Positions 1 through 64,000 of a stretch of 64,000 nt of DNA are shown here, piece by piece. Within the stretch, counting starts at the first letter, position 1, and every line of letters starts with the position of its first letter. Made by a program: the position numbers and the translations under genes. Origin of the DNA: Nitrososphaerota archaeon (GTDB lineage: Archaea; Thermoproteota; Nitrososphaeria; Nitrososphaerales; Nitrosopumilaceae); the NCBI GenBank assembly GCA_028866895.1, contig JAGWHF010000004.1:1-64000 (forward strand). Direction: 5' to 3'. The notes below the pieces were generated by a model. It searched no databases, was not told where the DNA came from, and worked only from the letters and a program-made list of their open reading frames with translations.

Positions 1-369
1 CCAGTCGTGCTTTCGCACATTGCTAAGGTTTCTCGCCTGCTGCGCCCCATAGGGCCTGGGTCCGTGTCTCAGTACCCATCTCCGGGCTTCTCCTCTCAGA
101 GCCCGTACCTGTAATAGTCTTGGTGGGCCATTACCTCACCAACAAACTGATAGGCCGCAGTCGCATCCTACGGCAGTAAACTATTTCGACCATGGGCCAT
201 TCCAGGCACCATGACCTATCGCGGTTTATTCTCAGTTTCCCGAGGTTATCCACGTCCATAGGTTAGCTTGACCACGTGTTACTGAGCCGTCTGCAGTGTA
301 TTGCTACACTTACTCGCATGGCTTAGTACCAATCCGATAGCAATCAGGTCCGGCAGGATCAACCGGATT
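1..369 (-). rRNA. rrs: 16S ribosomal RNA, 5' part only
   Basis: The reverse complement begins near 369 with the archaeal 16S 5' signature (CCGGTTGATCCTGCCGG) and runs off the left edge of the window, so only about the first 370 nt are present. This conserved end fixes the strand and the 5' boundary to within a few bases. The rest of the gene lies to the left, outside the window. The sequence type is archaeal. The thaumarchaeal assignment comes from the protein genes in the window rather than from this fragment. Confidence 0.95.
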
Positions 370-378
370 CGTTTTATC

Positions 379-399
379 GGTACTTGTTCTCCAAGTACC
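379..399 (-). other. perfect hairpin in the pre-16S leader
   Basis: GGTACTTG (379-386) and CAAGTACC (392-399) are perfect 8-nt complements around a 5-nt loop, starting about 10 nt upstream of the mature 16S 5' end. The placement suggests a local structure in the leader transcript, perhaps for processing or folding of the precursor. The canonical processing stem formed with the 16S 3' trailer cannot be tested because the 3' end is outside the window. Confidence 0.55.
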
Positions 400-420
400 T
401 TGTCGAAGTACGACATTCAC

Positions 421-433
421 ACATTATATTGGG
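421..433 (-). promoter_or_regulatory. TATA element of the 16S rRNA operon
   Basis: On the minus strand the sequence reads CCCAATATAATGT, a good archaeal TATA box about 60 nt before the mature 16S end. With the usual 25-27 bp spacing it places transcription start near 400, just before the leader hairpin at 379-399. I see no gene between here and the next start at 668. The rest of 434-667 holds nothing I can recognise. Confidence 0.5.
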
Positions 434-667
434 AATTGGTGGATTCTCACACACTTTCTTCAAATTTCGGATAAAACCGTTCGGTCATACCCACATCTTG
501 TATGCGTAACTGGAGGCCTGTGAATCATGCGATGGTACAACACCAAGTGTCATCACAAGCGCCGCCTTGCTGTTACGTATGCAAACAGGTAATCAAAGGG
601 AAACAATATAAACCATGCAGAAATGAACCCGAAAGGCGTAGTTTTCTGCGATCCGATAATATGGGCC

Positions 668-2017
668 ATGCCACCAAATGATGAACGTTTGTCTTCTTCT
701 ATTGATATATACCGAAAAAAGACTCCCCGATCGGCCAAGATCTTTGAGAGGTCCAAAAAATACCACGTAAACGGGGTCAGCCACAACATACGCTTTTTCA
801 GCCCCTATCCGTTTGTTACAAGATCCGCCAAGGGCCGGTCAATAACTGACGTTGACGGCAACAAGTACACGGATTACTGGATGGGACACTGGAGCCTGAT
901 ACTGGGGCATGCGGCACCACCTGTGGCCGCCCTTGTAAGGAAGCAGCTGCCGTCGTGCTGGATGCACGGGACGGCCAACGAGATGACAGTGACGTTCTCT
1001 GAGGTCATACAGAAGGCGGTCCCGGTGGCCGAGAAGATAAGGTACGTCTCGACCGGAACGGAGGCAACAATGTATGCAGTGAGGACGGCAAGGGCACACA
1101 CCGGCAGGAAGGTAATAGCAAAGGTTGACGGGGGATGGCACGGGTACACGACGGATCTGCTCAAGTCTGTCAACTGGCCGTTTGAAAAGCCGGAGAGCCT
1201 TGGCCTTACCGACGACGCGCACATCGTATCTATACCGTACAACGACCTCGAGGGATCACTGAAGGTCCTTCAGGAAGTCAAGGGCGACCTTGCCGGCGTG
1301 ATAATAGAGCCAGTCCTAGGGGGCGGGGGGTGCATACCTGCCAGGAAGGATTACCTTTCAGGCATCGAGGAGTTTGTACACCGCAACGGCTCGCTTTTCC
1401 TGCTCGATGAGATAGTTACCGGCTTCAGGTTCTCCTTTGGGTGCCTCTATACTTCCATGGGCCTTGAACCGGACATTGTTACGCTCGGAAAGATCGTGGG
1501 TGGCGGGTTCCCCATCGGCGTAATATGCGGCAGGGACGAGATAATGAGGATCTCCGACACGAGTATGCGGTCAAAGTCTGACAGGGCATACATCGGGGGT
1601 GGAACATTTTCTGCAAACCCCGTTACCATGACGGCAGGAAGGGCCATGTTGCAGCACCTCAGGAAAAACCGTGGTGTCTACAACAAAATCGGTCGGCTCG
1701 GAGATATGGCAAGGAGGGGGCTCGAGAAGGCATTTGGCGGCAGGGTTGCAGTGACTGGTAAGGGCTCACTCTTTCTCACCCATTTCCTCAGGGATGGCGT
1801 GGAGGATATTGCAAATGCCGCGGATGCCGCAAGATGCGATACCGAGATGCTACGTCGGTATCATTTTGAGATGATTGCGCGTGACGGGATATTCTTCCTA
1901 CCCGGAAAGCTTGGCGCGGTCTCAAGCGCCCACGGCGAAGCCGACATCAAGGCACTAATAGGTGCCTCGGAGAGGTTTTCGTCTCTCATTGAGCAGCAAG
2001 TGCCTGCAAATGTGTAG
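668..2017 (+). CDS. glutamate-1-semialdehyde aminomutase-like class III aminotransferase
   Basis: PLP-dependent class III aminotransferase of 449 residues from the ATG at 668; an in-frame ATG at 623 adds 15 residues that do not look conserved. The family motif [14 protein letters not shown] (phosphate and PLP contacts), the acidic PLP-ring contact in [10 protein letters not shown] and the Schiff-base lysine in [13 protein letters not shown] (about K275) are all visible. The closest family is glutamate-1-semialdehyde 2,1-aminomutase of tetrapyrrole synthesis. No other heme or cobalamin gene is nearby, so it could be a paralogue acting on another substrate. The substrate is therefore an inference; the fold and chemistry are well supported. 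Confidence 0.85.
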
Positions 2018-2092
2018 GATGCCTCCAGCTTTTTCTCCGCAAACATGCACACTGTTTTATAACGGGGTCGCATATCATCGTACGGTACTATC

Positions 2093-2650
2093 ATGGAACA
2101 GTTGGAGACGGCGTTTCGAACAAACAGGATAACGCTCAGGCTCCCAAAGGGGCTCTTTGAGGAGCTTCGGAGGGAGGCCGAGGAGAGGGATCTCCCGTTA
2201 AACTCGTATGTCACAAAGGTCCTCAACAGGCATGTCGCATTTAGCAGGTCCTTTGAGATGATGCCGTCCGTCCTTACCTCGCAGGTCCTGTTTGCGGCCA
2301 TAATATCAACGATGGACGAGTCCTCCATGGCGGAGATTGCAAGGCTTGCCCCCAGGATTGCAAGGAAGATGTCTGCGCTTGGGGGCTGGGAATACGACGT
2401 GGACAATACAATAGAGAGGTATTTTGGGCAGCTTGGCAAATACGGGGGCTGGTACCAGTTCAGGCACAAGGTTGAGAGGAGCCACTATACGCTGGTCTTT
2501 GAGACAGGCATGGGGCGCAAGTGGGCAAGGTTTGTCGCGTTGCATGTAAGGGAGGTTCTCGAATCGCTCAAGGCCCACATAACGGACGAGTCGGTCGAGG
2601 ACGAGGTGGTAATCTTCAAGTTCATCAAGCTTATAGTATGGCAGCCGTAG
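2093..2650 (+). CDS. ribbon-helix-helix protein with a conserved C-terminal domain (paralogue A)
   Basis: 185 residues. Residues about 9-45 look like a ribbon-helix-helix DNA-binding segment (ITLRLPKGLFEELRREAEE, then LNSYVTKVLNRHV). A roughly 130-residue C-terminal domain follows and is clearly shared with the minus-strand gene at 16424-16975: the YDVD-x6-YF-x3-GKY-x2-W and LVF segments align. A TATA-like TTTTATAAC at 2053-2061 gives a leader of about 12 nt. The function is unknown. By architecture it may be a transcription regulator or antitoxin-like protein whose C-terminal domain senses a partner. No toxin gene is adjacent. Confidence 0.75.
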   Translation: MEQLETAFRTNRITLRLPKGLFEELRREAEERDLPLNSYVTKVLNRHVAFSRSFEMMPSVLTSQVLFAAIISTMDESSMAEIARLAPRIARKMSALGGWEYDVDNTIERYFGQLGKYGGWYQFRHKVERSHYTLVFETGMGRKWARFVALHVREVLESLKAHITDESVEDEVVIFKFIKLIVWQP

Positions 2651-2752
2651 GAGGCCGATGATCTGGCGGAACAAGATGCCGCGTGAAAGGGCAGCGAGCT
2701 ACAAAGTCACAAATCGTTCATACAAGATTTATTAAGCAATCTCCGCAGAAGC

Positions 2753-3562
2753 GTGTCCGTGTACAAGATTGCAATTGCTGCTTCAGTGCTCGTGATGCTG
2801 ATACCGATGGCCGCCCATTCGTTTGCATCAAACATAGAGATTGACATCCATACAGGTTCGGCTGATCCCAACCAGCACCTTACATTTTATCCGCCTTCTT
2901 CCTCGGCTTACGTTGGGGATACCCTGGAGTTTGGCAACGGGGACACCGTGCCGCATGAGGTGGTCTCCGGGACTCCTCAGGACGGCCCCGATGGCAAGTT
3001 TGACAGCGGCATGCTCAACCCCGGCCAATACTTTTCCTACAAGCTCACCGAGTATGACGTCGGGACTTTCAAGTTTTACGACAAGACATACCCGTGGATG
3101 ATTGGGACTGTGCTTGTGCAGGAAGCGCCAGGCGGCTACAAAGTGCTGCACAATGTGGGCGCTGATGTGGGAGATGGCAAGACAGTTTTTGATCTCCAGT
3201 ACCAGTCACCAAAGAACATCATATCGGCAACCGTCGGGACAAAGGACAAGTCACTCAACCTCGTACTGGTAGGCCAGACAACCCAGAACAGCAACCTAGT
3301 TCTTAGATTGCCGACCGGGCTCATCAGTCCGCCCTTCTTCGGGGTGCAGCTTGACGGCGTTTTTACAAAGAACTTTACTGAGACAAGCGAGCAGGGAATA
3401 GAGGTCCTGACAATACCCATCACACCACTTACAGAGCAGGTGAGCATAGTAGGAACGCATGTGGTCCCAGAGTTCGGCCCGGTGGCAGCCATCGTTCTTG
3501 CATCCTCGATCATGGCCATAATCCTGCTGACTAGATTCACGCAAGCCCGTAGACCGGTATAG
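2753..3562 (+). CDS. secreted cupredoxin-fold protein with PEFG-type C-terminal anchor; copper Cys and His missing
   Basis: 269 residues from a GTG, about 24 bp after a TATA-like ATTTATT (2727-2733), so probably leaderless. An N-terminal signal peptide ends near residue 26. Residues 28-122 are plastocyanin-like: H68 (VPHEVVSG) and M116 remain, but the Cys and His of the usual C-x2-H-x2-M copper loop are replaced by D110 and Y113 (YDKTYPWM). An additional beta-rich domain follows. The C-terminus has VPEFG, a hydrophobic helix and basic residues, the layout of PEFG-CTERM sorting signals of thaumarchaeal surface proteins. A type 1 copper centre therefore looks unlikely. Its 3' end overlaps the convergent SDR gene by 26 bp. 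Confidence 0.85.
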   Translation: MSVYKIAIAASVLVMLIPMAAHSFASNIEIDIHTGSADPNQHLTFYPPSSSAYVGDTLEFGNGDTVPHEVVSGTPQDGPDGKFDSGMLNPGQYFSYKLTEYDVGTFKFYDKTYPWMIGTVLVQEAPGGYKVLHNVGADVGDGKTVFDLQYQSPKNIISATVGTKDKSLNLVLVGQTTQNSNLVLRLPTGLISPPFFGVQLDGVFTKNFTETSEQGIEVLTIPITPLTEQVSIVGTHVVPEFGPVAAIVLASSIMAIILLTRFTQARRPV

Positions 3563-4256
3563 CTGCACCGGTAATTGGCCTTGCATCCTCCGAAGCGAGG
3601 AACAGCATGACCTTTGCAATGTCTGCCGGCTTGACCCATTTTGAATAATCTGCGCCCGGCATTGAGATCCTGTTCTCCTCGGTATCGATTATGCTGGGAA
3701 GTATGCAGTTTACGTTAATTCCCTTGTTCTTTACCTCCTCTGAAAGCGACTCGACCAACCTTATCACGCCAGACTTGGAGGCCACATATGCGGCATCAAA
3801 GCCGTTTCCGCGCAGGCCAGGTCTTGCAGCGACGTGGATTATCTTCCCACCCGACTGCCTTTCCATCTGTGCTACCACGTGCTTGCTGAGGAGGAAAGCA
3901 GTCTTGAGGTTGAGTTCCATCATCTCGTCCCACTCTTTCTCGTCGATTGCGGTTACCGGTTTTCCTGCGATGTAGCCACCGATTACGTTGGCAAGGACGT
4001 CAATCCTGTCGAATCTTCTTATGACCTCCGAGACGAGCGTCCTTGCGTCCTCTTCCTTCTTGAAGTCGCCCCTCAGGAGGAACAGGTTCTTGGAAGTACC
4101 CCATATCTTCTGCAGAAGCGGAAGCGAGTTGTCGGAGTAGTATGTCAAGACCAGTGATGCGCCAGATTTGAGAAAGGCCTGGCCTACGTCGATCCCGAGG
4201 CCGCCGCTTCCTCCAGTGACCAGCACTACCTTGCCCGTAAAGTCAAAGTTCTTCAT
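3537..4256 (-). CDS. short-chain dehydrogenase/reductase (SDR) family oxidoreductase
   Basis: 239 residues from the ATG at 4256; a longer in-frame extension to 4355 adds non-conserved sequence. The N-terminus has the nucleotide-binding motif VLVTGGSGGLGIDVG, and the mid-region NVIGG corresponds to the structural NNAG motif. The catalytic Y-x3-K is present as YVASKSG, with the preceding conserved Ser position at HVAARPGLRG apparently altered. NAD(P)-dependent oxidoreductase of unknown substrate. Position and length fit classical SDRs (about 250 residues). It is convergent with, and overlaps, the cupredoxin gene. Confidence 0.85.
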   Translation of the reverse strand: MKNFDFTGKVVLVTGGSGGLGIDVGQAFLKSGASLVLTYYSDNSLPLLQKIWGTSKNLFLLRGDFKKEEDARTLVSEVIRRFDRIDVLANVIGGYIAGKPVTAIDEKEWDEMMELNLKTAFLLSKHVVAQMERQSGGKIIHVAARPGLRGNGFDAAYVASKSGVIRLVESLSEEVKNKGINVNCILPSIIDTEENRISMPGADYSKWVKPADIAKVMLFLASEDARPITGAAIPVYGLA

Positions 4257-4485
4257 GATAAAACGACCGATATGCTGATTAAAAAAGAATTTTCTAGGCC
4301 TGATGAGGAGGGAAAAATAGGCGGCTTGAGGGAGAGGGCTGCCAGAAATGCGCATGGAAAGATGGTAGGCAAAGGGTCAAGCCCAGGGATCTTGATGGGC
4401 AGGTAGGACATGACCAGCACAGCCATCTCGCGGATGCGGGGTTTTTTGTGATCAAGTTTATCAGCGGACGGGTCGGTATAGTAGC

Positions 4486-4836
4486 ATGTCAAAAAGCAGC
4501 AAGACGTCGGATTGGGACTCGCTCTGGTCGGAATACACGCAGCTTCTCAAGAAATGGACGGAGGATCTAGAGTCTCTGCAAAGGACAAGCACGGAGGTAC
4601 AGGAAAAATACAGGGAGGTCATGGCAAAAGCCCTCAAGGAGTCGAGCCAGAAGACACTCAACGAGTTCCAAGAGAACTGGCAGAAGGCGGCCTCTGCAGC
4701 CGGGGCTGCTGCTGTCAAGCAGTTTGGCGAGACATGGCAAAAGTCCATAGTGGATTCAGGCCTAGGACAGCTGAAGACGTATGGCGACGTGATGGCAAAG
4801 TTTGTCGAGACCTGGCAGAAGATGTGGAGACAGTAG
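4486..4836 (+). CDS. small helical protein with repeated Trp-Gln-Lys motifs, phasin-like in character
   Basis: 116 residues, starting about 28 bp after an AAGTTTATC TATA-like element. It is predicted entirely helical and amphipathic, and lacks Cys and Pro. It contains three (N/T)WQK motifs at W65, W84 and W110 and an Ala-rich stretch at about 68-77. The composition (K, Q, E, A, W; helical repeats) resembles phasins and PhaE-like granule proteins, and polyhydroxyalkanoate synthesis is known in Nitrososphaera relatives. No PHA synthase is in the window, so this is only a suggestion. Confidence 0.6.
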   Translation: MSKSSKTSDWDSLWSEYTQLLKKWTEDLESLQRTSTEVQEKYREVMAKALKESSQKTLNEFQENWQKAASAAGAAAVKQFGETWQKSIVDSGLGQLKTYGDVMAKFVETWQKMWRQ

Positions 4837-4858
4837 GGGCTGCACGGCCCGGGTTGCT

Positions 4859-5551
4859 CTAGTCTAGAGGTTCGCCGCGCGTCCTAGACTCTATCTCTTC
4901 GGCCATGAGGTCAAGCTCGGAAGAGTCACCCATTTTCCGGTATGTGAGTTTCTCAAGGGTCTTGATGATGCTTTTGGCTGAACGGTACTGTGGAAGCTTG
5001 GGCTCGTTGAGTTCCGCGTAAAGGCCTATTCCCTGTATACCGCTCATCTTTGCAAAGCCAAGGATGAGTCCGTTGAAGCCTGTTATTATCGAGGCCTCAG
5101 GGGTGGTGGCGATGCCGAGCTTCCGCACCTGTTCGGTCATATCAAGCGACGTGGTTGTCACAAACGTCCTTGGCTCCCTGCCAATCGGCTTTGCGGTGTG
5201 GAACCCGCCGAGCGTGTATATTATGCGTGTCGAATATTTTTTTGCAACGTTTATCACGTCTTGGCACAGAATATTCAGCTCCTCAGTGGATGAAGGCTGT
5301 CCGGATCCTCCCCCAAAGACCATGATGTCCCTGCCGAATCTGTACTCCCACTTCTCCTCCGGAAGGTCGATGTATCCGCCGTTGTCTATTACGTAGGCTG
5401 GATAGGAGGGAAGGACCTCTCGGAAGACAGTCGTTTTGAGGTTTGTGTTGATAAAGTCTATGACTATGCTGCCTACGTCTCCCATGTCCTGCATTGCGGC
5501 AATCATCAGAGGTTTTTGGATTTCAGGTTCCTTGATCTGGGTGAATTTCAC
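4859..5551 (-). CDS. PAC2-family protein (proteasome assembly chaperone-like)
   Basis: 230 residues from a GTG at 5551 that sits about 24 nt after an ATTAAT TATA-like element, so likely leaderless. Segments typical of archaeal PAC2 proteins are visible: an early MIAAMQDMGDVGSIVI, then MVFGGGSGQP, IYTLGGFHTAK and ITGFNGLILGFAKM. These proteins are older-named ATP-grasp superfamily homologues of eukaryotic proteasome assembly chaperone 2. In archaea they are inferred to help proteasome assembly, but the role is poorly tested. It is divergent from the SOD gene. Confidence 0.8.
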   Translation of the reverse strand: MKFTQIKEPEIQKPLMIAAMQDMGDVGSIVIDFINTNLKTTVFREVLPSYPAYVIDNGGYIDLPEEKWEYRFGRDIMVFGGGSGQPSSTEELNILCQDVINVAKKYSTRIIYTLGGFHTAKPIGREPRTFVTTTSLDMTEQVRKLGIATTPEASIITGFNGLILGFAKMSGIQGIGLYAELNEPKLPQYRSAKSIIKTLEKLTYRKMGDSSELDLMAEEIESRTRGEPLD

Positions 5552-5644
5552 GATGTACCTTGACCCCCATTCAATTAATGGCTTGTGTTAGAGCATTCCA
5601 GTTCTGCCTGCCGGGGCCGTCTTGGAAATTCTCGGAGGTGGCAG

Positions 5645-5656
5645 AACTATATAAAA
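5645..5656 (+). promoter_or_regulatory. TATA box of the superoxide dismutase gene
   Basis: GAACTATATAAAAGG lies about 26 nt before the ATG at 5677, the spacing expected for a leaderless archaeal transcript. It also argues against the longer in-frame start at 5560, which would place the promoter inside the coding region. Confidence 0.7.
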
Positions 5657-5676
5657 GGAGTTCAGAAAGGTCAGAC

Positions 5677-6300
5677 ATGGGCAAGTACAAGGTCCCTCCG
5701 CTTCCATACGAGTATGATGCTCTCGAGCCCCACATCGACGAGGAGACTGCAAGAATCCACCACACTGCGCATCAGACGGCATATGCGGACGGACTCAATG
5801 AGGTCCTATCGAGCATAAACGCACTGACGCACAAAAATTACATCACGGGAATACTTTCAGATCTTGCCTCAGTGCCGGAGGCAGCAAGGGATGCAATTAA
5901 CTTCTTTGGTGGAGGATATGATAACCACAGAATGTTCTGGGAAAGCATGAGACCGGGTGGCGGCGGTGGTCCCGGAGGAAGGCTTGCTGACGAAATTGGG
6001 GTCTACTTTGGAAGCTTCACGGAATTCAAGAGGAAGTTTGAGTCTGTGGCTGCCGCAGTCAGGGGAAGCGGATGGGGCTGGCTGGTCTACAATCCCACGT
6101 ATGCAAGGCTTGAGGTCATGGAAACGCAGGATGAGACAAGCCCGTGGACGCTGCGCAGGGTTCCACTGCTTGGCATTGACGTCTGGGAGCATGCATACTA
6201 TCTAAGGTATGAGAACAGGAGGGAGGAATACATCGGGTCTTGGTGGCATACGGTGAACTGGGGAGAAGTAGAGGAGAGGTACCTCAGAGTGGCGGAATAA
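5677..6300 (+). CDS. sod: Fe/Mn superoxide dismutase
   Basis: 207 residues from the ATG at 5677, the usual length of the family. All four metal ligands are identifiable: the N-terminal His in ARIHHTAHQTAY, the second His in YDNHRMFW, and Asp and His in the C-terminal signature LGIDVWEHAYYL. GGGGGPGG and the W-rich GSGWGWLVYN are family segments. It converts superoxide to peroxide plus oxygen in the cytoplasm and fits an aerobic lifestyle. The metal (Fe, Mn or cambialistic) cannot be told from sequence alone. Confidence 0.93.
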   Translation: MGKYKVPPLPYEYDALEPHIDEETARIHHTAHQTAYADGLNEVLSSINALTHKNYITGILSDLASVPEAARDAINFFGGGYDNHRMFWESMRPGGGGGPGGRLADEIGVYFGSFTEFKRKFESVAAAVRGSGWGWLVYNPTYARLEVMETQDETSPWTLRRVPLLGIDVWEHAYYLRYENRREEYIGSWWHTVNWGEVEERYLRVAE

Positions 6301-6436
6301 AGTGAGTTCAGGCCTGACCATCACGAAGATAAAAGGCGGTACTCTGCTACTCACAGGACGCGACAGGGGCAGAAGTGAAAGTGCAAGCGAATGTAGCGCT
6401 GGAAAAATTTTATAGGTACATGCCTGCTTGCATCTT

Positions 6437-6691
6437 GTGGACGCATATCTAGAGGAGGAGCTTTACGACCTTATGACATTCTGCATACAGAACATGCCTG
6501 GGTCTAGCGATTATGAGGCAAAGAAGAAGCGCATTTACGAGATTGGTGGTGAGCTTTTCGCGGACGGCGGGGTGGACGCCATGGAGAACATGTACTTTGC
6601 CGTAGGCAACAGGATACGCGACGAAATAAGCAAGGATGCCGGCCCGTACAGGTCGTTTTGGAATGGCATCACAGGCGAGTGGAACTACTAG
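6437..6691 (+). CDS. small conserved-looking acidic protein, function unknown
   Basis: 84 residues from the GTG at 6437, about 26 nt after a TATA box (TTTATAGG, 6408-6415); a TTG at 6428 would add three residues but is too close to the box. The protein is helical and acidic (LEEELYDLMTFCIQNMP, YEAKKKRIYEIGGELF) and ends near a Trp-rich tail. I do not recognise a domain. Its stop overlaps the end of the convergent small gene at 6688-6804 by 4 bp. Confidence 0.6.
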   Translation: MDAYLEEELYDLMTFCIQNMPGSSDYEAKKKRIYEIGGELFADGGVDAMENMYFAVGNRIRDEISKDAGPYRSFWNGITGEWNY

Positions 6692-6804
6692 CTTGCGGCT
6701 GCAGCCAGCGGGGCTTGCTCTTGTTGGTATCTTGTCTCCTTCCTAGCCCTTGCGAGCGCCATTCTCATGTGCTCTACTTCTATCTCATCAATCATTTCGC
6801 ACAT
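6688..6804 (-). CDS. 38-residue helical miniprotein
   Basis: Short reading frame starting MCEMIDEIEVEHMRM and ending in an Ala-rich tail before TAG. A TTAAGTA TATA-like element (6828-6835 on the minus strand) sits about 27 nt before the ATG, the leaderless spacing seen at other genes here. It predicts one strongly amphipathic helix. It would be missed by length-filtered annotation. The function is unknown, and coding status rests on the promoter spacing and clean boundaries only. Confidence 0.45.
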   Translation of the reverse strand: MCEMIDEIEVEHMRMALARARKETRYQQEQAPLAAAAS

Positions 6805-6861
6805 GGGCAGGAATAACCGGATCAGATACTTAAATTCTCTGGAAATCCGTTTCTGTCCAAC

Positions 6862-7527
6862 CTACGCAAGTGTCCTAGATCCGTCTCCCCTCAGAGGGGC
6901 AAGGTTTGAGCAGTAATCCTTCCACTGGTGAGCAAAGAGTATCTCAACATCCCCCTGAACGTAGCACCCAAGGACGTCCTTGCCCCCCATCTTGATAGGA
7001 ATATCAACGACAAACCTCTCCTGGTCTGCCATCCTCCTAAAGTATGTGGGTTTGAGACCAAGCAGATATAGATCGACTATTGGTGAAAAGGGATTAGGAC
7101 TCTTCATGGCATCCCTTGCAGACTCGTATGCGACATACCTTGCAGCATACTTTGCGGCGTCCCGCGCGGCGTCCCTTGCGGTCTCTCCCGATGGAAATCC
7201 TGTGCCGTACCAGCCGTAATTGTTACGGGCCAAACGGCTTGCTTCCCGCCACGCATGGTCCCAAGCCGAGTCCCAAGTGTTTGCAATGCCTGCCTTGACT
7301 GCAGCAATCCTGGCCAGATCCCACAATGAGTCGCTTGCGTTCTGCAGCGAGGATCCTTCCTGCATCCATGGCCCAAGCAGGGAAACATGGGAGTCCACAA
7401 GTTGGCTTACCTTTGGAAGGATGGAGTTTGCCTCCTCAATGGTCCTTGCAGGAACAAAGTACCGTATGGAGGTTACTTTCGAATAAGAGTCAGCGTCCTG
7501 ATTCTCGTTTGCCTGAGACAAATTCAA
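6862..7527 (-). CDS. hypothetical protein with an Ala/Asp/Arg-rich repeat core
   Basis: 221 residues. The centre (about residues 60-145) is built from short W/A repeats such as WDSAWDHAWREASRLA and TARDAARDAAKYAARYVAY, suggesting stacked amphipathic helices. The flanks look globular, with strand-like FVVDIPIKMGG and VEILFAHQWKDYC. I do not recognise the family. It starts just downstream of TTTTATATTAACC on the same strand (about 7545-7556), a good TATA position. Confidence 0.6.
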   Translation of the reverse strand: MNLSQANENQDADSYSKVTSIRYFVPARTIEEANSILPKVSQLVDSHVSLLGPWMQEGSSLQNASDSLWDLARIAAVKAGIANTWDSAWDHAWREASRLARNNYGWYGTGFPSGETARDAARDAAKYAARYVAYESARDAMKSPNPFSPIVDLYLLGLKPTYFRRMADQERFVVDIPIKMGGKDVLGCYVQGDVEILFAHQWKDYCSNLAPLRGDGSRTLA

Positions 7528-7552
7528 CTATCAAGACCCGGCGGGTTTTATA

Positions 7553-7765
7553 TTAACCTGCTTCTTGCTTTCCATCGTCATCTTTGGCCTTCTTGGAATC
7601 CCTTGGAAGCCACAGTCTTGCAACAGCTCCCATCATGAAGCCTCCTACAACGACGATCGCAATCCCGCTTACGATTAACACGAATACCTTGGAGAAGGAC
7701 TTGAGGATTCCCATATAATGTGTTGACGCCATCCAGTTAAATACGGATTGGAGAAATGCGTTCAA
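7553..7765 (-). CDS. small single-pass membrane protein
   Basis: 70 residues from a TTG at 7765; the next in-frame ATG is at 7732. One hydrophobic helix spans about residues 26-50 (VFVLIVSGIAIVVVGGFMMG), followed by a charged, Lys/Asp-rich cytoplasmic-type tail. No recognised domain. The start codon is uncertain. Confidence 0.5.
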   Translation of the reverse strand: MNAFLQSVFNWMASTHYMGILKSFSKVFVLIVSGIAIVVVGGFMMGAVARLWLPRDSKKAKDDDGKQEAG

Positions 7766-7803
7766 GTAAAATGCAGTGTGTGCCTATGGCTTGCGTCGGG
7801 CCA

Positions 7804-8238
7804 TCAGCCCGAGGTCTCTGCCGCCCTTGCGAACTGGTCTATTACCTCCTCGATGCTCTTCTCAATCTTTCCCTTTGCCATAAAGCCCACAAGTTTGAGC
7901 TTCCCTGCAAGCTTAAAGTCTCCTTCCACCGTGACCTTTGTTCCTTCCGGGACCTGCAGGTAGGTAGTCACAATGCGGGTGTCCTTCGCATCTCCCGAGA
8001 GCAGGTGGACATCGTCGATCTCAGGCGGAGTCAGCGTGTGTCTGGTGGTCTGGTGCACCTCCCTCCCCGCCATCATGGCATCATCCTCAGTGGTCACCAC
8101 ATTTCCGTCCCTTGACAACACCTTGATGGACTTGAAGAACTGCGGAAAATTCGTGGGAAGGCTCTCAAAATCCGTAACAAGTTTGAATACCTTCTCTCGG
8201 TCGGCCTTTATTATTTTCTCAACTTTTATCTTTGGCAT
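7804..8238 (-). CDS. SRPBCC-family (START-like/polyketide cyclase-type) protein
   Basis: 144 residues from the ATG at 8238, about 24 nt downstream of TTTTTAATTAAAG; the in-frame extension to 8316 crosses this box and is rejected. The pattern is typical of SRPBCC proteins: an opening strand (KVEKIIKADREKVFKLVTD), alternating strands in the centre (VVTTEDDAMM, RIVTTYLQVPEGTKVTVEGDF) and a long C-terminal helix (IEKSIEEVIDQFARAAE). The fold binds hydrophobic ligands in a deep cavity. The ligand here is unknown. Confidence 0.75.
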   Translation of the reverse strand: MPKIKVEKIIKADREKVFKLVTDFESLPTNFPQFFKSIKVLSRDGNVVTTEDDAMMAGREVHQTTRHTLTPPEIDDVHLLSGDAKDTRIVTTYLQVPEGTKVTVEGDFKLAGKLKLVGFMAKGKIEKSIEEVIDQFARAAETSG

Positions 8239-8413
8239 ACCAGACAACTGGTCCTCTTTAATTAAAAATCTGTTGGTGGCAGTCTGGAGTTCAATCGAAT
8301 TGTTTTTTAGAGTCATGGCACATGATAAACGCTCCTTTTCAGGTTGTCATGTCATGCCGGAAAAACGCCGGAGCAATGATCACTTTAAATTGAGTCGATC
8401 GTCCCTCAACGTG

Positions 8414-9172
8414 ATGTCAGATGACAGGATACGGCTGGTACGTTCGCTTATTGATTTGAAGGTGGGCGATGCAGAGAGGCTGCAGCGCATACTGGCAGAG
8501 CTTGAACAGGGGGCAAATCTATTGCCGTCCGACGAGGATTACCTGCAGTTGTTTTCAGGCAAGGATCAGCCTGCGCCAGAGCCGCCGCAGGAAGGACGGG
8601 ACTCTGCCGTGGAGGCTGCTGGCGGTCAGACCGCGGAAGAAAGTACCGCCGAGTCGGAGGCAGATATCCATGGCAACTATGCTTCTAGGAAGAAAGTTGC
8701 CATAATAGCATCCATAATTGCCGCTGTCGTGTTGGCATACGTTGTACTTGACGCATATTCTGTTAGCATGCTTGAGTTCAGGCCGCATCCCGGGAGTCAG
8801 TACCAGGTGTCCCCGACAGAGGTCCACATAGAGGCAGACGTTTGCAACCCGTCAATTTTTCCTGCCACGTTTGGAAGGTATGAGATAGTGGCGTTTTACA
8901 ATTCGGAGATGATTGAGAGGGCAGATATTGACGGCACGACGGTCTCGCCAAAGTCGATGTCTACGCTTGAGGGCGTCTTTGCGTTGAACATGGATGCAGT
9001 GCAGAGGCTCAGCCAAGAGAATGCCACCTTCAACCCCGCCCTTGCCCGGATAACTACGACTGTGGATGCTCCCATATTGGGGGCAATACCGTTCTCGGTC
9101 CAAAAGCAGTACTCAGCAGAACAGTTCCAAGAGGTGCTACGGAACGGCCCTCCAGGGACGTTCAGCTGCTGA
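8414..9172 (+). CDS. membrane-anchored LEA14-like protein with an N-terminal GDA-RL domain
   Basis: 252 residues from the ATG at 8414, preceded by CTTTAAATT about 26 nt upstream. Residues 8-45 (LIDLKVGDAERLQRILAEL, then SDEDYLQLF) match the N-terminal domain of the SHOCT protein at 15218-15517. An acidic linker, one transmembrane helix (about 97-116, VAIIASIIAAVVLAYVVL) and an extracytoplasmic domain follow; the latter resembles LEA14/WHy domains (HIEADVCNPSIFPATFGRYE). This suggests a cell-envelope protein linking a cytoplasmic helical domain to an outer beta domain. Function is unknown. Confidence 0.7.
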   Translation: MSDDRIRLVRSLIDLKVGDAERLQRILAELEQGANLLPSDEDYLQLFSGKDQPAPEPPQEGRDSAVEAAGGQTAEESTAESEADIHGNYASRKKVAIIASIIAAVVLAYVVLDAYSVSMLEFRPHPGSQYQVSPTEVHIEADVCNPSIFPATFGRYEIVAFYNSEMIERADIDGTTVSPKSMSTLEGVFALNMDAVQRLSQENATFNPALARITTTVDAPILGAIPFSVQKQYSAEQFQEVLRNGPPGTFSC

Positions 9173-9195
9173 CTACGGCAGGATGAAACAGGCCT

Positions 9196-9672
9196 TTAGC
9201 CCTTTGCCCTTTCCTTTACGCGCTGCATCATGCGCATCTCTCCCTCCGCAAACCTTCTCTTGTCATCCTCTGTTTCAAGCAGAAGCGGGGGAACTTCCAT
9301 GGTCTTGCCGCTCGAGTTAAGCGCCACCACCGTGACATACGCAGTGTTGGTCAGCGTCCTTTTTCCCGACATCATATCTTCCGCCTCAACCCTGATCTCG
9401 ATCTCCATGGAGGAGCGGTGCACATAGGTTATCCGGGCATTGAGTATAAGCGCGTTGCCGACGTAGACCGGCCTTAGAAAGTTGACCCTGTCGATGCTTG
9501 CCGTGACTGTGTTGGTCTTTGCGTGTCTCTGGGAGACAAGGCCTGCAACAAGGTCAATCTGCTTCAGTATTTCCCCACCGAAGACATTGCCCGCAGGATT
9601 GGCGTCGTGAGGGAACATTCTGACTATCATCTCAGCCTTTGACTCGTTCGGACTCTTTGGCGGAAGGACCAT
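9196..9672 (-). CDS. acyl-CoA thioesterase, hotdog fold
   Basis: 158 residues. Family hallmarks of YciA/BFIT-type acyl-CoA hydrolases are visible: MFPHDANPAGNVFGGEILKQID (the N/D and helix of the hotdog), VTASIDRVNFLRPVYVGNAL and a strand set around EIEIRVEAEDMMSGKRTLTN. It hydrolyses acyl-CoA thioesters in the cytoplasm. Chain-length preference cannot be read from sequence. It ends convergent with the LEA14-like gene, 23 bp away. Confidence 0.85.
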   Translation of the reverse strand: MVLPPKSPNESKAEMIVRMFPHDANPAGNVFGGEILKQIDLVAGLVSQRHAKTNTVTASIDRVNFLRPVYVGNALILNARITYVHRSSMEIEIRVEAEDMMSGKRTLTNTAYVTVVALNSSGKTMEVPPLLLETEDDKRRFAEGEMRMMQRVKERAKG

Positions 9673-10026
9673 CTGTTCTTAGGAAAGTGTCGAGAATTTA
9701 TGAGTTCTTCTCTGTCTTGCCCGTGCCATCATCTTCGCGGCGGCCTCCCCCCGTCATAGGAGTAGAGCGAGTCATTTCCACGCAGGTGCCGGTGTCTGCA
9801 AACCGGCCCTCCTGTCTGTCCTTCTTCCCCAGCCAGATCCTGAAGACGCAGGTAACCGGACCACCTATACCCCTAGAGGAGCGGGATGCTCCAGTCCATG
9901 AACATCGATGAGAATTGTCCAAGCAAGAATAAATATTTACACTGCCCATACAAGCAGACCATTTCATGTAGGACGCCGCGTGCGGCGGCAAATCAGTATT
10001 ATACCCATTGACGGGATGAAAGTGTA
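9673..10026 (+). other. 354-bp intergenic region
   Basis: No convincing gene. Reading frames on both strands are low in hydrophobic periodicity and lack promoter-spaced starts. A TATA-like GTATTATACC (9992-10001) about 26 nt before 10027 serves the next gene. An AT-rich AATATTTATTC (about 9929-9939) faces left, but the reading frame after it closes within 8-10 codons. Confidence 0.5.
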
Positions 10027-10236
10027 ATGAAATACTTCTGGTGGAGGCTGGCCGACTATGGCACTGGTGTTTTCGTGGGTGGAGGTGTGGTCCTCCTCAT
10101 CTCAAGGTTCCTCTGCCACGAATGCCTTGGCAAGTACACCACAGTCCTTTTCCTTGGAATATGGATTGGATTCATGCTACTCGTAAACGCGATTTTTGAG
10201 AGGCTGAGGCCGCGGGCAGTGACCCCTGGTGGATGA
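10027..10236 (+). CDS. small two-helix membrane protein
   Basis: 69 residues, likely leaderless (TATA at 9992-10001). There are two hydrophobic segments at about 13-28 (GVFVGGGVVLLISRF) and 38-56 (TTVLFLGIWIGFMLLVNAIF), with a CHEC pair between them (two Cys flanking HE) that could bind metal or form a disulfide. The tail is basic. No family recognised. Confidence 0.55.
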   Translation: MKYFWWRLADYGTGVFVGGGVVLLISRFLCHECLGKYTTVLFLGIWIGFMLLVNAIFERLRPRAVTPGG

Positions 10237-10301
10237 CCAGCGCTTGCATTGTATTGCAGTATAATCATACCGTTTATCATTCGAAATGACTATACATCTG
10301 T

Positions 10302-10658
10302 ATGAACGCAAAGCTTGTCACAGGCGAATATGATCCTGCCAATGTCCGGTATGCCCTTGACAGGCTGCTGATAAACAGGAGCAATGAATTCCGCGAGATT
10401 GCATACGCGATTGGATATCCTGTCACCCAGCAGTGCTGGGAGGAGTTCATCCTTAGGTTCTGCCTTGAGTTTGACGACTGCTTCAAGATGTGGTCTGACA
10501 GGAACGATAACGCGGATCACAACAAGGTGCACAAATGCATGACCATGATGAGGCAGATTGCAGTAGGCAAGCAGAACATGACGGAGGTAACAAAGCTGCA
10601 GAATGCGGCATACAGGATAGCTGAAGATTTCAAGATACTCTACCAGAGGCTCAAGTGA
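10302..10658 (+). CDS. hypothetical helical protein
   Basis: 118 residues, starting about 27 nt after CCGTTTATC. All-helical pattern with several Cys and His (CWEEFILRFCLEFDDCF, DHNKVHKCMTMM). No domain recognised. The Cys/His content might allow metal binding, but no regular motif is present. Confidence 0.55.
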   Translation: MNAKLVTGEYDPANVRYALDRLLINRSNEFREIAYAIGYPVTQQCWEEFILRFCLEFDDCFKMWSDRNDNADHNKVHKCMTMMRQIAVGKQNMTEVTKLQNAAYRIAEDFKILYQRLK

Positions 10659-10845
10659 GGGCATGGGGCTGCGGATGGCCGGCCTAGCATGGCAAGCGCG
10701 CACCTAGCAGTCATGAATTGTAGGATCAAGACACTGGAATCCGCAAACACGCCCACATGGCGGACATCCTCGGTTTTCGGCGGCCAGCCGCCGAATGGCA
10801 GCCCTTTCAGAAAGCAAATATAGTTACTCCCGGTATCATTATCAA

Positions 10846-11256
10846 ATGAGCATATTCGAAGAATTTTGCAGGAGCGTCATAGCGCTTGACCCGAAGATAA
10901 GGTTTGCAGGGATTGCCGACGGGGACGGGAAGGTGGAGGCTTCAGCAGACAGGGAAGGACTGAAACCCCTGCTGACCTCGGAGGAAAGGGCCCAGTATGC
11001 AATCACTGCTGCAACAAGGCAGTACACAAGGCTAAGGTGGGAGTACCGCCTGGGCAGGATATCATATGCGAGCTCACATTATACCAAGCTTATCAGGGCA
11101 ACGATACCAATAGCTGACGAGAATAGCCGACTTGCCCACGTGCTGCTGCTCTCCTTTGACCCTGATGCTGATGATTATCACCAGATAATTACAAAGAAGA
11201 TAATACCTCTGGTTGCAAAAAGCATGGGCAGTTTCCTAAAGGCGACAGAAAGGTAG
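10846..11256 (+). CDS. DUF6659-like thaumarchaeal protein
   Basis: 136 residues from the ATG at 10846, about 27 nt after AAATATAG; the in-frame ATG at 10795 precedes that promoter and is rejected. The segment CRSVIALDPKIRFAGIADGD, followed by a line ending in REGLKPLLT, resembles the small thaumarchaeal family that I know as DUF6659, which occurs in many copies per genome. The pattern suggests an alpha/beta sensor-like domain. The molecular role is unknown. Confidence 0.65.
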   Translation: MSIFEEFCRSVIALDPKIRFAGIADGDGKVEASADREGLKPLLTSEERAQYAITAATRQYTRLRWEYRLGRISYASSHYTKLIRATIPIADENSRLAHVLLLSFDPDADDYHQIITKKIIPLVAKSMGSFLKATER

Positions 11257-11314
11257 CGCAGTCATGCAGGCGAGGGCAGGAACCAATAATTACCAACACG
11301 ACTTCTAGTATGGC

Positions 11315-12178
11315 ATGAAACAGACAAGGGACACGGGGCCCGGAGACCTGTCTGGCAGGGAGAGCACAGCGACGGACAGCCAAGGTTCGCTCAGGCGAGA
11401 AGTCTACGGGCTTTCTGCCAAGTCTGTTGCAGCCATTGCCGGCACCTGGATTTCCCTGTACGTCTTCGAGTCCTTTGTGGGCCCGCTTGTTGGTATCACA
11501 CATTTTCACGTACAGATAGCAGGGATCATCGCCACGATAGTAATATCGTTTGGAATAATCACGGCCACGAGGCGCCTCTTGAGGAAGTTTGCAAGCAAGG
11601 TACACCCGCAGTTTTCTGCAAGCATCTCCTTTTTTGCGATAATTGTAATCTCGCTTGTGGCAGCCCTCTCGGTACTCCACCAGCTGGATGTCAACCCGCA
11701 GGAAATCCTCATCAGCGGAGGCGTGGTCGCCATCATTGTTGGCATAGGAGTGTCCACGATAGTGGGCAACATACTGTCGAGCGGGCTCATACTCACAACA
11801 TATCCTGCAAAGATAGGAGATACCATTCATGTTGTCAATGATAACGTCCATGGAACGATCAGCGAAGTGAACATGATCTATACGAGGATTCAAACTGACG
11901 AGGGGAGAGAATACATCGTACCAAACAACGCAATAATCCAGGGGAACGTGAGGATAATCAGGGACGTACCAGCAGCAGAGATGCTACCGTATTCGGAGGG
12001 CGACAGCGTAGAGATCTCAGGATCTTCAGGAAAATATTCCGGGATGGTGATAAGGATCACGCCCAGGTTTACAACCATTCTTGACGATGACCGCGCAAGG
12101 GAATACATAATAGCAAACAGCACTGTCGTAGGAGGCGGCTTCACAATAGTTAGGTACAGGAAGGGCGCACAGGCTTAG
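11315..12178 (+). CDS. MscS-family mechanosensitive ion channel
   Basis: 287 residues. There are three or four transmembrane helices in the first 150 residues, the pore-lining helix at about 125-165 (ISGGVVAIIVGIGVSTIVGN), then the MscS beta domain with the conserved AKIGDTIHV and EYIVPNNAIIQG. MscS channels open on membrane tension and release solutes during hypo-osmotic shock. The final 60 residues form a small domain replacing the long C-terminal cage of bacterial MscS. The stop overlaps the convergent gene by 4 bp. Confidence 0.88.
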   Translation: MKQTRDTGPGDLSGRESTATDSQGSLRREVYGLSAKSVAAIAGTWISLYVFESFVGPLVGITHFHVQIAGIIATIVISFGIITATRRLLRKFASKVHPQFSASISFFAIIVISLVAALSVLHQLDVNPQEILISGGVVAIIVGIGVSTIVGNILSSGLILTTYPAKIGDTIHVVNDNVHGTISEVNMIYTRIQTDEGREYIVPNNAIIQGNVRIIRDVPAAEMLPYSEGDSVEISGSSGKYSGMVIRITPRFTTILDDDRAREYIIANSTVVGGGFTIVRYRKGAQA

Positions 12179-12528
12179 CCGTGTGCCCCGTTTACGTGTA
12201 TCTGGTCCAAGCTTCTTTGTTGCAGGTACATTTGGATCCTCGAGTCCGAACAGAACGGATAGTCCCGGGCTTGGGACTGGTCCTGCTGGCAGAATCTCGA
12301 TACCTGAAGCATAACCTGGTCGCAGTCGGAGGACGGGTTTGAGACGCAGGAATCAATCTCGTTTGAAACGGCGCTTATGGTCTGCGGCGACTGGTCGGAC
12401 ATCCCGAGCGGCGGACCTGTCTGATCACCCTGCCCAGGATTAAAAAGTGGGAAGCCTATGAAGAGGAAGAAGATCGTAGACGATACCGCAAGTATTATGC
12501 CTGTGAGAAGGCCCCCCCTTCTTTTCAT
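12175..12528 (-). CDS. membrane-anchored hypothetical protein with Cys-rich external domain
   Basis: 117 residues from the ATG at 12528, about 26 nt after GTTATAATT; the extension to 12582 starts before the TATA box. One N-terminal transmembrane helix (about 7-30) is followed by a roughly 85-residue external domain with four Cys (SCVSNPSSDCD, RFCQQ, FCSDS) that could form two disulfides. No family recognised. Confidence 0.6.
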   Translation of the reverse strand: MKRRGGLLTGIILAVSSTIFFLFIGFPLFNPGQGDQTGPPLGMSDQSPQTISAVSNEIDSCVSNPSSDCDQVMLQVSRFCQQDQSQARDYPFCSDSRIQMYLQQRSLDQIHVNGAHG

Positions 12529-12655
12529 CAAAGCCTTATTGTCGTCACCCAAATTATAACCAACTGCTACATTTAGTACCATAGCGGATATGGCAGCCAG
12601 GAACCGCCCAAGGAGCTTCTGGCAGATGACTACGCTCAGAGGAGTTGATGCGTGA

Positions 12656-13066
12656 TCACGTCACGGTGATCTTCATTGCAAGCGGCGCGGAGAGCGCGTC
12701 CGGGTTGTTGATGCCCGACCACACGAAGATCTGAGCAGTATAGTTTCCAGGCACGGTTGGGGTCCACGACTGGGATGGATTCAACGACTGGCCTGCTGTG
12801 AGCGTACCTGTAAGCCATGAGAGCTGGACCACCACATCGTTTTGGTCCACTATCTGGACGATATAAGCAAATGGCTGGTCCCTGTCAAGTCCGCTTGTCA
12901 CGTCTGCCGCGATCTGGACTTGCTTGTTTGCGGGGACGGTCCAGGTGCCGTTCTTCAATGTAGCGGTCAGCCCGCCAGACACTTGGGCGTCTGCCACCGA
13001 CAACATTGGGGATATGGCAGACACGGCCACGAGCAGGAGGACGAGACAAGTTTTCAACAATCCCAT
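12656..13066 (-). CDS. secreted Ig-like domain protein
   Basis: 136 residues. A cleavable signal peptide is likely (about residues 1-27, ending SVADA). The rest is one beta-sandwich-type domain with the pattern AYIVQIVDQNDVVVQLSW and W-containing final strands (PGNYTAQIFVWSG). Similar small secreted beta domains are frequent in thaumarchaeal surface proteomes. It has no membrane anchor or sorting tail, so it may be released or bound to the S-layer. Function unknown. Confidence 0.65.
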   Translation of the reverse strand: MGLLKTCLVLLLVAVSAISPMLSVADAQVSGGLTATLKNGTWTVPANKQVQIAADVTSGLDRDQPFAYIVQIVDQNDVVVQLSWLTGTLTAGQSLNPSQSWTPTVPGNYTAQIFVWSGINNPDALSAPLAMKITVT

Positions 13067-13098
13067 TTGTCGCTTCCCATTTTTTAGGCTTTGTAGGG

Positions 13099-13650
13099 TC
13101 AGTCCTTTCTTCGCTTGATTGAAAGGGTCTTCTGTACCTCGTTTATGCTGCTGAGGAACTTTTGTTTGGCGTCATATTCGTCTGTCACCTTTATTACAAT
13201 CTCAGAAGGCGAGAACATCACGTCCTTTACAAGGATCGGGGAGCTTAGGCCAAGCAGTTCGCTAAGTATCTCAAACACGTGGTTGTATTTTGTGTCGTTT
13301 TTGTACCGGAAGAACGTGTTTCCGTCCGCGATCATTGGGTTGGGCTCAAGTGGGATGACAAGTTCGGGCGAGGTGAATTCTGTTATGAAGTTAGCAATGT
13401 CTTCGCTTATTTTTGCGGCAAGTGTCTCTTTCTCCTGAACTAGTTTCTCCCTTGCAGCCTCGAGTTCATGGGTTGCGTCGACGTACTCTTCCCCTATCAT
13501 CTTTGCAAACGTGGATTCTGTTGAAATCTTGAGGGGTATTTCGTGTATCCTGAAGTTTATCGTAGAGAGTTCATCCTCGACGTCTGTCAGCTGCTGCCTG
13601 TTCCGTTTGATCTGGGTTGCGAGTTGTTCCAGGAAGTTAAAGTCTGCCAT
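13099..13650 (-). CDS. coiled-coil protein coupled to the tubulin-like gene
   Basis: 183 residues. Residues 1-85 form heptad-rich coiled coil (FLEQLATQIKRNRQQLTDVE, then LEAAREKLVQEKETLAAKI). Residues 95-183 look globular with a final helical segment. It begins 3 nt after the stop of the tubulin-superfamily gene, so the two are almost certainly one operon and may be translationally coupled. A role as a filament regulator or adaptor is an inference from position only. Confidence 0.75.
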   Translation of the reverse strand: MADFNFLEQLATQIKRNRQQLTDVEDELSTINFRIHEIPLKISTESTFAKMIGEEYVDATHELEAAREKLVQEKETLAAKISEDIANFITEFTSPELVIPLEPNPMIADGNTFFRYKNDTKYNHVFEILSELLGLSSPILVKDVMFSPSEIVIKVTDEYDAKQKFLSSINEVQKTLSIKRRKD

Positions 13651-13653
13651 GCC

Positions 13654-15048
13654 CTACGCGCTGAACTGGTGGACGACGTCCATAAGGCTCTGCTTGAACT
13701 CCTCGGTGGTAAGGCCCCACTTGCCGTACTCTTCTTTGTATCCGTCCCACGAGGCCTCTGCCTCGCTTGCTATCTCTAGTATCTTGGGGCCAATTGCCTT
13801 TGTGTTTACAAGTATTGTAACGTTTGCCTGTTCTGTGTCGAGTATTGGTATCTTTACAAATATCATGCGGGATTCCTCGATATGGAACCTCTCCTTTATC
13901 ATGTTCTTCAGGACATCCCTCTCCTTTGCGTCGAACTCGCCCTTTATCTTTACGAGTGCTACGCAGGAGTCCCTTTGGCCCCCCTTATCGCGTATGTCGT
14001 TTTCGTCTATGTCAAAAAGGATGGCGTCGTTTTTCTTGCGTATGTGTTCTGCTATTACTTCCATTGTGTTGCCCTTGCCTCCCGACATGATGTCCTCACC
14101 CCATTGTTTTGGCTCTGGCACCGCTGGAATGACCCACGGTATGGCAAAGCGCGGCTTCTTGGTTGCAAGCCATGTCCTGTAGTTTGACATGTCCCACTCG
14201 GTCTCCCTTGCAAAGGAGGCAATGAACATGGATACTGCATTGGCAGCAATCAGGTTCATTCCCTTGTAGTCCTTCCAGCCTATCTCGTGTTCCTTTGGCA
14301 AGTCATCTATAATGGACTGCAGTTTGTCCATCTTTTTTTCATGCTTGTGTGCAAGCTCGCGGAGCCTCTTGTTTGAGAACAGGATAGAGCAGTCGCTGAA
14401 TTTTATCTGGTATTCAAGATTCATCACAATGTTGATGGCGGCTGCCTCGTATATTACCGGGTCCCAGCCGAACTCGGGAAGAAGTCCGAATGAGGCTATC
14501 GTTGCATGCTCCTTGGTGTCCTTCTTTATGTACTGCATAAATGCGCTTGCAAAAGAGCTTCCGGTCCCGCCTCCCATAGCAAAAGGTATGGTAAAGCCCC
14601 GGACAGGCTCTGGCGAGAGGCCTGCAAGCTGTTTCTGCATGTCAAACTTTTTTGTAACCTCGTTTGCGAATCTGTTCCTCCCCTCTGCCCAGTTCCTTGC
14701 TGCTCCTCCTGCACCGTGAATCACGTGCTTGTCACGGAGTGCAAAGAGGTCAGGGTATGACTGGAGTATCAGATTCGCTGCCCTCGGGTCAAGGTCTACA
14801 AGGAGGGCACGCGGGATTAGCGGGATCTCGTTTCCACCGTAGGAATTTGGGAAGCGGAGGATCGTGCTGCCATACCTCTTGAGTACGCGTGACTCGTCCT
14901 TCTCGCCCTTCAGCGTGGGCTTGAGCGGGTCTGCCCCGACGTCAATCAAAAGCCTCCGGTACGCCTCTGCCCCTAGACCTATACCGCAATGACCGAAGCA
15001 GGTCATCAGCACAGGTGCTGGTGGGAGGGGCGCGTTAACGGTAGACAA
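13654..15048 (-). CDS. tubulin/FtsZ-superfamily GTPase with tubulin-like motifs
   Basis: 464 residues from TTG at 15048. GTP-binding motifs are in order: T1 loop GHCGIGLG (19-26, the tubulin-type GxCGxxxG form rather than the Gly-run of FtsZ), ALLVDLDP (81-88, like tubulin LVDLEP), GAGGAARNWAEG (112-123, like tubulin GNNWAKG) and the T4 signature GGGTGSS (159-165). A T7-like segment with Asp (WDMSN, about 285-289) and a C-terminal helical end typical of tubulin length follow. The protein is expected to polymerise with GTP. Thaumarchaeota divide with Cdv proteins, so a cytoskeletal rather than divisome role is plausible. It could be the thaumarchaeal FtsZ-like family or an artubulin; a tree is needed to decide. 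It heads a two-gene operon with the coiled-coil gene. Confidence 0.85.
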   Translation of the reverse strand: MSTVNAPLPPAPVLMTCFGHCGIGLGAEAYRRLLIDVGADPLKPTLKGEKDESRVLKRYGSTILRFPNSYGGNEIPLIPRALLVDLDPRAANLILQSYPDLFALRDKHVIHGAGGAARNWAEGRNRFANEVTKKFDMQKQLAGLSPEPVRGFTIPFAMGGGTGSSFASAFMQYIKKDTKEHATIASFGLLPEFGWDPVIYEAAAINIVMNLEYQIKFSDCSILFSNKRLRELAHKHEKKMDKLQSIIDDLPKEHEIGWKDYKGMNLIAANAVSMFIASFARETEWDMSNYRTWLATKKPRFAIPWVIPAVPEPKQWGEDIMSGGKGNTMEVIAEHIRKKNDAILFDIDENDIRDKGGQRDSCVALVKIKGEFDAKERDVLKNMIKERFHIEESRMIFVKIPILDTEQANVTILVNTKAIGPKILEIASEAEASWDGYKEEYGKWGLTTEEFKQSLMDVVHQFSA

Positions 15049-15217
15049 TAATTACCACTATTATCTCGGACAAGTTGAGACTTTAATCCGCAAGTGTAAG
15101 ATTGTAAAGCGTATACTTGATTGTTCTAGACACGGATTGGAATGCAAGGATCGGGTTGTTGGCATGCCGGAAATAGCGCATTTTTGAATTTAAGATTTTG
15201 GAAGGAATGGTACTTTC

Positions 15218-15517
15218 TCAGAGGCCGGAAATCTCCTTTTTTATCTGCCTGAACTCATCTATGGTTATCTTTCCCTCGGCAAGCCTTATCCTGAGCAATT
15301 CAAGCGGGTCATGAGGTTTTTGCGTCTGCACGCCCTCCTCCTGGACCTCGGCTGACTGCTGGTCTCCCTCGGCCGCAAGGTTGGAGACATACTTGTAGTC
15401 TGACATGTATACAGGATTGCCCTGCTTTATCGATTCAAGGATATCCCTGAGCCTTGAGGCGTCGCCCTTCCCAGAGGCAAGCAGCGTTCTCACATCCCTT
15501 ACAAATTCGTCCGACAT
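15218..15517 (-). CDS. SHOCT-domain protein with N-terminal GDA-RL domain
   Basis: 99 residues. The N-terminal domain (LLASGKGDASRLRDILESI, then SDYKYVSNL) is homologous to the start of the LEA14-like protein at 8414-9172. The C-terminal 30 residues form a SHOCT motif (LRIRLAEGKITIDEFRQIKK), a short helical oligomerisation module. It starts 2 nt after the stop of the TPR gene, so they are co-transcribed. No enzymatic function is expected; it is probably an adaptor. Confidence 0.72.
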   Translation of the reverse strand: MSDEFVRDVRTLLASGKGDASRLRDILESIKQGNPVYMSDYKYVSNLAAEGDQQSAEVQEEGVQTQKPHDPLELLRIRLAEGKITIDEFRQIKKEISGL

Positions 15518-15519
15518 GG

Positions 15520-16332
15520 TTATTTCACAATGGCCCTGAACCGCACATCACCCTTAAGCCTTCGGAACGCTGCATCCTTTATCGCCCATCCCCTGATTGT
15601 CTTTCCGTAATAGCTGATTGCCTGGGCAAGCAGTTGGAGTGATTCAGTGTCCTCACCAAGCTCTGCCTTGCTCCTTGCCTTGGAGTAGATGACTGTGCCG
15701 TTCTTGGGGCTTGTTGCAAGGACCCTGTCGAAGAGATCCACGGCTTCGGCATGCCTGCCAAGCTCCGCAAGGCTTGTTGCCTTGTAGAACACGGCCTCGA
15801 AATTTTCAGGTTCCTTCTCCATCACCCTCCCAAGACAGAGCACTGCCTCTTCATGCCTCTTCATCTTCCCAAGTACGATTCCTTTGAAATATGCCACGGA
15901 GGTATTGTCAGGTTCGAGTGCAAGTGCGCGTTCGAAGCACTCAAGAGCTACGTCATACCTGCCAAGGCCAATCTCTGCAATTCCCTTGTTGTATATAGCA
16001 GGTGAGTAGTTTGGATCCGCCTTGATGGCCTTGTCGAAGAAGACCAATGCCTTTTCAAACTGCTGCTGTTCCGCGAAAAGATTGCCCATGTTGTTGAGTG
16101 CAAGGAGGTGGTCGGGCTTTCCCTCAAGGATCTTCTCAAAACAGGAAGCTGCCTCCTTTGTCTTCTTTAGGTGTATGAGTGACAGCCCCTTGTTGTAAAG
16201 CGCCGCATCGTCAGCAGGGTCTTCCTTGAGGGCCTTGTCGAAGAATGATATGGCCTCCTTGTGCTTGCCGAGCTTGGCATAACTCATTCCCTCCGTGACA
16301 TTTGCGGTGGGGGATCTTGGATTTTCAGTCAA
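15520..16332 (-). CDS. tetratricopeptide-repeat protein
   Basis: 270 residues made of about six TPR units (for example YAKLGKHKEAISFFDKALKE and YNKGIAEIGLGRYDVALEC), ending in an AFRRLKGDVRFRAIV capping segment common to TPR proteins of this lineage. No signal peptide or membrane segment, so it is a cytoplasmic scaffold. It is in an operon with the SHOCT protein downstream (2-nt gap), which suggests a shared complex. Confidence 0.85.
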   Translation of the reverse strand: MTENPRSPTANVTEGMSYAKLGKHKEAISFFDKALKEDPADDAALYNKGLSLIHLKKTKEAASCFEKILEGKPDHLLALNNMGNLFAEQQQFEKALVFFDKAIKADPNYSPAIYNKGIAEIGLGRYDVALECFERALALEPDNTSVAYFKGIVLGKMKRHEEAVLCLGRVMEKEPENFEAVFYKATSLAELGRHAEAVDLFDRVLATSPKNGTVIYSKARSKAELGEDTESLQLLAQAISYYGKTIRGWAIKDAAFRRLKGDVRFRAIVK

Positions 16333-16423
16333 TTCGATCTACTTGGGAGGTGCCAACATACGGCAAGTTAGGTTTGAAACGACTTCTATTTTAAGTGAGC
16401 TCGGATTTGCAGACGTGTGTGCC

Positions 16424-16975
16424 TTATCTCTGGTCCTTGTGGGTGAACTCGAAGACGATGATACCGTCCTGTTCAGATTCCGCAGTTACGATTACCTTGA
16501 GCGACTGCAGGATGGATTTGATATACTGCCTCAAAAATAGGCCCCATTTCGGGGTCGCCGAGTCGGCACAGAAGACTAGGCGGTATTTGTAACCCGTTAC
16601 TTTGTAGGAAAACTCGAACCACTTGCAATACTTGCCAATGACCGCAAAGTAGTTGTGGATCACGTGGTCGACATCGTACTGCATGCCTATAATGTTGAAG
16701 AGTTTGCTGACCACGCCGGGGCCTCGATCAGCAAGCTCCTGGATGTCCCGGTCGCTTATCTTGTCAACAATCATGAGGAAAAAGTCGTGTGGAAAAACGA
16801 CGTTTAATATGGCGTTTACGTTCTCCTCGTAGAGGACGTTCTTGTTTAGCATTTTGTTGATAAAGGCGTTTAGAGTAAGATCGGTCCTGGCTGCCTGGCT
16901 CTTCAGTATATCAAGAAGATCTGATTGCACCCTCAAAGTGACCCTGTTGGTCGCCGGCCTATCTAGGATTTCCAC
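16424..16975 (-). CDS. ribbon-helix-helix protein with a conserved C-terminal domain (paralogue B)
   Basis: 183 residues from a GTG. Residues 9-47 carry a ribbon-helix-helix pattern (NRVTLRVQSDLLDILKSQAA, LNAFINKMLNK). The C-terminal domain aligns with the protein at 2093-2650: YDVDHVIHNYFAVIGKYCKW versus the YDVD/YF/GKY/W segment there. A TATA-like CAATTTAAGG is at about 17009-17018. Both copies stand alone without a toxin-like neighbour, so a transcription-regulator role is more likely than an antitoxin role. Unproven. Confidence 0.72.
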   Translation of the reverse strand: MEILDRPATNRVTLRVQSDLLDILKSQAARTDLTLNAFINKMLNKNVLYEENVNAILNVVFPHDFFLMIVDKISDRDIQELADRGPGVVSKLFNIIGMQYDVDHVIHNYFAVIGKYCKWFEFSYKVTGYKYRLVFCADSATPKWGLFLRQYIKSILQSLKVIVTAESEQDGIIVFEFTHKDQR

Positions 16976-17364
16976 ACCCTAACACCACCCATCGGCACGG
17001 CAGTTTGCCTTAAATTGATTAGCATGTATCACGATCTTACAGTATGGGGAGGAGGCGCTCAAAGTGCATCACCGGAGGCACCGAGCAGGGCCTGTGAGAG
17101 AACAAATGTCGCTCCAACTCTCGGCAGAACATTCTGAATTGTCGCATCCCCCGCGCCGGATTGTTCGTGGCACCAGATGACAGCAAGGATCATTGTACGG
17201 GATTTGGTCTGCTTCATCAATAATAAGAATTGCGCAGCTTTTCTCAGCGTCTTATGTGAACGGTCCTGAGATTAGTGGATGATTGTAGGGCGCTCTTTAC
17301 AGAAGACAGTGCATGTTCCACCATTGTGCCGTACAAAGACCCGTATTTGCCAACAGATGCCGCA
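16976..17364 (+). other. 389-bp intergenic region between RHH gene and antiporter
   Basis: Apart from the promoter of the minus-strand RHH gene (about 17009-17018) I see no gene, repeat or structured RNA. A short rightward frame beginning at 17279 runs antisense into the antiporter gene and is rejected. Confidence 0.5.
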
Positions 17365-18642
17365 TCAGGCGGCTTTTGGTTGTGGGAATGCCTTCCTCAT
17401 GTACCTTGAGAGTACAGGATACTGTACGATGAGCGAGGAGAGCACTACACCAAAAGTTATAGTCTCAAGAATGGCCTTGAAGCTGCTGTCTGGAAGGGTG
17501 GCTACCATGGCCACGGAGAGAGCCCCGCGCATGCCCCCAATCATAACGACGTGTCGCCACGGGTTTGGCCATTTCTCATGGGTAAACCTGTGTGTGGCAG
17601 CAAGAATGGGGTAAGTCGAAGCCGCCCTGGCTGCAAGGACTGCACCGAAGGCCATGACAATCAGTGGGAGGTTCTTGCCAATGTTGAGTATGTCCATACT
17701 CAGCCCAAGATACAGGAATGCGACCGAGTTTGCAAGGAAGGCAATCATGTCCCAAAAATGTGAGTTATAAACGCGGGCGGTTTCGCTCATGGCACCCCTG
17801 CCGGTCATTACTGTGCTTCCGAAATAAAGCCCCGAGGCTGCGGCTGCAACAAGCCCTGAGAGTTTGAGGGCATCTGCAACCACTACGGAGCCGAACAGCA
17901 CGGCCACCGAGAGCGCTGTCACCGGTAGCGGCTCGTTCATAAGCCTCATGAGGTAACGGGCTGCGATGGCAAAGCCCAAGCCGATTGCAATTCCCCCAAA
18001 GAAGACAAGTACAAAGTGTTCCGATTGTCCTAGTATGTCCACGTTTATCTGCCCTATCGTGGCAGGATTCTCTAGGGCTGATCCCTGCGCAAGGGAGAGC
18101 GCTACAATGGATGAGAAGATTACAAGGCCGGTGGCATCGTTAAAGCTTGCCTCCGACTGCATTAATGCGGTCAGGGACTCGGGGGCCTTTATCTTCTTGA
18201 AAATCTCAATGACGATTGCCGCGTCAGTGGGGGCAATAAGGGCAGAGAAGGCAAATGCCACGATTGTTGGTAGGCCGGCAACGTACGAGAGGAGGAATCC
18301 GCCGACAAGGGTGGCAAGAACGACCCCCAATGTGGCAAGGAGCAGCGATGATATCCTGACTGTACGAAACCGCTCCCTGTCAATCTTCATCATTGCCTCG
18401 AAAATTAGCGGGGGCACTATGAAGTCAAGGATTAGGTTTGGAGAGACCTCGAATTTGGTGGTGCCAAATGTGCCAAATCCCGTGACGTGGGCAAGCGAGA
18501 TGATGATTCCCGCCACGACGAGCACCATAGTGTACGGTATACGCGTCTTGTTAGCAACAAGGGAGGCAAAGAATATCATTCCGAGGAATATTGGGATGAT
18601 CCATTCGGTCCGAAGGAGAGACCCGATGCTGATGTAGACCAT
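17365..18642 (-). CDS. Na+/H+ antiporter, CPA1-type
   Basis: 425 residues with about 12 hydrophobic helices. The conserved CPA motif APTDAAIV, with its paired acidic residues in FKKIKAPESL, then the FNDATGLVIF segment with the ion-binding N-D pair, are visible. It exchanges Na+ or K+ for H+ across the membrane for pH and salt homeostasis. The C-terminus is short, without a TrkA or large regulatory domain. No partner gene is adjacent. Confidence 0.88.
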   Translation of the reverse strand: MVYISIGSLLRTEWIIPIFLGMIFFASLVANKTRIPYTMVLVVAGIIISLAHVTGFGTFGTTKFEVSPNLILDFIVPPLIFEAMMKIDRERFRTVRISSLLLATLGVVLATLVGGFLLSYVAGLPTIVAFAFSALIAPTDAAIVIEIFKKIKAPESLTALMQSEASFNDATGLVIFSSIVALSLAQGSALENPATIGQINVDILGQSEHFVLVFFGGIAIGLGFAIAARYLMRLMNEPLPVTALSVAVLFGSVVVADALKLSGLVAAAASGLYFGSTVMTGRGAMSETARVYNSHFWDMIAFLANSVAFLYLGLSMDILNIGKNLPLIVMAFGAVLAARAASTYPILAATHRFTHEKWPNPWRHVVMIGGMRGALSVAMVATLPDSSFKAILETITFGVVLSSLIVQYPVLSRYMRKAFPQPKAA

Positions 18643-18691
18643 CCGCTAACATTCACAAATGCGAATTATAAAAACAGTTCCAGAGAGGAAT

Positions 18692-18901
18692 TTACCTTCT
18701 TTTTTTTGGGTCCGGGCTGTTCTCCTTCTTGAGCTGCTTGAAACCGAGGAAGATTCCCAGTACGAGGTTTACGATTCCCAGGGCTGCAAGAGGAAAGCTT
18801 GGGTTCGGAAAAAAGAACATGCCCATGGATAGTCCCCACGCACCGGCAACTAGAAACATGATGGTGATTACCTTGAGCTTTGTGGGGGAAGGGTTTTTCA
18901 T
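18692..18901 (-). CDS. small two-helix membrane protein
   Basis: 69 residues from the ATG at 18901, about 28 nt after TTTAATAG; a TTG at 18916 is too close to the box. Two hydrophobic helices (ITIMFLVAGAWGLSMGMFF and LAALGIVNLVLGIFLGF) are followed by a Lys/Asp/Pro-rich cytoplasmic tail. Unknown function. Confidence 0.6.
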   Translation of the reverse strand: MKNPSPTKLKVITIMFLVAGAWGLSMGMFFFPNPSFPLAALGIVNLVLGIFLGFKQLKKENSPDPKKRR

Positions 18902-18954
18902 CCGGGTTGTGCTCAATTCCCGGCACTATTAAACATTGAGGATTTTTTGAAAAA

Positions 18955-21441
18955 CTAGAGGCCAAATTCTTTTCTTGCGTTTGCAAGGAACCTTGAGTGA
19001 ATCCTGATCCTCTCAAGGCTTTGGGCAAGCTTCATCTCTATTCCCGGGACCTTGTTTCTTGCAAAGAACGCTCGCACCTCCTTTTCCTTGTCCATGGTTG
19101 CATTTACTGACACGCTGCCCACTATCCTGTTGAGCAGGGGGTTTCCCACCCCGAATCTCCTGACTAGTCCCTTCCAGTTCGTCTTTATCCATGGCAGTAC
19201 AAGGTCCTTCCCGTATGGGTTTGCAACCATCCGGGAGACTGGGACGAAGAGATTCTGAGTCCTAACTTCCTCGGAGAGGGCGAATTGGAGTGTCTTCCTG
19301 AGCAGCCTATCATCCTTGAAATTTGCGAGTGCTCCAAGTAGCCGGACCTTCTCCTCCTGGGTCGGGGCTTTACGGTACATGCCCAATAGGCTGCGGTACA
19401 TCTTGTCGTCACCGTACCATGCGACTGTGGAGTAGACCGCATTCCGGAGGTCCGGGTTCAGATGGCCTCCCGCATGGAAATGGGAGAACATAGACATCGC
19501 GCCCTCAAGTATGTCCAAGTCACCAAGCCTTCCGAGTGATGTTATCAGTGAGCTTCGTAGCAGTGCCTGAGTGGGCCTCTCATCCTTCGCAGGTTCCCAG
19601 CCGATCCTCTGGAATACCGCACCCAAGAAGTCGCGGCCGAATTCCTTTACTTCCTCCCAGAAATCCTCCTGCGAGGTGACCACAAACAAAAAGTTGAGGA
19701 AGCCGATGATGTCTGAAAGGACTACATAGTCGTCCTCCTCCTCATAATGCCTCAGAAAGTCAAGGTAGTCCTTTATCGGATGCTGGTTGGCAAGTACGAG
19801 CGCAGCCAGATCGTGATGTATGCTCCACCTGTCCAAGTTGGAGATCAACTTCTGTTCCACAAGGGCCCCAAGTTCCTCAAGCGAGTGGTCATCGTACCTG
19901 ACTCGGTAGAATCCTTTCTGGCCATCGTTTACTTTGAACCAGCCTCCCGCAATGGGCACTTCGATGGAATTTTTCATAAGCCGGGTAACAAGTCCCTTCT
20001 GCGTCCTGACCGAGATTGGTATTATCCACCTTCCCTTCTGTGCACTCGTGCCCTCCAAGAGGAACCTCCTTTGCGAAAGGCTGACCTTGGAGTTTTCAGC
20101 CCTTGCGTCCACTATGGGGTAGCCCACCTGTCTTACCCATGTATCCATCATCTGCCTGACCGGCCTCCTAGAGGCAGAACCAAGGGCGTCCCAGAGATCT
20201 TCTGTGGAAGCATTGGAGTACTCGTGTTTTTTTAGGTAGTTGTGGAGGCCCTTTCTGAAATTAGGGCTTCCAATAAAGTTTTCAAGCATCATGAGGACGC
20301 TTCCCCCCTTGTTGTAGCTTATCTCGTCAAATATCTGCCTGACCTCTGCAGGGCTCCTGACGTCAACATCTATCGGGTGTGAGGACTTGAGCGAGTCAAG
20401 GCTGAGGCCCCCCGTCATCTCTGAAATTAGAAACTGGTCCAAAAAGTCCCATCGCGGGTATATATTGTCGACGGCCTTTGTTGCCATGAAGGTTGCAAAG
20501 CTCTCGTTGAGCCAGAGGTCGTTCCACCATTTCATTGTCACGAGATTTCCGAACCACTGGTGCGCAAGCTCGTGCGCCACTACCTCCGCGATGTGCTGCA
20601 GTGTGTCGGTCGATGAGGTACGTGAGTCGTAGAGGAGGACGGTCTCCCTGAATGTGATGGCTCCCCAGTTTTCCATGGCGCCTGCAGCAAAATCCGGGAT
20701 GGCTATCATGTCAAGCTTGGGCAGCGGATAGGCAATGCCAAAGTATTTCTGGAAGTATGAAAGGAACTGTTTTGTAAAGACGAGTGCCATCCTGCCCTGC
20801 TGCCTCTTTCCCTTCGTGGTAGCTATCCTCACGAGCGTTTTTCCAAGCCTTCCCTCAAGGAATTCAAAATCTCCAACTCCCATATAGAGGAGATAAGTGG
20901 ACATGACTGGTGTGGTGTCAAATCTGAATGCGGTCTTATTGCCTGCCTTCGATTTTGAGGAGACCGGCATGTTGGAGATGGCAGAAAGGCCGGCATCGAC
21001 AATAAGCGAGACGTCGAATGTTGCCTTTGACTCGGGATCATCCCAGCAGGGAAACGCGCGGCGCGCATCTGCTGCCTCAAACTGCGTAGTGGCAAGGTAT
21101 CTTTCCTTGCCCTTAAACTCGTACCTGCTACGGTAGAAGCCGACGAGTTTGTCATTTAGTACGCCCTCAAAGTCTATCGAGATTACCGCGAGCCCAGAGA
21201 CTGGCCGTGGCAGAAGGATTGCCAGTTCCTCCTTCCTTTCGTCAAGGAACGCCCTTGCCTTCAGACGTTCCTTGCAAGAAATTACCTCGCATGTGATTAT
21301 CCTAAGCTCGGCAGCATTGAGCACTATCCGCCGAGTGGGCCGGGAAATCTTTACTTGGATCTTCTCCCTTCCCCTGAACCTGAACCTGGCAAGGTCGGGC
21401 TCAAACTCCAAGTTGTAGTTGACCGGTGCGACCTGCTTCAC
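18955..21441 (-). CDS. M1-family aminopeptidase
   Basis: 828 residues, near the size of tricorn-interacting aminopeptidases F2/F3 and PepN relatives. The substrate-recognition motif GAMENWGAITFRE and the zinc site HELAHQW followed after 18 residues by the ligand Glu in NESFATFM are intact. An N-terminal beta domain and a large helical C-terminal domain surround the catalytic domain. It removes N-terminal residues from peptides, probably downstream of the proteasome. No signal peptide. Confidence 0.93.
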   Translation of the reverse strand: MKQVAPVNYNLEFEPDLARFRFRGREKIQVKISRPTRRIVLNAAELRIITCEVISCKERLKARAFLDERKEELAILLPRPVSGLAVISIDFEGVLNDKLVGFYRSRYEFKGKERYLATTQFEAADARRAFPCWDDPESKATFDVSLIVDAGLSAISNMPVSSKSKAGNKTAFRFDTTPVMSTYLLYMGVGDFEFLEGRLGKTLVRIATTKGKRQQGRMALVFTKQFLSYFQKYFGIAYPLPKLDMIAIPDFAAGAMENWGAITFRETVLLYDSRTSSTDTLQHIAEVVAHELAHQWFGNLVTMKWWNDLWLNESFATFMATKAVDNIYPRWDFLDQFLISEMTGGLSLDSLKSSHPIDVDVRSPAEVRQIFDEISYNKGGSVLMMLENFIGSPNFRKGLHNYLKKHEYSNASTEDLWDALGSASRRPVRQMMDTWVRQVGYPIVDARAENSKVSLSQRRFLLEGTSAQKGRWIIPISVRTQKGLVTRLMKNSIEVPIAGGWFKVNDGQKGFYRVRYDDHSLEELGALVEQKLISNLDRWSIHHDLAALVLANQHPIKDYLDFLRHYEEEDDYVVLSDIIGFLNFLFVVTSQEDFWEEVKEFGRDFLGAVFQRIGWEPAKDERPTQALLRSSLITSLGRLGDLDILEGAMSMFSHFHAGGHLNPDLRNAVYSTVAWYGDDKMYRSLLGMYRKAPTQEEKVRLLGALANFKDDRLLRKTLQFALSEEVRTQNLFVPVSRMVANPYGKDLVLPWIKTNWKGLVRRFGVGNPLLNRIVGSVSVNATMDKEKEVRAFFARNKVPGIEMKLAQSLERIRIHSRFLANARKEFGL

Positions 21442-21480
21442 AGGATGTGGTTCATGTAGACAAGTAATATACCTTTGAGC

Positions 21481-21975
21481 CTATTTGAGGACTGCATAGA
21501 GCCAGTGCAGGAAGTGGACGCTGAAGAAGACGATTGCGACAGACTTGACAGTCTTTCCCGATATCATCGCGGCAGAATACTTGATGAGGTGGTATTTTTT
21601 TGCCCCTGCTATTATCGAGACAATGTCCCCTATGATAGGAATCCAAGGGGAGATGAAGACCACGGTTCCCCAGCCGTATCTTGACATGATGGAAACGCTC
21701 TTTTTTTCGTACTTGGGTGTCGCCTTCCGGAATTTCCCTATGAGCATGCCGTTGTATCCTAGAAAGTATGCAATGTATCCCCCCAAGATGGAGCCCGTGG
21801 TGAGTACTACGAAGACGTCAAAGGGTTTTGCTCCGCCAATAAGGAGCGTGGATGTTGTGACCTCGGTGGGAATCGGGATAAATGAGGAGAACATGCCGTT
21901 GAAAAACAACCCGGCTAGACCGTACTTTATGAAAACAGGATTATGGAAAAATTCACGTATGATGTCTGAAAGCAT
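21481..21975 (-). CDS. VTT/DedA-like membrane protein
   Basis: 164 residues with four or five hydrophobic segments. It has the VTT (SNARE-associated) pattern: an amphipathic entry with IPIPTEV, the Gly-rich GGYIAYFLGYNG, and the ISPWIPIIGDIVSIIAGA re-entrant-like segment with conserved Pro and Gly. The family includes DedA and the eukaryotic VMP1/TMEM41 scramblases. Lipid transport is inferred from family only. It lies 15 nt downstream of the next gene on the same strand. Confidence 0.75.
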   Translation of the reverse strand: MLSDIIREFFHNPVFIKYGLAGLFFNGMFSSFIPIPTEVTTSTLLIGGAKPFDVFVVLTTGSILGGYIAYFLGYNGMLIGKFRKATPKYEKKSVSIMSRYGWGTVVFISPWIPIIGDIVSIIAGAKKYHLIKYSAAMISGKTVKSVAIVFFSVHFLHWLYAVLK

Positions 21976-21990
21976 CGCCAGACCTTGCCC

Positions 21991-22269
21991 CTAGCTTGTT
22001 TTAAATGAATTGCCAAATTTTTCATCATAATCATAAATTGCAGCTGAGATTTTCTTGAGAAGTCGCTTCTTTGATCTTTGGGCCTTCCTGTCCGCCCCGT
22101 AGTCTTTATGTTCAAGGAGATCATGCAGCCGCTCAAGCTCCGTCCTTGACAGGCCTCTGACGCCACTGTTCATGACAACATCAAGGAGCGCCTGTCTCTC
22201 CCTGTCCTCCTCAGACATGCAGTGCTTTGGGCCAAGTCCCATATCTTCCTTGGTCTTGCCCTCTGACAC
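21991..22269 (-). CDS. small charged hypothetical protein
   Basis: 92 residues, highly charged and helical, with LSRTELERLHDLLEHKDYG and a Lys/Arg-rich centre (RKAQRSKKRLLKK) that could contact nucleic acid. It is upstream of, and on the same strand as, the VTT gene with a 15-nt gap, so the two are probably co-transcribed. No family recognised. Confidence 0.55.
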   Translation of the reverse strand: MSEGKTKEDMGLGPKHCMSEEDRERQALLDVVMNSGVRGLSRTELERLHDLLEHKDYGADRKAQRSKKRLLKKISAAIYDYDEKFGNSFKTS

Positions 22270-22421
22270 TGCGACTCCTGTTCATGGGGATGTTTCGCTG
22301 GACGTGCAGCTGCAACTGACATCAATTTTATCATGCGGCAACTTTTTTTACCATAGGGAGGCATTGGTGGTGTGAGCTGGGCATTAATGATTCACGATTT
22401 CCGCCCTACTGGGAAGGGCGC

Positions 22422-22859
22422 ATGACAGTAAAGGATGGAGACAGGGTCAGCGTAGAATATACTGGAAGCTTGGATGACGGGTCAGTCTTTGACAGTTCCG
22501 ACAACCACGGAAGCCCACTTGAATTTCAGGTAGGCGCGGGCCACGTGATAAGGGGGTTTGATCAGGCAGTCGTCGGGATGAGCGTGGGTGACGAGAAGGA
22601 GTTCAGGATCCGGCCAGAGGATGCATACGGTCACCACGATCCTACACTTGTGCAAAAGGTCCCAAGAAATGTGTTCCCCGATGATGCAAAGCTTTCAGCC
22701 GGGCTTGTCTTTGAGGCGGGACTTCCGACCGGCGAACGGGTGGCTGCCAAGATTGCCGAGGTAGACACTGACAGCGTGACGGTAGATCTGAACCATCCTC
22801 TTGCAGGCAAGGCGCTCAACTTCAAGATAAGGCTTACAAGAATAGCCACGCCGTCCTGA
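22422..22859 (+). CDS. FKBP-type peptidyl-prolyl isomerase, SlyD-like
   Basis: 145 residues. The FKBP core (VSVEYTGSLDDGSVFDSS, GAGHVIRGFDQAVVGMSVGD) with the inserted-in-flap chaperone domain (YGHHDPTLVQKVPRNVF to about residue 125), then the closing strand NFKIRLTRI, gives the SlyD architecture. It accelerates cis-trans isomerisation of proline bonds and acts as a folding helper in the cytoplasm. The His-rich metal tail of bacterial SlyD is absent. Confidence 0.9.
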   Translation: MTVKDGDRVSVEYTGSLDDGSVFDSSDNHGSPLEFQVGAGHVIRGFDQAVVGMSVGDEKEFRIRPEDAYGHHDPTLVQKVPRNVFPDDAKLSAGLVFEAGLPTGERVAAKIAEVDTDSVTVDLNHPLAGKALNFKIRLTRIATPS

Positions 22860-23011
22860 CAGGACAAAGGGACCCCCGGTGCTGGGGAATCCCCCGGGTT
22901 TTGGCTGAGATCATTATTTCAGATGAATTTAGAAAAATCAACGTTTATGTAATATATGCAGGGACCGGAGAATGGAGCTGAGAAGTTATCACGGACAACT
23001 CGAAGGTTCAC

Positions 23012-24268
23012 ATGATTTACGTTTTGCTTGACGGGATAGGCGACCTGCCGCACCCTGACCTCAATGGGATGACGCCCCTAAGTCATGCCAGGACTCCAAA
23101 TCTTGATAGGCTTGCAAGGAACGGCGCCATCGGCGAGGTAATCTCCGTTGGGAAGGGAATAGCGCCGCAGTCTGACATTGCGGTTTTCAATATGCTTGGA
23201 TACCGGTTTGCAAACTCGGAGTATGTGGGAAGGGGCGTGATAGAGTCGATTGGAATAGGCATAGATTTCAAGAACGGTGATCTTGCTCTTCGAGGCAACT
23301 TTTCTACCGTAAATGACGACCGCGTGATAACTGACAGGAGGGCAGGCAGGAAGATAGAGAGGGAAGACGCGGTAGCAATCTCACGGGAACTTGAGGAGAA
23401 GGTAAAGTTCTCCGACCCTAGGGCATCGGTTGCTGTATCACCCACCATAGGGCACAGGGTAATAGTCAGGATAAGGTGCGAGGGCGAGTTCCTGTCACCC
23501 GATGTAAGCAATACGGATCCCGCTTATGCACGAATTGATGGGATGGGTGTGGCCAAGGCGGTTGGCGACTACCTCAGGATAGAGAGGTCGCTACCTCTCA
23601 ACGAGTCACCGGGGGCAAAGCTCTCGGCATCTCTTATCAACGAGTTTACCGACCAGTCGCTTGCCATCATGAAGAACAGCGCGGTAAACAAGAGGAGGGC
23701 GGCTCAAGGCAAGAAGCTTCTCAACTCCATCCTTTTGCGCGATGCAGGCAACAGGTTTCCAGAAGTGATTCCGATAAACGAGCTACATGGCATGAGGTTT
23801 TCATGCATTGTTGACATGCCAGTAGAAATTGGAATTGCAAACGTCCTGAAGATGCAGACATTCAATGCCGGCGGCCTGACAGACTATGAGGAGAAGGCAA
23901 GGGTGGCAGCAAAGGCAATGGAGACCCAGAATGCCATTTACGTACACATCAAGGGGCCAGACGAGTTTGGCCATGACGGCGATGCGGTAGGCAAGATGGC
24001 CAACATAGAGGAGATAGACAGGAGGTTCTTTGGGACATTGCTGGGCCTCATAGATACGTCAAAGGTTGCAGTGGTGGTTTCAGGCGATCATTCAACGCCG
24101 TGCATCAACAAGGGGCACAGCGATGATCCCGTGCCGGTGCTGGTCTCTGGTGACTCGGTAAAAAAGGACGGCACAACAAGGTTTACGGAGGAGCAGGCAA
24201 AGAAGGGCAGGATAGGAATGCTTGCCGGATCGGACGTCATACGGACCGCCATCGGGCTTGTCAGATAG
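23012..24268 (+). CDS. apgM: 2,3-bisphosphoglycerate-independent phosphoglycerate mutase, archaeal type
   Basis: 418 residues. Alkaline-phosphatase-superfamily metal motifs are present: VLLDGIGDLPHP at the start, the phosphorylated Ser in GKGIAPQSDIAVFNMLGY, then HIKGPDEFGHDGD and VVSGDHSTPC near the end. It interconverts 3- and 2-phosphoglycerate in glycolysis and gluconeogenesis using two divalent metals. No in-frame start exists upstream before a stop, so the ATG at 23012 is used. An AT-rich TTTATGTAATATATG lies at about 22945-22958. Confidence 0.92.
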   Translation: MIYVLLDGIGDLPHPDLNGMTPLSHARTPNLDRLARNGAIGEVISVGKGIAPQSDIAVFNMLGYRFANSEYVGRGVIESIGIGIDFKNGDLALRGNFSTVNDDRVITDRRAGRKIEREDAVAISRELEEKVKFSDPRASVAVSPTIGHRVIVRIRCEGEFLSPDVSNTDPAYARIDGMGVAKAVGDYLRIERSLPLNESPGAKLSASLINEFTDQSLAIMKNSAVNKRRAAQGKKLLNSILLRDAGNRFPEVIPINELHGMRFSCIVDMPVEIGIANVLKMQTFNAGGLTDYEEKARVAAKAMETQNAIYVHIKGPDEFGHDGDAVGKMANIEEIDRRFFGTLLGLIDTSKVAVVVSGDHSTPCINKGHSDDPVPVLVSGDSVKKDGTTRFTEEQAKKGRIGMLAGSDVIRTAIGLVR

Positions 24269-24821
24269 CAAAGGCGCGGATATCACGGTTCTCAATCATT
24301 TTCGCCACAGTCTTCTTGAATTTGTCAACATCTATGCCATGATATGCACCGGTGGCACCCGTGAGTTTTTCCATGGCACGTACTAGTATTGAAAGGCAGA
24401 TCCCATCTTCGGCCTTTTGGTGGTGGACAAGCGCAGCCGCCACGAGAATTATGCCCTGTACTAGGTCCTTCTCCCCCTCGTAGGTGGACTTCCAGACACC
24501 CTCCAGCACCTCATGGCATTCCCAGAACCTCTCATTATTGAAGTAAAAGACGGCGCTCTCAAGCGCCTCCTCCTTTCCTATCTTCTCCTCGACAAGGTGT
24601 CTTGCGTGGTCAAGTGGCCCTATGGGTTCAAGCCTTGACACCAGTTGGTCCAGATTCTCCTTGGCAATCGATACGTCAAACTCGAGGTATTGGGTTGAGA
24701 CTCGCGTGTCCCGGACAAGAGAATCAAGCCCCGAAGTGAGGTCATCAGCTCTCCTAAGCAGGACGGGCGCGTCATTGGGACTGTAACCCCCATTCTTGAG
24801 ATGAATCATGAATCTGTCCAC
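24261..24821 (-). CDS. DUF309-family protein
   Basis: 186 residues from a GTG at 24821, 25-26 nt after TTTTAAG (24843-24849); a longer frame to 24941 begins before this promoter. The C-terminal half has the DUF309 signature: NNERFWECHEVLEGVWK with His-Glu, then QGIILVAAALVHHQK. DUF309 proteins are small helical bundles with conserved His/Glu that suggest metal binding; the activity is unknown. It overlaps the end of apgM by 8 bp, convergently. Confidence 0.78.
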   Translation of the reverse strand: MDRFMIHLKNGGYSPNDAPVLLRRADDLTSGLDSLVRDTRVSTQYLEFDVSIAKENLDQLVSRLEPIGPLDHARHLVEEKIGKEEALESAVFYFNNERFWECHEVLEGVWKSTYEGEKDLVQGIILVAAALVHHQKAEDGICLSILVRAMEKLTGATGAYHGIDVDKFKKTVAKMIENRDIRAFAI

Positions 24822-25245
24822 AGTTATTGGCGTGCTTGATTTCTTAAAATGTTTTAGATGGGCGGTTTTAAATTCTGTCCAAGGCGGCGCAGAGATTGCG
24901 AGGGGGAGATCAACCTCGTCTTTGAATGGAGGTTGGGCCATTTGGCAATCTAGAGTCGGAATCTGTTTCCTTGTCGGTCGAAACTTCAGGTCCTTTTGTT
25001 TACATCAACTCCTCGTATCAGTGGCCTTTCTCGCCCACATTCCGTCTCCGCGCTTTGTCTGCAAGTCCTCCAGCATACAGATACCTGGCGCACAGATCAC
25101 TGCCAAATTTGCAGGGTTTTACTCTACATTACGGCTGGCCGTGGGTGTAAGGATCTTGCAATGTGGCAAAGTCCTTGATGATCAAATGATCAACCTGCAA
25201 GGTAGTGCCTAGATTTATATGAACAATTAAGAGGACTCTGAATAC
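24822..25245 (+). other. 424-bp intergenic region upstream of S24e
   Basis: It holds the minus-strand promoter of the DUF309 gene (24843-24849) and, at 25210-25219, GATTTATATG about 30 nt before the S24e ATG. The rest shows no supported coding sequence or RNA structure. Confidence 0.55.
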
Positions 25246-25605
25246 ATGTCCATGATAGAGGTAACTCGTGATGTGAAGAACCCCCTACTCTCCAGGAGGG
25301 AGATTACATGCACCTTCAAGGGGCTTGCAGGCAGGCTGAAGAAGATCGAGGCGGCCGAGATGATAGCAAAGCAGTTTGGCCTCGAAGGCAAGATTGTAAT
25401 TCCCATAAACCTCAAGAACGACACTGGCCGGCCGCTTCTCTCAGGAACATTCTATGTTTACGAGGACGAGAAGATGGCAAGGGAGCATCTCAAGGAGGCA
25501 GTATTCAAAAGGATGGAAAAGGCAAAGACGGCAACTGCAAAGGAGGGTGAGGCGGTGGCAGCGGAGGCGCCCCCGGCTGAAGAAAAGAAGGAAGAGACAA
25601 AATAA
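25246..25605 (+). CDS. rps24e: 30S ribosomal protein S24e
   Basis: 119 residues. The archaeal S24e pattern is clear: TRDVKNPLLSRREITCTF, QFGLEGKIVIPINLKNDTG and SGTFYVYEDEKMA. The last 30 residues are an Ala/Glu/Lys-rich extension. Component of the small subunit. Its stop overlaps the S27ae start by one base (TAATG), the common archaeal S24e-S27ae operon. Confidence 0.95.
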   Translation: MSMIEVTRDVKNPLLSRREITCTFKGLAGRLKKIEAAEMIAKQFGLEGKIVIPINLKNDTGRPLLSGTFYVYEDEKMAREHLKEAVFKRMEKAKTATAKEGEAVAAEAPPAEEKKEETK

Positions 25606-25778
25606 TGGCAGGCAAGAAAGGGTCCAGCCCCTCGGTTTACAAGTACTACAAGGTAAAAGGCGACAAGGCGGAGAAGGCAAAGAAGGAATGCTCTAGATGC
25701 GGCAAGGGCGTCTTTATGTCTGAACACAAGGATAGACGGACCTGCGGAAAGTGCGGGTACACCGAATTTACGAAATAG
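25605..25778 (+). CDS. rps27ae: 30S ribosomal protein S27ae
   Basis: 57 residues, starting in the TAATG overlap with S24e. The zinc-binding pairs CSRCG and CGKCG are present, spaced as in S27ae, with the N-terminal KYYKVKGDKAEK. Unlike the eukaryotic form there is no ubiquitin fusion. Component of the small ribosomal subunit. Confidence 0.95.
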   Translation: MAGKKGSSPSVYKYYKVKGDKAEKAKKECSRCGKGVFMSEHKDRRTCGKCGYTEFTK

Positions 25779-25806
25779 TAGATACTCGGAACAGGTTCGG
25801 AATTCG

Positions 25807-26511
25807 TCAGTAGAGTTTCTTGGTACGCAGTTTTGAGGCCTTTTGATCAATGACATCCAGCTTCTGAACAAGCAACGGGTCAACCTTTGTGCTTGCAAGC
25901 ACCCCTGCAGGTATCTTCACCGTGTTTGCATCGAGTGCTACGTTTATGGAAGGTAGCCTCTTTTGGATCCAATTCTTGAGGACCTTATCCTCAAGTTTGT
26001 AATCCCTGAAGCCTTCGGGGAACTTTTTGGTTATGTGCAGAAGAAGCGTTTTATCGTCAAAGACGGCCCTGGGCTCAAGGAGCCTGGTATTGTCTGCATA
26101 CATGCTCTCAAAGAGACTCCCTGAAATCTCGTCCGAGACTATATCCATCTTCGACATCCTCTTTACAAGCTCCAGATAATGCAGGAATTCGTGCGCAAGT
26201 ATTGCATGGATGGTCCCCTTCAGACCGTATGCCACAAGAGGGGCAGTAATCTGTATTATTATTTCCACCTTCCCGTTGGCGACAAGTGGTATCGTTCGTG
26301 CGAAGAATATGCCATAGTCAAAGGAGCCAGAAGGCTGGGAGATAACGGCGGACGGCTCAACGTAGGCAAGTGGAAAGTGTATGGCTGAGGCCCTCTCGAT
26401 TCTGGAAATGCCTTCAAGCACAAGTCCAAACCGCTCCATTATTAGTGAGTAGACCTTGTCGGGCAGAAGCCCGTTCTTGTGGGCCTCCTTCACCTTCAAA
26501 AGTGGATCCAA
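25807..26511 (-). CDS. putative HEXXH metallopeptidase-like protein
   Basis: 234 residues from a TTG at 26511, about 26 nt after ATTTTATTAG. Residues 104-113 read LAHEFLHYLE, a zincin-type HExxH motif (H107, E108, H111). Acidic residues in SDEISGSLFE about 18-25 residues later could supply the third ligand. No signal peptide or membrane helix. I do not recognise the rest, which is alpha/beta in pattern. A cytoplasmic metallopeptidase is likely, but the substrate is unknown. Confidence 0.65.
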   Translation of the reverse strand: MDPLLKVKEAHKNGLLPDKVYSLIMERFGLVLEGISRIERASAIHFPLAYVEPSAVISQPSGSFDYGIFFARTIPLVANGKVEIIIQITAPLVAYGLKGTIHAILAHEFLHYLELVKRMSKMDIVSDEISGSLFESMYADNTRLLEPRAVFDDKTLLLHITKKFPEGFRDYKLEDKVLKNWIQKRLPSINVALDANTVKIPAGVLASTKVDPLLVQKLDVIDQKASKLRTKKLY

Positions 26512-26686
26512 TCAAAAAAGCTGCGAGTCCGACTCTAATAAAATGTTGAGGTTGTTCCGTACCGCACTGTGTTTCGGTGACATCATGAAAGCAAGTCCTC
26601 CATGGCTGCAGATTGGTAGGCAGTCGTCAAGTCAGGTTTGAAAAAGTATGGGCAGGCCGTCTGCTGCACTCGGAAGGGAAACCCCG

Positions 26687-26839
26687 TCAGCCTCTCTTCC
26701 TGAACGAATCCAGCAGTTTCTCAAGAAAGACGCTGTTGTCAAGCTCTGGATTTGCCTTCTTTGCGTCATGGACGGCCTTCAGAAACCTGTTGAAGGTCTG
26801 CTCCTTTACAGTGATTGTCTTGTACTCTTTTCTAGGCAA
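26687..26839 (-). CDS. small VapB-antitoxin-like or DNA-binding protein
   Basis: About 50 residues from a TTG at 26839; the start is uncertain. The pattern YKTITVKEQTFNRFLKAV followed by SVFLEKLLDSF resembles the strand-helix-helix of small archaeal antitoxins. A TATA-like TTCTATAAAAG (26883-26892) lies upstream, leaving a leader of about 20 nt. No toxin gene is next to it. It is either a solo regulator or a remnant. Confidence 0.4.
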   Translation of the reverse strand: MPRKEYKTITVKEQTFNRFLKAVHDAKKANPELDNSVFLEKLLDSFRKRG

Positions 26840-27245
26840 CGATATATTGAATTTGTGACCTTTTGATAAGTCCTTCGTAGAACTTTTATAGAAATATCGT
26901 TCAAAATTGCCTACCAGACGGGAATTGGAGTAAAACCAAGTGCAGGATGAATTGTCTGCCCTTTCGTTCCATAAACTTGATCTTAGCAGTCTCCAGAATT
27001 GCGGCCGCCAGGATGGCAAGTTCGTCACACATGTAGCAGCAGACCCCTGCAAGAAAAATCCTGCACCAGATGTAGGCAACAGATTTTGTTGCGTCAAGAA
27101 GGTTCGGATAGTCCCGTGACTAATCTTTCGAACCTGCCAGAGGAGGCACCCCGGCAGTTCCTCCTGTAGGCCCGGTCAATATGATCACCACCCAAGTACG
27201 TCCCCGACATAAAGGGGCGATCCATATAAAATGATTTGTACGGTA
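26840..27245 (+). other. 406-bp intergenic region
   Basis: No supported gene. It contains the promoter of the small minus-strand gene and, at 27219-27229, a good rightward TATA-like CCATATAAAATG. Reading frames after that element run antisense through the zinc-ribbon gene. A 13-bp word (ACCACCCAAGTAC, 27185-27197) recurs in the leader of the polyglutamine gene at about 32366-32378. Confidence 0.4.
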
Positions 27246-27725
27246 CTATTTGCCGCTGTGTTTGGAGTCACCTTCATCCCCCAGATCTTCAAGGAACTGC
27301 CTTATGGAATCATAGTATGCAAACTCTCCAAGTATGGCCCTTATGGACTTGGAGACGACATCTGCGACGCTCTTCTCAAAGTTCCCTTCCAGCACGGCCT
27401 TAAGGTATTTCGGCTTCTCAAGACAATCAAATACGGTAGCTCCATAGTCATCCCTAAGCTTTGTGGTGACCCTGTCGAAGATTGAATGTCCCATGCTCAT
27501 GAGGGCGCTTTCTATTGCCAGTCCGACAAGTATCCTCTTCGGTTTCTTGCCAAGATTATTGGCACCTTGGATTGACGTGTCTGCAGTAATGGTCCTTCTG
27601 TGCTCTTTCCCACTTGCGGCCTCAACGTACTGAAAGTTGCAGGTAGGGTTTGTGCAATGGTAATTTCCTGAGCCTGGGTCGAATTCAACAAGATCGCCAC
27701 GACAGTCTGGACAGGGGAGCTTCAT
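27246..27725 (-). CDS. zinc-ribbon protein with C-terminal NitrOD5-like domain
   Basis: 159 residues. An N-terminal zinc ribbon has CPDCRG and CTNPTC (Cys pairs 16-20 residues apart). After a short linker, the segment GLAIESALMSMGHSIFDRVT, YGATVFDCLEKPKYL and EKSVADVVSKSIRAILGEF matches my memory of the thaumarchaeal output domain named NitrOD5. Such proteins are thought to be signalling or regulatory. Start about 26-30 nt after AATAAATACC. Confidence 0.65.
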   Translation of the reverse strand: MKLPCPDCRGDLVEFDPGSGNYHCTNPTCNFQYVEAASGKEHRRTITADTSIQGANNLGKKPKRILVGLAIESALMSMGHSIFDRVTTKLRDDYGATVFDCLEKPKYLKAVLEGNFEKSVADVVSKSIRAILGEFAYYDSIRQFLEDLGDEGDSKHSGK

Positions 27726-27831
27726 TAATCTTAAAAGTCCCGTACAGGATTTAGGTATTTATTTTTGGTCTGGTTGAGTATTGCCAGGATCATGTGTTGA
27801 CTGCACAGGTACATGCTTATTTTCCAACAAA

Positions 27832-28899
27832 CTAGTCAAGGCATATCGGGTTGTCAAGACAGAGGCGTATGGTGTCCACCATCTTTGCGTTGTCCAGATT
27901 GACGCCCGACATTTCTGCACCCTTTAGATCGGTTCCTGTCAGGTCTGCATTGCTCATGTCTACGCCTGAAAGATCAGCACCCTCCATCTTTGATTGATCA
28001 AGCTTTGCCCACGTCATCTTGGCGTTTATAAAGTTGGCATTTGAGAGTGTCGAGTCGGTAAGATCTGCGAATGAGAGATTCACATCTGGTAGGTCCGACG
28101 AGGTTAGATTTGCGTGTTCCATGTTTGCGTTGAAAAAGTTGGCCCCTGCTAGTTCCGAGTTTGAGAGGTCAACCCCCTTGAGATCAGAACCATAGAAGTT
28201 GGTGCCGTAAAATCTACCGTTTGTAAGCTTGGCACCGGAAATATCTGCTCTACTGAGATCCGCACCCGAGAGGTCTGAATTGCTAAGATCGGTACCTACG
28301 AGCTTGACGTCCACAAGGCTTTCAAACGCCAGATTGGATCCTGAAAGGATTGCGCCGTCAAGGTTCGCACCTGCAAGTTTGGAGCCGGACAGCTTGGCAC
28401 CTACAAGATTTGCACCTTTGAGGTTTGCACCGTACAGTTTGGCACCGTCAAGATCCGCCCCGGCCAGATTCGCACCGATCAGATTTGCCCCTGAGAGGTC
28501 TGCTCCGTTGAGGTTTGATTTCGACAAGTCGGATCCCTTGAGAATAGAACTTGAGAGATCTGAGCCGCTGAGGTTTACCTTTGCCATGTCTTGTCCTGAG
28601 AGATCACAATCACTCAGATTTATGCCCTCGGTCGGCGTGACCAGGCAGTTCAGATCTGTTCCTGCTTGAGGCCCAGCGGCATGCCCTTCGTTAGTTGACA
28701 GTGCGAGCATGCCATTATTCACCATCTGCTGGAGTATGGCCAGAAAATCATTGTCACTTATCTGTCCGTTGACCCATTCTTGCGCCCCAGTTCTCAAGGC
28801 ATCAGGGATTACAGCGGTTTGGCCAGCCGACGATGGGATCTGATGGCCCACTAGCGACAGCATCACTACGGCAAGTGACACGTACAGAATAGGTTTCAT
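27832..28899 (-). CDS. secreted pentapeptide-repeat protein 1
   Basis: 355 residues from the ATG at 28899, about 27 nt after GGTTTAATTGG; a GTG at 28911 is an alternative. Signal peptide to about residue 26, then a short domain (AQEWVNGQISDNDFLAILQQ) also found in the second pentapeptide protein at 47747-48751. Residues about 95-335 are A(D/N)LxG-type pentapeptide repeats forming a right-handed quadrilateral beta helix. The C-terminus has two Cys in CLDNPICLD. It lies 63 bp downstream of the polyglutamine protein gene on the same strand, but has its own TATA. Confidence 0.88.
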   Translation of the reverse strand: MKPILYVSLAVVMLSLVGHQIPSSAGQTAVIPDALRTGAQEWVNGQISDNDFLAILQQMVNNGMLALSTNEGHAAGPQAGTDLNCLVTPTEGINLSDCDLSGQDMAKVNLSGSDLSSSILKGSDLSKSNLNGADLSGANLIGANLAGADLDGAKLYGANLKGANLVGAKLSGSKLAGANLDGAILSGSNLAFESLVDVKLVGTDLSNSDLSGADLSRADISGAKLTNGRFYGTNFYGSDLKGVDLSNSELAGANFFNANMEHANLTSSDLPDVNLSFADLTDSTLSNANFINAKMTWAKLDQSKMEGADLSGVDMSNADLTGTDLKGAEMSGVNLDNAKMVDTIRLCLDNPICLD

Positions 28900-28962
28900 C
28901 AGAATTGTCACCGCCTTCCTCCAATTAAACCAAGGGTATAGAATGTGAAACTGTGAGACATG

Positions 28963-32361
<3,399 letters not shown>

Positions 32362-32559
32362 GCTGACCACCCAAGTACCGGACGTGCGGAACAACTAAAG
32401 ATTTGCCTATCATCATGTTTTGCGCAAAGGGCCATACCATACAGTAGAGATACGAATACCATCAATGTTGGATCGCTTTTACGGCATATACCTTAAAAGA
32501 ATTGCGTATCTATCTTCTGTAATTCTGGTATACGTCTGATAAGGTTTACTCATAATGCT

Positions 32560-33723
32560 TTATCTGCTAGAGATCGCTACTTTTTGAAAGTCGAACCTAT
32601 TGCACTGACAAACTGTCCCGAGGACGCTCGATATGCTGGGCTCCACCTCACGGCCCGAGACGAACCTTTTCAGCGGGAGTCCTCCGTCGGACTCCATCAG
32701 GATCGTAAATGAACGCGAGTCTTTCTTGCTTGCGCTTATTTCATAAATTGTCTTTCGGTGCGTCCTTGAGTTTTCGTGCAGTATAACCTCATGTCCCTTG
32801 AGCATATCAAGCATCCCTAACATTTCTGCCGGCACTTCAGATTCCGTTTCTATATCCATCACCACCGTCGTACGAAATCTTACTGGCTCCGAAGGTATCT
32901 TTCCTATAATCTTCATTCCAAACAGCGATACACCCTCAAGCTTTATCTTTTTTGCAAGGGCGGCCCTTCTCCTGTGAGGGTTTGAGAGTTTGACAAAGAA
33001 CGGCCTTCCCGTTCCACCAACAAGGCTTGACTCGTCCTCGCTCCCTATCCAATTAATCTTTGCCTGTTGTGCGCCAAATTTTTCGATGAGAAACTTCGCT
33101 ATCCTCCCCTCCACGCTTGTGAATTCGCAAATACCGTGAAAGTCGCATACAAAACATCCCTTGCCCCCGCATTCATTGCATGGTCTTTGCTTTTGAGGAA
33201 TGCCACGGACGTCCTTCGTATATCGTCCCTGCAGCAGTATGGCCTTGGGTTTTACCTCGCAATAATCCTTCTTGAAATCAATTGTGAAGGTGATATCCGG
33301 ACTCTGGTAGTCCACCACTGTCTTCGTCCTTCTTGAGAAAGCCTTTCCCAATTCCCTCGTAACGTCACTCTTGATGCTTGGTATTCCGCGCAACCTTAGT
33401 CTTGAACGTATCAGGTCGTCCCTGTCATGTATCGAGGGCTGCAATATTGCTCCGATAAGAAATGTTGAAAACTCGTATCCCTCTGCGGCCGATATCATCT
33501 TTCGTACCTGATCGTCAATGCAAGTCATGAGGGTTTTGCAGATATAGCACGCGGTGGGATTCTTCCGTCCGAGCATCTTACTCATCTTGAGGCCTAGTCT
33601 TTTGTGAGAGATCACACCAAGCTTGACCGCAAACATGCGCCCAAGGCAGTGGCTGCATAACGGATGCTCCTTAATGACCGACCTTGCTTGGTCAATTGCT
33701 GTCGCAAGCTTCTTCTTGTCCAT
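32560..33723 (-). CDS. pus10: tRNA pseudouridine synthase Pus10
   Basis: 387 residues. The N-terminal accessory domain has zinc-type Cys pairs (CSHCLG, CYICKTLM) and a second set (CNECGGKGCFVC). The catalytic domain has GSEDESSLVGGTGRPFFV with the catalytic Asp, and the C-terminal GREVEPSISSVLG motif. Archaeal Pus10 makes pseudouridine 54 (and 55) in the tRNA T-loop. It is the last gene of the minus-strand translation and targeting cluster. Confidence 0.92.
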   Translation of the reverse strand: MDKKKLATAIDQARSVIKEHPLCSHCLGRMFAVKLGVISHKRLGLKMSKMLGRKNPTACYICKTLMTCIDDQVRKMISAAEGYEFSTFLIGAILQPSIHDRDDLIRSRLRLRGIPSIKSDVTRELGKAFSRRTKTVVDYQSPDITFTIDFKKDYCEVKPKAILLQGRYTKDVRGIPQKQRPCNECGGKGCFVCDFHGICEFTSVEGRIAKFLIEKFGAQQAKINWIGSEDESSLVGGTGRPFFVKLSNPHRRRAALAKKIKLEGVSLFGMKIIGKIPSEPVRFRTTVVMDIETESEVPAEMLGMLDMLKGHEVILHENSRTHRKTIYEISASKKDSRSFTILMESDGGLPLKRFVSGREVEPSISSVLGTVCQCNRFDFQKVAISSR

Positions 33724-33818
33724 CCGGTTACCTTACTTTGATGGACGTATTATTCCTAAGGGAACCCCCCTATGCAGGGTGTCAGATGGTTCCTTACCAC
33801 TGCAGGAAAAACCATTTT

Positions 33819-34490
33819 TTAGTACGGATAGAGTCTCTCGTTTGTGTCCTTGTTTGTTACGCTTATTGCCTTTGTAGGACAAGTGTGTGCCGCATCAAGA
33901 ATCTTTTTTGATCTTGCGCCCTCCTCGTTTATTACCCTTGACTTGGGGTTTACGCGGACGTTTTTTTCGACCCTGAACACGGCGGGGGCAATGGTCTCGC
34001 AGCTGCAACACGCGATACATCTTTCCGGGTCAACCCTGACAGCGACCTGGATCTCTTGTTCCACATCTGCCTGCCCGGTCTCCATCTTTGCCTCCGATCT
34101 TGCCTTCTCATAATAGTGCCAGAATGTTGCCTCATATTGCTTCCAAAAGTCCTGGTATGCTGTCTCGGCATATTTTGTATACCTTGACCAGTCCTCATTT
34201 GGGGTCCTGTCAGAATCTCTTGCCCCCCAATGCCTCCTCCTCGAGCCGGTAGATGCCCTGCCTGATCGATCCCCACTTCCCGGCCTTTCATTTGATGGAC
34301 CAATTGTTCTCTTATAATCTGCTCGCAGTGTCTGATAGGCTTCAGAGACTAGTTTGAATCTCCTGCCTTCCTGATCCTTGTTCTTGTCTGGATGAAACTC
34401 CAAGGCAAGCCTGCGATATGCCGACTTGATTTCCTTCATCGAGGCGCCCTCTTCCACTCCAAGAACTTGGCAACACTGGTAGGTGTTCAA
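33819..34490 (-). CDS. DnaJ-ferredoxin fusion protein
   Basis: 223 residues. Residues 1-62 are a J domain with the HPD tripeptide ([10 protein letters not shown]). A Ser/Arg/Gly-rich linker and an aromatic helical segment ([19 protein letters not shown]) follow. Residues about 150-215 form a single-cluster ferredoxin with CIACCSCE, in which a C-x2-C-x2-C set is visible, and a distal TCPTKAI. This architecture is known in Thaumarchaeota and in plant plastids and has been interpreted as a gene exchange between them. It should couple Hsp70 to redox or Fe-S status. No dnaK is in the window. Confidence 0.92.
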
Positions 34491-34592
34491 TGTCTATGAT
34501 GCACCTAACTATTTTAAAACAGTTTTTACCAAAACCATGCTCCGCTGGCTTGTGCCGTGCCTGCCCGGTCTGGTATCCTCTGCCGAACCTGA

Positions 34593-35918
34593 CTATCCCA
34601 GCCCCATCTTTCGGAGCATTCCCTGCATTTGGCGTCCCTTTGAGGCCTTCATCATCGTCTTAGAGTTCTTGTAGGCCTTCAAAAGTTCCTTTACGTCGTG
34701 CTCCGTCCAGCCAGAACCTCTTGCAATTCTCTTAACACGCGAGGCATTTATCAGGTCAGGATCCGCCTTCTCCTCCTTTGTCATTGACTGGATGACATAC
34801 CGCCACCTCTCCATGCGCTCCTCCTGCTGGTCAAGCTGTTCCTCCTTCACCATGCCAGAGAATCCCGGCATGTTCTCCATTATACTTCTAAGACCGCCCG
34901 CCTTTGTCGCCTCCTCTATTTGGAAGTAAAAGTCCTCCATGTTCATCTTCCCATGTGAAATTCTCTTGAGCCTCTCCTCATTTCCTTCAGTCTCAAGTCT
35001 CTTTGCCATGTCAAGCAGTGCCTGAATGTCCCCCATGCCAAGCAACCTTCCTACGAATCGCGTAGGCGAGAATTTTTCAAGGTCGTCTATCCGCTCCCCC
35101 GTTCCAATATACATTATCCTCGCGCCCGTAGCAGCGGCAGCCGCAAGGGCTCCCCCTCCCTTTGCGCTCGAGTCAAGTTTTGTTATTATTATTCCCCCTA
35201 CAGGAACCGTCTTGTGGAACGCCTCCGCCTGACTGTAGCATTGCTGCCCTATCGTGCCGTCTATCACCAGCAGTGCAAGGTCCGGGTTTGAGACTTTACC
35301 TATTCTCGTCATCTCGTCGAGCAGGTCCTTCTCCTCCTTGTGCCTTCCTGCCGTATCAATCAGGACGACATCGAAGTTCTTCCCTTCAAAATTCTTGAGT
35401 CCGTTCTTTACAATCTCGGGCGAGTCCTTGTTACCCTCCTCACCATAGACCTCCACGTTTGCCTTTTCGCACATGGTTTTAAGCTGCGTAAGAGCCCCCG
35501 GCCTGTAGGTGTCGGCTCCGACGACGCACACCCTATAACCCTGTTTCGTGAGGTATTTTGCAAGCTTTGAGGTGATTGTTGTCTTGCCGCTTCCCTGAAT
35601 CCCAAGCATCAACACACGGTTCATCCGCCCAGCTTGGAACGAGTACTCGTTTTCCGTACCAAGCAGTTTCGAGAGCTCGTCGTACAGGATCTTGACAATG
35701 TGGTCCTTTCTTGAGAGTCCCGGAGGTGGGGTCTCCTTGAGAGAGCGTTCCTCCAGGTTTTTCGTAATTTGGAATACAAGCTTGACGTTGACGTCGGATT
35801 GCAAGAGTGCCCTCTGGATGTCCTTTGAGAGCTCCTTGATGAGTGCCTCGTCAATTGCAGAGGAGTTTACTATCTTTTTCAGAGCAGCCCTCAGTCCGGT
35901 CTTGAGCCCGTCTAGCAT
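34593..35918 (-). CDS. srp54: signal recognition particle 54 kDa protein (SRP54/Ffh)
   Basis: 441 residues: N domain, G domain with P-loop GIQGSGKTTITSKLAKYL, DTAGRH and TKLDSSAKGG, then the Met-rich M domain that binds SRP RNA and signal peptides (MENMPGFSGM, KMNMEDFYFQ). GTPase core of co-translational targeting. It overlaps the end of the dph6 gene by 7 bp, so the two are co-transcribed. Its partner SRP19 is at 43821-44120. Confidence 0.96.
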   Translation of the reverse strand: MLDGLKTGLRAALKKIVNSSAIDEALIKELSKDIQRALLQSDVNVKLVFQITKNLEERSLKETPPPGLSRKDHIVKILYDELSKLLGTENEYSFQAGRMNRVLMLGIQGSGKTTITSKLAKYLTKQGYRVCVVGADTYRPGALTQLKTMCEKANVEVYGEEGNKDSPEIVKNGLKNFEGKNFDVVLIDTAGRHKEEKDLLDEMTRIGKVSNPDLALLVIDGTIGQQCYSQAEAFHKTVPVGGIIITKLDSSAKGGGALAAAAATGARIMYIGTGERIDDLEKFSPTRFVGRLLGMGDIQALLDMAKRLETEGNEERLKRISHGKMNMEDFYFQIEEATKAGGLRSIMENMPGFSGMVKEEQLDQQEERMERWRYVIQSMTKEEKADPDLINASRVKRIARGSGWTEHDVKELLKAYKNSKTMMKASKGRQMQGMLRKMGLG

Positions 35919-36601
35919 CGCTCTTCCAAGGCCGCCTCGGTTATTTCAAACCTTCCTCTGTATCCGTCCCATGAAGTCGTGTGAGCCAATATCTTGATGC
36001 TTCCAGAAAAGAGCGGGCAACCAATGACAAACGTCTCGGCTTCGCCCCCTTCGAAGGATGGGTTGATTCCATGTCTTGCCGCAAGCTTGATCAGATCCTC
36101 GACGTCCCCGGCCGTTATCAGCTTGCCAAGCCATGACTTGTCAAGACCGCCGGACGACACACTTGTAATAATGAACCTGAAGCCAGACCTGACGATGAGT
36201 CTCAGGTATTCTTTTTCCTCGATTCCCCACAGCGGTGCCACCACACCAAGTCCGAGGTCAGCGCAGGCCTCCTCAAAGTTCCTCTTTTGGAACACGCTCT
36301 TTATACCACCATGAAGTATCCCCTCAACTCCAAATCGCTCCTTTGCGAACAGGAGAGCCTTCCTAAGGGCTGCCACCTCGGATGACGGCTCAAGTGAATC
36401 TACGGTTGCCTCGATCTGGGGTTTCCCCATAAGCAATGCCTGCATCTCCGTCATCCGTAGGTTAGGGTGGTGAAGTAGAAGACTCTCCTCTGATTTTGGA
36501 AATATGGTGACCAGGCATTGGATCGCATGGCCGTCCAACCCAGCCTTGAAGATTGCAAAGGTACTGTCCTTGCCTCCGGAAAATAGGGCTGCTAGTTTCA
36601 A
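35912..36601 (-). CDS. dph6: diphthine-ammonia ligase (Dph6-type ATP pyrophosphatase)
   Basis: 229 residues. The N-terminal PP-loop AALFSGGKDSTFA binds ATP, and the C-terminal FEGGEAETFVIGCPLF motif is characteristic of Dph6. It performs the last, ATP-dependent amidation step that makes diphthamide on elongation factor 2. It sits between a 40-aa zinc-ribbon gene (26 nt upstream) and srp54 (7-bp overlap). Archaeal members were first annotated as generic ATPases. Confidence 0.9.
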   Translation of the reverse strand: MKLAALFSGGKDSTFAIFKAGLDGHAIQCLVTIFPKSEESLLLHHPNLRMTEMQALLMGKPQIEATVDSLEPSSEVAALRKALLFAKERFGVEGILHGGIKSVFQKRNFEEACADLGLGVVAPLWGIEEKEYLRLIVRSGFRFIITSVSSGGLDKSWLGKLITAGDVEDLIKLAARHGINPSFEGGEAETFVIGCPLFSGSIKILAHTTSWDGYRGRFEITEAALEERC

Positions 36602-36627
36602 CTATCATCCTAAGATGGCAGTTTCAA

Positions 36628-36750
36628 TTATTTTTTCTCAAGTTTTGAAACCTTGTTGAGGCAGGAACTGCAGAGGGCAAGTTGACCCTTGAGCGTAACC
36701 TCGACATTTGACGCAAGGCAGACGTGGCATAGTCCCTTCACATCCACCAT
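36628..36750 (-). CDS. 40-residue zinc-ribbon miniprotein
   Basis: Starts MVDVKGLCHVCLASNVEV and ends in a Lys-rich tail. Two Cys pairs, CHVC and CSSC, are separated by 15 residues, exactly as in one zinc ribbon. It lies between the aIF5A gene and dph6 on the same strand, with a 26-nt gap to dph6. Co-transcription with translation-factor genes suggests an RNA- or ribosome-associated role, but this is inference. Too short for most gene finders. Confidence 0.75.
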   Translation of the reverse strand: MVDVKGLCHVCLASNVEVTLKGQLALCSSCLNKVSKLEKK

Positions 36751-36874
36751 AAGAGAATCATGGTGTATAACCTATTCTGTCCCGGTAGGCATTTAAATTC
36801 TGCAGGACACCTCAAGTACTCATAACCGTCATCACGAATCAGTTGGCTTTTCTCGTCATCATCGGCATCCAAAT

Positions 36875-37285
36875 CTAGCTCTTGATTCTGACTATAATAG
36901 TTCTATCCATTACCTTCCAGTACTCTACGTCCTGTCCCTGGGCAATCTTGTCTTTTACCTCGTCTTCTATCTGGGAGACATCGAATACCTCGAATGACTC
37001 CGAGTCCATGACTTGGACCATAGAGTCTGTCTTGGAAATGACCGAACCCACCCTCTTGTCAATGAGCGGCACTTGTACTTGGGCGCTCACAGGCGAGACG
37101 TGCGGATATTTCTTCTTGTCAAAAATCCCTACTGCCACTATCCTTGCCTTGGCAGCACCGTGCTTTCCGGGCTTGCTTGTATCATACTCCACTATCTTGC
37201 ACGGTTCCTGAGTTGGACTGTCAACCGGAAGCAGGATGTAAGATCCGATCTTAAGCGAACCAAGTTCGGAGGGCTTGCTCATCAC
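36875..37285 (-). CDS. eif5a: translation initiation factor 5A (aIF5A)
   Basis: 136 residues (or 135 from the second Met). The N-terminal SH3-like domain carries the modification loop TSKPGKHGAAKARIV; K41 is the lysine converted to hypusine or deoxyhypusine. The C-terminal OB domain follows. It promotes peptide-bond formation at difficult motifs. It heads the same-strand cluster with the zinc ribbon, Dph6 and SRP54, so two factor-modification themes meet here (hypusine and diphthamide). Confidence 0.96.
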   Translation of the reverse strand: MMSKPSELGSLKIGSYILLPVDSPTQEPCKIVEYDTSKPGKHGAAKARIVAVGIFDKKKYPHVSPVSAQVQVPLIDKRVGSVISKTDSMVQVMDSESFEVFDVSQIEDEVKDKIAQGQDVEYWKVMDRTIIVRIKS

Positions 37286-37588
37286 ACAGAAAGAAATTTG
37301 CAGAGTATATAACTTTTAGTTCCTGATCTAGCTGGCGTGCAGGACCTGCTTCCCTCTCTCAAAAGTTGGCTCTCTTGATCTCGTTTGGGCGGGCGTACTT
37401 GCCGATCCAACCACTGCGTCCCATCGTAAAGATCTGGCCTCATCAAGGATCTAAAAACCCGAGTGAAGTCAGGGTTGGGTTGGATATATGGGCATCAGCA
37501 GGATCTGCGGTGTGCGCTGATTCCTTGGCAATAGCCGTCTGGTACACGATATTTTCGGCATTTCATACAACCAATCCAAAATTCTTGT
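37286..37588 (+). other. 303-bp intergenic region
   Basis: No gene, repeat or RNA structure that I can support. Frames here are short and without promoter-spaced starts. Confidence 0.5.
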
Positions 37589-38200
37589 TCATTTTATTTT
37601 TTCAATGACAGAGAGGTTCAGGAGGTTTGTTAGCCGTATCCCTTTTCTTGTCACCTCCTTCCTTGTCTTCTCACAGTACTTGTTATCGCTCTGGTGGGTG
37701 TTGCTGCTTGAGACCTCGAAAACTACAAGGTTGTCATGATATGGGAATGTAAACTTGGGAGCCTCTGTGGACGACGTGGAAAGGGTGCCGCACTCGGCTC
37801 GCCTCACCCTGTTCCTTTTTGCAACGATCATGGCAAGCTCGAATAGATCGGACTCTGGATGGCCGTGATCAAGATAGTATACCGATATGAGGTTGAGATT
37901 GAGATCGTTGAACCTTTCGAAAAACTCGTCATATCTTGAGAAGACGAACGTGGTCATCTCCTGCTTGTACCTTTCGGCGTGTTCAAAGGCAAGCTGCCTG
38001 TTCTTGAACCTTGCAAGGAGGTAAATGTTTGCATGCAGGGGAAAGTATGCCATGCCGTCCTCCGAGAATGTTGCCGTGACAAAATACATGCCGTCTACAA
38101 AGTCGGATTTTTCAAGGGACTCCTTCATTCTTGTAGAGGGTTCGTTATGCATGTAAGGCGCGCAAAGATACCCCCCATCCGAAATACCCCCCCCAGACAC
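37589..38200 (-). CDS. hypothetical protein, cytoplasmic
   Basis: 203 residues from a GTG at 38200, exactly 26 nt after CATATAAG (38222-38230), so a leaderless start; the frame upstream to 38245 is not transcribed from this box. Mixed alpha/beta pattern, with strand-like YFVTATFSEDGMAYFPLH and FTFPYHDNLVVFEVS. No catalytic motif recognised. The region 38155-38200 is unusually G-rich and encodes an N-terminal Gly-rich stretch. Confidence 0.6.
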   Translation of the reverse strand: MSGGGISDGGYLCAPYMHNEPSTRMKESLEKSDFVDGMYFVTATFSEDGMAYFPLHANIYLLARFKNRQLAFEHAERYKQEMTTFVFSRYDEFFERFNDLNLNLISVYYLDHGHPESDLFELAMIVAKRNRVRRAECGTLSTSSTEAPKFTFPYHDNLVVFEVSSSNTHQSDNKYCEKTRKEVTRKGIRLTNLLNLSVIEKIK

Positions 38201-38338
38201 GTGAGGGAGTAGTACTGCTTTCTTATATGTAGTTGGGTGGGTCAAAATCGGCCTTATTTTGTTTCAAATTTAGGAAAAAACGCCGAAATTTTTCCCAGAG
38301 AAAATTATTTAAAACGACCCAACTGGATGATATCAAGT

Positions 38339-38461
38339 CCCACGCTAGCTCAGCCTGGTAGAGCTTCCGGCTGTAGTGGTCGGCTATTGGCTGACCGTCA
38401 CCAGCCTATCAGGCTTACAGAAACCGGAGTGTCGCAAGTTCAAATCCTGCGCGTGGGACCA
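38339..38461 (+). tRNA. tRNA-Tyr (GUA) with a 46-nt intron and encoded CCA
   Basis: The acceptor stem CCCACGC pairs with GCGTGGG, giving the C1-G72 pair characteristic of archaeal tRNA-Tyr. D stem GCTC/GAGC; anticodon stem TCCGG/CCGGA; loop CTGTAGA after splicing with GUA at 38373-38375; T loop TTCAAAT. A73 is at 38458, followed by a genomic CCA (38459-38461). The T stem has one A-C mismatch (A52-C62). A TATA-like ATTTAAAAC (38308-38316) lies upstream. Boundaries were built by hand-folding. Confidence 0.93.
38377..38422 (+). other. tRNA-Tyr intron with bulge-helix-bulge
   Basis: The intron starts after position 37. The helix CTGT (38371-38374) pairs with ACAG (38417-38420) between two 3-nt bulges, AGT and AAA, each cut after its second base. 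This is the canonical archaeal splicing endonuclease substrate, and it yields a normal 7-nt anticodon loop. Inside, GGTCGGC/GCTGACC (38378-38396, one G-T pair) and AGCC/GGCT form two further hairpins. Confidence 0.85.
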
Positions 38462-38565
38462 CTATTTTTTAAAGGGTATCGTTCTGGGCGGGATGAACCC
38501 CTGCAGACGGGCAAGGCCAGAATTCTTGTTATCATTGCAGAGCATAAAATTCAATAGGACTGGTC

Positions 38566-39087
38566 TTGGTTATAGAGGCATTGTCAGAAGACTCTGGCTG
38601 GTCTGGACTTGACGAGGTGGACCAGAAGATAATTGCCATACTCAACAAGAACGCGCGTACTCCTTCAAAGGAGATTGCGTCTGAGCTTAGGAATTCCGGA
38701 GTGGATGTCTCAGACAGGACCATCAGGAAGAGGATTGAACGTCTTGAGAAGAGCGGGATCATAAAGGGGTACAAGGCTGTCCTTTCAGGGGTTTCCGTCT
38801 CCGACGGGTTCGAGGCACTCTTTCTGAGGCTCAAGATTGCGCGGTCGCTCAGCACCCAGGTGGATGCAATACGGGAGTTTGCCAGAACCTTTCCAGACTA
38901 TCTCTTCGTTGCAACCCTTGACGGGGACTGGAACATGATGATAGTTATGAGAGTGGATTCCGAGGTGAGGAACCCGTCCTCCAGATTGCTTGAAAAGTTT
39001 TCCGACCAGATTTCAGACTACAGGGTAAGCAACATACAGATGAGGGACGTGAACCGCCTCAACATGTCGCTTGTGCTTCTTAGCTGA
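38566..39087 (+). CDS. Lrp/AsnC-family transcription regulator
   Basis: 173 residues from TTG at 38566, about 20 nt after CATAAAATTC. The HTH (LDEVDQKIIAILNKNARTPS, then SDRTIRKRIERLEKSGIIKGY) is typical of AsnC. The second half is a RAM-like effector domain (FLFVATLDGDWNMMIVMRV pattern). These regulators respond to amino acids or related metabolites. The 3' end overlaps the convergent response-regulator gene by 8 bp. The target genes are unknown. Confidence 0.85.
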   Translation: MVIEALSEDSGWSGLDEVDQKIIAILNKNARTPSKEIASELRNSGVDVSDRTIRKRIERLEKSGIIKGYKAVLSGVSVSDGFEALFLRLKIARSLSTQVDAIREFARTFPDYLFVATLDGDWNMMIVMRVDSEVRNPSSRLLEKFSDQISDYRVSNIQMRDVNRLNMSLVLLS

Positions 39088-39823
39088 TGCGGTTCTGCTC
39101 CGTTGTGTCAAGGGCGTTCTTCAGTTCGTTTATGGTGAAGGGCTTCTGAATGAATGCGGCAGAGCCAAGGCCTATTGTGTTTCGTACCCGCGGCTCCGAC
39201 TTGCCCTCCGCAGTAACCAATATGATGGAAAGGTCCGGCTTTTTCTCAAGCAGCTTCCTTGCAACCGAATCGCCCGACATGTCAGGCATCTGCATGTCAA
39301 GCAGCACCGTGGGCTCCTGCGAGTCACCGATGAGCTTGGTTACAAGGGAGATGGCTGCCTTGCCGTTATTTGCGGAGTGGATGTCATGATAGCCCAGTTT
39401 TTCAAGGTAGGATCTCAGCCTGATCAATATTGCGTCGCTGTCATCAACTATTACGATCGGCCTTTTGACCTCGGCCTTGCGTGTGATTGACCTTTTTGCC
39501 TCATCCGAGGCCTTCATTGCAGATTCGACGTTGCCTGCCTTTAGGAAGCATTTTGAGGCGCACCTGTACGCAGTACCGGCCTGTCCCCTATTTGTCTTTG
39601 CCACCTGTAGAAAGTATTTCCCTGCCATCTCGTACTCATCCTTTGGGTCCTTTCCTTGCCTTGACTTGCATTCAGAGGCAAGAATAAGGTAGACGCCAGC
39701 CCTAATGTTGTCATCCTTGATTTCCATCTTGGCAAGATCTACGAGTAGGTTATATGCAGATACGTTTTGACCACTCCTCATGTAGGTGCAGGCTAGGTCG
39801 AACTTTTCATGGTCTTTTTCCAA
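39080..39823 (-). CDS. response regulator with N-terminal helical repeat domain
   Basis: 247 residues. Residues 1-115 are TPR/SNAP-like helices (KFDLACTYMRSGQNVSAYNL; AGKYFLQVAKTNRGQAGTAY). Residues 120-240 are a receiver domain: acidic pocket IVIVDDSDA, phosphorylatable Asp in VLLDMQMPDMSG, Thr in ILVTAEGK and Lys in FIQKPF. The REC domain is C-terminal and has no DNA-binding output, so it probably acts by protein contacts. No histidine kinase is adjacent. Confidence 0.85.
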   Translation of the reverse strand: MEKDHEKFDLACTYMRSGQNVSAYNLLVDLAKMEIKDDNIRAGVYLILASECKSRQGKDPKDEYEMAGKYFLQVAKTNRGQAGTAYRCASKCFLKAGNVESAMKASDEAKRSITRKAEVKRPIVIVDDSDAILIRLRSYLEKLGYHDIHSANNGKAAISLVTKLIGDSQEPTVLLDMQMPDMSGDSVARKLLEKKPDLSIILVTAEGKSEPRVRNTIGLGSAAFIQKPFTINELKNALDTTEQNRIS

Positions 39824-39947
39824 CGCTCAGGTAACGCATCTCAAGATTATATTTTTTGGCGTAGGATCGTGGAGTAATTCTTGACCATTGCAGGCAAGAT
39901 TCAGAAACAGACACGTATTATAAAGACGGCAGTGCTAAAGTACTATA

Positions 39948-40664
39948 GTGAGCGAGGAAAATACAGGGGGAGGGCTCTCGCAGCCTCCAGTCAATGTGCT
40001 CTTCACGCCCCTTGAGGTATCAAAAAGGGATGTCTGGAGCATAGACGTTACAAGAATATTGGAGATGCTGATCTCCATACTCAACAAGGCTGAGAAGAAG
40101 GATCTCAGGGTAGCCGGGATCGCGGCACTCTCGTCTGCAATGATTCACAGGATGAAGGTAGAGAGCATATTCGCACTCCAGAGGGCTGCAATGGAGAAGA
40201 AGCCGCTCACTCAGCGAGATGATGTAGAGATAGAGATGATAAACATGCCTTACAGGCACGAATCCACGTATCCTGTGACCCTTGACGAGTTGCTCTCGGT
40301 TCTTGAGAACCTGATAGGGACGATCGCAAACCCCAGATCTAGCAGAAGGCAGATGGAGTTTGAGCCCGTCGAGGTGCCTAACTTTGACGACTATTTCATA
40401 TCGCTTGAGAAGATAATAGGACAGTATGAGGAGCTGATAATGAACAAGATCAGGCCTACAGGATCCGGTTCGTTTCGGAACATCACGTCGGGGCTCGAGC
40501 TATTGGACACGGTCAGGTGCTTCTTTGCTATACTCTTTCTTGCCAGGGATCTCAAGGTGGACTTGGAGCAGACGGAAGATGACATCATGGTCGCGGTCGC
40601 CAAGATTCCTTCAGACAATGCAAGGAATTCCGAGCACCAAGGGACAGGAACGGGCCAGGAATAG
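39948..40664 (+). CDS. scpA: segregation and condensation protein A (kleisin)
   Basis: 238 residues from a GTG at 39948, about 27 nt after TATTATAAAG. The N-terminal helical segment (WSIDVTRILEMLISILNKAE, then KDLRVAGIAALSSAMIHRMK) matches the SMC-neck-binding domain of ScpA, and the C-terminal region has a winged-helix-like pattern. It bridges SMC heads in chromosome condensation. scpB follows 102 bp downstream with its own TATA. smc is not in the window. Confidence 0.83.
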   Translation: MSEENTGGGLSQPPVNVLFTPLEVSKRDVWSIDVTRILEMLISILNKAEKKDLRVAGIAALSSAMIHRMKVESIFALQRAAMEKKPLTQRDDVEIEMINMPYRHESTYPVTLDELLSVLENLIGTIANPRSSRRQMEFEPVEVPNFDDYFISLEKIIGQYEELIMNKIRPTGSGSFRNITSGLELLDTVRCFFAILFLARDLKVDLEQTEDDIMVAVAKIPSDNARNSEHQGTGTGQE

Positions 40665-40766
40665 GTCATCCGCACCCAAGACGTTACCACGGAGTGCATT
40701 TTAACAAGCAGATCAACTGTAGACGCGAATTTCATTTAAGTAACCTATGAGATAATCATCCCATAG

Positions 40767-41384
40767 ATGGGAAAGGTAGAGGACGACGAGGCAGTTGCCA
40801 GGCTGGAGGCTGCCCTGTATTCCGCGGGAAGGCCGCTCTCCATAGAAGAGCTTATCAGGGCATCCGGGACAGAGTCCAGAACCAAGACGCTTGCACTCAT
40901 GACATCCATAGTGAAGAAGACAAGATCCGCATTCCGTGCCCTCGAGATTTCCCCTCTGCCTGACGGCTCGTATGTCTTCCAGCTCAAGCCCGAGTATAAC
41001 TCTGTAATACGCAAGTATGCATCAAAGCCGTTGCTGCCTACCGCTACCCTCAAGACGTTATCCTACATTGCATATATGCAACCAATCTCCTCGAAGCGGC
41101 TCGTCGAGGTCAGAGGATCTGGCGTCTACATGCACCTCAAGCTGCTCGAGCAACTGGCGTACATCGAGCACCAGAACGTGGGCAGGCTCAAGATCTACAA
41201 CACGACGGAAAAGTTCCAGAAGTACTTTGGAATTCAGGGCGACAAGGATCTGCTCAAACAGAGGCTATTCACCAAGGTCAGGTCATCAGGACAGACGTCG
41301 CACACTCCTGCGCAGCAAGAACAGACAGGTTCAGCACAGCTTGAGGGAGGACCAGGCGAGACTGTAGCCCAGTCCCCCCAGTGA
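40767..41384 (+). CDS. scpB: segregation and condensation protein B
   Basis: 205 residues, with CATTTAAGTAACC about 28 nt before the ATG. Two winged-helix domains: VARLEAALYSAGRPLSIEEL begins the first and LKTLSYIAYMQPISSKRLVE the second, the classic ScpB segments. A Gln/Ser-rich low-complexity tail ends the protein. It binds the ScpA kleisin in the SMC complex. Adjacent to scpA. Confidence 0.9.
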   Translation: MGKVEDDEAVARLEAALYSAGRPLSIEELIRASGTESRTKTLALMTSIVKKTRSAFRALEISPLPDGSYVFQLKPEYNSVIRKYASKPLLPTATLKTLSYIAYMQPISSKRLVEVRGSGVYMHLKLLEQLAYIEHQNVGRLKIYNTTEKFQKYFGIQGDKDLLKQRLFTKVRSSGQTSHTPAQQEQTGSAQLEGGPGETVAQSPQ

Positions 41385-41440
41385 CCCAGGCTTTCACAAA
41401 TTGCGAGCTGAAGCCCTGACACCTTGGCAGCGGGCTGATG

Positions 41441-42718
41441 TCAGAAGTTTGTTGCGATGAGATAGGCGTTGAATGCAAGAATTATCCCTACAAAAAGGAA
41501 TGAAAGAGCTGTCGTGCTCCTCCTATTTACAAAATCACCCATGAGTTTGCGGTCCCTTGCAAACAGGACGAGAGGAATCATAGGCAGCGGTATCAACAGG
41601 CTGAGGACGATCTGGCTGTAAACTAAGATGTGGAGCGGGTCAATTCCGATTATTATGGCAATGGTTGTCGGTATCACGTTTACGAACCGCGTTATCACCC
41701 TCCGTAGCCACGGGTTTGCCTTCCTTCCAAGCAGTCCCTCATATATTGACTGACCTGCCATGGTACCAACCGCGGACGAGGATATGCCAGACGAGAGCAG
41801 CGTGAGCAGGAAGACAACTCCTGCACCCATCCCGAAAAGCGGGACGAGTGTCTTGTACGCGTCTGATATGGACGATATGCCTGCATTTGCGTGATGAAAT
41901 GCGGCTGCCGCCGTCACCATTATTGCAGCATTTACAAGCCCGGCCACGGTCAGCAGGAGTATGCATTCGTAGAGGTGCATGCGTCGTGCCTTCTGCCTCT
42001 GGGCGGCAGGCAGGTTCGAGGCCTTTCGCGCAGAAAAGGTCGTATGGACAAAGAGCGCATGCGGCATCACAGTTGCACCTATCACGCCTACGGCTATCAG
42101 AAGCTCACCATGACCTGCAAGGGATGGCACTACGGAATGATATGCCATGGAGCCGATGTCGGGTTTTGTAAGGAAGATCTCGTAGAGGTAGCCCACCCCG
42201 ATTATTGATACAAAGAGCATGAACATTCGTTCCACCATCCTGAATTTCCTTGTGGCAAGCGTCATTATGACAAGCACGTCGGCTGCCCCAAAGATCGATG
42301 CATAGAACATAGGCACGCCAAAGAGGAGGTTTAATGCAATCACAGTGCCCAGATATTCTGCAAGGTCTGTTGCTGCCGTAGCGGCTTCCGCTGCAAGCCA
42401 ATACGGGATTATGAAGGCCTTCCTACAGAGCTTCTCCCGCATGAGCTCCGGCAGCGACCTGCCTGTCGCAATGCCGACCTTCCCCGAAAGATATTGCAGA
42501 GCCATTGCCATGGCGCTTGCAAGCCACACAACCCAAAGAAGATCATAGTTGTAGGATGAGCCTCCTTGGATATCTGTCCCATAGTTTCCTGGATCCATGT
42601 AGGCTATGCTGACCATGACGGCCGGACCCATGTAGGAGAACAGCTGCGCAAGCCCGCTCCTACTGTAGGCCGCCCTCAGCCTGCCGAGGATCCCCGTTCC
42701 TATCACGCGGTTTACCAT
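41441..42718 (-). CDS. mntH: Nramp-family divalent metal transporter (MntH-like)
   Basis: 425 residues with about 11 transmembrane helices. The metal-binding motifs are present: AYMDPGNYGTDIQGG in helix 1 (DPGN) and GVIGATVMPHALFVHT in helix 6 (MPH). It imports Mn2+ or Fe2+ with protons. It is divergent from the MntR/DtxR-type gene. A TATA (CTTAAAAGG, about 42744-42752) lies about 30 nt upstream of the start, directly next to the inverted repeat at 42754-42767, which suggests metal-dependent repression. Confidence 0.93.
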   Translation of the reverse strand: MVNRVIGTGILGRLRAAYSRSGLAQLFSYMGPAVMVSIAYMDPGNYGTDIQGGSSYNYDLLWVVWLASAMAMALQYLSGKVGIATGRSLPELMREKLCRKAFIIPYWLAAEAATAATDLAEYLGTVIALNLLFGVPMFYASIFGAADVLVIMTLATRKFRMVERMFMLFVSIIGVGYLYEIFLTKPDIGSMAYHSVVPSLAGHGELLIAVGVIGATVMPHALFVHTTFSARKASNLPAAQRQKARRMHLYECILLLTVAGLVNAAIMVTAAAAFHHANAGISSISDAYKTLVPLFGMGAGVVFLLTLLSSGISSSAVGTMAGQSIYEGLLGRKANPWLRRVITRFVNVIPTTIAIIIGIDPLHILVYSQIVLSLLIPLPMIPLVLFARDRKLMGDFVNRRSTTALSFLFVGIILAFNAYLIATNF

Positions 42719-42753
42719 TTTTGTGATCCGGTTTGTCGTGGCACCTTTTAAGT

Positions 42754-42767
42754 TTAGCCCAAGCTAA
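42754..42767. promoter_or_regulatory. candidate MntR/DtxR operator
   Basis: TTAGCCCAAGCTAA contains inverted arms TTAGC/GCTAA around CCAA. It lies in the mntH-mntR intergenic region immediately upstream of the mntH TATA box, over the likely TFB-recognition element. A second GGCTAAA at 42782-42788 mirrors TTTAGCC at 42753-42759. DtxR-family operators elsewhere are TTAGG/CCTAA-like palindromes. Function is inferred from position and form. Confidence 0.55.
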
Positions 42768-42890
42768 CAAACATAAACATGGCTAAAAATTATCCATGAA
42801 GGAAAATTTCATAGATTCTTGCAAGACGTAAGAATGTATTTAAGAATGTTCAAGGTTATTACAGGGGAATGGGAACGGTTGTGGAGTACG

Positions 42891-43334
42891 ATGGCAAGGG
42901 CCGCTGACCGTCTTGATGCCATACGCGAGGCTCATAGCCTTCAGAGCCAGTCAAAGAACACCGACAGGATGGAAGACTACTTGGAGGTCATCTACGAGCT
43001 TATCAAAAAGAAGGGGTATGCCACTACCGTGGACATTTCAAAGCACCTCAGCGTAAGCTCGCCCAGCGTGACCAAGATGCTCCAGAAACTAGATGAGAGC
43101 GGCCATCTCAACTATGAAAAATACCGAGGCATAGTGCTTACGGAGAAAGGCAGCGAGGTCGCAGAAGGCATGCATGATAAGCACAATCTCTTGGTAGAGT
43201 TCCTCAGGATGATAGGCGTAAAGGAGGAGATTGCCAACAGGGATGCAGAGGGAATAGAACACCACCTGCACCCGGAGACGCTCAAAAAGCTTACGGATTT
43301 TGTCAGAACTGCAAAGAAGGTAAGGCCCCGCTGA
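42891..43334 (+). CDS. mntR: DtxR/MntR-family metal-dependent regulator
   Basis: 147 residues from the ATG at 42891; upstream in-frame codons begin at 42819, before the TATA-like GTATTTAAG (42836-42844). The winged helix is clear (RMEDYLEVIYELIKKKGYAT, VDISKHLSVSSPSVTKMLQK), and the dimerisation/metal domain has GIEHHLHPETLKKL with the His-rich metal site. No SH3 domain, as in MntR. It is divergent from mntH, its likely target. Confidence 0.9.
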   Translation: MARAADRLDAIREAHSLQSQSKNTDRMEDYLEVIYELIKKKGYATTVDISKHLSVSSPSVTKMLQKLDESGHLNYEKYRGIVLTEKGSEVAEGMHDKHNLLVEFLRMIGVKEEIANRDAEGIEHHLHPETLKKLTDFVRTAKKVRPR

Positions 43335-43432
43335 GCGTGCGGGTAGAGGCATGAATCAATTCACATCACGAGTGCTGCCACCCTCCAAGTCCCAGTACCA
43401 CGTTTATATTTAGATAATTTTATTGTCTGCTT

Positions 43433-43813
43433 GTGAAAAAGTCCGTAGAGAACCTGGCAACCAGCAAGATAACCGGCGGTAGGCGGTATCCACTGAGAAC
43501 AAGGAGGAAATATGAGATTGACAGGTACTCGGTTGAAGCAATTCCTGGGCCGCACATTACAGTGCCACGCAAAGTGCGCGGAAGCAATGCAAAGACCTCG
43601 CTTAAGACAACGGATTTTGTCAATCTAGCTTTAGAGGGAGGCAAGGTAAAGAAGGTAAAGATAACCAAGGTGATCAGGAATCCTGCAAGCAGCGACTATG
43701 AGAGGCGCGGTGTCATCTCAAAGGGTGCGGTTCTTGAGACCGAGGCCGGGCAGTGCAAGGTCGTCTCAAGGCCGGGCCAAGACGGCGCGGTAAATGCAGT
43801 ATTGACAAAGTGA
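43433..43813 (+). CDS. rps8e: 30S ribosomal protein S8e
   Basis: 126 residues from a GTG at 43433. The motif KITGGRRYPLRTRRKYE at the N-terminus and the beta-rich core ending GAVLETEAGQCKVVSRPGQD are those of archaeal S8e. First gene of the S8e-SRP19-Gar1-TFB cluster. Preceding GTTTATATTTAG supplies the promoter. Confidence 0.95.
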   Translation: MKKSVENLATSKITGGRRYPLRTRRKYEIDRYSVEAIPGPHITVPRKVRGSNAKTSLKTTDFVNLALEGGKVKKVKITKVIRNPASSDYERRGVISKGAVLETEAGQCKVVSRPGQDGAVNAVLTK

Positions 43814-43820
43814 TTATACC

Positions 43821-44120
43821 ATGAAGGATTACGAACATGTCGTAATCTGGCTTGATTATTTCAACAAGACCCTTCCAAAGAAGATGGGAAGGAGGGTCTC
43901 GAAGGAGAAGTGCGTCTTTGACCCATCGCTTAAGGAGCTTGAGGAGGCTGCAAGGTCTGCAGGTTTTGCGCCTACAGAGGCAAATGATCAGGTGAGGTTC
44001 CCAAGAAGGCCATATGTCCGGTCCGGGTACATCGTGCTTGCAAAGGGAACGCCCAAGGCCAAAATGATATCTGCCATAGGGGAGAGAATGGCCATGAAAA
44101 GAGCGAAGCAGTCCAGATAA
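43821..44120 (+). CDS. srp19: signal recognition particle 19 kDa protein
   Basis: 99 residues, 7 nt after S8e. VIWLDYFNKTLPKKMGRRV, with the following basic Arg/Lys residues and the RFPRRPYVRSGYI segment, is the RNA-binding surface of SRP19. It binds SRP RNA helices 6 and 8 and enables SRP54 binding (gene at 34593-35918). Cytoplasmic. Confidence 0.95.
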   Translation: MKDYEHVVIWLDYFNKTLPKKMGRRVSKEKCVFDPSLKELEEAARSAGFAPTEANDQVRFPRRPYVRSGYIVLAKGTPKAKMISAIGERMAMKRAKQSR

Positions 44121-44194
44121 AGACCAATCCTAGCTTCAAGCTAAAGTAATTTTGACAGAACTCTATTGATACGGGCAGGCAGTGAAACCATCAA

Positions 44195-44464
44195 TTGCAG
44201 GAGGTAGGCGAGGTATTGCATCTAGCGGGTAGCGGCAGGGTAGTGATTAGACTTTCCAAGCCGCTGCGTGACGGCCAGATAGTAGTTGACAGCTCAGGCG
44301 CCAAGGTTGCAAAAGTTTCCGAGATGATAGGCCCCGTGGCTGCACCGTACGCTTCAGCCGTACCACTCACCAACAACATCAAGAAGCACATAGGACATCA
44401 TGTTTACATCGTCGAGGAGTCTCCTGTGATAAAACCGAAAAGATTCAGAGGAAAGAGAAGATGA
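44195..44464 (+). CDS. gar1: H/ACA RNP protein Gar1
   Basis: 89 residues from a TTG at 44195. The beta-barrel core (VGEVLHLAGSGRVVIRLSKP, KVSEMIGPVAAPYASAVP) and the basic tail KPKRFRGKRR match archaeal Gar1. It binds Cbf5 in the pseudouridylation RNP. The stop overlaps the TFB start (ATGA), so the two are translationally coupled. Confidence 0.92.
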   Translation: MQEVGEVLHLAGSGRVVIRLSKPLRDGQIVVDSSGAKVAKVSEMIGPVAAPYASAVPLTNNIKKHIGHHVYIVEESPVIKPKRFRGKRR

Positions 44465-45420
44465 CAGTGACAGAACTACAGACAAATTGTCCGGAATGCC
44501 GCTCGACGTTGATTGATGACGTCCATAGCGGAGAGAAGATTTGTTCTGGCTGCGGACTGGTCGCAATGGAGCAGATGGCAGACTGGGGGCCCGAGTCGAG
44601 GTCGACAAACCCCGAGGACAGAATGAAGTCTGCAAGGGCGACCGGTCAAACAACTTATTCACAGCACGACCTTGGAATCAGGACGGAGATAGCTGTAGGA
44701 AGCAAGGATTTCAGCGGAAAGAGCATCTCAAGCGATATGGCAATGCAGATGTACAGCCTCAGGAAATGGCAGACCAGAATAAGAGTTGCATCACCTAGGG
44801 AACGAAGACTTGCAAACATCCTGGCAAAGATTGGAGAGACATGCCAGTCCCTTGCGCTGCCAAGAAATGTGACCGAGAGTGCCTCAATGATCTACAGGAA
44901 CTTTGAGGGCCAGGCGGATGCAAAAGGCAAGTCAGTTGCCTGCATGTCGGCCGCAACCATCTACATGGCTTGCAAGCAGTGCGACGTAGTAAGATCGCTT
45001 GACGAGATATGCGCCGCGACCGGAAGTACGAAGGAAGAGAAGATGAACGTGAAGCTTACGGCAAAGTATTACAGGATGCTTGTCATGGAGCTCGGTTCTC
45101 AGACGGCGCCAGCGGTGACTCTTGAGAGATACATATCAAAAATCGCAAACCTTGCAAAGCTTGAGGTGAGGGTGGAGAGGCTTGCCGCAGAGATTGCGGA
45201 GAAGACAGACGACCACAACCTTGCCGACGGAAAGGCCCCAAACGGCCTAGCTGCAGCCTACCTCTATATCGCATCGACCCTCTTGGGACAGAGCATACTG
45301 CAGAGGGACGTCTCAAGCGTGGCCGGTATTACCGAGGTCACCATACGAAACAGGTGCAAGGAGATCCTGACTGCGTACAAGATAAAGATCGTCCTAAAAC
45401 CAGCGACAGCCAAGAACTAA
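44461..45420 (+). CDS. tfb: transcription initiation factor B (TFB)
   Basis: 319 residues. An N-terminal zinc ribbon (CPECRSTLIDDVHSGEKICS, then CG) is followed by a B-finger and two cyclin-like repeats (RNVTESASMIYRNFEGQADA and the second from about 215). It recruits RNA polymerase to TATA/BRE promoters with TBP. It overlaps gar1 by 4 bp. Thaumarchaea carry several TFB paralogues; this one sits in the conserved S8e-SRP19-Gar1 context. Confidence 0.96.
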   Translation: MTVTELQTNCPECRSTLIDDVHSGEKICSGCGLVAMEQMADWGPESRSTNPEDRMKSARATGQTTYSQHDLGIRTEIAVGSKDFSGKSISSDMAMQMYSLRKWQTRIRVASPRERRLANILAKIGETCQSLALPRNVTESASMIYRNFEGQADAKGKSVACMSAATIYMACKQCDVVRSLDEICAATGSTKEEKMNVKLTAKYYRMLVMELGSQTAPAVTLERYISKIANLAKLEVRVERLAAEIAEKTDDHNLADGKAPNGLAAAYLYIASTLLGQSILQRDVSSVAGITEVTIRNRCKEILTAYKIKIVLKPATAKN

Positions 45421-45515
45421 CCCCCATTTTTCCCTTTTTTGTCAAATTGCTGCTGCGCCAGATGCGTATTTCGTTCGCAGCAAGTCAGAGGAACAAAAGA
45501 TTTTTGGATGGTGGA

Positions 45516-46487
45516 CTATACAAAGGATCTTTTGACAAGGCTGCCCCGTGCGGTGAATGCGACAATGGCGATTACTGATACAGCAAGGACTATAGTGGCA
45601 AGCTGGCCGAACTCAGGAACTGCCTGCACAGTGAACTTGTCCTCAAGGGGTGATATTGACTTGAAGTTTACCTCCACCACATCAGCAGTAATATCATAAC
45701 TTCCAGAATTGTTGAAGACGGGGCCACTGATGTAGAATGGTCCCGTCATGCTCATGTCAGAATTAGACATGCCGCCGGTCACGCTGGTGGGACCAGATGA
45801 AGGGGTGAATACAAGGGTGAGGTTCCCGTTGTGCGCGTGGAAGTCCTGCTGGAAGATCGTGCTTCCTCCCTGTGAGATTGTAATGCTGTAGTTGAGGTGC
45901 TTTATAGTGCCGTCCGTAACCAGAGTTGAGACGTTTGGGTTTGGCACGAACTTGAGCGTCACATTGCCACCCGAGGACGGATTGAAAGATGCCGGGCTTA
46001 CCATGAGGTTCATGTTAGTGCCCGTCATTGTAGCCGACGTGCCGCCTTGAGTCTGGCCGGTTGCGGCCTGGTTTGTCGAACTGGCCCCGCCTCCGCCGGT
46101 CCCGACTATCACCTCACCTGTCATCCACGGATGGACTTGACAGAAGTAGTAGTAGGTTCCGGGGGTGTTGAAGGCAGGACTAGTATAGGACTTGCCCGCT
46201 GAGATCAGGCTGCTGTCGAAGACTGTGCCCGTCTGGTTGTCTGAAGGTTTGCCACTTGTGGCGGTATGGCCGACCGTATCTTGATTTGTCCACGTGACGG
46301 TATCTCCCACATTTACGTTTACGACCTGCGGATTGAAACAGTCGGTCGGTGTGCAGGTCCCCTTTGTATTGGATGCGCCGCTGCTTATCGTGACCTGAAC
46401 ATTAGCCGCATAAGCTGGCTGAGACATCAGGATGATAACCGCCATAGCCATTGCTCCAATGATAGTGGCAGCCAGTCTTGACTTCAA
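45516..46487 (-). CDS. blue-copper (plastocyanin-like) surface protein with PEFG-type anchor
   Basis: 323 residues from a TTG at 46487, 25-26 nt after TTTTTATAGC (46508-46517), which gives an immediate signal peptide (MKSRLAATIIGAMAMAVIIL). Type 1 copper ligands are complete: H74 (VGHTATS), C116, H119 and M122 (YFCQVHPWMTG). A second beta domain of about 150 residues follows, then VPEFG, a hydrophobic helix and basic residues. Expected electron carrier on the outer face of the membrane. Compare the ligand-less relative at 2753-3562. Confidence 0.92.
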   Translation of the reverse strand: MKSRLAATIIGAMAMAVIILMSQPAYAANVQVTISSGASNTKGTCTPTDCFNPQVVNVNVGDTVTWTNQDTVGHTATSGKPSDNQTGTVFDSSLISAGKSYTSPAFNTPGTYYYFCQVHPWMTGEVIVGTGGGGASSTNQAATGQTQGGTSATMTGTNMNLMVSPASFNPSSGGNVTLKFVPNPNVSTLVTDGTIKHLNYSITISQGGSTIFQQDFHAHNGNLTLVFTPSSGPTSVTGGMSNSDMSMTGPFYISGPVFNNSGSYDITADVVEVNFKSISPLEDKFTVQAVPEFGQLATIVLAVSVIAIVAFTARGSLVKRSFV

Positions 46488-46743
46488 TGTGGTCAGTAAG
46501 CGACTCCAAGCTATAAAAATATGATCACCTTTTTCACGGACCGGTTCTCTCGGCTTCAATTACCATCTGGCCGGTATGATTAACACCAATGTTTACCGTC
46601 AGCGGCACCGAACAGTCATGTGGCTGGTATTGATCGTAGGAGGTAGCGGTAGGGCCGGCAGCAACAGCATTGATGACAGGATTAGTGCCACGTGGCATTG
46701 GGGTAGGATTCTTTTTCCAGCGACATAGAGACTTCGGTACCGT

Positions 46744-47496
46744 TCAGTTGGATACGTCTTTCTCAACCCGTCCATCCCTTATGAAGATCGACCTATCAGT
46801 CCTTCTTGCCAGGTCAGGGTCATGTGTGACCACAATTATGGTCCTGCCAAACTCGCTCGACAGCCTCTTGAGCAGGTCGAAAATCTCACTGCCGGTTTTT
46901 GTGTCGAGGTTACCTGTGGGCTCGTCGGCAAGTATTATGGAGGGATTGTTGACAAGCGCTCTCGCTATGGCAACCCGCTGCTGCTGCCCCCCGCTGAGGT
47001 TCACGGCCTTCTGGTTTATCTTATCAGATATCCCAAGCGCGTCCATTATTGCCGTTGCAGTAAAATCTCCCTTCTTGTGCGGCACGCCTGCAATCATGGC
47101 CGGGATCTCAACGTTTCTCAGTGCAGTTGCCCTGTTTATCAGGTTGTACGACTGGAAAACGTATCCAATCATCTTGTTTCTGACGGTTGCAATCTCCGAG
47201 TCGCTAAGCGAGAAGACGTCGACATCATTTATGTAGACTTTGCCGCTTGTCGGCCTGTCAAGCGCCCCTATCATGTAGAGGAGTGTCGACTTGCCGCTTC
47301 CTGAAGGTCCAAGGATGGAGACAAACTCCCCCTCCTGCACGCTGAGGCTTATGTTCGATAATGCCACAACCGTTCCACCCTCCGACTGGTAGAGTTTTGA
47401 GAGGTTCTCTACTCTCAGCATGACATGTTCCCTTCTTGGCCTTTTTGGGCACAAGCTGTGGGCGTCTTCACGGTGGTCAACATTTGACACTGTCAT
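46744..47496 (-). CDS. ABC transporter ATP-binding protein, MacB/LolD type
   Basis: 250 residues from the ATG at 47496, about 28 nt after AGTATAATTTG. Walker [11 protein letters not shown]-loop FQSYNLI, signature [15 protein letters not shown], Walker [11 protein letters not shown] and H-loop VVTHD are all intact. This subfamily works with MacB/FtsX-type permeases in lipoprotein export, antibiotic efflux or envelope remodelling. No permease gene is in the neighbourhood, which makes it an orphan ATPase in this window. Confidence 0.92.
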
Positions 47497-47746
47497 GCCT
47501 TTCCATAAATGAGGCCGTCAAATTATACTGGCAGAAGAATACCAAGGGTGATAATGAGGCCATCAAGACGTCCAGCCATGACACTTTAGCCAATTGCAGA
47601 TGAGAAATGCCTGAACACGGGAGGTTGTACGGTTTCCAAATGTTGAGAATCAGTCTCGAAAATCGTGCGCCATCCTAATATCTTGCATCAGTGCATGCCT
47701 GATTGATAAAAACACGAACCGCAAGAAATCATATTCATTTGCATGC

Positions 47747-48751
47747 ATGGCCCTAGTGACTATCATGCTGTATATTCTCATCGGCATCCATCTGGTCTTG
47801 GCGCAGGAAGAGGCGGAGGAGAAATACAACATGCCAGATTGGCTGCAGAATACCGCCCAGTGGTATACACATGGAAAGATAAGCGAATCTACCTTCATCA
47901 ATGCGTTCAGGTACGCCATTCAGCACGGGCTCTTCCTCGTAGAGCCTCGCGAGGAGGCCCAGGAGGCCATTGCGGGGACGATTACGACAGGCACGTCTGC
48001 AATTCAGGCCGGTCAGCCGAAAAACTGCCTGACCAACAACTTTCCGATGGTGGACTGGTCTGGCTGCAACTTTTCGGGAGTAGACCTCAATCATTACAAT
48101 CTTCATGATTCCAACCTCACGGAAACTAACCTTGCAGGGGCTGACCTTGAGAAGGCCTACATGATGAATGCTGACATGCGGCATGCAAACTTAGACTATG
48201 CCCAGATGACAAATGCTGATTTGCCAGGGGCTGACCTTGCATATTCAAGCATGAAAGGCGTGCTGGGCCAGTTTCTGGACCTTCGTTTTGCCGATATGAC
48301 CGGGGCTGACCTTAGCGGATCACACCTGATAGGGACGTCTGCAAACTGGTCTGTGATGAGGGGAGTCAACCTTACAAATTCAGATGTCAACCATTCGGAA
48401 TTCCTGAGTGTAGACATGTCGGGCAGCCAAGCAAGGGGCGCCAACTTTGAGGAGTGCCTCCTTGTTGATGTAAACTTTACCTCGACTGATGCATCGAGTG
48501 CGGATTTCAGGGATGCCGACTTGTCCGGTTCTAACATGACAGGTGCCAATCTGGCAGGAGCTGGATTCCAGAATGCTGGACTTGGCTTTGCGGACCTCAG
48601 GGGCGCAGACCTGTCAGGCGCCAATCTTGACCATGCAGACCTAGGGGGTGCTGACCTGTCAGGAGCAAACCTGACAGGGACAAGCCTCTCAGGCACAGTC
48701 CTGGCCGGTGCGAACATGCACTGCATCGGGAATCCAGCCTGCATACGCTGA
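47747..48751 (+). CDS. secreted pentapeptide-repeat protein 2
   Basis: 334 residues. A signal-peptide-like start (residues 1-20, ending VLAQE), then the short domain WLQNTAQWYTHGKISESTF shared with the protein at 27832-28899. From about 95 onward come A(D/N)(L/M)xG pentapeptide repeats. The C-terminus is CIGNPACIR, equivalent to CLDNPICLD in the paralogue. Predicted extracellular beta helix capped by a possible disulfide. Function unknown; related repeats mimic DNA in gyrase inhibitors, but the secreted location argues against that here. Confidence 0.88.
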   Translation: MALVTIMLYILIGIHLVLAQEEAEEKYNMPDWLQNTAQWYTHGKISESTFINAFRYAIQHGLFLVEPREEAQEAIAGTITTGTSAIQAGQPKNCLTNNFPMVDWSGCNFSGVDLNHYNLHDSNLTETNLAGADLEKAYMMNADMRHANLDYAQMTNADLPGADLAYSSMKGVLGQFLDLRFADMTGADLSGSHLIGTSANWSVMRGVNLTNSDVNHSEFLSVDMSGSQARGANFEECLLVDVNFTSTDASSADFRDADLSGSNMTGANLAGAGFQNAGLGFADLRGADLSGANLDHADLGGADLSGANLTGTSLSGTVLAGANMHCIGNPACIR

Positions 48752-49015
48752 GAGGAAGAGGCATGGGTCCGAGCTAGGTTTTCCCATGATGGAATTTTGT
48801 GCAGCACTGGCAGCAAACGCCGATTCAAACGAGGTCGCAAGTATCATTCCACCGACCATGATATCGTTCATGCCAGAGTGTTGTACACAGATTTTGGTAG
48901 GACCTCCTGCAGTTCTGCCGCTGCATGACCTGACAATGGCACTGGACGACAAGGAACAAAACCAGCCATGGGAATCATGTCCCTTCGTTAAATAACTTGA
49001 CGTGCCCATTTTACC

Positions 49016-49573
49016 ATGATAGGAGGTAAGAGACGGGCATCTTCACGATCTGCAACACCCCACCCTTCAGGTTTAGGAGTTTGGGCAATCTTTGGCACAA
49101 TGGCATCGGTTGTTTTGATTTCCTGCCTCGCAAGCCCTGCGTCTGCCATGAGCTATGACTCCAATTATCCCACCACCAATACGGACGGGAATGGTTATGC
49201 TCACCTAAAGGATCCAGTCACAGGCATCAGCGTCACCCTTTCAAATTCGGATAAAGACATGAGTTTTGGATTCATGGCTCAAAAGATGCAAGGTCCCAGC
49301 AATGGCGAGAAGGGCGCGAGCCTGAAAAGCCCCGACTATTACGGCATTGCAGTGCTTGGCGTCTCAGACGGAACTGTCAGGATTTGTGTGCCCCATCAGG
49401 CCTCCGACCAAGCAGCCACCATGAGGTATTGGGCATTTGGCAATTGGTACGGGTTTGCAAAAACAAGGACTGGCGATGGAGTCGTTTGCGGCACGGCACC
49501 TCTTGATTCCTTTGTCGGCAGGTCTTTTGCCTACACTTATACAGACATCGCCATAGGAGACCTGTCATCATGA
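49016..49573 (+). CDS. secreted hypothetical protein
   Basis: 185 residues, about 28 nt after GTTAAATAAC. Basic N-terminus and signal-type hydrophobic stretch (residues 22-40, WAIFGTMASVVLISCLA, ending SPASA). The mature part of about 140 residues is beta-rich with a Cys pair (RICVPHQ, VVCGTAPLD) and a Trp-containing segment (RYWAFGNWYGFAK). No family recognised, no C-terminal anchor. Confidence 0.65.
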   Translation: MIGGKRRASSRSATPHPSGLGVWAIFGTMASVVLISCLASPASAMSYDSNYPTTNTDGNGYAHLKDPVTGISVTLSNSDKDMSFGFMAQKMQGPSNGEKGASLKSPDYYGIAVLGVSDGTVRICVPHQASDQAATMRYWAFGNWYGFAKTRTGDGVVCGTAPLDSFVGRSFAYTYTDIAIGDLSS

Positions 49574-49672
49574 CTAGTCGTGAGCATAATAACAGATGCC
49601 GTTTATTCCTGTACTGATTTTCATCTTTTATATTTTTGATCCTCTTTATTTCATGAATTTCCGACTTGTATC

Positions 49673-49980
49673 ATGGCAAAAAGTTATTCCCGCATCCTTG
49701 TGCCTTATGACGGATCAAAGTATTCTTAGCGGGCATTGAACGAGGCTGCCGGGATCGCCCATCGCTACGGATCAGACCTCTGCATCATAACGGCCGTGAC
49801 AACCCGGTCATCTCAGACAAGCCGGTAAAGGCAATACTTGATTTTTTGAAGAGGGACAAGATTGATCTTGTCGTGATGGGAAGCCAGGGGTTGAGGGGAA
49901 TAAGAAGGCTGAAGGCCCTCGGCAGCGTGAGCCTCCGAGTATTGGAGAACGCGGAGTGTCCCGTACTTATTGTCCACTAA
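49673..49980 (+). pseudogene. decayed universal stress protein (Usp) gene
   Basis: The start MAKSYSRILVPYDGSKYS is a typical Usp N-terminus, but TAG follows at codon 19, where Usp proteins continue ALNEA. After RALNEAAGIAHRYGSDL the frame is lost, about 40-50 residues of the centre are missing, and another frame carries the C-terminal half: KAILDFLKRDKIDLVVMGSQ, then GSVSLRVLENAECPVLIVH and a stop. Three lesions (stop, deletion, frame change) make this a pseudogene. An intact Usp is at 54531-54965. Confidence 0.88.
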
Positions 49981-50110
49981 GCTTTACAGATACTACAAGG
50001 CCTGGTTTTCAACAGTGATATTCTTGTTACTCCTAATTAAGGCACAGTTGCCCTAATACAGAAATGGTGGCTTTTGGGTTCCACCACTGTATACGGCCTT
50101 TGGCACCATA

Positions 50111-50365
50111 ATGTTTGCAGTAGGAATCGCCTCCTTCTTTGTTGCATGGGGTCTTCTGAGAGGAGATCCTTGGGCAAGGAAATCTATGATTGCCTTTACA
50201 GTAATAGGCATTGCAATCTTTGCAATAGCTGCAGCTTTGTTCAACTTTGTCGAGATTGTAAACATTGCCATCAATGGGAGCATACTTGCCTACCTCTTCA
50301 AGCCTAACGTGAAGATGTTCTTTAGCGGACTGCCTGAAAGCGCTACAAAGGCAGTTCCCGAGTAG
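50111..50365 (+). CDS. small two-helix membrane protein, possibly N-terminally truncated
   Basis: 84 residues. Two hydrophobic segments (MFAVGIASFFVAWGLLRG and SMIAFTVIGIAIFAIAAALF) joined by DPWARK. Open frame with hydrophobic, family-like sequence (FWVPPLYTAFGTI) continues upstream of the ATG to a stop near 50054 without a start codon. This suggests that an original first helix was lost. The family is recognised only as a common archaeal small membrane type. The decayed Usp gene lies just upstream, so the whole segment may be degrading. Confidence 0.5.
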   Translation: MFAVGIASFFVAWGLLRGDPWARKSMIAFTVIGIAIFAIAAALFNFVEIVNIAINGSILAYLFKPNVKMFFSGLPESATKAVPE

Positions 50366-50618
50366 GTACCCACAAGGGCATATACGGTCCCATGATTCAC
50401 GCAAGATGAGGCGCCTTGTGTAGCACACAAGCCTTCAAGGATTTGCAGAAATTGCCAAGTTTTGTGCAACAGTAGTGTCTGGCACCCATCGGTGGATTTG
50501 CCAGCACCCCGCAAGGTTTTGCAGTCCGTAATTTCAAAACAAACAGGAACCCGTTTCATGGCAGGTACAAACCCGTTAAATTGCACCTGCCAAGAAATCG
50601 AAAAATGCTCTTGCCAGC

Positions 50619-51857
50619 CTATTGGCCCATGGGTGACATAGCAGGGGCAGCGGTCTTGCCATTACTGATTGTATCGTAGTAATCCCTGCCAAAATTCATC
50701 CTGAAGAGCCATTCACACCTTCCAAGCTCGGCGTTCCAGTATATCTTTGCCATGATCTTTTTCTGGACATAGTTTGTAAATGAGGGGCGTATCTTCTTGA
50801 CCGGCTTGTCATAGGTGCCCACAACAAATGTGGCTTTCCGAAATCCCGTCTCCATCGTACATTGAAACCTGCCAGTGAACAGGTACCTCTCAGATGTACC
50901 CTTGATTTCTGCTGCAATGTTATTTGCAACAACAACCCCCTCAAGATGGGCCTCCACTCCTGCCTTTGAAATTGGAAGGTTTGTGTTATCCCCTATGGCA
51001 AACGCATAATCATAGTCCTTTACGTGCAGATCTCTTTTGTTTGCAATAACCCACCCGTCACTGTCGGAAAATTCCGACCTCCTTATTACGTCAGGCGTAA
51101 TGTGTGGGGGTACAAGAAACAATTCATCATACGATACCGATTCCCCCTCCATTGAATAAACTATCTTTCTTATCGGATCTACGCTCTCCACATTAAAGCC
51201 AAGAAGCGTCTCAATCTTTCTCTCCTTGTACAAAGGTTCTATCACCTCGCTCATAGGTTCTGCAGGATATGGTCTAAGATATGGCGTGATAAAGCAAAGC
51301 CCCACCTTCTCCCTCATGCCCCTCTTTGTAAAGAACTCGTGCAGCAGGAATGTACTCTCGTTTGGGGACGGTGGGCACTTGTACGGCAGTCCTGCAATAC
51401 CTGTGACTATTTTTCCTCCCTGAAACTTTGAGATGCGATCAAATATCTTTTTGGCATGATTGCTGGTGTGAAAATCAAGGTTTGCCTCCGAAAGTCCCGG
51501 TATCTGGCTTGGGTCAGGAATGCAGCCGACGGCTATGGCAGCATATTCAAAGTCAGACCTCTTTCCTGATCTTTCCCCTACGACAAATTTGTTGGCAAGA
51601 TCTATCTTGCTACAGTTCTCGTCTACAAGACGGACAGAGCTTGAAAGCAGTGATGACGTGGGCCTCCTGATTGCATTTTCGTTGGAACCATGAAAGGCCA
51701 CTGCGAGATAGGCAGGTTGGAATTCGTGGAATTTTGCACCGTCAAAGACCGTAACGCTGACCTCTCCCTTCCTTATCTCCTTTTTCAGGTGCCTTGCCAG
51801 ACCGTTTGCAACTACCGCGCCCCCCGTCCCGCCACCAATCACAATTATCCTTTTCAA
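50619..51857 (-). CDS. sulfide:quinone oxidoreductase-like FAD-dependent oxidoreductase
   Basis: 412 residues. N-terminal FAD motif IIVIGGGTGGAVVANGLARH; second dinucleotide region about 140-175 with GIAGLPYKCPPSPNE, whose Cys corresponds to the conserved active-site Cys of SQR-type proteins; C-terminal FAIGDNTNLPISKAG. It would oxidise sulfide or a related persulfide and reduce quinone at the membrane. The amphipathic C-terminus fits a monotopic protein. TusA and DsrE genes upstream on the same strand support a role in sulfur transfer. An NDH-2-like role is the alternative. Confidence 0.83.
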   Translation of the reverse strand: MKRIIVIGGGTGGAVVANGLARHLKKEIRKGEVSVTVFDGAKFHEFQPAYLAVAFHGSNENAIRRPTSSLLSSSVRLVDENCSKIDLANKFVVGERSGKRSDFEYAAIAVGCIPDPSQIPGLSEANLDFHTSNHAKKIFDRISKFQGGKIVTGIAGLPYKCPPSPNESTFLLHEFFTKRGMREKVGLCFITPYLRPYPAEPMSEVIEPLYKERKIETLLGFNVESVDPIRKIVYSMEGESVSYDELFLVPPHITPDVIRRSEFSDSDGWVIANKRDLHVKDYDYAFAIGDNTNLPISKAGVEAHLEGVVVANNIAAEIKGTSERYLFTGRFQCTMETGFRKATFVVGTYDKPVKKIRPSFTNYVQKKIMAKIYWNAELGRCEWLFRMNFGRDYYDTISNGKTAAPAMSPMGQ

Positions 51858-51912
51858 GTAATGATTACACCAGCCCCATACGAATGGACGTCCCCTGTAG
51901 CAATTTCTGGAA

Positions 51913-52155
51913 TCATGCCATGCCCCTCTTGCTTACTATCCTGATTACAGCCTTGTATGTACCGGCATCCTCGGTTATGCCGACAAGCTCGTTCCTAGTT
52001 CTCTCGCACCAGGCCTTGGCATCTGATTTTATCCCGACATCTGTGGCGAGAAGCTCGATAAGATCGCCGTTGGCGGCCTTTCTGTACGCCCTTATCAGGT
52101 CGGTAATGGGCCCAGGACAGGCTGTTCCTCTGCTGTCTACTATTATTGTAGCCAT
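51913..52155 (-). CDS. tusA: TusA/SirA-family sulfur carrier protein
   Basis: 80 residues. The CPGP motif in DSRGTACPGPITDL carries the persulfide-forming Cys. A second Cys (AKAWCERT) is at about residue 50. It passes sulfur between donors and acceptors in the cytoplasm. It lies 12 nt downstream of the DsrE gene and 55 nt upstream of the SQR-like gene: a sulfur-trafficking operon. Confidence 0.9.
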   Translation of the reverse strand: MATIIVDSRGTACPGPITDLIRAYRKAANGDLIELLATDVGIKSDAKAWCERTRNELVGITEDAGTYKAVIRIVSKRGMA

Positions 52156-52167
52156 GAACGTTTTACT

Positions 52168-52587
52168 TCAGATGAAGATTATCTGGCCTCCTCCAGACTG
52201 CTGCATGAACGACGCAGCCCCCACAATATCATCTACAATGCCGTCAAGCTGTTCTTTTGTCTTGATCTTGTAAACCTCAGTCATTAATGAGCAGGCATAG
52301 ATTTTCACGCTTCCTATCTCTTTGGCAGATTTTAACATCTCGTACCAGCTTGGGGCTTTGATGTCCTGAAGGCCCTTTTGGAGCATCGGCACCATGTCTG
52401 CAAACTCCGATGGCATACGGTTAACGTTCTTCTGCCCATCCTTTAGAAAGCCGGCAAGCGCCCAACCGGTCACAAATATCGATACAGGTATGCCGAGGTT
52501 GGCTGCAGTCTGCGAAATTACCCCTAACGGGATAAACTTGTCGGCAGTGCCGGAGAACATGATTATGTTCAGGCCCAATCTATCCAC
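52168..52587 (-). CDS. DsrE-family sulfurtransferase-like protein
   Basis: 139 residues from a GTG at 52587. The DsrE/F fold is shown by IIMFSGTADKFIPLGVISQT and the central IPVSIFVTGWALAGF, and the conserved Cys is in VKIYACSLMTEVY. DsrE proteins bind sulfane sulfur and exchange it with TusA; DsrE3-TusA pairs are known in sulfur-oxidising archaea. First gene of the operon dsrE-tusA-SQR-like. An inverted repeat lies upstream (52629-52660). Confidence 0.88.
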   Translation of the reverse strand: MDRLGLNIIMFSGTADKFIPLGVISQTAANLGIPVSIFVTGWALAGFLKDGQKNVNRMPSEFADMVPMLQKGLQDIKAPSWYEMLKSAKEIGSVKIYACSLMTEVYKIKTKEQLDGIVDDIVGAASFMQQSGGGQIIFI

Positions 52588-52628
52588 CCCGCACAGATTC
52601 TGTCATATCGGTCTTGGAGGCACTAGAC

Positions 52629-52660
52629 GGCAATCTCGAGTCCATTGAAAAGAGATTGCC
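52629..52660. promoter_or_regulatory. perfect 9-bp inverted repeat between the sulfur operon and the His-rich membrane protein
   Basis: GGCAATCTC (52629-52637) and GAGATTGCC (52652-52660) are perfect inverted arms separated by 14 bp, in the middle of the divergent intergenic region. The arm spacing fits a dimeric repressor or activator site that could control both directions. No regulator gene is adjacent, so the ligand is unknown. It could also form an RNA hairpin if transcribed. Confidence 0.5.
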
Positions 52661-52754
52661 TTGAGAAAATAAAAAACAGGTACCAGATTATCAACCCTGA
52701 AATCCTTACGGGATGTTTTAACTTGGTGATTCATTTTAGGATTTAGGAAGAAAT

Positions 52755-54206
52755 TTGGTACAGCATCTGCAAGGAAAGTACTTTACCCCCAAGTTCTTGT
52801 GCTGCTGGAGCATGGCATGGGCTGTAGGACTCATGGCCATCGCGCCGGTGGTTAACACGGTGACCCCCTTTCTTAACGACTCATACAACAGCCATTGGAC
52901 CCCTGATATTCTGTACAGGCTCAACATGTACTGGCACGGGGGTCTCTTTCTTCCATGGGTAATCGTACTTCTTGCAGTAATTTACAGCCGTGTAGGTCTT
53001 GACCGGCTGGGGGGGTTTCTTGGCAAGCTTCTCAGGGTTTTTCTATTTGGATTTGGGATACTAGCCGCACCGCTTGCCGGAATAGGCGGCATGTTCAACG
53101 TGACAGACAAGTTTGCCTTTGGAATACCACACTTGTTGGAATATCCCGCCTTTGCAGTCCTCGACCTGATATCCATTACCCTGATAATCTCTCTGCTCCT
53201 ATATCCTCGCTTTTCAGGTAGAGGTTACAAGTCATTGGGCATACCCTACTACGTTCTTCTTCTTTGTGTGATTGGCGCTTTCATTGCAGCGATGCTCGGA
53301 TATTTCGCAGCATACATAACAGTGAGCGGCCCAAGCCCGCCAATTTTTGCACATTACATAAATTCCACAATGTATCCGGTTCTCGGCTACTACAACTCCA
53401 CATCTGTCGTAACGTTTGCACAAGATGCCGTCACCTCTCATTCACATGCCATGTTGCCAATCATCATGGCAGGTATTGTGGTCTTGGTTGCCATGTCATA
53501 TGGACATAGCAGGTGGTCTAGGGCGGAAAAGGCAGCCTCAACGACCGGATTTTTGATAATGGCCGGAGCCATATTTGGCACACTATGGGTTTACCTCTCA
53601 TCCGGGGTTGGAAACTATACAATACCCACCCTCTTTGCCTCAGGTCCGAACGGTATTGCGGAAGATGACATTATAACAGGCCTTGTAGGCGCGGGAGCCC
53701 TATTTGTCCTGGCTGCCCTTTTGTCATTCTCAAGGAGGACGCGTACTGAAGGAGGAACCATCCTGGCAAGGGATCCCCTCTTTTTATCCACCATTGCGTC
53801 GTGGGTTTTGATCTATCTTGTAATACCTGTGAACGGTTTCTACATCGAGCTCCACGAGTCATACTATGGCGCGGCGGGAGCTGCCTTTGATGCCGCATAT
53901 ACGAGGTTTCATCAGGACTTTGCATTCTTTGCCCTTCCGGCCCTTGTTACTACGGTTCTAGTTTTAGAGTTGTACAACATGCCTTCTAGGGCAAGGAAAA
54001 TCGTAGGTTACCTTTACCTGTCCGGGCAGGTGTTGGCCTATGTGGCCGGCGAGACATACTCGATCTTCACGTTGAATCCTGTGGCGCTGGCCCTTGCGGT
54101 TTTTGGCGGAGCAGTCATGATGGCGGGCGTTGTTGTTGGATTGAGATACATTAGAAAGGCCGGTCCTGCGGCCACCTTGGACAGGGCAGAACTCACCTCT
54201 CCGTAG
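52755..54206 (+). CDS. polytopic membrane protein with conserved-looking histidines, function unknown
   Basis: 483 residues from a TTG at 52755 (CATTTTAGG TATA-like about 23 nt upstream). About 12-13 transmembrane helices. Histidines lie in helix-end or membrane positions: H61 (MYWHGGLF), H200, H229 and H231 (TSHSHAML), H251, H367 (ELHESYYG) and H386 (RFHQDFAFF). The pattern suggests heme or copper binding, loosely like heme-copper oxidase or NO-reductase-type subunits, but I cannot assign a known family. It is divergent from the dsrE-tusA-SQR operon and shares the inverted repeat with it. Confidence 0.65.
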   Translation: MVQHLQGKYFTPKFLCCWSMAWAVGLMAIAPVVNTVTPFLNDSYNSHWTPDILYRLNMYWHGGLFLPWVIVLLAVIYSRVGLDRLGGFLGKLLRVFLFGFGILAAPLAGIGGMFNVTDKFAFGIPHLLEYPAFAVLDLISITLIISLLLYPRFSGRGYKSLGIPYYVLLLCVIGAFIAAMLGYFAAYITVSGPSPPIFAHYINSTMYPVLGYYNSTSVVTFAQDAVTSHSHAMLPIIMAGIVVLVAMSYGHSRWSRAEKAASTTGFLIMAGAIFGTLWVYLSSGVGNYTIPTLFASGPNGIAEDDIITGLVGAGALFVLAALLSFSRRTRTEGGTILARDPLFLSTIASWVLIYLVIPVNGFYIELHESYYGAAGAAFDAAYTRFHQDFAFFALPALVTTVLVLELYNMPSRARKIVGYLYLSGQVLAYVAGETYSIFTLNPVALALAVFGGAVMMAGVVVGLRYIRKAGPAATLDRAELTSP

Positions 54207-54530
54207 CAAACAGAACATCGAGCCGTTTTAATTCCAACTACTCGGAAATAACGTTCCGGTCCTAGGTCAGATTCGAAAGAATGGACCGCAGGAAGATCTG
54301 CTATCTTGCTTCCACCTTTGTAAACGCATAGGTGCCAAGTAGGAAACAGAACAAAAAGCCTTGGGTGACTCGGACAGTGTCATTACAATTAGCCAGTCCG
54401 CAATCAATTTTCAATTCAGGCTAGCAGAAAACAGGGTTTTTTAAAAAGAGATCATCACATGGTAACAAAAACTGTGTTTAGTTGCAAGTCGAGGTCCAGT
54501 TGCGGAAACATTCCAGACAGGTACACAGGT
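54207..54530 (+). other. 324-bp intergenic region with a strong T-rich promoter-like element
   Basis: TTTTTTAAAAAG (54437-54448) followed by an ATG at 54459 would give a 40-residue frame with two Cys that ends inside the Usp gene on the other strand. It looks more like chance than a gene. The rest of the region shows nothing I can support. Confidence 0.4.
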
Positions 54531-54965
54531 CTATTTTACTATGATTACAGGCACCCGGGATTTGTGAATGGTCGCATTTGACACGCTGCCGAGAAAGATC
54601 TGCCTGATCGATCCCATACCCCTTGCGCCCATTACTATCAGATCGTATTTTCCATGGTTTGCAAAGTCTGCAATGTCATCCTGAGGGACCCCGAAAATTA
54701 TTTCTTCCTTGAGCGTCATCCTGTTCCTCAGTGCAGTTCTTCTTGCATCGAGAAAGTACTCTCTTCCCCGCTCCTTCATTCGTTTCCTGTATTCTGTGAT
54801 GGTATCTGTTATTGGAATAGGGGGCAGGCCCGGAATTACATGAAGCAGCGTAATCTTTGCGTGGGACGACCGTGCGATCCCTATGGCCTTTTCAAGGCCC
54901 CTGATGGAATTTTTTGAACCGTCTGTTGGAACTAGGATCTTTCTAAATAAAGCCAAGGCTACCAC
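54531..54965 (-). CDS. universal stress protein (UspA family)
   Basis: 144 residues. Opens FRKILVPTDGSKNSIRGLEK and ends with the ATP-binding motif GARGMGSIRQIFLGSVSNAT, close to the G-2x-G-9x-G(S/T) pattern, then VPVIIVK. Nucleotide-binding stress protein. An intact relative of the decayed copy at 49673-49980. Confidence 0.92.
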   Translation of the reverse strand: MVALALFRKILVPTDGSKNSIRGLEKAIGIARSSHAKITLLHVIPGLPPIPITDTITEYRKRMKERGREYFLDARRTALRNRMTLKEEIIFGVPQDDIADFANHGKYDLIVMGARGMGSIRQIFLGSVSNATIHKSRVPVIIVK

Positions 54966-55165
54966 ATGCCCCTGTCGGATACGCAGAACTCAAAACAACC
55001 ATCCATAGCATGGTGGGTAATCATACTGCTAAAAACACCTCGACAAATCCCAGTATTGATAATTGACCCCTCTACCCGCCCGCGGTTCCCACGATAGGAA
55101 CACAACATCACGACAAATCCCAACAGCCTGAAATTGATAAAAACTGGGACTCCAAGAGAAAACAA

Positions 55166-56437
55166 ATGGCCAGGCTGAAAAGAACCCTTAACCTGTTTGA
55201 TGCAACCGCGCTTGCCATAGGGGCGATAATAGGTGCTGGGATATTCGTAATCTCCGGCGTGGCGGCAGGCCTTGCAGGCCCCGCGGTAATACTTGCAATA
55301 ATGCTGGCAGGAACGGTAGCCTCTTTTACAGCCTTTAGCTACGCAAAGCTGGCCTCAAGACACCCCCAGGAGGGAGGATCATACGTATTTGCAAAGCGGG
55401 AGGTCTCACATTTTGCAGGCTTTATGACGGGTTGGATATGGCTTTTTGCCAACGTGGTAGCGGGGGCCACAGTCAGCCTAGGGCTTGCAAGTTATGTCGT
55501 GGCGCTGTTTCACCAGCTGCCGCTTGTCCCCGTCGCGATTTCAAGCATACTTTTACTCACATTGCTCAACGTTGTCGGCATAAAGCAGTCGAGCATATTC
55601 AACGCGGTCCTGGTCCTGCTAAAGCTTTGCGCGCTTGCCCTCTTTGTGATAGTGGGTTTTTCCCACATCAACCTTGCCCTTTATGGGCACTTTGCACCAG
55701 ACGGAATCAAGGGCATCCTTGGTGCTACTGCACTGATCTTTTTTGCATACACCGGTTTTGGGACCCCCGCCGCAGCGGCAGGGGAGATCAAGGACCCAAG
55801 ACACAATGTCCCCCGCTCCATCACACTGGCGCTTGTCTTGTCTTCCGTTGTCTACGTTCTAGTAGGGGTGGTTGCAGTAGGGATCATCCCGTACCAGAAA
55901 CTGGCAGATTCCGGATCACCGCTAACCGATGTCGTAGATTATGGCATCAAGGCCTACTGGCTGAAACTGTTTGTAAGCTTTGCCGCCATAGTGGCAACTG
56001 TAAGCGTCCTGCTCACCACCATCATAGGAGTCTCGAGGGTTTCCTATGCCATGGGAAAGGATGGCGTACTTCCAAGGTTGTTTGGCAAGACGCACAAAAA
56101 GTTCTCCACGCCATACCTTGGAATAATCGTGATTGGGGTCACCATGGCAGTGTTGCCAATGTTTGGAGACCTCAGGCAAACTGCAAACGTTACAAACTTC
56201 GGCTCCCTTTCGGCATACGGAATGGTAAACCTGTCGGCCATCCTGATGATAAAAAAGGGACGCATGAGAGGAGCAAAGCATCTGGCACATGTAGTGATAC
56301 CTGTACTAGGGCTAGGATCATGCATTTTACTTCTCTGTTTTCTGAGCATTTACTCGTGGATAATCGGAGTCTCGTGGACCGCTGCCGGCTTGCTCTATTA
56401 TTACATCATTCCAAGACACTTCAAGGAGAAGGCGTGA
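55166..56437 (+). CDS. APC-family amino acid permease
   Basis: 423 residues with about 12 transmembrane helices. Helix 1 carries the broken-helix substrate motif IGAIIGAGIFVISGVAAG, and AYTGFGTPAAAAGEIKDPRH is the helix 6 region with the E-x-KDP motif of the family. It imports amino acids or related amines by proton coupling. TTGATAAAAAC about 28 nt upstream acts as TATA. No metabolic neighbour hints at the substrate. Confidence 0.92.
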   Translation: MARLKRTLNLFDATALAIGAIIGAGIFVISGVAAGLAGPAVILAIMLAGTVASFTAFSYAKLASRHPQEGGSYVFAKREVSHFAGFMTGWIWLFANVVAGATVSLGLASYVVALFHQLPLVPVAISSILLLTLLNVVGIKQSSIFNAVLVLLKLCALALFVIVGFSHINLALYGHFAPDGIKGILGATALIFFAYTGFGTPAAAAGEIKDPRHNVPRSITLALVLSSVVYVLVGVVAVGIIPYQKLADSGSPLTDVVDYGIKAYWLKLFVSFAAIVATVSVLLTTIIGVSRVSYAMGKDGVLPRLFGKTHKKFSTPYLGIIVIGVTMAVLPMFGDLRQTANVTNFGSLSAYGMVNLSAILMIKKGRMRGAKHLAHVVIPVLGLGSCILLLCFLSIYSWIIGVSWTAAGLLYYYIIPRHFKEKA

Positions 56438-56846
56438 TGATAAGCTACCAACGCAGGTGAAAAATCAACCATTACAACCATACAACTCCAACAGGTCCAA
56501 GATTATCGAGATGATCCTGAAAGATGTTTGGAATATTCTTGCCTTTGGTGGTCCTGATATCACCGGGATTACCGCGGTTACAGCACCCAATTTTTCCCCA
56601 TGGGCCAACTAACACAAGTACCATGCCGCAGGTGGCCCAGAACGAAGCTGCTCGCCAGTTACACTCGCCGCCGAGCCCGAACTTCAACTATCATACCACG
56701 GGCACCGGCATGTTTCCAAAAATGTAGAACAAGTACGGAAACAAGATGAAATCATTTTCTGCCGCGCAAGACTTGCCCTCAAAATACAGTTAGCTCTGTC
56801 TAATTTTTCGTTGGCTTATATATGGAAATGGCCCTGATAGATTCAC
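56438..56846 (+). other. 409-bp intergenic region upstream of sufC
   Basis: GCTTATATATGG (56813-56824) is the sufC TATA box, about 28 nt before its ATG. A 67-residue rightward frame at 56524-56727 has Pro-rich, non-family sequence and no promoter-spaced start; I do not call it a gene. Confidence 0.5.
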
Positions 56847-57635
56847 ATGGCAGTGCTTGAGATCAAGGACCTTCACGCCCAGAGGGAAGGAAAGGAGATA
56901 CTCAAGGGAGTAAACCTGAAGACCGGGCCGGGAGAGGTCCACGCAATAATGGGCCCGAACGGGTCTGGAAAGAGTACGCTTGCGTACACCATACTCGGAC
57001 ATCCCAAATACGAGGTCACAAGCGGCGAAATACTCCTTGATGGACAGTCAATACTTGACATGTCAACAGATGAGAGGGCAAAGAAGGGCCTCTTTCTTGC
57101 ATTCCAGTATCCCACCGAGGTTTCAGGCGTAGGATACTCTCACTTTATGAGAACAGCATACAATGCACTGTCCAAGTCGCTGGGTGACCAAAACCGCGAG
57201 GTCTTTCTTACCGTACGCGAGTTCCAGAACTACCTCAAGAAGAACCTTGACCAGGTCGGTCTCAGACAGGACTTTCTTTCAAGATACCTCAACGAGGGAT
57301 TCTCCGGTGGAGAGAAGAAGAGATCAGAGGTACTCCAGATGGCAGTGCTGCGGCCCAAGATATCCATACTTGACGAGCCTGACTCTGGCCTCGACATCGA
57401 TGCAGTCCAGTCGGTAGCAAAGGCGATAAGCCAGGTCTCAGGCAAGGACGCGACTGTGATTGTCATCACACACTATGCGAGGATACTCAAGTATCTCGAC
57501 AGACTCGACCACGTTCATGTAATGGCACAAGGCAGGATGATAAAGGAAGGCCCCAAGGAGCTTGCCGACGAGCTAGAGCAGAAAGGATATGCCTGGCTCG
57601 GAATCCAGGACGCTTCAAGCCAATCAAGTTCCTAG
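56847..57635 (+). CDS. sufC: Fe-S cluster assembly ATPase SufC
   Basis: 262 residues. Walker A GPNGSGKSTL, the SufC-specific AFQYPTEVSGV, signature FSGGEKKRSEVLQM, Walker B ISILDEPDSGLDIDA and H-loop VITHYARI. ATPase of the SufBCD scaffold that builds Fe-S clusters. sufB and sufD are not in the window. A 49-aa gene follows 51 bp downstream. Confidence 0.95.
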   Translation: MAVLEIKDLHAQREGKEILKGVNLKTGPGEVHAIMGPNGSGKSTLAYTILGHPKYEVTSGEILLDGQSILDMSTDERAKKGLFLAFQYPTEVSGVGYSHFMRTAYNALSKSLGDQNREVFLTVREFQNYLKKNLDQVGLRQDFLSRYLNEGFSGGEKKRSEVLQMAVLRPKISILDEPDSGLDIDAVQSVAKAISQVSGKDATVIVITHYARILKYLDRLDHVHVMAQGRMIKEGPKELADELEQKGYAWLGIQDASSQSSS

Positions 57636-57686
57636 TCGAAAATTCCTGACACCCACAAAGAAACCCGACTTTAGAAAGTAATCATC

Positions 57687-57836
57687 ATGAAAGACGAGAA
57701 GCAGGGCGATTTTTATTCTGACTGTATGAGGTACTTTGACTCGCTAAGAAGGCAGGGAAGACAGGATTATGCCTTTGAGGACGAGTTCTTTTACACAATG
57801 CCCGCCCTCTCCGAGAAGATAGCAGTCGAGAAATAG
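57687..57836 (+). CDS. 49-residue acidic/aromatic miniprotein downstream of sufC
   Basis: Starts MKDEKQGDFYSDCMRYFDSL, ends SEKIAVEK, with a single Cys and many aromatic and acidic residues. It sits on the same strand as sufC, 51 bp after it, and ends before the tRNA-Leu promoter. Below common length cut-offs. A role linked to Fe-S assembly is possible only by position. Confidence 0.5.
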   Translation: MKDEKQGDFYSDCMRYFDSLRRQGRQDYAFEDEFFYTMPALSEKIAVEK

Positions 57837-57892
57837 GCCCAAAGTCCGGCTCTTCTGTTTGTTTTATATATTCAGCGACCAAACCCCACGTT

Positions 57893-57992
57893 GCAGAGGT
57901 ATCGAAGCCCGGCCAACCGAGAAGGACTCAAGATCAATCCATAGGAGATCCTTTCCCTCAGGGGTTCGGGGGTTCAAATCCCTCCCTCTGCA
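57893..57992 (+). tRNA. tRNA-Leu (CAA) with a 15-nt intron
   Basis: Acceptor GCAGAGG pairs with CCTCTGC (57985-57991), A73 at 57992, no encoded CCA. Anticodon stem AAGGA (57922-57926) pairs with TCCTT (57949-57953) once 57933-57947 is removed; the loop is CTCAAGA with CAA at 57929-57931. The long variable arm (57954-57967, CCC/GGG stem) identifies a class II tRNA. T stem GGGGG/CCCTC, T loop TTCAAAT. TTTTATATATTC (57861-57872) is the TATA. Confidence 0.92.
57933..57947 (+). other. tRNA-Leu intron
   Basis: Fifteen nucleotides between positions 37 and 38. Removal restores a 5-bp anticodon stem and a 7-nt loop. The flanking 3-nt bulges (AGA and AGA) are symmetrical, but the helix between them has one C-A mismatch, so this is a relaxed bulge-helix-bulge. 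Confidence 0.75.
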
Positions 57993-57998
57993 TACTAG
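57981..57998 (+). repeat. att-like copy at the tRNA-Leu 3' end (left)
   Basis: CCTCCCTCTGCATACTAG covers the tRNA 3' end and 6 nt beyond. It matches 60396-60413 in 17 of 18 positions, as expected for attachment-site duplication after integration into a tRNA gene. Confidence 0.7.
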
Positions 57999-58002
57999 AC
58001 TT

Positions 58003-58150
58003 AGACCCGTTCGGGTATGCATCGACTGATCGCATACCCACTTTTGCAGTGCATTTCAGTAACCACATAGGGACTTGAACCAGCTCGGGCATGCATCCTA
58101 AAAATCTGCATACTCGTTCGGAACTGCATCTTGGTAATCACATACTAATC
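58003..58150 (+). repeat. degenerate short repeats next to tRNA-Leu
   Basis: Words built on CGTTCGG and TGCAT recur: CCCGTTCGGGTATGCATC (58006-58023), a diverged GCTCGGGCATGCATCC, and CTCGTTCGGAACTGCATC. GTGCATTTCAGTAACCACAT and CTGCATCTTGGTAATCACAT also form a pair. AGACCCGTTCGGG recurs at 60375-60387 beside the right att copy. They look like decayed copies of a tRNA-end-derived unit left by repeated integration or excision. Confidence 0.5.
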
Positions 58151-58260
58151 TTTGATTGCAAATCCAGATTCAATTACTCCTTAGCCAGTTGCCGTTTAGC
58201 ACATCAGACCTGCCTTACATACAAAATTAATAGATGTTCAACTAATTTTTTGCTTTTCGG

Positions 58261-58947
58261 TTAGCCGCTGCGTCTTATCACCATCTCCTTATTTTCATAA
58301 ACACCGTAATACACAAGATGAGCGTCAAGACAGATGTGGTTGCCTGACTTTCTCACTTTGGAATCTGGCGTGTGACCGAAGATCTGCTTTATACCCGTCA
58401 TGTCCTCAAACTCGTCGTAATCACACCACAGTATGCCTGGGTATCTGTCAAATCCTCCCCTTGTCTTTGTGCAATGAAAGAAAGGATGGTAGCTGCCTGA
58501 GTGGATGGACTTGGTGGCCTCCAACTCCTCTTCTTTCATAAAGGTCCTGATATCTCTGCCCAAAGAATAATTATCAAAGAACTGTCTGCTTACTCCCGCA
58601 TGGGTGCACAGCCAGTCATCTAACCAGACGTGGAATACCATCTTGCTCCAATCCTCTTTTCCAAGTATCCTGCCTATTGCCCACATCTTGAAACTGTCAA
58701 ATCCAGAACAGGGAAAGAGGCCATTGCTCACATAGCTCAAATCATGATTTCCTATGAGGTGTACCGTATCTGGCTTTTGCATTGAAGACCTTAGCCATAT
58801 GGCTGTCTCGTGTGCAAACTCTATTCCTTCGCCGAAGCTATCAAAGTAATCACCAAGAAAAATTGTTCTTTCTGGATTTTCCTTTTGAATTACGTGCTCG
58901 GCCTCTGCTGTCTTGTTGTGCATATCCGGTATGATCAGCGTTTTCAT
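58261..58947 (-). CDS. calcineurin-like metallophosphoesterase
   Basis: 228 residues. The metal-site motifs are in order: IPDMHN (D-x-H), FLGDYFD (GDxxD), LIGNHDLS (GNHD), CTHAGVS and FGHTPDS. This resembles the ApaH/PrpE type that hydrolyses dinucleotide polyphosphates or phosphoproteins. It lies inside the AT-rich element; phosphatases of this kind are often carried by viruses and plasmids. Substrate unknown. Confidence 0.85.
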   Translation of the reverse strand: MKTLIIPDMHNKTAEAEHVIQKENPERTIFLGDYFDSFGEGIEFAHETAIWLRSSMQKPDTVHLIGNHDLSYVSNGLFPCSGFDSFKMWAIGRILGKEDWSKMVFHVWLDDWLCTHAGVSRQFFDNYSLGRDIRTFMKEEELEATKSIHSGSYHPFFHCTKTRGGFDRYPGILWCDYDEFEDMTGIKQIFGHTPDSKVRKSGNHICLDAHLVYYGVYENKEMVIRRSG

Positions 58948-59164
58948 ATAACAATAGCAAATAGAGTCTCTCTAATTTTATCTCATATTTCAATCAAGTC
59001 TTAGGTATCTGTTAAGTTGGCTTACACTAATTGATGAACATGAAGTTTTGAAAGCCTTATGAAAAATTCTTTTTCTTAAATTATTTTATTGCATTATCTT
59101 GTTATTGATCCCTGTTTTACGTTACTTGTCTTCTTTAGCCATTTTGTCATCGAGTCTGTTAAGA

Positions 59165-59503
59165 CTATAGTGGTACTACTTTCTCCCAGCTCTTCTTTGC
59201 AGCAGGGCTTGCATGAATCCAGATTATGGAACCGTCTTTGTCTAGCAAGACTTTGTTAGACCTTTCTAAATATTTTAAAATCACATTAAGAACTGGTGGC
59301 CTCATGGTAACGTCAAGTTTTTTTGTCAGATGTGCCTTGGATTTAAACTCCTTGTATTTTGAAAGAAGTCGTTCCACTTTGAGTATGTTCTTAAGCGTGG
59401 GATTGTACTTTGATATATTACGTAATAGTTCATCTTCAATCTTCTTCTCCTTTTTAGAAGAGAAGTCATGATCTGCAAACACTGTCTTTGGTTTCATTAC
59501 CAT
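59165..59503 (-). CDS. winged-helix-like partner (putative antitoxin) of the RelE-type toxin
   Basis: 112 residues from the ATG at 59503, about 28 nt after the AT palindrome at 59526-59537; an ATG at 59530 lies inside the palindrome. The helical sequence KILKVERLLSKYKEFKSKAH-type, then VLNVILKYLERSNKVLLDKD, is a winged-helix pattern. It begins 48 nt after the toxin stop. Toxin-first order with a DNA-binding partner is known for HigBA-like systems. The antitoxin role is inferred. Confidence 0.6.
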   Translation of the reverse strand: MVMKPKTVFADHDFSSKKEKKIEDELLRNISKYNPTLKNILKVERLLSKYKEFKSKAHLTKKLDVTMRPPVLNVILKYLERSNKVLLDKDGSIIWIHASPAAKKSWEKVVPL

Positions 59504-59525
59504 ATTTACAACAGTCTCACACATA

Positions 59526-59537
59526 TACATATATGTA
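59526..59537. promoter_or_regulatory. 12-bp palindrome at the antitoxin promoter
   Basis: TACATATATGTA is a perfect palindrome between the toxin stop and the partner start. It contains a TATA-like core about 28 nt before 59503. It may be both the promoter of the partner gene and an operator, giving the antitoxin an independent transcript. Confidence 0.45.
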
Positions 59538-59551
59538 CGTATGTAAATGTA

Positions 59552-59863
59552 CTAGTAACCAAACCTCTTGTTGTATCCTTCATGATCAAATAGTTCCATC
59601 AAGAGAGCCTTCTTTTCACCATGAATTGCTACAATTCCGTATATGAGACGCCAGTAACCAGGAAGATTGACTTTGAATACTGCGTTGACGTCATGTTTTT
59701 TTAGATAATACTTTGGGATTTGTTCTCGAATCAGACGCTTTCCTACTATCTTATCAGATCTCAAATTCTCGATAACTTCTCGAACTGCCTTGAAGACTGG
59801 CTTATCTCTTGGAAGAATATTGTAAATTGGCATAAAATCGTCAGGATCTCCTCCTGTTTCCAT
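59552..59863 (-). CDS. RelE/ParE-superfamily toxin
   Basis: 103 residues from the ATG at 59863, with TTTTAATTCAAG about 30 nt upstream. The C-terminal half has the RelE-type pattern: IPKYYLKKHDVNAVFKVNLP, then WRLIYGI and a final LFDHEGYNKRFGY, where the H-x2-Y-x-KRFGY ending is typical of archaeal RelE relatives. Predicted ribosome-dependent mRNA interferase. Part of a toxin-antitoxin pair with the gene at 59165-59503, in the integrated element. Confidence 0.75.
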   Translation of the reverse strand: METGGDPDDFMPIYNILPRDKPVFKAVREVIENLRSDKIVGKRLIREQIPKYYLKKHDVNAVFKVNLPGYWRLIYGIVAIHGEKKALLMELFDHEGYNKRFGY

Positions 59864-60045
59864 GTATAATCGGAAAAGGATGCTTTTACTTGAATTAAAA
59901 GCTGCAGTATTGTAATTATTAAGAGTTCAAGTTTTCATTTACTGAATCTTTACCTTACAAAACACAACTGCAGAACTAATGTACCTATCATACTCAATTT
60001 TTAAATGATTGCAAAACGATCAGCAATTGACTCAGAAATGAGTTA

Positions 60046-60288
60046 ATGCATGGAAGAATAAGCGTCAAGAGCTATAGGTGCCAAAGACCGTATGTACCTG
60101 TGACATTGCGAATTAGACGCTACAAAAAACGTGGGCACATCCATGATCTGATCACGGTGATGAACACAAAAGGTGAGAAAGTGGAACGATGTAGGATCTG
60201 CAAGTATCACACCAAGAGTACTTTTTCTCATTGTTTTCTAATATTAACGAACAAAAATTGGTTCCGATCGAGTTTGATACTAGAATAA
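60046..60288 (+). CDS. short Cys-containing protein of unknown function (possible fragment)
   Basis: 80 residues with CRICKYH (CxxC plus His) and a basic stretch RIRRYKKRGHIHDLI. It could be a small zinc protein or a truncated piece of a longer one; there is no clear promoter. It lies inside the AT-rich element. Confidence 0.35.
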   Translation: MHGRISVKSYRCQRPYVPVTLRIRRYKKRGHIHDLITVMNTKGEKVERCRICKYHTKSTFSHCFLILTNKNWFRSSLILE

Positions 60289-60344
60289 AGAACAAAAAGT
60301 TTATCACTTTGAATCACAAATTAGGTCTGTAAAATCAAAATGGT

Positions 60345-60368
60345 GCCTCAAAATCGAAAATTTGAGGC
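60345..60368. repeat. 8-bp inverted repeat (hairpin) near the right end of the element
   Basis: GCCTCAAA (60345-60352) and TTTGAGGC (60361-60368) are perfect arms around an 8-nt A-rich spacer, just left of the second att copy. It could be a terminator-like hairpin or a recombinase arm site. The rest of 60289-60608 outside the repeats shows nothing I can support. Confidence 0.5.
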
Positions 60369-60395
60369 GGATGCAGACCCGTTCGGGGCTGCGAA

Positions 60396-60413
60396 CCTCC
60401 CTCTGCATCCTAG
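60396..60413 (+). repeat. att-like copy (right)
   Basis: CCTCCCTCTGCATCCTAG repeats the tRNA-Leu 3' end (57981-57998) with one mismatch. Just before it, TTCGGGGCTGCGAA parallels the tRNA T arm in diverged form, so about 30 nt of tRNA-derived sequence may be present. Confidence 0.65.
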
Positions 60414-60608
60414 TTCGAGCTCGCACTAAAGTGACCTCCCCAACCTCTGGTACTTTTTTCGCCTCGATAACATTGCAGATGTGCCGACCTGCCGGCCCTC
60501 CCCAAGAAACACCCTTACGCCCTGTCAAGCACTTGTCACTTCAACCATAATGCCTCACAGTCCTTGTCATCCCCTGATTTTTGAATTTGAATACCTTCAG
60601 GGCCAATA

Positions 60609-60998
60609 TCACCCTTCAGAAAGCACCACCGCCCCTCCAATGATGCCCAGAAGACTCCCCAGGGTGGACAGCCCCATTCCTGCCAAGCCCAGTAGTGAGA
60701 ATACCACCACCATGATTCCCCATGTGCGGGCTTGGAGAGGACGCATGCTCATCATTATTGCCCCACAAAGGACCACAATTCCTGCCAGTAGAGCCAGTGG
60801 AAAGATCCAGCTTCCCACATACCATGATCCTGATCCCCATCCCCACATCCTCCCTCCCATACCTCCAAAAAATACGGAATGATTGCTTGCATAATAGAGC
60901 CAAGGCAAAACCGATCCAAACAAGATGATCACGCCTGATGCTAGAGATAGTGCAAGTCCTGTTGGTGATGCCCTTTTAGCTGTTGCCGCCGAGGTCAC
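60609..60998 (-). CDS. four-helix membrane protein
   Basis: 129 residues with about four hydrophobic helices (GLALSLASGVIILFGSVLPW, then a Gly/Trp-rich loop GGMGGRMWGWGSGSWY, then three more). This is a common archaeal small membrane type with Gly-rich helices. No enzymatic motif. It lies just right of the integrated element. Confidence 0.65.
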   Translation of the reverse strand: MTSAATAKRASPTGLALSLASGVIILFGSVLPWLYYASNHSVFFGGMGGRMWGWGSGSWYVGSWIFPLALLAGIVVLCGAIMMSMRPLQARTWGIMVVVFSLLGLAGMGLSTLGSLLGIIGGAVVLSEG

Positions 60999-61078
60999 GA
61001 TAAGCTACCGCTCTTGCTCTCAGTTAAGGAGCAGGAATGCAGTGCACGATATTTCATTTCCTCCCGCATGCCCATCAA

Positions 61079-61594
61079 TCACGTGTTCTTCCCGAATCTC
61101 AGGACCGTCCTGATTTCCCTGACCCGTACTGACGCCCTCCCCCGAAGTGGGAAGTGCATTACGTACGACCTTGATCCAAATATGTCGTCCTGCCACCCAA
61201 ACCCAAAATTCCTTGTTCCCGTAAACTTTTCGTATGCAACCTTGCCGATAAAACATACAACCTGCGGCCGGTAGTCCCTTATCGCACCAAGAATTTTCCT
61301 TCGCCCATTCCTCTCCTCCCCGCGCTCAAGCATAGAGATATCCACCGTGGGCCTGTTGATTACATTAAGGAAGCCGTACCCATAGACTTGGCTGAACCTA
61401 GTCTCATAGACCCTCTTGAGCCTCTTGTCATCCTTTAGTTCCTCCGCGTCCTCGTCAATCGCGCCGGCCCTGCTGAGGATGTACCAGAACATCTTGTTGT
61501 TTGAGAACGGTATCCCGCGCCGGTAGGAGCCAGGGTGCGGGTTTATCCCCACAAAGAGCACCCCCATACCCCTTGAGACCTTGTAGCGAATCAT
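61079..61594 (-). CDS. mug: mismatch-specific uracil/thymine-DNA glycosylase (MUG/TDG-like)
   Basis: 171 residues from the ATG at 61594; an in-frame extension is antisense to no motif and overlaps the upstream gene. LFVGINPHPGS is the MUG/TDG active-site motif (GINPxxxS), and IPFSNNKMFWYILSRAG is the following conserved segment. It removes uracil or thymine from G mispairs. The start overlaps the DUF488 stop (ATGA), so the two are coupled. Confidence 0.87.
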   Translation of the reverse strand: MIRYKVSRGMGVLFVGINPHPGSYRRGIPFSNNKMFWYILSRAGAIDEDAEELKDDKRLKRVYETRFSQVYGYGFLNVINRPTVDISMLERGEERNGRRKILGAIRDYRPQVVCFIGKVAYEKFTGTRNFGFGWQDDIFGSRSYVMHFPLRGRASVRVREIRTVLRFGKNT

Positions 61595-62112
61595 TGTGCC
61601 ACCGGATATGTTATCTTCGTGCCCATCACCCTGGCAAACGGGGTGATCACGTGCTCCCTTGCAGATTTCTTGCTTGAGATGTGAAGGGGCGTAACCTGCC
61701 TTACTAACAGCGCGTCCGCAACAAGCGAACGGTGGCACCTGAACGGGTTTCCTTCGGCGCACATGATTGCAACAGTGTTTTTTGCTGCAAGCAAGATCAG
61801 CCTGTCAATTGCAACCTCAAACTCTTCGGTCTGCATATAATCGGCAAAACCCCGGAAAGACGCATTGTGCCATCCAATGTTGACAGACTCTTTGCCTGCA
61901 TGCCTGAGGCCCCCAAGGCCCCGTAGGTGAAGATACCGTATCTTATGCCTTGCAAGCTCCTTCTTGAGAGCCTCGCCGTCAAACTGCGGGTTGTGACGGG
62001 ACCTTGGAATCGTCCTGATATCAGCAAGCATATTTACGGAATGGGCAAGGAGCAGATCTACAAATGACTCTATCGTGCGGGTGGAGTGGCCCACTAAAAA
62101 CACGGTAGTCAT
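61591..62112 (-). CDS. DUF488-family protein
   Basis: 173 residues from the ATG at 62112. The family motifs are visible: FLVGHSTRTIESFVDLL, DIRTIPRSRHNPQF and the C-terminal CAEGNPFRCHRSLVADAL. The function of DUF488 is not established; the conserved Cys/His suggests metal or nucleotide chemistry. It is between a zinc-ribbon gene (8-nt gap) and mug (4-bp overlap) in one operon, which suggests a DNA-repair link. Confidence 0.87.
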   Translation of the reverse strand: MTTVFLVGHSTRTIESFVDLLLAHSVNMLADIRTIPRSRHNPQFDGEALKKELARHKIRYLHLRGLGGLRHAGKESVNIGWHNASFRGFADYMQTEEFEVAIDRLILLAAKNTVAIMCAEGNPFRCHRSLVADALLVRQVTPLHISSKKSAREHVITPFARVMGTKITYPVAQ

Positions 62113-62120
62113 CTGCGCCT

Positions 62121-62315
62121 TCAGTGGGAAACGATCACATTCTTGATCGTATTCTCGAACCTTCTTGTGACCCATGTAAGCACCTCGTTCTCGCTGCTGT
62201 CGGATCTTGAACAGGCGCCACACCTAGTCAGCAGAACGACTGCGTCGCTTTGCACCTCGCCTACAAACCTATCGCATGAGATGCATTTAATCTGGCGCAT
62301 ATCGTAAATATTCAT
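62121..62315 (-). CDS. small zinc-ribbon protein
   Basis: 64 residues from the ATG at 62315, about 26 nt after CTTTATTACC. Cys pairs CISC and CGAC about 20 residues apart form one zinc ribbon, followed by a helical tail (LTWVTRRFENTIKNVIV). First gene of the operon with DUF488 and the DNA glycosylase. Confidence 0.68.
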   Translation of the reverse strand: MNIYDMRQIKCISCDRFVGEVQSDAVVLLTRCGACSRSDSSENEVLTWVTRRFENTIKNVIVSH

Positions 62316-62482
62316 CAAAAAACACACATGGCTGCAGGTAATAAAGCGCGCCAAGATTACCATGGGTGATATTGATGAGTGCAAATTATTTTTTTGCAAG
62401 CAGTCTGAATCGGTTTTCTTGCACGTTCTCATGGCTGGAAATTTTATTTCCGATTTTTATATCAAAATGCGAAGATAAATAC

Positions 62483-62875
62483 ATGAATGGAATTACATCC
62501 CGGAAAATAGGCAGTATGGACGTCGGGAATTTTTGGAAGCATAACGAGCCCATACTGGAAAGACTCGAACGCCAGATAATGCCCCCCAGTTCACGTCTAG
62601 TCTACAAGGACGTTACCACAGGAGAGGGAAAGGATGGGACGGTACATGCCCAATACGACCTTGTCAACTTTTATGACAACAGGAAGAACCTGCTGAAGAT
62701 AATTGTCGAGTTCGGAAAGGATCACTCGATAAAAAAGGAGGAGATTCTTGCCATGACTGGCCGAGCAGGAGCGAAGAAGACCACATTGGGGGGAGGAAGT
62801 ATCACAAGTGCTGGTCACATAGCATGGCTGCGCAACATGACTGAGCGCAGGATGGCAGGAGACGCACTTAGATGA
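62483..62875 (+). CDS. conserved-looking hypothetical protein, first gene of a three-gene operon
   Basis: 130 residues from the ATG at 62483, about 26 nt after TTTTTATATC; the frame upstream to 62366 crosses the promoter. Mixed pattern with QYDLVNFYDNRKNLLKIIVE strand-helix and a Gly-rich TLGGGSITSAGHIAWL segment near the C-terminus. No domain recognised. The stop overlaps the next start (ATGA). Confidence 0.6.
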   Translation: MNGITSRKIGSMDVGNFWKHNEPILERLERQIMPPSSRLVYKDVTTGEGKDGTVHAQYDLVNFYDNRKNLLKIIVEFGKDHSIKKEEILAMTGRAGAKKTTLGGGSITSAGHIAWLRNMTERRMAGDALR

Positions 62876-63039
62876 GCGCGACCGAGAAGATGGTCAGCCT
62901 CGAGGCAAACGAGGTGAGGACGCTGATTGAGATCCTCAAGTTTGCCGAGAGCGCATGTCCCATAGACGACATCGATCACGAGTGTCCGATAGACCTCGAC
63001 AAGATCGAGGCCCTCATTACCAAGCTCGAGAATGCCTGA
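62872..63039 (+). CDS. 55-residue protein with two CPID motifs
   Basis: Starts in the ATGA overlap. Helical start (VSLEANEVRTLIEILKFAES), then ACPIDDID and ECPIDLDKIE, the two CPID units 10 residues apart, then a helix. Two Cys in identical local contexts could bind metal or form a redox pair. Its end overlaps the next gene by 8 bp. Confidence 0.6.
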   Translation: MSATEKMVSLEANEVRTLIEILKFAESACPIDDIDHECPIDLDKIEALITKLENA

Positions 63040-63238
63040 CAGTGTAGAGGGCGGAGATGCCACGCCCATGCAAGCACAGCCACAGGTTCTCCCTTGCGTA
63101 ACATCACAGGAAATGGATGCCGGCCAGGACTTTCGCTGCATAGTATGCGGCTCCACCGACTGGTGCGGCTGCCAGGATAGGATCTATTGTAAGAGGTGCT
63201 GCAGGACAATCAGGGAGTCCTGCGAGGCAGAAGAGTAG
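63032..63238 (+). CDS. small Cys-rich zinc-finger-like protein
   Basis: 68 residues. Nine Cys, eight of them in the C-terminal half: CIVCGS, CGCQ, CKRCCRT, C. The pattern fits one or two small zinc fingers. Overlaps the preceding CPID gene by 8 bp, so the three genes (62483-63238) form one transcript. Function unknown. Confidence 0.62.
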   Translation: MPDSVEGGDATPMQAQPQVLPCVTSQEMDAGQDFRCIVCGSTDWCGCQDRIYCKRCCRTIRESCEAEE

Positions 63239-63247
63239 AATTCCGGA

Positions 63248-63601
63248 TTACCTGCAACGGTTGCCTGCAGTGTCGAGGTCTACGAAAACATCGCCGCTTT
63301 TCTCGTCCACCTTCGTACCGTAGACCCTGATGCCCGACTTGCAGCATGAAGGCCCCACTGGCCTGCCCGTTCTGATGTCATAATATTCATGATACCAAGG
63401 ACATCTTATGAAGAACCCCTCGACTATGCCGTCGGCAAGTGATGCGCACCCCCTGCCGCAGCACGAACCTATCGCATACACGTGCCTTCCTTTTTTTATG
63501 AGAAGTATCTCGCTGCCCCCGACATCCCTTCGCAAGATCCGGCCCTCCCTCAGCCCTGCAAGGTTCCCTACCCTCTGCAGTACTCTAGTTTGTGTTACCA
63601 T
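63248..63601 (-). CDS. Rieske-like [2Fe-2S] protein with altered ligands
   Basis: 117 residues from the ATG at 63601, about 27 nt after CTCTTATCGG. The Rieske fold pattern is visible (YAIGSCCGRGCASLADGIVE, then FFIRCPWYHEYYDIRTGRPV), but the first box has C47-C48-x3-C52 and lacks the usual Cys-x-His histidine. The second has Cys-x3-His (C67, H71) instead of Cys-x2-His. Cluster type and redox potential must therefore differ, or the cluster is lost. It is convergent with the Cys-rich gene at 63032-63238. Confidence 0.75.
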   Translation of the reverse strand: MVTQTRVLQRVGNLAGLREGRILRRDVGGSEILLIKKGRHVYAIGSCCGRGCASLADGIVEGFFIRCPWYHEYYDIRTGRPVGPSCCKSGIRVYGTKVDEKSGDVFVDLDTAGNRCR

Positions 63602-63698
63602 GTGATATACCACGTTAATCTTCCCGATAAGAGGCATGCAATAGGATTGTTACAGATGAGTGCGGCATCCTAATTAGGAAAGGACACCATATGATATC

Positions 63699-64000
63699 AT
63701 GATAATGCCGTTTGAACATTCAACCCGGATGCGTGAGAAGATCAACGTCATAGATTCACTCTACCTGTACTCCGATCTTTCACCCGAACAGATTGCAACA
63801 AGAGTAGGGATGGAGTCAGGCGAGGTGATGAGGATAATAGACGGCCTCGTAAGAAAGGACGCCATCAAGGCAATAATTGAGAAGGAAGATGCCCCCGTGA
63901 GGGAGATTATGAGAGGCTGTGTCGCAATACTTGACGCTTCAAAGACCGCACTTGATGCTGCAAACCTCATGATAGAAAAGGGTACAGGCTGTGTTGTTGT
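63699..64000 (+). CDS. HTH plus CBS-domain protein, 5' part only
   Basis: The first 100 codons; the gene runs off the right edge. ATG at 63699 (a second at 63705) about 26 nt after CTAATTAGG. The helix-turn-helix-like start (SLYLYSDLSPEQIATRVGME) is followed by a CBS-type segment (APVREIMRGCVAILDASKT). Thaumarchaeal CBS proteins with N-terminal HTH are probably adenine-nucleotide-sensing regulators. Confidence 0.6.
   Translation, partial: MIMPFEHSTRMREKINVIDSLYLYSDLSPEQIATRVGMESGEVMRIIDGLVRKDAIKAIIEKEDAPVREIMRGCVAILDASKTALDAANLMIEKGTGCVV

Follow-up and report, generated by a model that had tools for sequence, protein, structure and literature searches.

Artubulins were named in 2012 from Nitrosoarchaeum (Yutin and Koonin, PMC3349469) and found in Nitrosotenuis in 2013 (PMC3835317). 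Published analyses placed them near tubulins, apart from CetZ, in 2023 (PMC9871819), while trees of 2026 left their position open (PMC13394414). They have been cited for more than ten years as possible kin of eukaryotic tubulin, and in the literature we found no report of artubulin function or working partners. PMC3349469 and PMC3835317 do not single out the gene downstream of artubulin; among the genes around artubulin, a figure legend in PMC3349469 names a ‘conserved hypothetical protein’, possibly the partner described here, and PMC9871819 remarks in general terms that coiled coils are frequent in genes around archaeal tubulin-like proteins. Relative to the literature we found, three points are new: an obligate two-gene module whose conserved partner had not been characterized before, evidence against a Snf7 companion, and a missing catalytic acid at the T7 loop.

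Other tubulin-like systems differ from this pair in instructive ways. (i) Asgard AtubA/B, Heim tubulins, and OdinTubulin are the best solved relatives of artubulin by profile and among the best by fold, with ~18–19% identity in structural alignment. In the AtubA/B heterodimers, the block affects just one of the T7 loops (PMC13394414); artubulin usually comes as a single type of subunit with Asn at T7, and its gene partner is a different one. (ii) BtubA/B of Prosthecobacter, with bacterial kinesin light chain, resemble artubulin as a prokaryotic tubulin encoded beside a possible accessory protein. They group with eukaryotic alpha/beta tubulins and adjoin each other and a TPR protein (PMC3349469), to which the coiled-coil partner of artubulin is unrelated. 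(iii) CetZ of haloarchaea likewise belongs to the tubulin superfamily and contributes to cell shape (PMC10606840); it is set apart from artubulins by indels and the C-terminus according to the published description (PMC9871819). (iv) TubZ/PhuZ are characterized by a plasmid or phage location and a TubR-type helix-turn-helix adaptor, neither of which emerged for the artubulin pair from its chromosomal context, the Pfam search, and searches with artubulin in a phage collection and with the partner in a plasmid collection. (v) The short FtsZ of thaumarchaea shares superfamily and genome with artubulin but belongs to the FtsZ group, lacks the T7 loop, and has no partner.

The window, i.e., the whole stretch of 64,000 nucleotides analyzed here, comes from a Nitrosotalea-like thaumarchaeon (Ca. 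Nitrosotalea being the closest named relatives among the matches listed), whose 2.26-Mb genome is assembled in 95 contigs with a completeness of 99.7%. The two-gene locus comprises the following features:

13654–15048, minus strand: artubulin gene, tubulin-superfamily GTPase by PF00091, PDB relatives, and fold; 464 aa, TTG start
13099–13650, minus strand: coiled-coil partner gene, predicted helical hairpin plus alpha/beta domain; 183 aa, ATG start
13651–13653, minus strand: intergenic gap of 3 nt between artubulin stop and partner start; the junction reads TAG-GGC-ATG
14971–14994, minus strand: T1 nucleotide loop GHCGIGLG, tubulin type; artubulin residues 19–26
14560–14574, minus strand: T4 nucleotide loop GGGTG; artubulin residues 159–163
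14167–14208, minus strand: T7 loop and start of H8, RETEWDMSNYRTWL; artubulin residues 281–294, by profile alignment with tubulins
14182–14184, minus strand: N289 codon, at the position of the alpha-tubulin catalytic E254
13375–13641, minus strand: partner N-terminal antiparallel helical hairpin; residues 4–92, AlphaFold2 model
13105–13353, minus strand: partner C-terminal alpha/beta domain; residues 100–182, found alone in family f3 genomes

The first-pass annotation had described both reading frames, the coiled-coil gene starting 3 nt past the GTPase stop, and the motifs GxCGxxxG (here GHCGIGLG), ALLVDLDP, NWAEG, and GGGTGSS, all of which are present. Both genes are under purifying selection, with dN/dS of ~0.02 for artubulin and ~0.06 for the partner against the nearest relative, from which they differ at third codon positions. 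The artubulin start codon is TTG (at 15048) in the Nitrosotalea-like genus and in the larger part of the deep clade; that of the partner is mostly ATG, but certain deep-clade members use TTG or GTG. The TTG and ATG starts could yield unequal amounts of the two proteins.

The GTPase matches Pfam PF00091 (3.4e-17) and none of the NCBIfam FtsZ models, including TIGR00065. Searched with a family profile, the PDB returned Asgard tubulins as best matches (5.7e-22), followed by gamma-, beta-, and alpha-tubulins. Profile comparison with alpha-, beta-, and gamma-tubulin gave a probability of 99.4% over the whole length, including the H11–H12 end; the alpha- and beta-tubulin sequences used are identical to PDB entries, and the gamma-tubulin sequence agrees with the stretch from the PDB profile match. 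The AlphaFold2 model is of moderate confidence (mean pLDDT 75.7, pTM 0.83), with three of five models below 60 and a pLDDT of ~58 in the T7 region; in a structural search with it, the best 50 matches were all tubulins (eukaryotic, Asgard, Odin, and Prosthecobacter), aligned over the full length. Together, this moderate-confidence model and the profile alignment place the full tubulin fold, including the C-terminal H11–H12 helices, in artubulin. A maximum-likelihood tree recovered artubulins, including those of Nitrosarchaeum and Nitrosotenuis, as monophyletic (100/99) and split them together with tubulins from FtsZ with a support of 100/100, in a data set that includes E. coli FtsZ and two Asgard rows consisting of GTPase-domain fragments, without CetZ. 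Profile, predicted fold, and tree thus agree with the initial description of a tubulin-type protein lying outside FtsZ. The bearing on tubulin origin claimed there is contested, as neither published trees nor ours settle where artubulins stand with respect to the tubulins of Asgard archaea and eukaryotes; in ours, the artubulin branch is 2.48 changes per column, and the node relating it to tubulin subgroups has a support of 44/72.

The GTPase family itself is not new (PMC3349469, PMC3835317), and by sequence the tubulin of the source genome is a new member of it, 75–95% identical to the other artubulins in its family and ~76–81% identical to those of Nitrosarchaeum and Nitrosotenuis. The Nitrosoarchaeum and Nitrosotenuis artubulins share its family and GTPase motifs and are likewise closer to tubulins than to FtsZ. 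The T1 pattern GH[CA]G[IV]G[LIV]G and the T4 motif GGTG are present in all 74 artubulins examined. The two-gene operon also occurs in Ca. Nitrosotalea devanaterra (L098). A locus labeled as gammaproteobacterial (L115) carries an artubulin, partner, and neighbors of Nitrosotenuis type, and we read it as a mislabeled or mixed assembly, not a transfer. One genome, G456 of family f57 (contigs C69 and C7), encodes two artubulin–partner pairs plus a canonical and a short FtsZ.

In the superfamily, the T7-H8 face contacts the nucleotide of the next subunit and serves subunit stacking; FtsZ, like alpha-tubulin, has a catalytic acid at T7, in the motif N-x-D-F-x-D, whereas artubulin has E-W-D-M-S-N. 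By profile alignment, D286 pairs with alpha-tubulin D251, and N289 with alpha-tubulin E254. Catalysis in alpha-tubulin depends on E254, while K254 of beta-tubulin blocks hydrolysis (PMC13394414). The catalytic-acid position is Asn in 73 of 74 artubulins, the same fraction that carries RETEWDMSN, and RETEWDMSNYRTWL is among the longest near-invariant stretches of the family, as judged by invariant columns. Such strong conservation of T7-H8 is as expected of a longitudinal contact. Since the T7 region is weakly modeled (pLDDT ~58), the case for a missing acid rests on alignment and invariance, and on these grounds canonical GTP hydrolysis in an artubulin homopolymer is doubtful.

Besides artubulin, the source genome yielded a single superfamily member, the short FtsZ-like protein (317 aa; L002:1021–1974 on contig C1; TIGR00065, 1.1e-15), which lacks the T7 loop entirely when aligned with canonical FtsZ. 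Its counterparts in several related genomes also lack the loop. The FtsZ of N. maritimus reportedly fails to form polymers (PMC3684127), which the absence of the T7 loop would explain. Because the short FtsZ has lost T7 and artubulin has kept it, artubulin is, on the strength of its sequence, the better candidate filament former of the superfamily in these cells, and it is pointed out here as such.

The partner is modeled with high confidence by AlphaFold2 (mean pLDDT 92.1, pTM 0.79). The coiled coil noted in the initial description appears as an antiparallel helical hairpin (residues 4–51 and 60–92), followed by a C-terminal alpha/beta domain that had escaped that description. A fold search against PDB structures yielded only helical-hairpin look-alikes (best E = 0.14), a profile search of PDB sequences only coiled coils that were designed or matched by chance, and the Pfam search no match to a helix-turn-helix family. 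Two candidate identities were rejected. As a Snf7/ESCRT-III protein, the partner has no match to PF03357, whereas a true Snf7 neighbor (L128) scores 9.3e-10; as a KEOPS Pcc1 protein, suggested by the beta-alpha-beta-beta-alpha order of its C-terminal domain, it reaches an hhalign probability of only 0.1–1.7% with PF09341.

Relatives of the partner also exist in genomes without artubulin. In family f2 (L194, L196–L198), full-length relatives with coiled coil and C-terminal domain lie between what we take to be a radical-SAM-like gene, which comes before, and a small conserved gene. In family f3 (L199–L208, L211, L212), the C-terminal domain occurs alone, in a stand-alone gene of ~130 aa with no Pfam family match, mostly in a conserved core-gene cluster near genes that, from their sequences, are presumably Nep1-, S19e-, and PDCD5-like. 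Thus, the domain is more widespread than artubulin, with which it pairs in one of its uses. That the partner can serve in a different role weighs against the device proposed below.

Pairing was followed across genomes, as the first-pass annotation had called for. Genome contigs scanned for artubulin contained 80 loci, and a partner profile search found the partner directly downstream in all 76 where the contig continues, including loci at which partner identity has fallen to 24–33%. The gap between the genes is 2–18 nt, and they never overlap. In a survey of 151 genomes of the family, artubulin occurs in 55 and the partner in 57, the two extras being remnants only; in 400 genomes of the class, the partner accompanies artubulin in 87 of 87. 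An apparent separation of the genes in G106 is a contig break instead, the sequence ending 48 nt after artubulin and resuming 58 nt before the partner, and in G554 the partner sits at an extreme contig end, uninformative on pairing. The pair persists into a deep set of loci (L138–L140, L143–L161) in which artubulin is 51–58% identical to the window protein, and it is retained in at least five unrelated gene neighborhoods, while other neighbors change between genera and deep clades. TPR and SHOCT-like genes lie upstream of it in Nitrosotalea and an Nre gene in Nitrosotenuis; judging by sequence, we take the upstream genes in the deep clade to be L7Ae-like and other core genes, and those around the pair in an intermediate clade to be transporter and thioredoxin-reductase-like genes. 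Chance falls far short of explaining such conservation of the pair. Neither outcome that the first-pass annotation named as refuting, a firm position within canonical FtsZ or orthologues lacking the coiled-coil neighbor, was observed.

In the deep clade only, a conserved gene of ~312 aa lies 34–59 nt downstream of the pair (L145:9946–10881, with equivalents in 17 loci), ahead of genes that are presumably NDK-like and IF-2-like; it is a possible third component there. The IF-2-like gene of L145 (11594–14953) carries an apparent intein right after GHVDSGK (CVSGDTPIQLADG...), which its counterparts in L152 and L157 lack.

We consider it reasonably probable that artubulin and its dedicated partner form one accessory device, a stacking filament with poor or partner-assisted hydrolysis. 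Both proteins would be made from one transcript. Artubulin would bind GTP within the tubulin fold and stack head to tail via its conserved T7-H8 face; with Asn at T7, the resulting filament would probably hydrolyze GTP poorly and be long-lived, except where another residue or the partner makes up for the acid. Through its C-terminal domain or hairpin, the partner would bind artubulin and may anchor, bundle, or regulate it. Such a device may serve cell shape, polarity, or the positioning of cell contents. A bolder version, which we regard as speculative and rather unlikely, is a non-Asgard filament in which artubulin has no GTP hydrolysis of its own and the partner either contributes the group needed for catalysis or acts on a GTP-locked polymer by severing or anchoring it; if true, it would represent a mode of tubulin polymer not known from FtsZ, CetZ, TubZ, or microtubules.

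Co-loss of the two genes occurred in three lineages, with partner remnants carrying stops or a frameshift. In the Nitrosotalea-like G067, the flanks are in place, artubulin is gone, and partner codons ~140–183 remain, with stops; in G505 (family f61), the partner persists as a pseudogene and no artubulin is left; in the Nitrosarchaeum-like G081, the flanks and the adjacent Snf7 gene have stayed intact, artubulin has disappeared, and a broken remnant is what remains of the partner. The notion that the gene order merely reflects common descent, the two genes being functionally unconnected, draws on the genes being together in every genome, as chance neighbors can be over short times, yet the three joint losses and the retention of the pair down to 51–58% artubulin identity, while its surroundings changed, make it extremely improbable. 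G081 also bears on the 2012 proposal that artubulin acts with ESCRT-III (Snf7/CdvB) in cell division, the coiled-coil gene being incidental. Snf7 is indeed directly upstream in Nitrosarchaeum (PMC3349469; L128, 9.3e-10; gene cluster 39; G014), but it adjoins the pair in that genus only, other genera having different upstream genes, and it has outlived artubulin where the partner has not. This argues for the partner, and not ESCRT-III, as the functional companion; the natural experiment, with Snf7 kept and the pair lost, argues against the published link, qualifies the predicted division module, and leaves the proposal distinctly unlikely. The window artubulin, from a different genus, has no Snf7 in its surroundings, and the sole match in the genome is on another contig; the absence of a nearby Snf7 was noted before for N. 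uzonensis (PMC3835317). A Snf7 neighbor is therefore not a necessary feature of the artubulin family. The initial description had set the locus against a Cdv/ESCRT background, to which the Snf7/CdvB-type gene elsewhere in the source genome conforms. Cdv is the division machine of these archaea. Together with the absence of artubulin from many relatives and its repeated loss, the separate Snf7/CdvB-type gene makes an accessory role more likely than one in division.

Other readings keep the pair and change what it does. Artubulin may be a scaffold that binds GTP but does not polymerize, the partner serving as its effector, as the absent T7 acid could suggest; thaumarchaeal FtsZ offers a superfamily precedent of lost polymerization (PMC3684127). 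However, the T7-H8 stacking face is among the most conserved parts of artubulin, as opposed to its deletion in the short FtsZ, and we think a scaffold improbable. A segregation system resembling TubZRC, with artubulin as motor and the partner as DNA adaptor, would fit the two-gene tubulin/adaptor layout, the repeated loss, and the varied neighborhoods; it is very unlikely given the chromosomal context, the partner's lack of any helix-turn-helix family or structural match, and the searches in which artubulin was unmatched in a phage collection and the partner in a plasmid collection. Viral contig matches at 27–28% identity proved to be phage structural proteins that share AARNWAE by chance. The partner could also act on artubulin only during folding, in a chaperone-like manner. 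The accessory filament remains our preferred reading. The present analysis names an obligate gene partner for artubulin in a pair followed deeper into Nitrososphaeria, and it makes a sharp prediction, namely poor GTP hydrolysis owing to the Asn in place of the T7 acid.

Elsewhere in the window, the minus strand of 28963–32394 encodes a protein of 1143 aa, predicted to be secreted, in which Ig-like segments recur and an unbroken run of very many glutamines precedes a short C-terminal tail.

Follow-up and report, generated by a model that had tools for sequence, protein, structure and literature searches.

Here, we describe a membrane protein (P0001), encoded divergently from a compact sulfur-transfer operon in an archaeal genome, that is predicted to have the fold of heme-copper oxidase (HCO) subunit I and that carries four invariant histidines. 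Taking predicted fold, profile comparison, and gene neighbourhoods together, we lean towards P0001 being a heme-b protein of HCO fold in the same electron chain as the sulfane-sulfur operon at its side, a reading that we hold to be somewhat probable.

The window, i.e., the whole stretch of DNA analysed (64,000 nt), belongs to a 2.26-Mb genome (G000) that is 99.7% complete and encodes an archaeal AmoA, its host being an ammonia-oxidizing thaumarchaeote, probably of the genus Nitrosotalea. Close relatives of P0001 are present in Thaumarchaeota metagenome-assembled genomes (MAGs).

Results and discussion

The sulfur-transfer operon and its divergent spacer

The dsrE, tusA, and SQR-like (sulfide:quinone oxidoreductase) genes follow one another on the minus strand (50619-52587) with intergenic gaps of 12 and 55 bp and with Pfam support for their products, which upholds the single operon proposed in the earlier note (Table 1). 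TusA matched PF01206 at 63.4 bits, and C13, P14, and P16 of its CPxP motif were invariant in the homologue alignment, as were C99 of DsrE (PF13686, DrsE_2; 58.1 bits against a cut-off of 25) and C161 and C333 of the SQR-like protein (Pyr_redox_2, PF07992), the last two of which we take to be the known SQR redox cysteines. Hence, as read from the alignments, the presumed catalytic cysteines are retained in SQR, DsrE, and TusA. The SQR-like protein is closest to type III SQR (NCBIfam model NF049943), which it resembles in a near full-length profile match and in its two conserved cysteines, but its score of 266.6 bits lies under a cut-off (525) that was set for the selenoprotein subtype of type III SQR.

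Such a gene set would constitute a sulfane-sulfur unit that probably serves to oxidize or detoxify sulfide or polysulfide. SQR, TusA, and DsrE genes also stand together in the SQR-TusA-DsrE4 "sulfur island" of Metallosphaera cuprina (Mcup_1722-1724), as given in the relevant section of its description (PMC4175335); in the window, an HCO-fold membrane protein lies alongside, whereas that part mentions none for M. cuprina. The window operon also differs from the Hdr-TusA-DsrE operons of sulfur oxidizers in having no Hdr genes, although a Bacillota member of the P0001 family (locus L125) adjoins one of these.

The spacer between the operon and P0001 holds an exact inverted repeat, GGCAATCTC-N14-GAGATTGCC, just as had been described. 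The joint regulation of both sides that was read into it fared less well: perfect 9-bp repeats arose in 2% of spacer shuffles and in 8 of 383 window tiles, and the sister species lacks the repeat, which the earlier note had proposed to seek upstream of orthologues, at its own copy of the operon. We therefore rejected it as an operator.

Table 1 Features of the locus and its surroundings (window coordinates)
Feature	Position	Strand	Evidence
SQR-like flavoprotein (sulfide:quinone oxidoreductase), type III-like, 412 aa, C161 + C333	50619..51857	-	PF07992; NF049943 below cut-off
TusA sulfur carrier, 80 aa, C13-P-G-P	51913..52155	-	PF01206, 63 bits
DsrE-type sulfurtransferase, 139 aa, conserved Cys99	52168..52587	-	PF13686, 58 bits
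Perfect 9-bp inverted repeat in divergent spacer, indistinguishable from chance	52629..52660		Shuffles, window tiles, sister operon
P0001, 12-TM membrane protein, HCO subunit-I-like predicted fold, no canonical CuB site; 483 aa, TTG start	52755..54206	+	ORF, AF2, Foldseek/VIA
Codon of invariant H61, TM2 of P0001	52935..52937	+	16-homologue alignment
Codons of H229-S-H231, TM6 HxH of P0001	53439..53447	+	Both His invariant, 16 homologues
Codon of invariant H386, TM10 of P0001	53910..53912	+	16-homologue alignment
Plastocyanin-type cupredoxin, possible redox partner	45516..46559	-	PF00127; homologue near P0001 orthologue in L002
Pentapeptide-repeat protein	47747..48751	+	PF00805; homologue directly downstream of P0001 orthologue in L002

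A rare membrane protein family with four invariant histidines

The divergent membrane protein is, as had been noted, an open reading frame on the strand opposite the operon. Its AlphaFold2 model (pLDDT 75.5, pTM 0.82) has 12 membrane helices plus two short non-membrane helices, which narrows the 12-13 helices first counted to twelve. Across 16 homologues (down to 24% identity), the invariant histidines are exactly H61 in helix 2, H229 and H231 in helix 6, and H386 in helix 10, whereas H200, H251, and H367, which the earlier note had listed with them, are variable. A conserved pair of adjacent histidines occurs nowhere in these 16 homologues.

Neither Pfam nor NCBIfam contains a match to P0001, and the COX1 model PF00115 matched neither P0001 at E<=5 nor seven homologues at E<=10. 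A PDB sequence search returned a single chance match and nothing credible, while the hits of a PDB profile search, mainly designed armadillo proteins aligned via low-scoring repeats, were discarded.

The family is rare and is found in some Thermoproteota and Bacillota genomes. Among 60 genomes of the genus and order, four further members or remnants turned up. Elsewhere in the phylum, G182, G324, and G369 carry one copy each, and Bacillota MAGs contain several paralogues. When the scan was widened to 398 Bacillota genomes, no true member was gained; a weak match in G614 is false, since it falls in a transporter-like ORF. No plasmid relatives were found. The hosts may have acidic habitats in common. 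Separately, Bacillota paralogues at L042 13567-17125 and L129 9148-15685 are clustered with ApbE (flavin transferase) and with tandemly repeated genes for two kinds of apparently secreted proteins lacking Pfam matches, and a third paralogue (G446:C143:32840-33202; L042 about 17841-18203) is interrupted by a TGA stop.

Predicted fold and kinship with heme-copper oxidases

HCOs are the principal enzymes of aerobic respiration. Canonical HCOs from related genomes had six ligand histidines, invariant in 22/22; helices 2 and 6 each contribute one of these, helix 7 a pair, and helix 10 an HxH. With the P0001 model as query, Foldseek ranks 1-18 were all HCOs or NO reductases (best E 9e-4), and VIA placed cbb3 CcoN first (3mk7_G; 381 aligned residues, 3.7 A, Z 22.1), all 50 of its listed entries being HCOs or NO reductases (NORs). 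The fold of P0001 is itself a prediction built on 11-16 sequences only, and in that model it resembles HCO subunit I, the 12-helix fold included. A fragment model of helices 1-8 again had HCOs on top in VIA (Z about 15) and gave no significant Foldseek match.

Further, when the P0001 family was compared by profile with the 22 canonical HCOs, the score was 40.6 in the best rotation and 36.9 with the helices in their native order. As a null, 60 block-shuffled sets, each taken at the best of its three rotations, gave 17.9 +/- 3.3 with a maximum of 24.8, and reversing the profile gave 17.5; an NO-reductase-like pair in the same kind of test scored 36.3. Hence, the HCO relationship is supported by sequence besides the predicted fold, with a strength that varies with the subsets compared. 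That P0001 is instead a 12-helix transporter without oxidase kinship, a reading compatible with its having no family match, seems to us very improbable, given that Foldseek ranks no transporter above position 19, giving those it lists a low probability and TM-score, and that four intramembrane histidines are among the invariant residues.

Like HCO subunit I (cbb3 CcoN, cNOR NorB, qNOR), then, P0001 has a 12-helix fold, as predicted, and conserved histidines in helices 2, 6, and 10; unlike it, P0001 has no PF00115 match, no helix 7 histidine pair for CuB/FeB, an HxH in helix 6 rather than helix 10, and no adjacent subunit II gene. In the known enzymes, three histidines hold CuB, and His347 and His349 of cNOR are ligands of its two hemes (PMC10256718). 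Because the P0001 family has no helix 7 pair, a normal binuclear centre is absent, and P0001 would not be a reductase of oxygen or NO of the ordinary kind. The earlier suggestion of heme or copper binding can accordingly be divided: heme is well supported by the four invariant histidines and the HCO fold prediction, but the copper pair is missing. The host genome also encodes an ordinary HCO (G000:C12), and P0001 is therefore not its main terminal oxidase; G182 and G450, each with a P0001-family member, had no PF00115 match.

Helix register and a possible circular permutation

The invariant HxH of the family is in helix 6, and whether it matches the HxH of HCO helix 10 depends on the register chosen. 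Two more specific forms of our preferred explanation, a heme-b protein of HCO fold, can be distinguished, both compatible with it. In the first, which we regard as a tentative possibility, P0001 keeps the normal HCO order and has lost the oxygen-reducing centre but retains a low-spin heme, placed between helices 2 and 10. The structural alignment to cbb3 at 3.7 A, sequential and whole-length, agrees with this order, as does an "HG" motif in helix 2 that resembles HCO helix 2; however, helix 10 has a single histidine rather than HxH, and the best local profile alignments are not whole-length in that register, the native-order alignment (198 columns) placing P0001-family helices 2-7 on HCO helices 6-11.

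The second form, possible and held just as loosely, is a circularly permuted subunit I whose helices 1-8 would match HCO helices 5-12 and whose helices 9-12 would match HCO helices 1-4. Moving P0001-family helices 9-12 to the front lengthened the profile alignment from 198 to 333 columns, raised the score from 36.9 to 40.6, and brought each of the four invariant histidines onto an HCO ligand column (H386 on that of helix 2, H61 on that of helix 6, and H229/H231 on the helix 10 HxH). H231 and H386 would then ligate a low-spin heme and H229 a high-spin heme, with H61 as one surviving CuB ligand. The model of helices 1-8 could be superposed on helices 5-12 in cbb3, cNOR, and some ba3 chains, as a permuted protein should, but with near-equal Z also on helices 1-8 of most aa3 chains; since HCOs have an internal pseudo-threefold symmetry, this fragment fits both registers. 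The same symmetry bears on the profile scores: genuine HCO arcs cross-match one another at up to 29, and single-arc comparisons of the P0001 family, the best at 25.5, did not exceed this. Profiles of Bacillota members alone moreover favoured another rotation, and the subset tests conflict. For these reasons, permutation is not taken as the best explanation. A still fuller proposal appears doubtful to us: that the family is a circularly permuted HCO branch, bereft of most of its copper site, whose task in archaea and bacteria from acidic habitats is the oxidation of sulfane sulfur. A literature search of incomplete coverage found no publications joining circular permutation with heme-copper oxidases.

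Recurrent sulfur-transfer neighbours

Does the family travel with sulfur-transfer genes? TusA lies within 5 kb of a P0001-family gene in 4/11 lineages, for which the chance, calculated from TusA counts and genome sizes, is 2.4e-5, a somewhat optimistic figure in that the 5-kb limit was picked after several loci had been seen. Two of these lineages have DsrE and SQR as well, one an Hdr-DsrE operon, and one a sulfite reductase. In the sister species G024, the P0001 orthologue has this DsrE-TusA-SQR operon at a distance of 2.6 kb, and a Bacillota MAG (G543) carries a homologue of roughly 27% identity with DsrE-TusA-SQR-DUF1641 placed 1.8 kb upstream on the same strand, so that the neighbours named in the earlier note indeed recur beyond the window. 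No publications on the SQR-TusA-DsrE-DUF1641 set were found, again with incomplete literature coverage. The homologue in another Bacillota genome (G500, locus L125) adjoins TusA-FlpD/MvhD-HdrA-HdrA-HdrC-HdrB-DsrE, with two HdrA-like genes; at L003, the distance from the homologue to a TusA of CPYP type and to a sulfite/nitrite reductase is 1.5-3.3 kb; and in G324, the genes that follow it are a metallo-beta-lactamase and one with a weak DsrE match. This recurrence at low chance supports a gene link of the P0001 family to sulfur transfer, a link that is not universal, since G032, G182, G369, and G522 have no TusA near their P0001-family genes.

Several of these loci have further peculiarities. 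The G500 copy (L125 9782-10807, minus strand) is without helices 1-4 and may be broken, with an inverted C-terminal piece beside it (10551-11036, plus strand) that reflects either rearrangement or an assembly fault. In G021, also a sister species, only the first two P0001-family helices are present, fused to an unrelated membrane segment (L040 8997-9530, minus strand, contig G021:C55), and the only SQR found is a 98-residue stretch (G021:C7:9408-9701), so the sulfur island looks decayed there. Near the G522 homologue (L126 3433-8476), reading by eye suggested a radical-SAM gene similar to those of sulfatase maturases, together with two ORFs of sulfatase type.

The exceptions invite the view that P0001 is unrelated to sulfur, a mere neighbour of the operon, with a cupredoxin or metal-handling system as its partner. 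In G032 (L002 2734-8573), the orthologue indeed stands between cupredoxin-related genes, a DoxX gene, and a pentapeptide-protein gene with no SQR operon, and at L003, a sulfocyanin-type cupredoxin upstream and a P-type ATPase are also near the homologue. We nonetheless consider this view unlikely, because nearby TusA recurs in four lineages at a chance of about 2e-5. The L002 cupredoxin and pentapeptide genes have homologues in the window itself, at 45516-48751.

Proposed role and significance

Under our preferred explanation, SQR would oxidize sulfide (or persulfide) and reduce quinone, and DsrE and TusA would pass sulfane sulfur on as protein persulfide. The helix 6 HxH of P0001 and the single histidines of helices 2 and 10 may bind one heme or two, probably heme b, close to the outer face, and electrons would move between the quinone pool and another carrier, possibly a cupredoxin such as that at 45516-46559. 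We infer heme binding, electron partners, and a role in sulfide/polysulfide oxidation or detoxification from these lines taken together, the involvement in sulfide oxidation being suggested by gene neighbourhood. The "new type of membrane partner" of the earlier note is thus upheld as a new and unannotated branch of a predicted HCO fold, while its proposed part in sulfide oxidation draws on the neighbourhood only.

Within the oxidase superfamily, the P0001 family may represent a new branch with a link to sulfur. An HCO fold without its copper pair, recurring by sulfur-transfer genes, would reveal uses of this scaffold beyond O2 or NO reduction, and the permutation, if real, would allow a test of whether three repeated arcs gave rise to the HCO fold. 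Finally, the family would bear on how microbial sulfur metabolism joins the respiratory chain.
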